This document shows, one piece after another, positions 1 through 11,135 of a DNA stretch of 11,135 nt. Numbering within the stretch: the stretch's first letter is position 1; every line of letters starts with the position of its first letter. The notes beneath the pieces were generated by a model. It was not told the DNA's origin and made no database searches. It saw nothing but the letters and a program-made list of their open reading frames with translations. Source of the stretch: Gammaproteobacteria bacterium (GTDB lineage Bacteria > Pseudomonadota > Gammaproteobacteria > Burkholderiales > Thiobacillaceae). The stretch spans positions 1 through 11,135 of the forward strand of contig JAHJNP010000020.1 of NCBI GenBank assembly GCA_018820745.1, read 5' to 3'. Both the position numbers and the translations under genes were made by a program.

Positions 1-1
1 C

Positions 2-382
2 AACTGCGCCGAAGTCGCGATCAAGGACGTCGGCATCATCGGCGTCGATTCCGGCTGGGAAATCTACGTCGCCGGCAACGGCGGCATCAAGACCGAGGTC
101 GCGCAGTTCCTGGTCAAGGTCAAAACCCCCGACGAGGTGATCGAGTATTCAGGCGCCTTCCTGCAGCTGTACCGCGAGGAAGCGCGCTACCTCGACCGCA
201 CCGTGCACTACGTCGCGCGCGTCGGCCTCGACTACGTGAAGAAGAAAATCCTCGACGACGCCGACAACCGGCGCGCGCTGTACGAGCGCCTGCTGTTCGC
301 GCTGTCGGTCGAACGCGACCCGTGGCTCGAGCGCGCCAGGGAAGGCAAGCTCAAGCATGAATTCGAAACCGTCGCCGCCTGA
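2..382 (+). CDS. nirB: Nitrite reductase large subunit, C-terminal part (5' cut by window edge)
   Basis: This is the last 126 codons of the siroheme-containing large subunit of assimilatory NAD(P)H nitrite reductase, which reduces nitrite to ammonium in the cytoplasm. The reading frame is open from the window edge. It starts with N-C-A-E, which fits the final cysteine of the second C-x3-C siroheme/4Fe-4S motif, and continues with the conserved stretch DVGIIGVDSGWEIYVAGNGG. The tail (YREEARYLDRTVHYVARVGL) is typical of the NirB C-terminus. The stop is TGA at 380-382, and nirD follows after 11 bases, so the two are surely co-transcribed. The N-terminal FAD/NADH and BFD-like [2Fe-2S] domains lie outside the window. 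The identification rests on recognised family sequence plus the adjacent nirD. Confidence 0.93.
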   Translation, partial: NCAEVAIKDVGIIGVDSGWEIYVAGNGGIKTEVAQFLVKVKTPDEVIEYSGAFLQLYREEARYLDRTVHYVARVGLDYVKKKILDDADNRRALYERLLFALSVERDPWLERAREGKLKHEFETVAA

Positions 383-393
383 AGGAAGACACC

Positions 394-741
394 ATGAACC
401 CAACTGATCTGAACCCGTGGGTCGCCATTCTCGACGTGGGCGACATCCCCAAACTCGGCGCCCGCGTGGTGCGTCACGGCAGCCTCGACATTGCCGTGTT
501 CCGCACCGCGGACGACGAAATATTCGCGCTGGAAGACCGCTGCCCGCACAAGGGTGGGCCGTTGTCGCAGGGCATCGTGCACGGCAGGAAAGTCGCCTGC
601 CCGATGCACAACTGGAACATCGAACTCGATTCCGGCTGCGCGGTGGCGCCCGACCAGGGCTGCGCACGCGAGTTTCCGGTCAAGGTCGAAGACGGCCGCG
701 TGTGGCTGGATTTCGCCACCGTCGAGCCCGCCGCCGCCTGA
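394..741 (+). CDS. nirD: Nitrite reductase small subunit, Rieske-type
   Basis: This 115-residue protein is the small subunit partner of NirB in cytoplasmic assimilatory nitrite reductase. It is a single Rieske-like domain and retains both cluster-ligand motifs, C-P-H-K-G-G near residue 50 and C-P-M-H-N-W near residue 69, so it could bind a [2Fe-2S] centre; many enterobacterial NirD proteins have lost these ligands. Its length is normal for the family. The start ATG is preceded by GGAAG (384-388), which overlaps the region just after the nirB stop. The 11-base gap to nirB indicates one operon. No convincing terminator follows; a five-pair hairpin (751-768) has no T-run. The next thing downstream is the broken kinase remnant, a gene type often found beside nirBD in betaproteobacteria. 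Confidence 0.93.
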   Translation: MNPTDLNPWVAILDVGDIPKLGARVVRHGSLDIAVFRTADDEIFALEDRCPHKGGPLSQGIVHGRKVACPMHNWNIELDSGCAVAPDQGCAREFPVKVEDGRVWLDFATVEPAAA

Positions 742-821
742 GCCGGTGAACCGCCCTGCGTACGGCGGGGAATAAAGGGGCAGGGCGCGTGACGACCTGC
801 TTCAACACTACGCAACACCCG

Positions 822-1242
822 GACGGAGCCCGGCCCTCCCACTTCATGGCGCCCGGCTTTTCAGCGGAGCGGAGGCCAGCATGCAAGCCGATCTCTGCGC
901 GGCCGGCGCGACGCTGTATCACCTGCTCACGCGCAAATACCCGTATGGCGAAATCGAGCCGTTCCAGCATCCTAAGTTCGGCGAACCGGTGCGCCCGCCC
1001 GCACCCGCCCCGACCTGCCGCCCGGGCTGGGAAACGTCATCCTGAAAGCCGTCGCGCGCGTTCCTGCGCAACGTTTCGAGACCGCCGAGGAAATGCTGCT
1101 CGCCCTGGAACACGGCAAAGCCAATCCCCTCCTGCGTCGCCGCACGCCCCTGATCGAGCGTTCCCCGGCGGGCGCCTGGCCGCTCGTCGCGGCGCTCTCG
1201 ATTGCGCTGAATCGGCTGCTGTTTTTGCTGCTGGCTAGCTGA
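822..1242 (+). pseudogene. Remnant of Ser/Thr protein kinase (C-terminal lobe and membrane tail), frameshifted
   Basis: Three frames in succession give recognisable pieces of one kinase C-terminus. Bases 822-857 read GARPSHFMAPG, matching the end of the activation segment (FMAPEL). From about 857 the frame changes and reads SGAEASMQADLCAAGATLYHLLT, then KYPYGEIEPFQHPKFGEP, which is kinase subdomain IX-X. Near 1004-1012 it changes again and reads DLPPGLGNVILKAVARVPAQRF, then a hydrophobic C-terminal segment ending in TGA at 1240-1242. A single missing base in the Glu codon of the Ala-Pro-Glu motif (near 855) explains the first shift. No N-terminal kinase lobe or phosphatase domain is present upstream. 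The known family here is the bifunctional phosphatase/kinase, membrane-anchored at its C-terminus, encoded near narK/nirBD in betaproteobacteria; that assignment is from memory of the family. The coordinates of the 5' edge are approximate. Confidence 0.75.
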
Positions 1243-1373
1243 GAGCACCGAACCGGGCGAACCGCGGCGAAAAGACGCTCGCCACATCAATAGTGGTCTA
1301 TGGTAAGGACTTAAAAGCTGCCCACAGAACGCTTAGCCAGTTTCCTGTCCCTTCCATGTAAAGGCGCTACGCC

Positions 1374-2465
1374 GTGAACCAACAAGTCCGCTTCTGCACA
1401 AGCCCAGACGGCGCACGGATTGCTTATGCCACGACGGGCAGCGGCCCTCCGCTGGTCATGTCAGCCACCTGGCTGACGCACCTGCAGCAGCAGTGGCACA
1501 GCCTGGCGTGGCGCCCCTGGCTGGAAGCCCTCTCTAAAACGCACACCCTTCTCCGGTACGACCCTCGCGGTTGCGGTCTGTCCGAGCGCCATGCGACCGA
1601 TATTTCGTTTGAAACCTGGATCAGCGATTTCGAGGCGGTTATCGACGCGGCCGGCTTCGATCGTTTCCCCGTACTCGGGGTGTGTCAGGGCGGACCGATC
1701 GCCGTCGAGTACACGGCCCGCCACCCCGAGCGCGTCAACCAGCTGGTTTTGTATGGAACCTACGCCCGCGGGAGGAGCAAGCGAGCAGGCTCGCCTCACG
1801 AGGCGGAAAAAGCCCAGGTTCTGCTGGACCTGACCAAGCTTGGATGGGGAAAAGAGAACCACGCCTTTGTCCAGGTCTGGGCATCGCAGTTTCAACCCGG
1901 AGGCAGCCTGGACCATTTGCAGTCCTGGTCCGCATTGCAAAACGCGAGTACCTCGGCTGAAACGGCCGCCCAATTGATGCGCGTGACCTTCGATATCGAT
2001 GTACAAGCGGCAGCCCGGCGCGTCCGCTGCCCAACGCTGATTATCCACCCGGCCCATGGCGCTGTCGTTCCCATAGAAGAGGCACGCATACTCGGCGGCC
2101 TCATCGAGGATTCCCGTTTTGTCGAACTCGACACGGTCAATCATATGCCGCTGGCCAATGAGCCTGCCTGGCAACAGCTGCTGGATGAATTGCAGAAGTT
2201 TCTGTCTCGCGACCGGCCAGAACCCGATAGGGAAGCACTCGCGAAACGCCTGACCGAACTGACCAGACGGGAACATGAAGTCCTGAATGAGATTGCCCAG
2301 GGACTGGACAATGCTCAAATCGCGGTCCGTCTGGCGCTTGCAGAAAAAACCGTGCGCAACCACATCACCAACGTGTTCGACAAGATCGGCGTCGACAACC
2401 GCTACCAGGCAATCGTGCTGGCCCGTGAGGCCGGGCTGGGACAGCCACAGCAATTTACGTCCTAG
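1374..2465 (+). CDS. LuxR-family regulator with N-terminal alpha/beta-hydrolase-fold domain
   Basis: This is a 363-residue cytoplasmic protein. Residues about 5-275 form an alpha/beta-hydrolase fold, and residues about 293-356 form a LuxR/GerE DNA-binding domain (LTRREHEVLNEIAQGLDN, then EKTVRNHITNVFDKIGV). The nucleophile elbow reads G-V-C-Q-G, so Cys104 replaces the usual Ser. The strand where the catalytic Asp is expected reads HPAHGAVVP, with Gly229 at that place. His257 (in VNH) is kept. Catalysis is therefore doubtful, and I infer a ligand-binding sensor that controls transcription. The start is GTG 1374, because no in-frame ATG lies nearby; AAGG at 1361 is a modest ribosome site. A strong terminator follows, so it is monocistronic. 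The two secreted hydrolases just downstream are the obvious candidate targets. No signal peptide is seen. Confidence 0.88.
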   Translation: MNQQVRFCTSPDGARIAYATTGSGPPLVMSATWLTHLQQQWHSLAWRPWLEALSKTHTLLRYDPRGCGLSERHATDISFETWISDFEAVIDAAGFDRFPVLGVCQGGPIAVEYTARHPERVNQLVLYGTYARGRSKRAGSPHEAEKAQVLLDLTKLGWGKENHAFVQVWASQFQPGGSLDHLQSWSALQNASTSAETAAQLMRVTFDIDVQAAARRVRCPTLIIHPAHGAVVPIEEARILGGLIEDSRFVELDTVNHMPLANEPAWQQLLDELQKFLSRDRPEPDREALAKRLTELTRREHEVLNEIAQGLDNAQIAVRLALAEKTVRNHITNVFDKIGVDNRYQAIVLAREAGLGQPQQFTS

Positions 2466-2492
2466 CTTTCCCGGGCGTCTGAAAGGCTTGCT

Positions 2493-2516
2493 AACCGGGA
2501 CCACTGTCCCGGTTTT
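2493..2516 (+). terminator. Rho-independent terminator after the LuxR-type regulator
   Basis: There is a perfect nine-pair stem (AACCGGGAC with GTCCCGGTT) around a four-base loop (CACT), ending in a TTTT run. It lies 28 bases after the regulator stop codon and should separate that gene from the hydrolase pair. Confidence 0.85.
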
Positions 2517-2582
2517 GCCAACATAAAAATTCCCGTATCAAGGACATTCGCCTCAAGACGCATCTGCCTGGCTGGCGTACTT

Positions 2583-2599
2583 TTGGCATGTCAGGCCAA
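2583..2599. promoter_or_regulatory. 17-bp dyad, candidate operator of the hydrolase pair
   Basis: TTGGCATGTCAGGCCAA is symmetric at seven of the eight positions per half (TTGGCnTGnCAnGCCAA). It sits 57 bases before the first hydrolase ATG and downstream of the regulator's terminator. Its size suits a dimeric LuxR-type helix-turn-helix protein. That the neighbouring regulator binds it is an inference. No matching copy is seen before the regulator itself. Confidence 0.45.
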
Positions 2600-2656
2600 T
2601 TGAAAGGCAATCCGCACGACACGCCTCCCTAACCTGCTTACCCAGGAGAAGTCATC

Positions 2657-3562
2657 ATGAAACGCTTGCTCATTATTCTCTTCGCAAGTTTCTGTCTCAG
2701 CCCCCATCTGGGGCTTGCGGCGGTGCCGCCCGACCTGCCACCGGACGTCAAAACACTGCGCGTCAACGGCTACGACATGGCGTATACGGAACAGGGCAGT
2801 GGCCCCCCGCTCGTTCTGGTTCATGGCTCGCTAAGCGATTACCGAACCTGGGCGCCCGTGCTGGCCGACCTCGCCACCGAAAATCGGGTCATCGCCGTGA
2901 GCCTCCGGCACTACTACCCTGAACGCTGGGATGGAAAAGGCAGCGATTTGTCGCTCAGCGAACACGCAAAAGATGTCTCGTCCTTCATCGAAGCACTGGG
3001 TGCCGGCCCGGTCCATCTATTAGGCCACTCACGCGGTGCCGGGGTTGCGCTATTGGCGGCCTCCATGCACCCGGAACGGATTCGCAGCCTGATACTGGCT
3101 GATCTCTACCCGTTCAAGTCCTTGCTGCCGAACACAGGCGCCGTCAGGGCAGAGATGGAAAAACGGAAGGCCGTATCGCGCGCCGTGCTGGCCCACTATG
3201 AGCGGAATGATCCGGAAGCCGGCCTCATTGCTTACGTCAACCATATCGTCGGCCCGAATGGGTGGGATCGCACCGGCGAAGCCCCGCGCGAGCGCCTGCG
3301 CTCGAACACCTGGACGCTGCTGAGCTTGCTCGCCGACCCGGAAACGCCATTGAAGTGTGCCGCGCTTTCCAGGGTAATCGCGCCGGTACTGATGGTGACC
3401 GGCGACCGCAGCCCCCCGATATTTGCTTACTCGAACGATGCCGCGAAAGCCTGCCTCCCGAATGTGGACAAGGCGACGATCCCGGATGCCGGGCACATGA
3501 TGTTTCAGGCCAATCCGGCGGCCTTCGCTGTTGAAGTGCAATTCTTTGTCGCGGATCACTAG
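2657..3562 (+). CDS. Exported alpha/beta hydrolase, paralogue 1
   Basis: This 301-residue protein is an alpha/beta-hydrolase-fold enzyme of unknown substrate. It starts with a Sec-type signal peptide (MKRLLIILFASFCLSPHLGLA, likely cut near residue 21-23), which places it in the periplasm. The fold landmarks are all present: oxyanion HG at 56-57, nucleophile Ser125 in G-H-S-R-G, likely acid Asp250 in TGDRSP, and His280 in DAGHMM. It should be an active esterase or lipase-like enzyme; family membership does not reveal the substrate. AGGAG lies just before ATG 2657 (2643-2647). It is followed after 66 bases by a paralogue in the same direction, so the two probably form an operon. The two share aligned segments such as VNGYDMAYTEQGSGPP and VNDVSLPYVEQGQGAP, which suggests tandem duplication. 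Confidence 0.9.
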   Translation: MKRLLIILFASFCLSPHLGLAAVPPDLPPDVKTLRVNGYDMAYTEQGSGPPLVLVHGSLSDYRTWAPVLADLATENRVIAVSLRHYYPERWDGKGSDLSLSEHAKDVSSFIEALGAGPVHLLGHSRGAGVALLAASMHPERIRSLILADLYPFKSLLPNTGAVRAEMEKRKAVSRAVLAHYERNDPEAGLIAYVNHIVGPNGWDRTGEAPRERLRSNTWTLLSLLADPETPLKCAALSRVIAPVLMVTGDRSPPIFAYSNDAAKACLPNVDKATIPDAGHMMFQANPAAFAVEVQFFVADH

Positions 3563-3628
3563 GGGCGGGAGGCTGTTGGACAAAGCGTTCGCCCGTTTCT
3601 TTTTCAATCCTCTTGTTCGGAGGTCATG

Positions 3629-4537
3629 ATGAAAAACCTATTTCTGAAATCAGGCTTGATGGCCCTGTTGTTTGCAGGCTTTCAAAGCGCTTCCCAAGGC
3701 GATGCCGATGCCCCGGTTGCCAAGCAGATGACGGTCAACGACGTCAGCTTGCCGTATGTCGAGCAAGGCCAGGGCGCGCCCGTTGTCTTCGTGCACGGTG
3801 CATTCTCCGATCTGCGCGCATGGGAGCCACAACGCGAAGCCGTCGCACGACGTTTCCGCTTCATTGCCTATACCCAACGCTACTTCGGTACTGATCCCTG
3901 GCCCGACAAGGGCGAGCAATACTCCCAGGTGACGCATGCAGCAGACCTTGCGGCATTCATTCGGCAGCTCAATGTGGGTCCGGTATATCTCGTCGGACGT
4001 TCTTACGGCGGTACCGTTGCGGTCAGGGTGGCACTTCAACATCCCGAGTTGGTGCGTGCCGTTTTTGTGCAAGAGCCCACTATCGCAGCAGCGGCTGTGG
4101 CCGATCCGGATGTTCAGGGGATCCTCAAGAAGGAAAGGGGCGGTATGGCTTCGGCACGTGAAGTAGCGAAAGCGGGGAAAGCGGACGAGGCGACGCGCCT
4201 GTTCGCCGACTGGACAAACGGCCAACCCGGGGGGTTCGATGCGCTGCCGCCCGAAACGCGGTCCATGCACCTCGACAACGGCCGCACCGTCGCCCTGCAT
4301 TTCGCCGCCGCGCCGCCACCCAAGATCTCATGCGCCGACCTTGGACAAATGAAGAGGCCTCTGGCAATCACCCACGGCGAACTCACGCGACCCTTCTTCA
4401 AAATCCTGGCGGAGACTGCTCACAACTGTGTCCCCGGCTCTCAACTCATACCGATTCCGGGTGCACGGCACGCAGCGACATCCCAGAATCCGGCAGCATT
4501 CAACAATGCGTTGCTGACGTTCCTGGCAAGTCACTGA
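3629..4537 (+). CDS. Exported alpha/beta hydrolase, paralogue 2
   Basis: This 302-residue protein is a diverged tandem copy of the preceding hydrolase. An N-terminal hydrophobic segment (KNLFLKSGLMALLFAGFQSA) acts as a likely Sec signal peptide. The nucleophile is Ser125 in G-R-S-Y-G and the histidine is His281 in GARHAA. The acid position appears to be Glu251 (THGELT), where paralogue 1 has Asp250. Two ATGs lie side by side at 3626 and 3629; GGAGG (3619-3623) has a five-base spacing to 3629 but only two bases to 3626, so I chose 3629. The intergenic stretch (3563-3628) holds an imperfect hairpin and a T-rich run, which could reduce read-through from paralogue 1. The substrate is unknown. Different catalytic surroundings in the two copies suggest different substrates rather than simple dosage. 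Confidence 0.88.
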   Translation: MKNLFLKSGLMALLFAGFQSASQGDADAPVAKQMTVNDVSLPYVEQGQGAPVVFVHGAFSDLRAWEPQREAVARRFRFIAYTQRYFGTDPWPDKGEQYSQVTHAADLAAFIRQLNVGPVYLVGRSYGGTVAVRVALQHPELVRAVFVQEPTIAAAAVADPDVQGILKKERGGMASAREVAKAGKADEATRLFADWTNGQPGGFDALPPETRSMHLDNGRTVALHFAAAPPPKISCADLGQMKRPLAITHGELTRPFFKILAETAHNCVPGSQLIPIPGARHAATSQNPAAFNNALLTFLASH

Positions 4538-4584
4538 CACGGCCTGGCCACCGCTTCCAGCCGACCGGCTACGCCGGATCCCGG

Positions 4585-4611
4585 AAGCGGACATTGGGTG
4601 AAAGTCCGCTT
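4585..4611. repeat. Hairpin between convergent genes (possible weak terminator)
   Basis: An eight-pair stem (AAGCGGAC with GTCCGCTT) surrounds an 11-base loop. It lies between the plus-strand hydrolase and the convergent minus-strand dienelactone hydrolase. No strong T-run follows on either strand, so a terminator role is only possible. Nothing else recognisable was seen in 4538-4717. Confidence 0.4.
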
Positions 4612-4717
4612 TCAGTCGTCGTGGCAGCCCGCCGACTCAGGGCGACCGTCGGATAAAACGCCGAATGCCTGGTGCCCGTACCTTGGGTACATTCAGAATT
4701 CTGCTTGGCGCACCCCT

Positions 4718-5614
4718 TCAAACCCCGTGCTTCCTGAACCACTCGGCCATCCGCTTCCAGCCGTCCTCGGCAGGCGCCTTGCGGTAGCTGGGCCGGTAAT
4801 CGGCGTGGAAGGCGTGGGGCGCGTCTGGATAGACATGGATGGACGACGCCTTGCTGGCAGGGTTGGCGGATTTCGCCAGGGTCGCCTGCATCTTCTTCAC
4901 GGTGTCCAGCGGAATGCCCGGGTCCTGGCCGCCGTAGAGACCGAGAATGGGCCCGTTCAGCTTGCCGGCGAGGTCCAGGGGATGCTTGGGCGTCAATTCG
5001 CTCGTCGCGCTGGTCAGGCGTCCGTACCAGGCCACGCCGGCCTTCACGCCGGGATGGTGGGCAGCGTACAGCCAGACGATGCGCCCGCCCCAGCAGAAGC
5101 CGGTGATGCCCAGCCGCGTGGTGTCGCCGCCGTGGGACTTGGCCCAGGCCACGCAGGCGTCGAGGTCGGCCATGACCTGGCTGTCCGGCACCTTCGACAC
5201 CACCTTGGCGATGAGTTCGGCGGTGTCGCTGTACTGTCGTGGGTCGCCCTGGCGCGCATACAGCTCGGGGGCGATGGCCTGGTAGCCCAGCTTGGCCAGG
5301 CGGCGGCAGACGTCCTTGATGTATTCGTGCACGCCGAAGACTTCCTGCACCACCAGGATGACCGGGAAGTTGTTGCCCTGCGCGGGCTGGGCCCGGTAGG
5401 CGGGCATGTTGCCGTCGGGGGTGGGCACCTGGATTTCCCCGGCCGTGAGGCCTGTGCTGTCGGTGCTGATGGCGGTCTGGGCCATCACCGGCTGCACGGC
5501 GAGGGCAAAGCCCGCGCCCAGGGCGGTGACCAAAAAGCCGCGCCGGGTGAGGGGCTGGGGCGGGGGAACCAGGCTGTCCAATTCTGCGGTCAGCGCGTCG
5601 GTGTCGGCGTTCAT
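4718..5614 (-). CDS. Tat-exported dienelactone hydrolase family protein
   Basis: This 298-residue protein belongs to the dienelactone hydrolase (DLH) family. Known members open lactones such as dienelactone in chloroaromatic breakdown; many homologues have unknown substrates. The catalytic Cys174 is in G-F-C-W-G-G, Asp231 in GGQD and His267 in PDAPHAF. Glu91 in VVQEVFG matches the family's conserved active-site Glu. Residues 23-46 (LTRRGFL plus a hydrophobic stretch ending in MAQ) form a twin-arginine signal, so the protein should be exported folded. The start is ATG 5614, with GGAG five bases upstream; the open frame extends to 5830 but that part overlaps the pagL-like gene and has no family similarity. 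It lies 85 bases after the pagL-like gene on the same strand, so co-transcription is likely. Confidence 0.9.
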   Translation of the reverse strand: MNADTDALTAELDSLVPPPQPLTRRGFLVTALGAGFALAVQPVMAQTAISTDSTGLTAGEIQVPTPDGNMPAYRAQPAQGNNFPVILVVQEVFGVHEYIKDVCRRLAKLGYQAIAPELYARQGDPRQYSDTAELIAKVVSKVPDSQVMADLDACVAWAKSHGGDTTRLGITGFCWGGRIVWLYAAHHPGVKAGVAWYGRLTSATSELTPKHPLDLAGKLNGPILGLYGGQDPGIPLDTVKKMQATLAKSANPASKASSIHVYPDAPHAFHADYRPSYRKAPAEDGWKRMAEWFRKHGV

Positions 5615-5699
5615 GGGATCTCCTTCGGGGGTGGTGGGATGGCCGGGATAGGGGGCTCGACGGCCACGGGGCAGGCGCCGCTCCCTGCTGCGGGGGCGG

Positions 5700-6272
5700 T
5701 TAAAAATTCGCGCCAAGCACGATCTGGTGGAGGTCGATGCCGTCGTTCGGCTTCTCGGTGTCGGCGTTGGAATAGTGGGAATACTGCAGGCCGGCGAATC
5801 CCCGCTTGGCAAACTCGACGCCCACGGCAAGGTGCTGGGAGAACTGGAAGCGGGTGGAAAAATCCTTGCCGCCCAGCGTGTCGCGGCTGAACAGCGAGAC
5901 GCCGAGCCCGGCTTCGGCGTAGGGCCGCAAGCGGGCCTCGCCGTAGTGGAGGAGGAGGCGGCCGATGCCGCCGAACTGGTTCAGGCTGTCCGGCCCGGGG
6001 CCCGCGCCGGTGTACCTGAAGTGGCTCAATTCCAGTTCGGGGCGCAGCGAGGCCTTCCAGTTGCCCCAGTCGGCGGACCACATCGGACCGAAGCGCAGGC
6101 TGAGCCCGGCCCGCTCGTAGTCGCCCCCCGCTTCGCCGACCACGAGGGCGATTCCCGGCCCCTCCGCTGCAGCCGAGGCGGTGCCGAACGGCGTGAAGGT
6201 GAATGCCAGGAGGGCGAACGCTGCAGGCAGGCTGAAGCCGGGTTGCAGCAAAACGACTTGATAGCGGTCCAT
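5700..6272 (-). CDS. pagL: PagL-like lipid A 3-O-deacylase (acyloxyacyl hydrolase family)
   Basis: This 190-residue protein is a predicted outer-membrane beta-barrel. Known PagL enzymes remove the 3-O-linked acyl chain from lipid A. The family signature is clear near the C-terminus: GLQYSHYSNADTEKPNDGID, with His166 and Ser168 as the expected catalytic pair. Asp180 sits where PagL has its catalytic Glu, so the triad acid may be substituted. Earlier segments alternate polar and hydrophobic residues as barrel strands do, and the chain ends in Phe, as outer-membrane proteins typically do. The signal peptide runs to about residue 34 (TASA). ATG 6272 has GGGGAG seven bases upstream. It is the first gene of a probable two-gene unit with the Tat-exported DLH protein. 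The gene symbol is given by family similarity; activity is not proven. Confidence 0.85.
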   Translation of the reverse strand: MDRYQVVLLQPGFSLPAAFALLAFTFTPFGTASAAAEGPGIALVVGEAGGDYERAGLSLRFGPMWSADWGNWKASLRPELELSHFRYTGAGPGPDSLNQFGGIGRLLLHYGEARLRPYAEAGLGVSLFSRDTLGGKDFSTRFQFSQHLAVGVEFAKRGFAGLQYSHYSNADTEKPNDGIDLHQIVLGANF

Positions 6273-6300
6273 GAGCTGTCTCCCCTTTGATTGGTCCTGG

Positions 6301-6333
6301 TGATCCGGCGCTGATCAGGCGCTGATCGGACGC
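6301..6333. repeat. Three tandem 11-bp repeats upstream of pagL-like gene
   Basis: There are three consecutive units: TGATCCGGCGC, TGATCAGGCGC and TGATCGGACGC. The period of exactly 11 bases keeps each copy on the same face of the helix. It lies 29-61 bases before the pagL-like start codon and on the leader side of the candidate -10 element. It could bind a regulator; no family can be named. Confidence 0.6.
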
Positions 6334-6339
6334 CCTCAA

Positions 6340-6497
6340 TCACCCCTCGATTCAGTATATGTACACATCGAACCGGAAGAGCGCGGTTGAGGCGGGGAAG
6401 GGCGGACTGGCCGGGCGACATGCAGCAGGATGCCGACGCGATGATTCCCGCGGCGGTGACCATCGGCACCACGATGTCGCCGCTTGAGCCGCGCGTA
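6340..6497. other. Intergenic stretch with no gene recognised
   Basis: Open frames exist on both strands but none resembles a known family or has a good ribosome site. The stretch forms the shared upstream region between the pagL-like gene (minus) and the haemoglobin gene (plus). A degenerate NtrC-like box, GCAC then seven bases then TCGC, lies at 6466-6480, exactly 32 bases upstream of the good box at 6498. Confidence 0.5.
6354..6359 (-). promoter_or_regulatory. Candidate -10 element for the pagL-like gene
   Basis: Read on the minus strand the hexamer is TATACT, one base from the sigma-70 consensus, 82 bases before the ATG. The -35 region at 16-17 bases is poor (CTCTTC or GCTCTT), so this is tentative and may need an activator. 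Confidence 0.3.
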
Positions 6498-6512
6498 GCA
6501 CTTGGTTGGTGC
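6498..6512. promoter_or_regulatory. NtrC-type binding site (enhancer)
   Basis: GCACTTGGTTGGTGC fits the known NtrC box, GCAC, seven bases, GTGC. Its centre is about 86 bases before the start expected from the sigma-54 promoter, a normal distance for an enhancer. A degenerate second copy lies 32 bases upstream, the same spacing as the two strong NtrC sites of the enteric glnA enhancer. Confidence 0.65.
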
Positions 6513-6564
6513 GCCCGCTTCCCTGCTCAGACCTCTCCCCGGCGTGTTTGCGAACGATGGCGGT

Positions 6565-6580
6565 TGGCACGCTCTCTGCT
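6565..6580 (+). promoter_or_regulatory. Sigma-54 promoter of the haemoglobin transcript
   Basis: TGGCACGCTCTCTGCT matches the sigma-54 consensus TGGCACG-N4-TTGCW with one mismatch. The invariant GG (6566-6567) and GC (6578-6579) are separated by exactly ten bases. Transcription would start near 6590. Together with the NtrC box it predicts control by nitrogen status. Confidence 0.75.
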
Positions 6581-6591
6581 TAGTGATGGGG

Positions 6592-6639
6592 GCCTGGCCT
6601 GTGCAGCGTTGCCCGGGTCAGGCAAGGACAACGGTGTCC
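6592..6639 (+). promoter_or_regulatory. Dual-hexaloop leader RNA (ANTAR/NasT-type antitermination target)
   Basis: Starting within a few bases of the predicted transcript start, two hairpins follow each other with a two-base linker. Hairpin 1 pairs 6592-6604 with 6611-6623 (two G-U pairs, one mismatch) and closes a six-base loop AGCGUU. Hairpin 2 pairs GGAC (6626-6629) with GUCC (6636-6639) around a six-base loop AACGGU. Both loops have A at position 1 and G at position 4, the signature known for RNAs bound by ANTAR-domain proteins such as NasR and NasT. The second hairpin shares bases with the terminator that follows, so the two structures exclude each other. The pairings were worked out by hand. 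A NasT/NasS pair is not in this window. Confidence 0.8.
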
Positions 6640-6671
6640 CTCGGCGTCATGCGCCAGGGCACCGTTTTTTT
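6630..6671 (+). terminator. Intrinsic terminator in the haemoglobin leader (attenuator)
   Basis: AACGGTG pairs with CACCGTT, then CCC with GGG and GGCG with CGCC around a TCATG loop, with two single-base bulges. The T-run is seven or more bases (6665-6671). No gene ends just upstream, so it must act on the leader transcript. Its left arm overlaps the 3' half of leader hairpin 2. Confidence 0.88.
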
Positions 6672-6780
6672 GATTTCCAGGCAGGAGCGATGGACCGGTC
6701 AATCCCCCTTGACGCGCCCAATGTGATCGGGCTGCTGTCGATTACATTATTTTCACCACCACGCAGAAAGGAAATGCCCC

Positions 6781-7194
6781 ATGACACCGCAACAAATCAC
6801 ACTTATCCAGACCAGCTGGGCCGCGGTCCTGCCCATTCAGGACACCGCCGCCGGGCTGTTCTACCAACGCCTGTTCGTGCTCGACCCGTCGGTGCGGCCC
6901 ATGTTCAAGGGCGACCTTGCCGCGCAGGGCAAAAAGCTCATGCAGGCCCTGGGATTCATCGTCAACAGCCTGACCCGGCTCGACGAACTGGTGCCGGTCG
7001 CGCAGGACATGGCGCGCAGGCACGTCGGCTATGGCGTCCAGGCCGAGCACTACGATACCGTCGGCACGGCATTGCTGTGGACGCTGGAGCAGGGATTGGG
7101 CTCGGCGTTTACCGACGAAACGCGCGATGCCTGGGCGATGGCCTACGGCACCCTGGCGGGGGTCATGAAGGAGGCCGCCTATGCGCCGGCCTGA
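6781..7194 (+). CDS. Single-domain bacterial haemoglobin (Vitreoscilla type)
   Basis: This 137-residue protein is one globin domain without a flavin reductase domain. The heme landmarks are visible: Tyr28 at B10 (LFYQRLF), Gln49 at E7 (LAAQGKKL) and proximal His81 at F8 (ARRHVGYGV), the same set as Vitreoscilla haemoglobin and flavohaemoglobins. Such proteins bind oxygen and nitric oxide; dioxygenase activity on NO would need a separate reductase. Start ATG 6781 has AAAGGAA seven bases upstream (6767-6773); ATG 6774 is out of frame. The regulatory region (NtrC box, sigma-54 promoter, dual-hexaloop leader, terminator) implies induction under nitrogen limitation with nitrate or nitrite. A protective role against NO made during nitrite assimilation is an inference. 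The downstream neighbour is convergent, so it is monocistronic. Confidence 0.92.
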   Translation: MTPQQITLIQTSWAAVLPIQDTAAGLFYQRLFVLDPSVRPMFKGDLAAQGKKLMQALGFIVNSLTRLDELVPVAQDMARRHVGYGVQAEHYDTVGTALLWTLEQGLGSAFTDETRDAWAMAYGTLAGVMKEAAYAPA

Positions 7195-7221
7195 TGGGGG
7201 AAACGGCGCGTAAACACTGAT

Positions 7222-7277
7222 TCAGCATGCGATCGCCCGGCTGCACGTTGGTGTGCAGCCGGGCGATCGCATGCTGA
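7222..7277. repeat. Perfect 25-bp inverted repeat with 6-base loop
   Basis: Bases 7222-7246 are the exact reverse complement of 7253-7277, with GTTGGT between. The arms contain GCATGC and GCGATCGC. It lies between the convergent haemoglobin and minE genes. No T-run follows on either strand, so it is not a standard intrinsic terminator, though such a stem could block or protect both transcripts. It has no mobile-element genes around it. Confidence 0.9.
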
Positions 7278-7327
7278 CGAAGCCATGCCGGGCGGGCAAG
7301 CCGGAGGAAAACGGAAGGGTGCGCCGG

Positions 7328-7582
7328 TCAGCGCATTTCAGGCAGCACGATGTTGACTTCGATTACCTCGAAATTCCCCTGCTTTTCCAGCCCGACCTTG
7401 ATGTCTTCCGGGTTGATCTTGACGTATTTCGAGATCACCGCGACCAGATCCTTTTGCAGATCGGGCAGGAAATCCGGGCCGGACAGGCCCACGCGCTCGC
7501 GCGCGATGATGAGTTGCAGGCGCTCTTTGGCGACCGAGGCGGTGGCTTTCTTTTCGCCGAAAATGTGGGAGAGCCAGGACAT
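7328..7582 (-). CDS. minE: Cell division topological specificity factor MinE
   Basis: This 84-residue protein drives MinD off the membrane and creates the pole-to-pole oscillation that places the division septum at mid-cell. The N-terminus [12 protein letters not shown] is the membrane-binding segment. [10 protein letters not shown] (21-30) is the MinD-contacting region, and residues 40-84 form the dimeric topological specificity domain. Its length is normal. The start at 7582 has GGAGG within the end of minD. An open frame continues upstream to 7678 but lies inside minD. It is the last gene of the minCDE operon, one base after minD. Confidence 0.97.
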
Positions 7583-7583
7583 A

Positions 7584-8399
7584 TTACTTGCCTCCGAACA
7601 GGCGCTTGAGCAGGCCCGGTTTTTCATGGTCGACGAAGCGCAGCGGGTGCGTTTCGCCGAGGAAGCGGCCGATCGCATCCAGGTAGGCGTCGGCCACCGG
7701 GGTGTCTTTCTGGTGGATCGCGGGGACGCCCTGGTTGGAAGCGTGCAGCACCGCTTCTGATTCGGGGATGACGCCTAGGAGCGGAATCCGCAGCAGTTCC
7801 TGGATGTCGGTATAGGTCAGCATTTCGCCTTCGTGCGCGCGCTTCGGCGAATAGCGGGTGACCAGCAGGTGTTCCTTCACCGGCTCGCGGCCTTCGATGG
7901 CGCGGCGGCTTTTCGACTGGATGATGCCGAGGATGCGGTCGGAGTCGCGCACCGAGGAGACTTCCGGGTTGGTGACGACGATGGCCTCGTCGGCGAAGGT
8001 CAGCGCCATCACGGCGCCGTGCTCGATGCCGGCGGGCGAGTCGCAGACGATGTAGTCGAAGCCCTGGTGCTCGAGTTCCTTCAGGATCTTCTCCACGCCC
8101 TCCTCGGTGAGCGCATCCTTGTCGCGCGTCTGCGAGGCGGGCAGCACGAACAGGTTGTCGCAATTCTTGTCCTTGATCAGCGCCTGGTGCAGGTTGGCGT
8201 CGCCCTGGATGACGTTGACGAAGTCGTACACCACGCGGCGCTCGCAGCCCATGATGAGGTCGAGGTTGCGCAGGCCGACGTCGAAGTCGATGACGGCGGT
8301 CTTGAAGCCGCGCATGGCGAGACCGCTGGCGATCGAGGCGCTGGTGGTGGTTTTGCCAACGCCGCCCTTGCCCGAGGTGATGGTGATGATGGTGGCCAC
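7584..8399 (-). CDS. minD: Septum site-determining ATPase MinD
   Basis: This 271-residue membrane-cycling ATPase recruits MinC to the membrane and is displaced by MinE. The deviant Walker A motif [10 protein letters not shown] (residues 9-18) holds the signature Lys11. The switch region DSPAGIE is present. The C-terminal amphipathic membrane-targeting helix is [10 protein letters not shown]. Length and order (minC, minD, minE) are standard. A purine-rich ribosome site (AAAGGAAG, 8405-8412) precedes ATG 8399. Spacing is 24 bases from minC and one base to minE, so this is a single operon. Confidence 0.97.
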
Positions 8400-8423
8400 A
8401 GAGCTTCCTTTTTTACGTGGAGA

Positions 8424-9182
8424 TTAGAGAGGTTCGATGACGATCTGGCTGGCGTCGGCCAGGCGGATTTGCGCCGGCTTCTTCGCCACGGCGGCATCCA
8501 GTGCCGTGTCGAAGGTGCGATATACGCCCGCGATCGAAACCAGTTCGGCTTCGAGGTGGGTGGTGAAAATACGTGCCGTGACATCGCCGCGCGCGCCCGC
8601 AAGCGCCCGCCCCTTGAGCGGCGCATACACATGGATGCTGCCGTCGGCGATGACTTCCGCGCCGGGGTTGACCGCCGCCAGCACCACGATGTCGCCGCCC
8701 GCCGCATACACCCGCTGGCCCGAGCGCAGCGGCTTGTCGATGATGCGGGTGGGGACGGTGTTACCCGCAGCTATTTGCGGCGCGGGCGCTGCTGCCGGTT
8801 CGGGTAGGGGTTCCGGTTCGGGCGCAGCCTCGGCCGCCATCGGCGCAGGCGCGGCGGCGTTCAGCACCAGCAGCCCCGCCTGCACCGCGGCGGCGGCCAG
8901 TTCGTTTGATGCGTTTTGCACCGCGAACGGATTCAGTCCGCGGCTTTTCAGTTCCTGCACCAGCCAGGCCCAGTCGGGCGCGGCCGCGTCGGCCGGCAGC
9001 CGGCCGCACTCGAACACCGCCGCCTCGCCGCCGAAAAAATCCGGCGTCGCGGCAAACAGCGTGCTGATGTGGGTGTCCAGCGCGGCGGGTTCGGCGCTGT
9101 TGAGGATGATCTGTATCCCGGCGAGCCGCGTGGTCTTCAGTTCCAGCGCGGGCGTGGGGCGGGGCTCACGTCGGCGCGGCAT
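8424..9182 (-). CDS. minC: Septum site-determining inhibitor MinC
   Basis: This 252-residue protein inhibits FtsZ polymerisation away from mid-cell when bound to MinD. Residues about 12-106 form the FtsZ-inhibiting N-domain (ELKTTRLAGIQIILN). Residues 108-140 are an Ala/Pro/Glu-rich linker, as is common in betaproteobacteria. Residues 145-250 form the beta-helical C-domain that dimerises and binds MinD (GAEVIADGSIHVYAPLKGRALAGARGD). No good ribosome site precedes ATG 9182, and the short basic N-terminal stretch (PRRREPRPT) is unusual, so the start is less sure than the rest. It is the first gene of the min operon. Its promoter must lie in 9183-9386, where I could not pick a convincing -35/-10 pair. 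Confidence 0.94.
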   Translation of the reverse strand: MPRRREPRPTPALELKTTRLAGIQIILNSAEPAALDTHISTLFAATPDFFGGEAAVFECGRLPADAAAPDWAWLVQELKSRGLNPFAVQNASNELAAAAVQAGLLVLNAAAPAPMAAEAAPEPEPLPEPAAAPAPQIAAGNTVPTRIIDKPLRSGQRVYAAGGDIVVLAAVNPGAEVIADGSIHVYAPLKGRALAGARGDVTARIFTTHLEAELVSIAGVYRTFDTALDAAVAKKPAQIRLADASQIVIEPL

Positions 9183-9247
9183 GGCGGGAAAATTGGGGTG
9201 AATTCACGGACAGGTACATCGTAGGCAACCTCGAGAGTCTAGCCGTA

Positions 9248-9287
9248 CCTGCAACACGGGGCAACCGCGCAATGCCGGTGTTGCAGG
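9248..9287. repeat. Inverted repeat between the ABC ATPase and minC
   Basis: CCTGCAACAC (9248-9257) pairs exactly with GTGTTGCAGG (9278-9287), and GGCA/TGCC extends the stem inside. It lies 99 bases beyond the ATPase stop on the minus strand and upstream of minC. No T-run follows, so it may be a transcript end or a site in the min promoter region. The rest of 9183-9386 shows nothing clear. Confidence 0.6.
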
Positions 9288-9386
9288 ATGCGACCGGAAA
9301 TTCTCCGCGCAGCTGCCCTGATCGCACATCGCCAGCGCAGCCACGGGGTTTGGCCGGGGCGGCAGGCGGGTTTTCGCCGGGCGCTG

Positions 9387-10244
9387 TCAGGCTTGTTTTG
9401 CGAGGGGCACCTTGGTCGGCGTTGCGGCCTCCGGCGCCTTTTTCTGCGCGCCAATGTCCTCCACCTTGCGCTGGCGTTCATAGAGGAAAGCCAGCACTTC
9501 CTTTCGGAAGTGGTTGTAGCGGGCGTCGCCGGCCAGCTCCACGCGTTTGCGCGGCCGCGCCAGGTCGATCTGCAAAATCTCGCCGATGGTGGCGGCCGGC
9601 CCGTTGGTCATCATGACGATGCGGTCCGACAGCAGTACCGCCTCGTCGACGTCGTGGGTGATCATGATCACCGTGTTGCCGAGGTCGGCGTGGATCTCCA
9701 TCAGGGAATCCTGCAGATGGGCGCGGGTCAGGGCGTCGAGTGCGCCAAAGGGCTCGTCCATCAGCAGGACTTTCGGTTCCATGGCCAGCGCCCGGGCAAT
9801 CCCGACCCGCTGCTTCATGCCGCCGGAGATTTCGTCCGGGCGCTTGTCCATGGCGTGGGTCATGTGCACCAGTTCGAGGTTGTGGATGATCCAGTCGCGC
9901 ATCTCGGCCTTGCTCTTGGTGCGCCTGAACACCTGCTTGACCGCCAATTCGACGTTCTGATAGGCGGAGAGCCAGGGCAGCAGGGAGTGGTTCTGGAACA
10001 CCACGGCCCGTTCCGGGCCGGGAGCGTTCACCTCCCGGTCCTCGAGCAGCACGCCGCCCCCGGTGGCCAGATGCAGGCCGGCGACGATGTTCAGCACCGT
10101 GGACTTGCCGCAGCCGGAGTGGCCGATGAGGCTGACAAACTCGCCCTTGGCAATGTTCAGGTTCACCTTGTCCAGGGCGCGAAAAGGACCCTTGGGGGTG
10201 GGGAAGTCGATACAGACTTCGGAGAGTTGCAGATATTTGTTCAT
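9387..10244 (-). CDS. Nitrate/nitrite ABC transporter ATP-binding protein (NrtC/NrtD type)
   Basis: This 285-residue ATPase energises uptake through the adjacent permease. Walker A GHSGCGKST lies at 41-49, the Q-loop at Gln84, signature SGGMKQR at 140-146, Walker B VLLMDEP at 159-165 and the switch His at 197. The stretch VVFQNHSLLPWLSAYQNVELAV is typical of the nitrate/sulfonate/taurine (NrtD/SsuB/TauB) branch, and the NrtB-like permease next to it favours nitrate. The single nucleotide-binding domain, without a C-terminal solute-binding domain, is NrtD-like. The C-terminal tail (about 258-285) is Lys/Ala/Pro-rich and probably disordered. GGAG lies eight bases before ATG 10244, and the permease stop is 21 bases upstream, so they form an operon. 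Cyanate or sulfonate remain possible substrates. Confidence 0.88.
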   Translation of the reverse strand: MNKYLQLSEVCIDFPTPKGPFRALDKVNLNIAKGEFVSLIGHSGCGKSTVLNIVAGLHLATGGGVLLEDREVNAPGPERAVVFQNHSLLPWLSAYQNVELAVKQVFRRTKSKAEMRDWIIHNLELVHMTHAMDKRPDEISGGMKQRVGIARALAMEPKVLLMDEPFGALDALTRAHLQDSLMEIHADLGNTVIMITHDVDEAVLLSDRIVMMTNGPAATIGEILQIDLARPRKRVELAGDARYNHFRKEVLAFLYERQRKVEDIGAQKKAPEAATPTKVPLAKQA

Positions 10245-10265
10245 GGTTGGACTCCGGGTGGGCGC

Positions 10266-11135
10266 TTAGCGCAGGACTGCATGCTTGTCCCAGCTCACTT
10301 TTTGCTGCAGCAGCAACATGGCGCGGTCAAGCAGAAAACCGATGAGGCCGATCGCCAGCACGGCGACCATGATCCGGCCCAGGGAATTGGAACTGCCGTT
10401 CTGGAATTCGTCCCACACGAATTTCCCCAGTCCCGGGCTCTGCGCCAGCATCTCGGCGGCGATGAGCACCATCCAGGCGATGCCGAGCGACAGGCGCAGG
10501 CCGGTGAACATCAGCGGCAGGGAGGCGGGCACGATGATCTTGAATACGTGGGACAGGGCACCCAGCCGCAACACCTGGCTGACGTTGAGCAGGTCCTTGC
10601 TGACGTTGGCGACCCCCACGGCAGTATTGATCACTGTCGGCCACAGGCAGCACAGCAGCACCGTGAACATGGAGATCAGGAAGGATTTGGAAAAGGTGGG
10701 GTCCTGGCTCACGTACACCGCGCTCACCACCATGGTCACCAAAGGCAGCCAGGCCAAGGGCGACACCGGCTTGAACAGCTGGATCAGCGGGTTGACAGCG
10801 GCGTAGGCCGATTCGTTGAGGCCAATCAGGATGCCCAGTGGAATGGCAATCAGGGAAGCCAGGAAGAAGCCGGACAACACCGTGAACAGGCTGGTTCCGA
10901 TCTGATCCAGGAAAGTGGGCTTGCCGGTGTAGGGCCGGATTTCCACATGGGCCTGGGGGTTGGCCGCCAGGATCTGTGCATTGCGGGCTTCCTGGCGTGC
11001 GATGAAATCCTGTTTCCGCTGGCGTTCCTGCTGGTGTTCGGCGGCCAGATTGGTGGTTTGCTCCCACACCTGAACCGGGCCCGGGAATTGGCCCAGCGAG
11101 GTGTCGATCATCTTGGCGGCGTTGTACCAGAGGAA
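10266..11135 (-). CDS. nrtB: Nitrate/nitrite ABC transporter permease (5' end outside window)
   Basis: This is the inner-membrane permease of an NrtABCD-type transporter. The frame is open to the window edge: eight codons (FLWYNAAK) precede Met at 11111 and look like the end of the first membrane segment, so that Met is probably not the start. The visible 289 residues include a charged, Gln-rich periplasmic segment (QERQRKQDFIARQEARNAQ) and then five or so membrane helices. The cytoplasmic ATPase-coupling loop is around LRLGALSHVFKIIVPASLPLMFTGLRLS. The segment FKPVSPLAWLPL is characteristic of the NrtB family. The ATPase follows after 21 bases. The substrate-binding NrtA and the promoter are expected to the right of the window. 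Confidence 0.87.
   Translation of the reverse strand, partial: FLWYNAAKMIDTSLGQFPGPVQVWEQTTNLAAEHQQERQRKQDFIARQEARNAQILAANPQAHVEIRPYTGKPTFLDQIGTSLFTVLSGFFLASLIAIPLGILIGLNESAYAAVNPLIQLFKPVSPLAWLPLVTMVVSAVYVSQDPTFSKSFLISMFTVLLCCLWPTVINTAVGVANVSKDLLNVSQVLRLGALSHVFKIIVPASLPLMFTGLRLSLGIAWMVLIAAEMLAQSPGLGKFVWDEFQNGSSNSLGRIMVAVLAIGLIGFLLDRAMLLLQQKVSWDKHAVLR

What the first reader, a model, noticed from the sequence alone, without database searches (positions are those of the whole stretch)
6592..6671. Bacterial haemoglobin gene behind an ANTAR-type dual-hexaloop attenuator
Two successive hairpins have loops AGCGUU and AACGGU, both fitting A1-x-x-G4-x-x, and the second is mutually exclusive with a seven-U intrinsic terminator. 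This architecture is established for NasR/NasT control of nitrate and nitrite assimilation operons. Finding it directly before a single-domain globin suggests the globin is a member of the nitrate-assimilation regulon, made only when nitrate or nitrite is sensed. That would give a concrete physiological setting for a Vitreoscilla-type haemoglobin.
Basis: partly seen in the sequence, partly recalled or inferred. Interest (0 to 1): 0.82.

Follow-up and report, generated by a model that had tools for sequence, protein, structure and literature searches.

The report
Nitrate-switch RNA before a bacterial globin
In a Thiobacillus-like bacterium, an RNA switch of the kind that turns nitrate-use genes on sits directly in front of a small haemoglobin gene, apparently because about 4.2 kb of an operon between the two was lost, which ties this haemoglobin to nitrate assimilation.

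Summary
Window 6592-6671 carries two hairpins with loops AGCGUU and AACGGU (both A1..G4); the second is mutually exclusive with a 15-pair terminator ending in U7. Upstream lie a sigma-54-like promoter and an NtrC-like palindrome. The draft genome has one ANTAR hit, a NasT-type protein, on a contig that relatives place next to the window. The exact P2 motif occurs three times in the genome: before the globin and before two nrtA-like genes. The window starts in nirB-nirD and ends in nrtD-nrtB.

New here: in six related genomes the same leader heads a five-gene operon (NirB-like flavoprotein, decahaem cytochrome, Tll0287-like protein, cytochrome c, globin). Relative G093 is collinear with the window but holds 4,214 bp more, exactly between leader and globin, so the window looks like a deletion fusion. 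L048 has a different junction. Elsewhere the globin lies inside nrtA-globin-nrtB units. The globin is closer to Hell's Gate globins than to Vitreoscilla's.

NasT control of a globin is prior art (Bradyrhizobium Bjgb). Nitrate response and NasT binding remain untested.

The parts
2..382 (+). 3' end of nirB (assimilatory nitrite reductase large subunit, TIGR02374 positions 679-790)
394..741 (+). nirD (TIGR02378, over cut-off)
6498..6512 (.). NtrC-like palindrome GCACT-N5-GGTGC (consensus recalled)
   Evidence: the only GCACY-N5-RGTGC in the window; same place in G093; 32 of 34 leaders scored have a site of 9/12 or better
6565..6579 (+). sigma-54-like promoter TGGCACG-N4-CTGC (consensus recalled)
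   Evidence: sequence; (26 exact matches in the genome, 11 for the reversed control pattern); similar sites by eye before the two nrtA-like leaders and nasT
6592..6623 (+). antiterminator hairpin P1, hexaloop 6605-6610 AGCGUU
6626..6639 (+). antiterminator hairpin P2, hexaloop 6630-6635 AACGGU
6630..6671 (+). intrinsic terminator, alternative to P2, with T7 at 6665-6671
6690..6729 (+). residual 5' end of the lost flavoprotein gene ('fadox'): ATG with AGGAG at 6683-6687; its frame now runs out of frame across the globin to 7220
6729..6731 (.). deletion junction: 4,214 bp of relative G093 are absent here
6731..6784 (+). residual 3' end of the lost cytochrome c gene (AAVDYIIFTTTQKGNAP-stop), overlapping the globin start as ATGA
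6781..7194 (+). single-domain globin, 137 aa, Hell's Gate globin-like
9387..10244 (-). nrtD, nitrate ABC transporter ATPase (TIGR01184, over cut-off)
10266..11111 (-). nrtB-like nitrate ABC permease, N-terminus probably on contig C376 (TIGR01183 160 bits, below cut-off 209)

Best explanation
The segment is a NasT-type transcription attenuator. Sigma-54 polymerase, probably activated by NtrC under nitrogen limitation, starts near 6590. Without nitrate or nitrite the transcript folds into the terminator and stops at the U-run. When nitrate or nitrite is sensed, NasT binds the P1/P2 hexaloops; P2 withholds the terminator's 5' arm and the globin is transcribed. The leader belonged to a five-gene operon (NirB-like flavoprotein, decahaem cytochrome, Tll0287-like haem protein, cytochrome c, globin); deletion of about 4.2 kb removed the first four genes and left leader and globin. 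The globin probably removes nitric oxide made during nitrate and nitrite reduction, as reported for Bradyrhizobium Bjgb. Shown here: architecture, motif sharing inside the genome, the regulator gene, synteny and the missing 4.2 kb. Inferred: direction of the change, NasT binding, nitrate response, NtrC control and globin activity.
For: Dual hexaloops plus exclusive terminator. P1 over seven leaders (window and six relatives): 5 of 11 pairs with changes on both sides, reached by 7 of 500 shuffles; 81% of cells of the P1+P2 structure paired against 35-57% when slid. Exact motif GGACAANGGYGTCC three times in the own genome, before the globin and two nrtA-like genes; the P11 model ranks the same three places first. 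NasT-type protein, the only ANTAR hit, on a contig collinear with the window's end in relatives. Deletion: window 6731-11135 is 92.9% identical to G093 C13 6535-10955, and window 6551-6729 is 90% identical to 2141-2320. Eight of 56 genus genomes match the leader query: six carry the decahaem gene, while the window's genome and G089 (= L048 by contig coordinates), with leader directly before globin, have no hit. Globin context in 80 loci: 31 after the flavoprotein/cytochrome genes, 14 after an nrtA-like gene, 4 after nasT, 5 after an ABC ATPase gene, 3 with the leader directly before it, 1 with only the Tll0287-like gene at a contig end, 22 none of these.
Against: No expression or binding data. 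Own nirB leader has a sigma-54-like site but no P2 motif; nasT leader has a terminator but no P2. Of the two own nrtA-like leaders only one has a conforming P1. P11 match is below Rfam's gathering score. Model R1 does not find the two nrtA-like leaders above noise genome-wide. No cytosolic NasS was identified: the genome's three NMT1_2 hits all look exported by eye. Globin leaders L048, L058 and L078 lack a conforming P1 loop, and 22 of 80 globin loci show none of the nitrate-type contexts scored. The retained flavoprotein start codon could hinder globin translation. The junction is seen in one draft assembly only.
Confidence: 0.83

Rival explanations
1. The deletion has left a dying remnant: the leader still forms but the globin is poorly or not translated because ribosomes starting at the retained flavoprotein ATG run out of frame over it, and the unit is on the way to loss.
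For: AGGAG and ATG at 6683-6692 with an open frame to 7220; fragments of two lost genes remain; L053-L055 keep a sigma-54-like site but no visible attenuator (by eye).
Against: The globin frame is intact and 82-91% identical to globins of relatives with the full operon; an AAAGGA sits before its ATG; leader hairpins and terminator are intact; a second genome (L048) has leader plus globin with a different junction; in L078 (Parasulfuritortus) the leader stands 35 bases before the globin and no significant cytochrome c remnant was found.
Confidence: 0.12
2. The structure is a plain intrinsic terminator and promoter pair; the hexaloops are chance and the globin is controlled by sigma-54/NtrC alone.
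For: Sigma-54-like and NtrC-like sites are good; three other globin leaders lack a conforming P1; the antiterminator part alone is not unusually stable.
Against: 0 of 200 shuffles give the architecture; the motif is shared with nrtA-like leaders in the genome; A1/G4 loops in 17 of 35 leaders against 1.2 expected; P1 shows paired changes.
Confidence: 0.04
3. The leader-globin junction is a misassembly of a draft genome that really holds the whole operon.
For: 431 contigs, 75% complete; the continuous junction is seen in this one assembly only among 56 genus genomes.
Against: The junction lies inside an 11-kb contig whose flanks are 83-93% identical to G093 in the same order; the decahaem query has no hit in the assembly while it has strong hits in 7 other genus genomes; a different fusion exists in L048. 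Reads were not available.
Confidence: 0.08

Closest known systems
NasR-nasF leader of Klebsiella and the general ANTAR dual-hairpin antiterminator (PMC3369931, passages read)
   Same: Two hairpins with hexaloops, A at 1 and G at 4, upstream of and exclusive with an intrinsic terminator
   Different: Here the ANTAR protein is of NasT type (receiver+ANTAR), and the controlled gene is a globin
NasS-NasT control of nas genes, Paracoccus denitrificans (PMC3795266, passages read)
   Same: NasT-type ANTAR protein in a nitrate assimilation region; leader RNA with hairpins
   Different: No cytosolic NasS recognised here; the Paracoccus nasA leader was not compared by sequence
Bradyrhizobium narK-bjgb-flp-nasC (PMC4724949 and PMC6759348, passages read)
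   Same: Single-domain haemoglobin under NasT; NasT-type hairpins predicted for narK and bjgb leaders; Bjgb protects from NO
   Different: There the globin is inside a nitrate reductase operon with a flavoprotein partner, and under denitrifying conditions its expression rose in the nasT mutant; here it is alone behind its own leader
Rfam P11 RNA (RF00625), linked to the P. aeruginosa nitrogen assimilation operon (PMC12080996, passages read)
   Same: Model consensus shows, by eye, a sigma-54-like stretch, loops AUAGAA and AAAGGC (both A1..G4) and a terminator; best Rfam match of the window
   Different: Match is 32.1 bits against a cut-off of 70; P11 is treated in that paper as an sRNA
Hell's Gate globins of Methylacidiphilum infernorum (PDB 3s1i, 3ubc, 3wfw; organism name from recall and the listing)
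   Same: Best solved-structure relatives of the globin (E 3e-37 to 2e-44)
   Different: Two papers in the listing (PMC11203436, PMC4476040; search listing only) were not read for gene context

Membership tests
ANTAR-type dual-hexaloop attenuator (NasT/NasR leaders) | Two tandem hairpins with hexaloops, A1 and G4 in both | tested here: met
ANTAR-type dual-hexaloop attenuator (NasT/NasR leaders) | Second hairpin mutually exclusive with an intrinsic terminator before the first gene | tested here: met
ANTAR-type dual-hexaloop attenuator (NasT/NasR leaders) | Cognate ANTAR protein in the genome | tested here: met
   one hit, receiver+ANTAR; that it is the cognate protein is inferred
ANTAR-type dual-hexaloop attenuator (NasT/NasR leaders) | Same element before nitrate assimilation genes of the same genome | tested here: met
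   P2 and terminator before two nrtA-like genes, conforming P1 in one of the two; nirB no; nasA start not covered by the contigs read
ANTAR-type dual-hexaloop attenuator (NasT/NasR leaders) | Binding by the ANTAR protein and nitrate-dependent read-through | not testable with these tools
   needs experiment
Rfam RF00625 (P11) | Score at or above the gathering cut-off of 70 bits | tested here: not met
   32.1 bits
NasS-NasT two-component regulator | Receiver+ANTAR protein without histidine kinase partner | tested here: inconclusive
   receiver+ANTAR shown; kinase absence not tested
NasS-NasT two-component regulator | Cytosolic nitrate-binding NasS | tested here: inconclusive
   three NMT1_2 hits, all with signal-like N-termini by eye; genome 75% complete
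Single-domain globin | Globin domain alone, no reductase domain | tested here: met
   137 aa, PF00042 residues 27-129
   1vhb E 6e-21 against Hell's Gate globins E 3e-37 to 2e-44

The most novel reading that the evidence does not exclude
The five-gene unit from which this globin came (NirB-like flavoprotein with a membrane tail of about five helices, decahaem cytochrome, Tll0287-like haem protein, cytochrome c, globin) is an undescribed, NasT-controlled NADH-to-periplasm electron conduit for nitrogen oxyanions or NO, found in Proteobacteria, Planctomycetes and Verrucomicrobia, and its globin is a separable NO-handling module that lineages have kept alone, under the nitrate switch, after losing the rest.
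Probability: 0.3. Interest if true: 0.75.

Novelty: new variant of a known kind. Interest (0 to 1): 0.56.

Why it matters
It gives a testable physiological setting for Hell's Gate-type globins: they recur next to or inside nitrate assimilation units. It documents how an RNA switch can be handed to a new first gene by a single deletion, with a collinear intact relative for comparison. It also points to a multihaem operon, placed under a nitrate-type leader in Thiobacillus relatives, for which the paper searches made here found no description.

Tried and rejected
Leader capture by insertion (my first idea, note) was dropped when the same leader was found at the head of the complete operon in relatives and G093 proved collinear. 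The idea that the decahaem operon replaces NirB was dropped: six of the seven genus genomes with a strong decahaem hit also have NirB over the cut-off; the seventh, G076, is 70% complete. Vitreoscilla-type naming was dropped. Model R1 failed to find the two nrtA-like leaders above noise genome-wide. The decahaem protein had only two weak matches to solved structures and sub-cut-off matches to decahaem families. Three paper searches for the operon listed no paper that I recognised as describing it; those searches, of one open-licence library, are the whole basis for calling it undescribed. Searches for NasT leaders with globins led only to the Bradyrhizobium papers. In one search greedy ORF picking missed or mislabelled genes in GC-rich loci, so tblastn annotation replaced it. 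The first automatic leader scan of the 80 loci was too strict and found little; the P2-based scan replaced it. A first energy script used P1 coordinates one base off and was redone. The promoter pattern inside the script had a wrong spacer and matched nothing; it was not used.

Full report
WHAT IS THERE. The window (contig C227 of a 2.5-Mb, 431-contig, 75% complete draft genome) belongs to a Thiobacillus-like betaproteobacterium: the nearest named globin loci are Thiobacillus bins. P1 pairs 6592-6604 with 6611-6623 (12 of 13 positions) around AGCGUU. P2 pairs 6626-6629 with 6636-6639 around AACGGU. The terminator uses all six P2 loop bases and three of its 3' stem bases, forms 15 pairs and ends in U7. 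P1+P2 is worth -27.0 and P1+terminator -46.3 kcal/mol. The whole leader is unusually stable (0 of 200 shuffles); the antiterminator part alone is not (20 of 200). The architecture appears once on the + strand, not on the - strand, and 0 times in 200 dinucleotide-shuffled windows.

PROMOTER. TGGCACG-N4-CTGC at 6565-6579 fits the sigma-54 consensus (recalled) and would start transcription about 6590. The pattern TGGCACG-N4-NTGC is common in the genome (26 exact matches; 11 for the reversed control), so alone it says little; its position does. GCACTTGGTTGGTGC at 6498-6512 fits an NtrC site (recalled consensus), is the only such palindrome in the window, and lies at the same place in G093. Of 34 leaders scored, 32 have a site of 9/12 or better between 260 and 55 bases upstream of P2, against 9.4% of mononucleotide shuffles (one of 35 sites was dropped for too little upstream DNA, and the 34 are related).

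SAME SWITCH IN THE SAME GENOME. The motif GGACAANGGYGTCC has three exact matches in the genome: the globin leader, C376:3663 and C376:5232 (five further places have one mismatch). The last two lie before two nrtA-like genes (NMT1_2), and both have a sigma-54-like site upstream and a T-run terminator downstream. The Rfam P11 model ranks these three places 1 to 3 genome-wide (32.1, 17.8, 16.1 bits; fourth 14.0), all below its cut-off of 70; nine of 14 control genomes also gave sub-cut-off hits at that loose threshold, so only the ranking counts. C376:3663 has a conforming P1 (AAUGAU), C376:5232 does not. Against this reading: the own nirB leader has a sigma-54-like site but a repeat-like palindrome instead of P2 (by eye); the nasT leader has a terminator but no P2; and my model R1 does not see the nrtA-like leaders above noise in the whole genome (E 3.15 for one, the other not listed), although in a smaller set of 26 sources it scores them at E 0.011 and 0.4.

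REGULATOR AND NEIGHBOURHOOD. One ANTAR protein was found; it has a receiver and an ANTAR domain, as NasT. No NasS was identified: the three NMT1_2 hits of the genome have signal-like N-termini by eye. The window starts with the 3' end of nirB and a whole nirD and ends in nrtD and nrtB. The window's right end and the reverse complement of C376 map to adjacent, slightly overlapping places in G093 and L045, and the end of C28 (nirB start; what looks by eye like a nasA end lies upstream) and the window's left end map to one nirB locus in L163 and in L164. So the globin most likely sits between nirBD and nrtDBA-nasT in one nitrate assimilation region; the joins are inferred from relatives.

ORIGIN BY DELETION. 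In L045, L050, L051 and L052 the start of P2 lies 59-91 bases before the matched start of a NirB-like flavoprotein gene, followed by a decahaem cytochrome, a Tll0287-like gene, a cytochrome c and the globin (L051 and L052 are near duplicates). L046 and L049 have the same operon and a leader whose P2 pattern has one changed base. By blastn, window 6555-6677 matches the L046 leader (76% of 123 bases, E 2.7e-17) and window 6730-6798 matches the cytochrome c end plus globin start. G093 is the clearest case: window 6731-11135 equals C13 6535-10955 at 92.9%, window 6383-6729 equals 1972-2320 at 83% (90% over 6551-6729), and the 4,214 bases between hold the four missing genes. Deletion in the window's lineage, rather than insertion in the others, follows from the gene fragments left in the window. 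The window also carries about 1.6 kb at 4771-6382 that G093 lacks there. Of 56 genus genomes, 8 match the leader query. Six (G033, G053, G058, G061, G080, G093) have the decahaem gene; the window's genome and G089 do not (where 9 of 56 genomes have any hit, two of them weak only). G089 is the source of L048 by contig coordinates; its leader also precedes the globin directly, with a longer cytochrome c remnant (tblastn E 1.5e-8) and a different junction, so the event probably happened twice. Incompleteness (75% and 86%) weakens the absences.

WIDER CONTEXT. The genome collection scan kept the best 80 of 312 globin relatives. Contexts: 31 after flavoprotein-decahaem-Tll genes, 14 directly after an nrtA-like gene (match end 26-47 bases before the globin), 4 after nasT, 5 after an ABC ATPase gene, 3 with the leader directly before the globin (L048, L058, L078), 1 with only the Tll gene at a contig end, 22 none of these; at least two of the 22 have little upstream DNA (L056, L089). 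nasT or an nrtA-like gene lies in the held flanks of 39 of 80, and a P2+T-run leader on the same strand within 5 kb upstream in 17 of 80. L051/L052 and L080/L081 look like near duplicates. In Parasulfuritortus cantonensis (L078) leader-globin is followed by leader-nirB (NirB confirmed). In the family sample, 21 of 61 genomes have a globin match, three of the matches being weak or partial; their upstream regions were read by eye.

STRUCTURE EVIDENCE. Over seven leaders of the flavoprotein-operon type (window included), P1 has changes on both sides in 5 of 11 pairs; 7 of 500 shuffles reach this for the P1+P2 structure, 12 of 500 the covariation score and 72 of 500 the number of pair types; 81.1% of cells pair against 35-57% when slid (the structure was taken from the window, which favours it). 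P2 and the terminator are nearly invariant and give no covariation. Over 35 distinct P2 sites, 17 have an A1/G4 hexaloop hairpin upstream (15 of 31 after redundancy removal), shuffle mean 1.2. Those 17 include the window and G093, which need one mismatch, and one (L078 8569) that lies on a sigma-54-like site and is probably chance; 18 do not conform, among them globin leaders L048, L058 and L078.

THE GLOBIN. 137 aa, Pfam globin, best solved-structure relatives Hell's Gate globins. Bradyrhizobium Bjgb, a single-domain haemoglobin encoded with nitrate assimilation genes, protects against NO, and its operon needs NasT for nitrate response (PMC4724949, passages); under denitrifying conditions its expression rose in a nasT mutant although NasT-type hairpins are predicted in the narK and bjgb leaders (PMC6759348, passages). 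NO detoxification is therefore the likeliest role here, by analogy only.

A COMPLICATION. The flavoprotein's ATG (6690) and AGGAG survive, and that frame runs 176 codons over the globin to 7220. The globin has its own AAAGGA and ATG. Expression may therefore be weaker than the intact leader suggests.

VERDICT. Observation confirmed; regulon interpretation well supported by comparison but untested by experiment; known kind of switch, known principle of globin control, new gene arrangement with a clear deletion origin.

Noticed in passing
L045, L050, L051, L052, L117 and others (31 of 80 loci): Operon of NirB-like flavoprotein with about five membrane helices (counted in L117), decahaem cytochrome (10 CXXCH in L045 and L117), Tll0287-like haem protein, cytochrome c and globin, present in Proteobacteria, Planctomycetes such as Rhodopirellula and a Verrucomicrobia bin, under a NasT-type leader in Thiobacillus relatives; function unknown.
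   Followed up: partly
Rfam RF00625 consensus as aligned: The Pseudomonas 'sRNA' P11 consensus shows, by eye, a sigma-54-like stretch, two A1..G4 hexaloops and a terminator, so it looks like a NasT attenuator leader; PMC12080996 (passages) calls P11 a regulator of the operon with NirB, NirD and NasC.
   Followed up: partly
window 7223-7276: 24-base inverted repeat with a 6-base loop between globin and minE (by eye), likely a bidirectional terminator; G093 has it too.
   Followed up: no
L002 2785-2916: nasT itself has a sigma-54-like site and a strong terminator before its start codon but no P2 motif, suggesting attenuation by another route.
   Followed up: no
L152 1905-2131: Own nirB leader: sigma-54-like site followed by a repeat-like palindrome (TCATTGCGAGCGAAGC type) where P2 would be expected.
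   Followed up: no
L078 7911-8640: In Parasulfuritortus cantonensis two leaders in tandem: one before the globin, one before nirB.
   Followed up: partly
L045 8474-9256 and L055 5011-5799: Proteasome-subunit-like protein gene convergent with the globin in several Thiobacillus relatives (L045, L050-L055); minE-minD-minC stand there in the window.
   Followed up: no
window 1374-4537: A LuxR-type regulator with an alpha/beta hydrolase domain followed by two further alpha/beta hydrolase genes.
   Followed up: no
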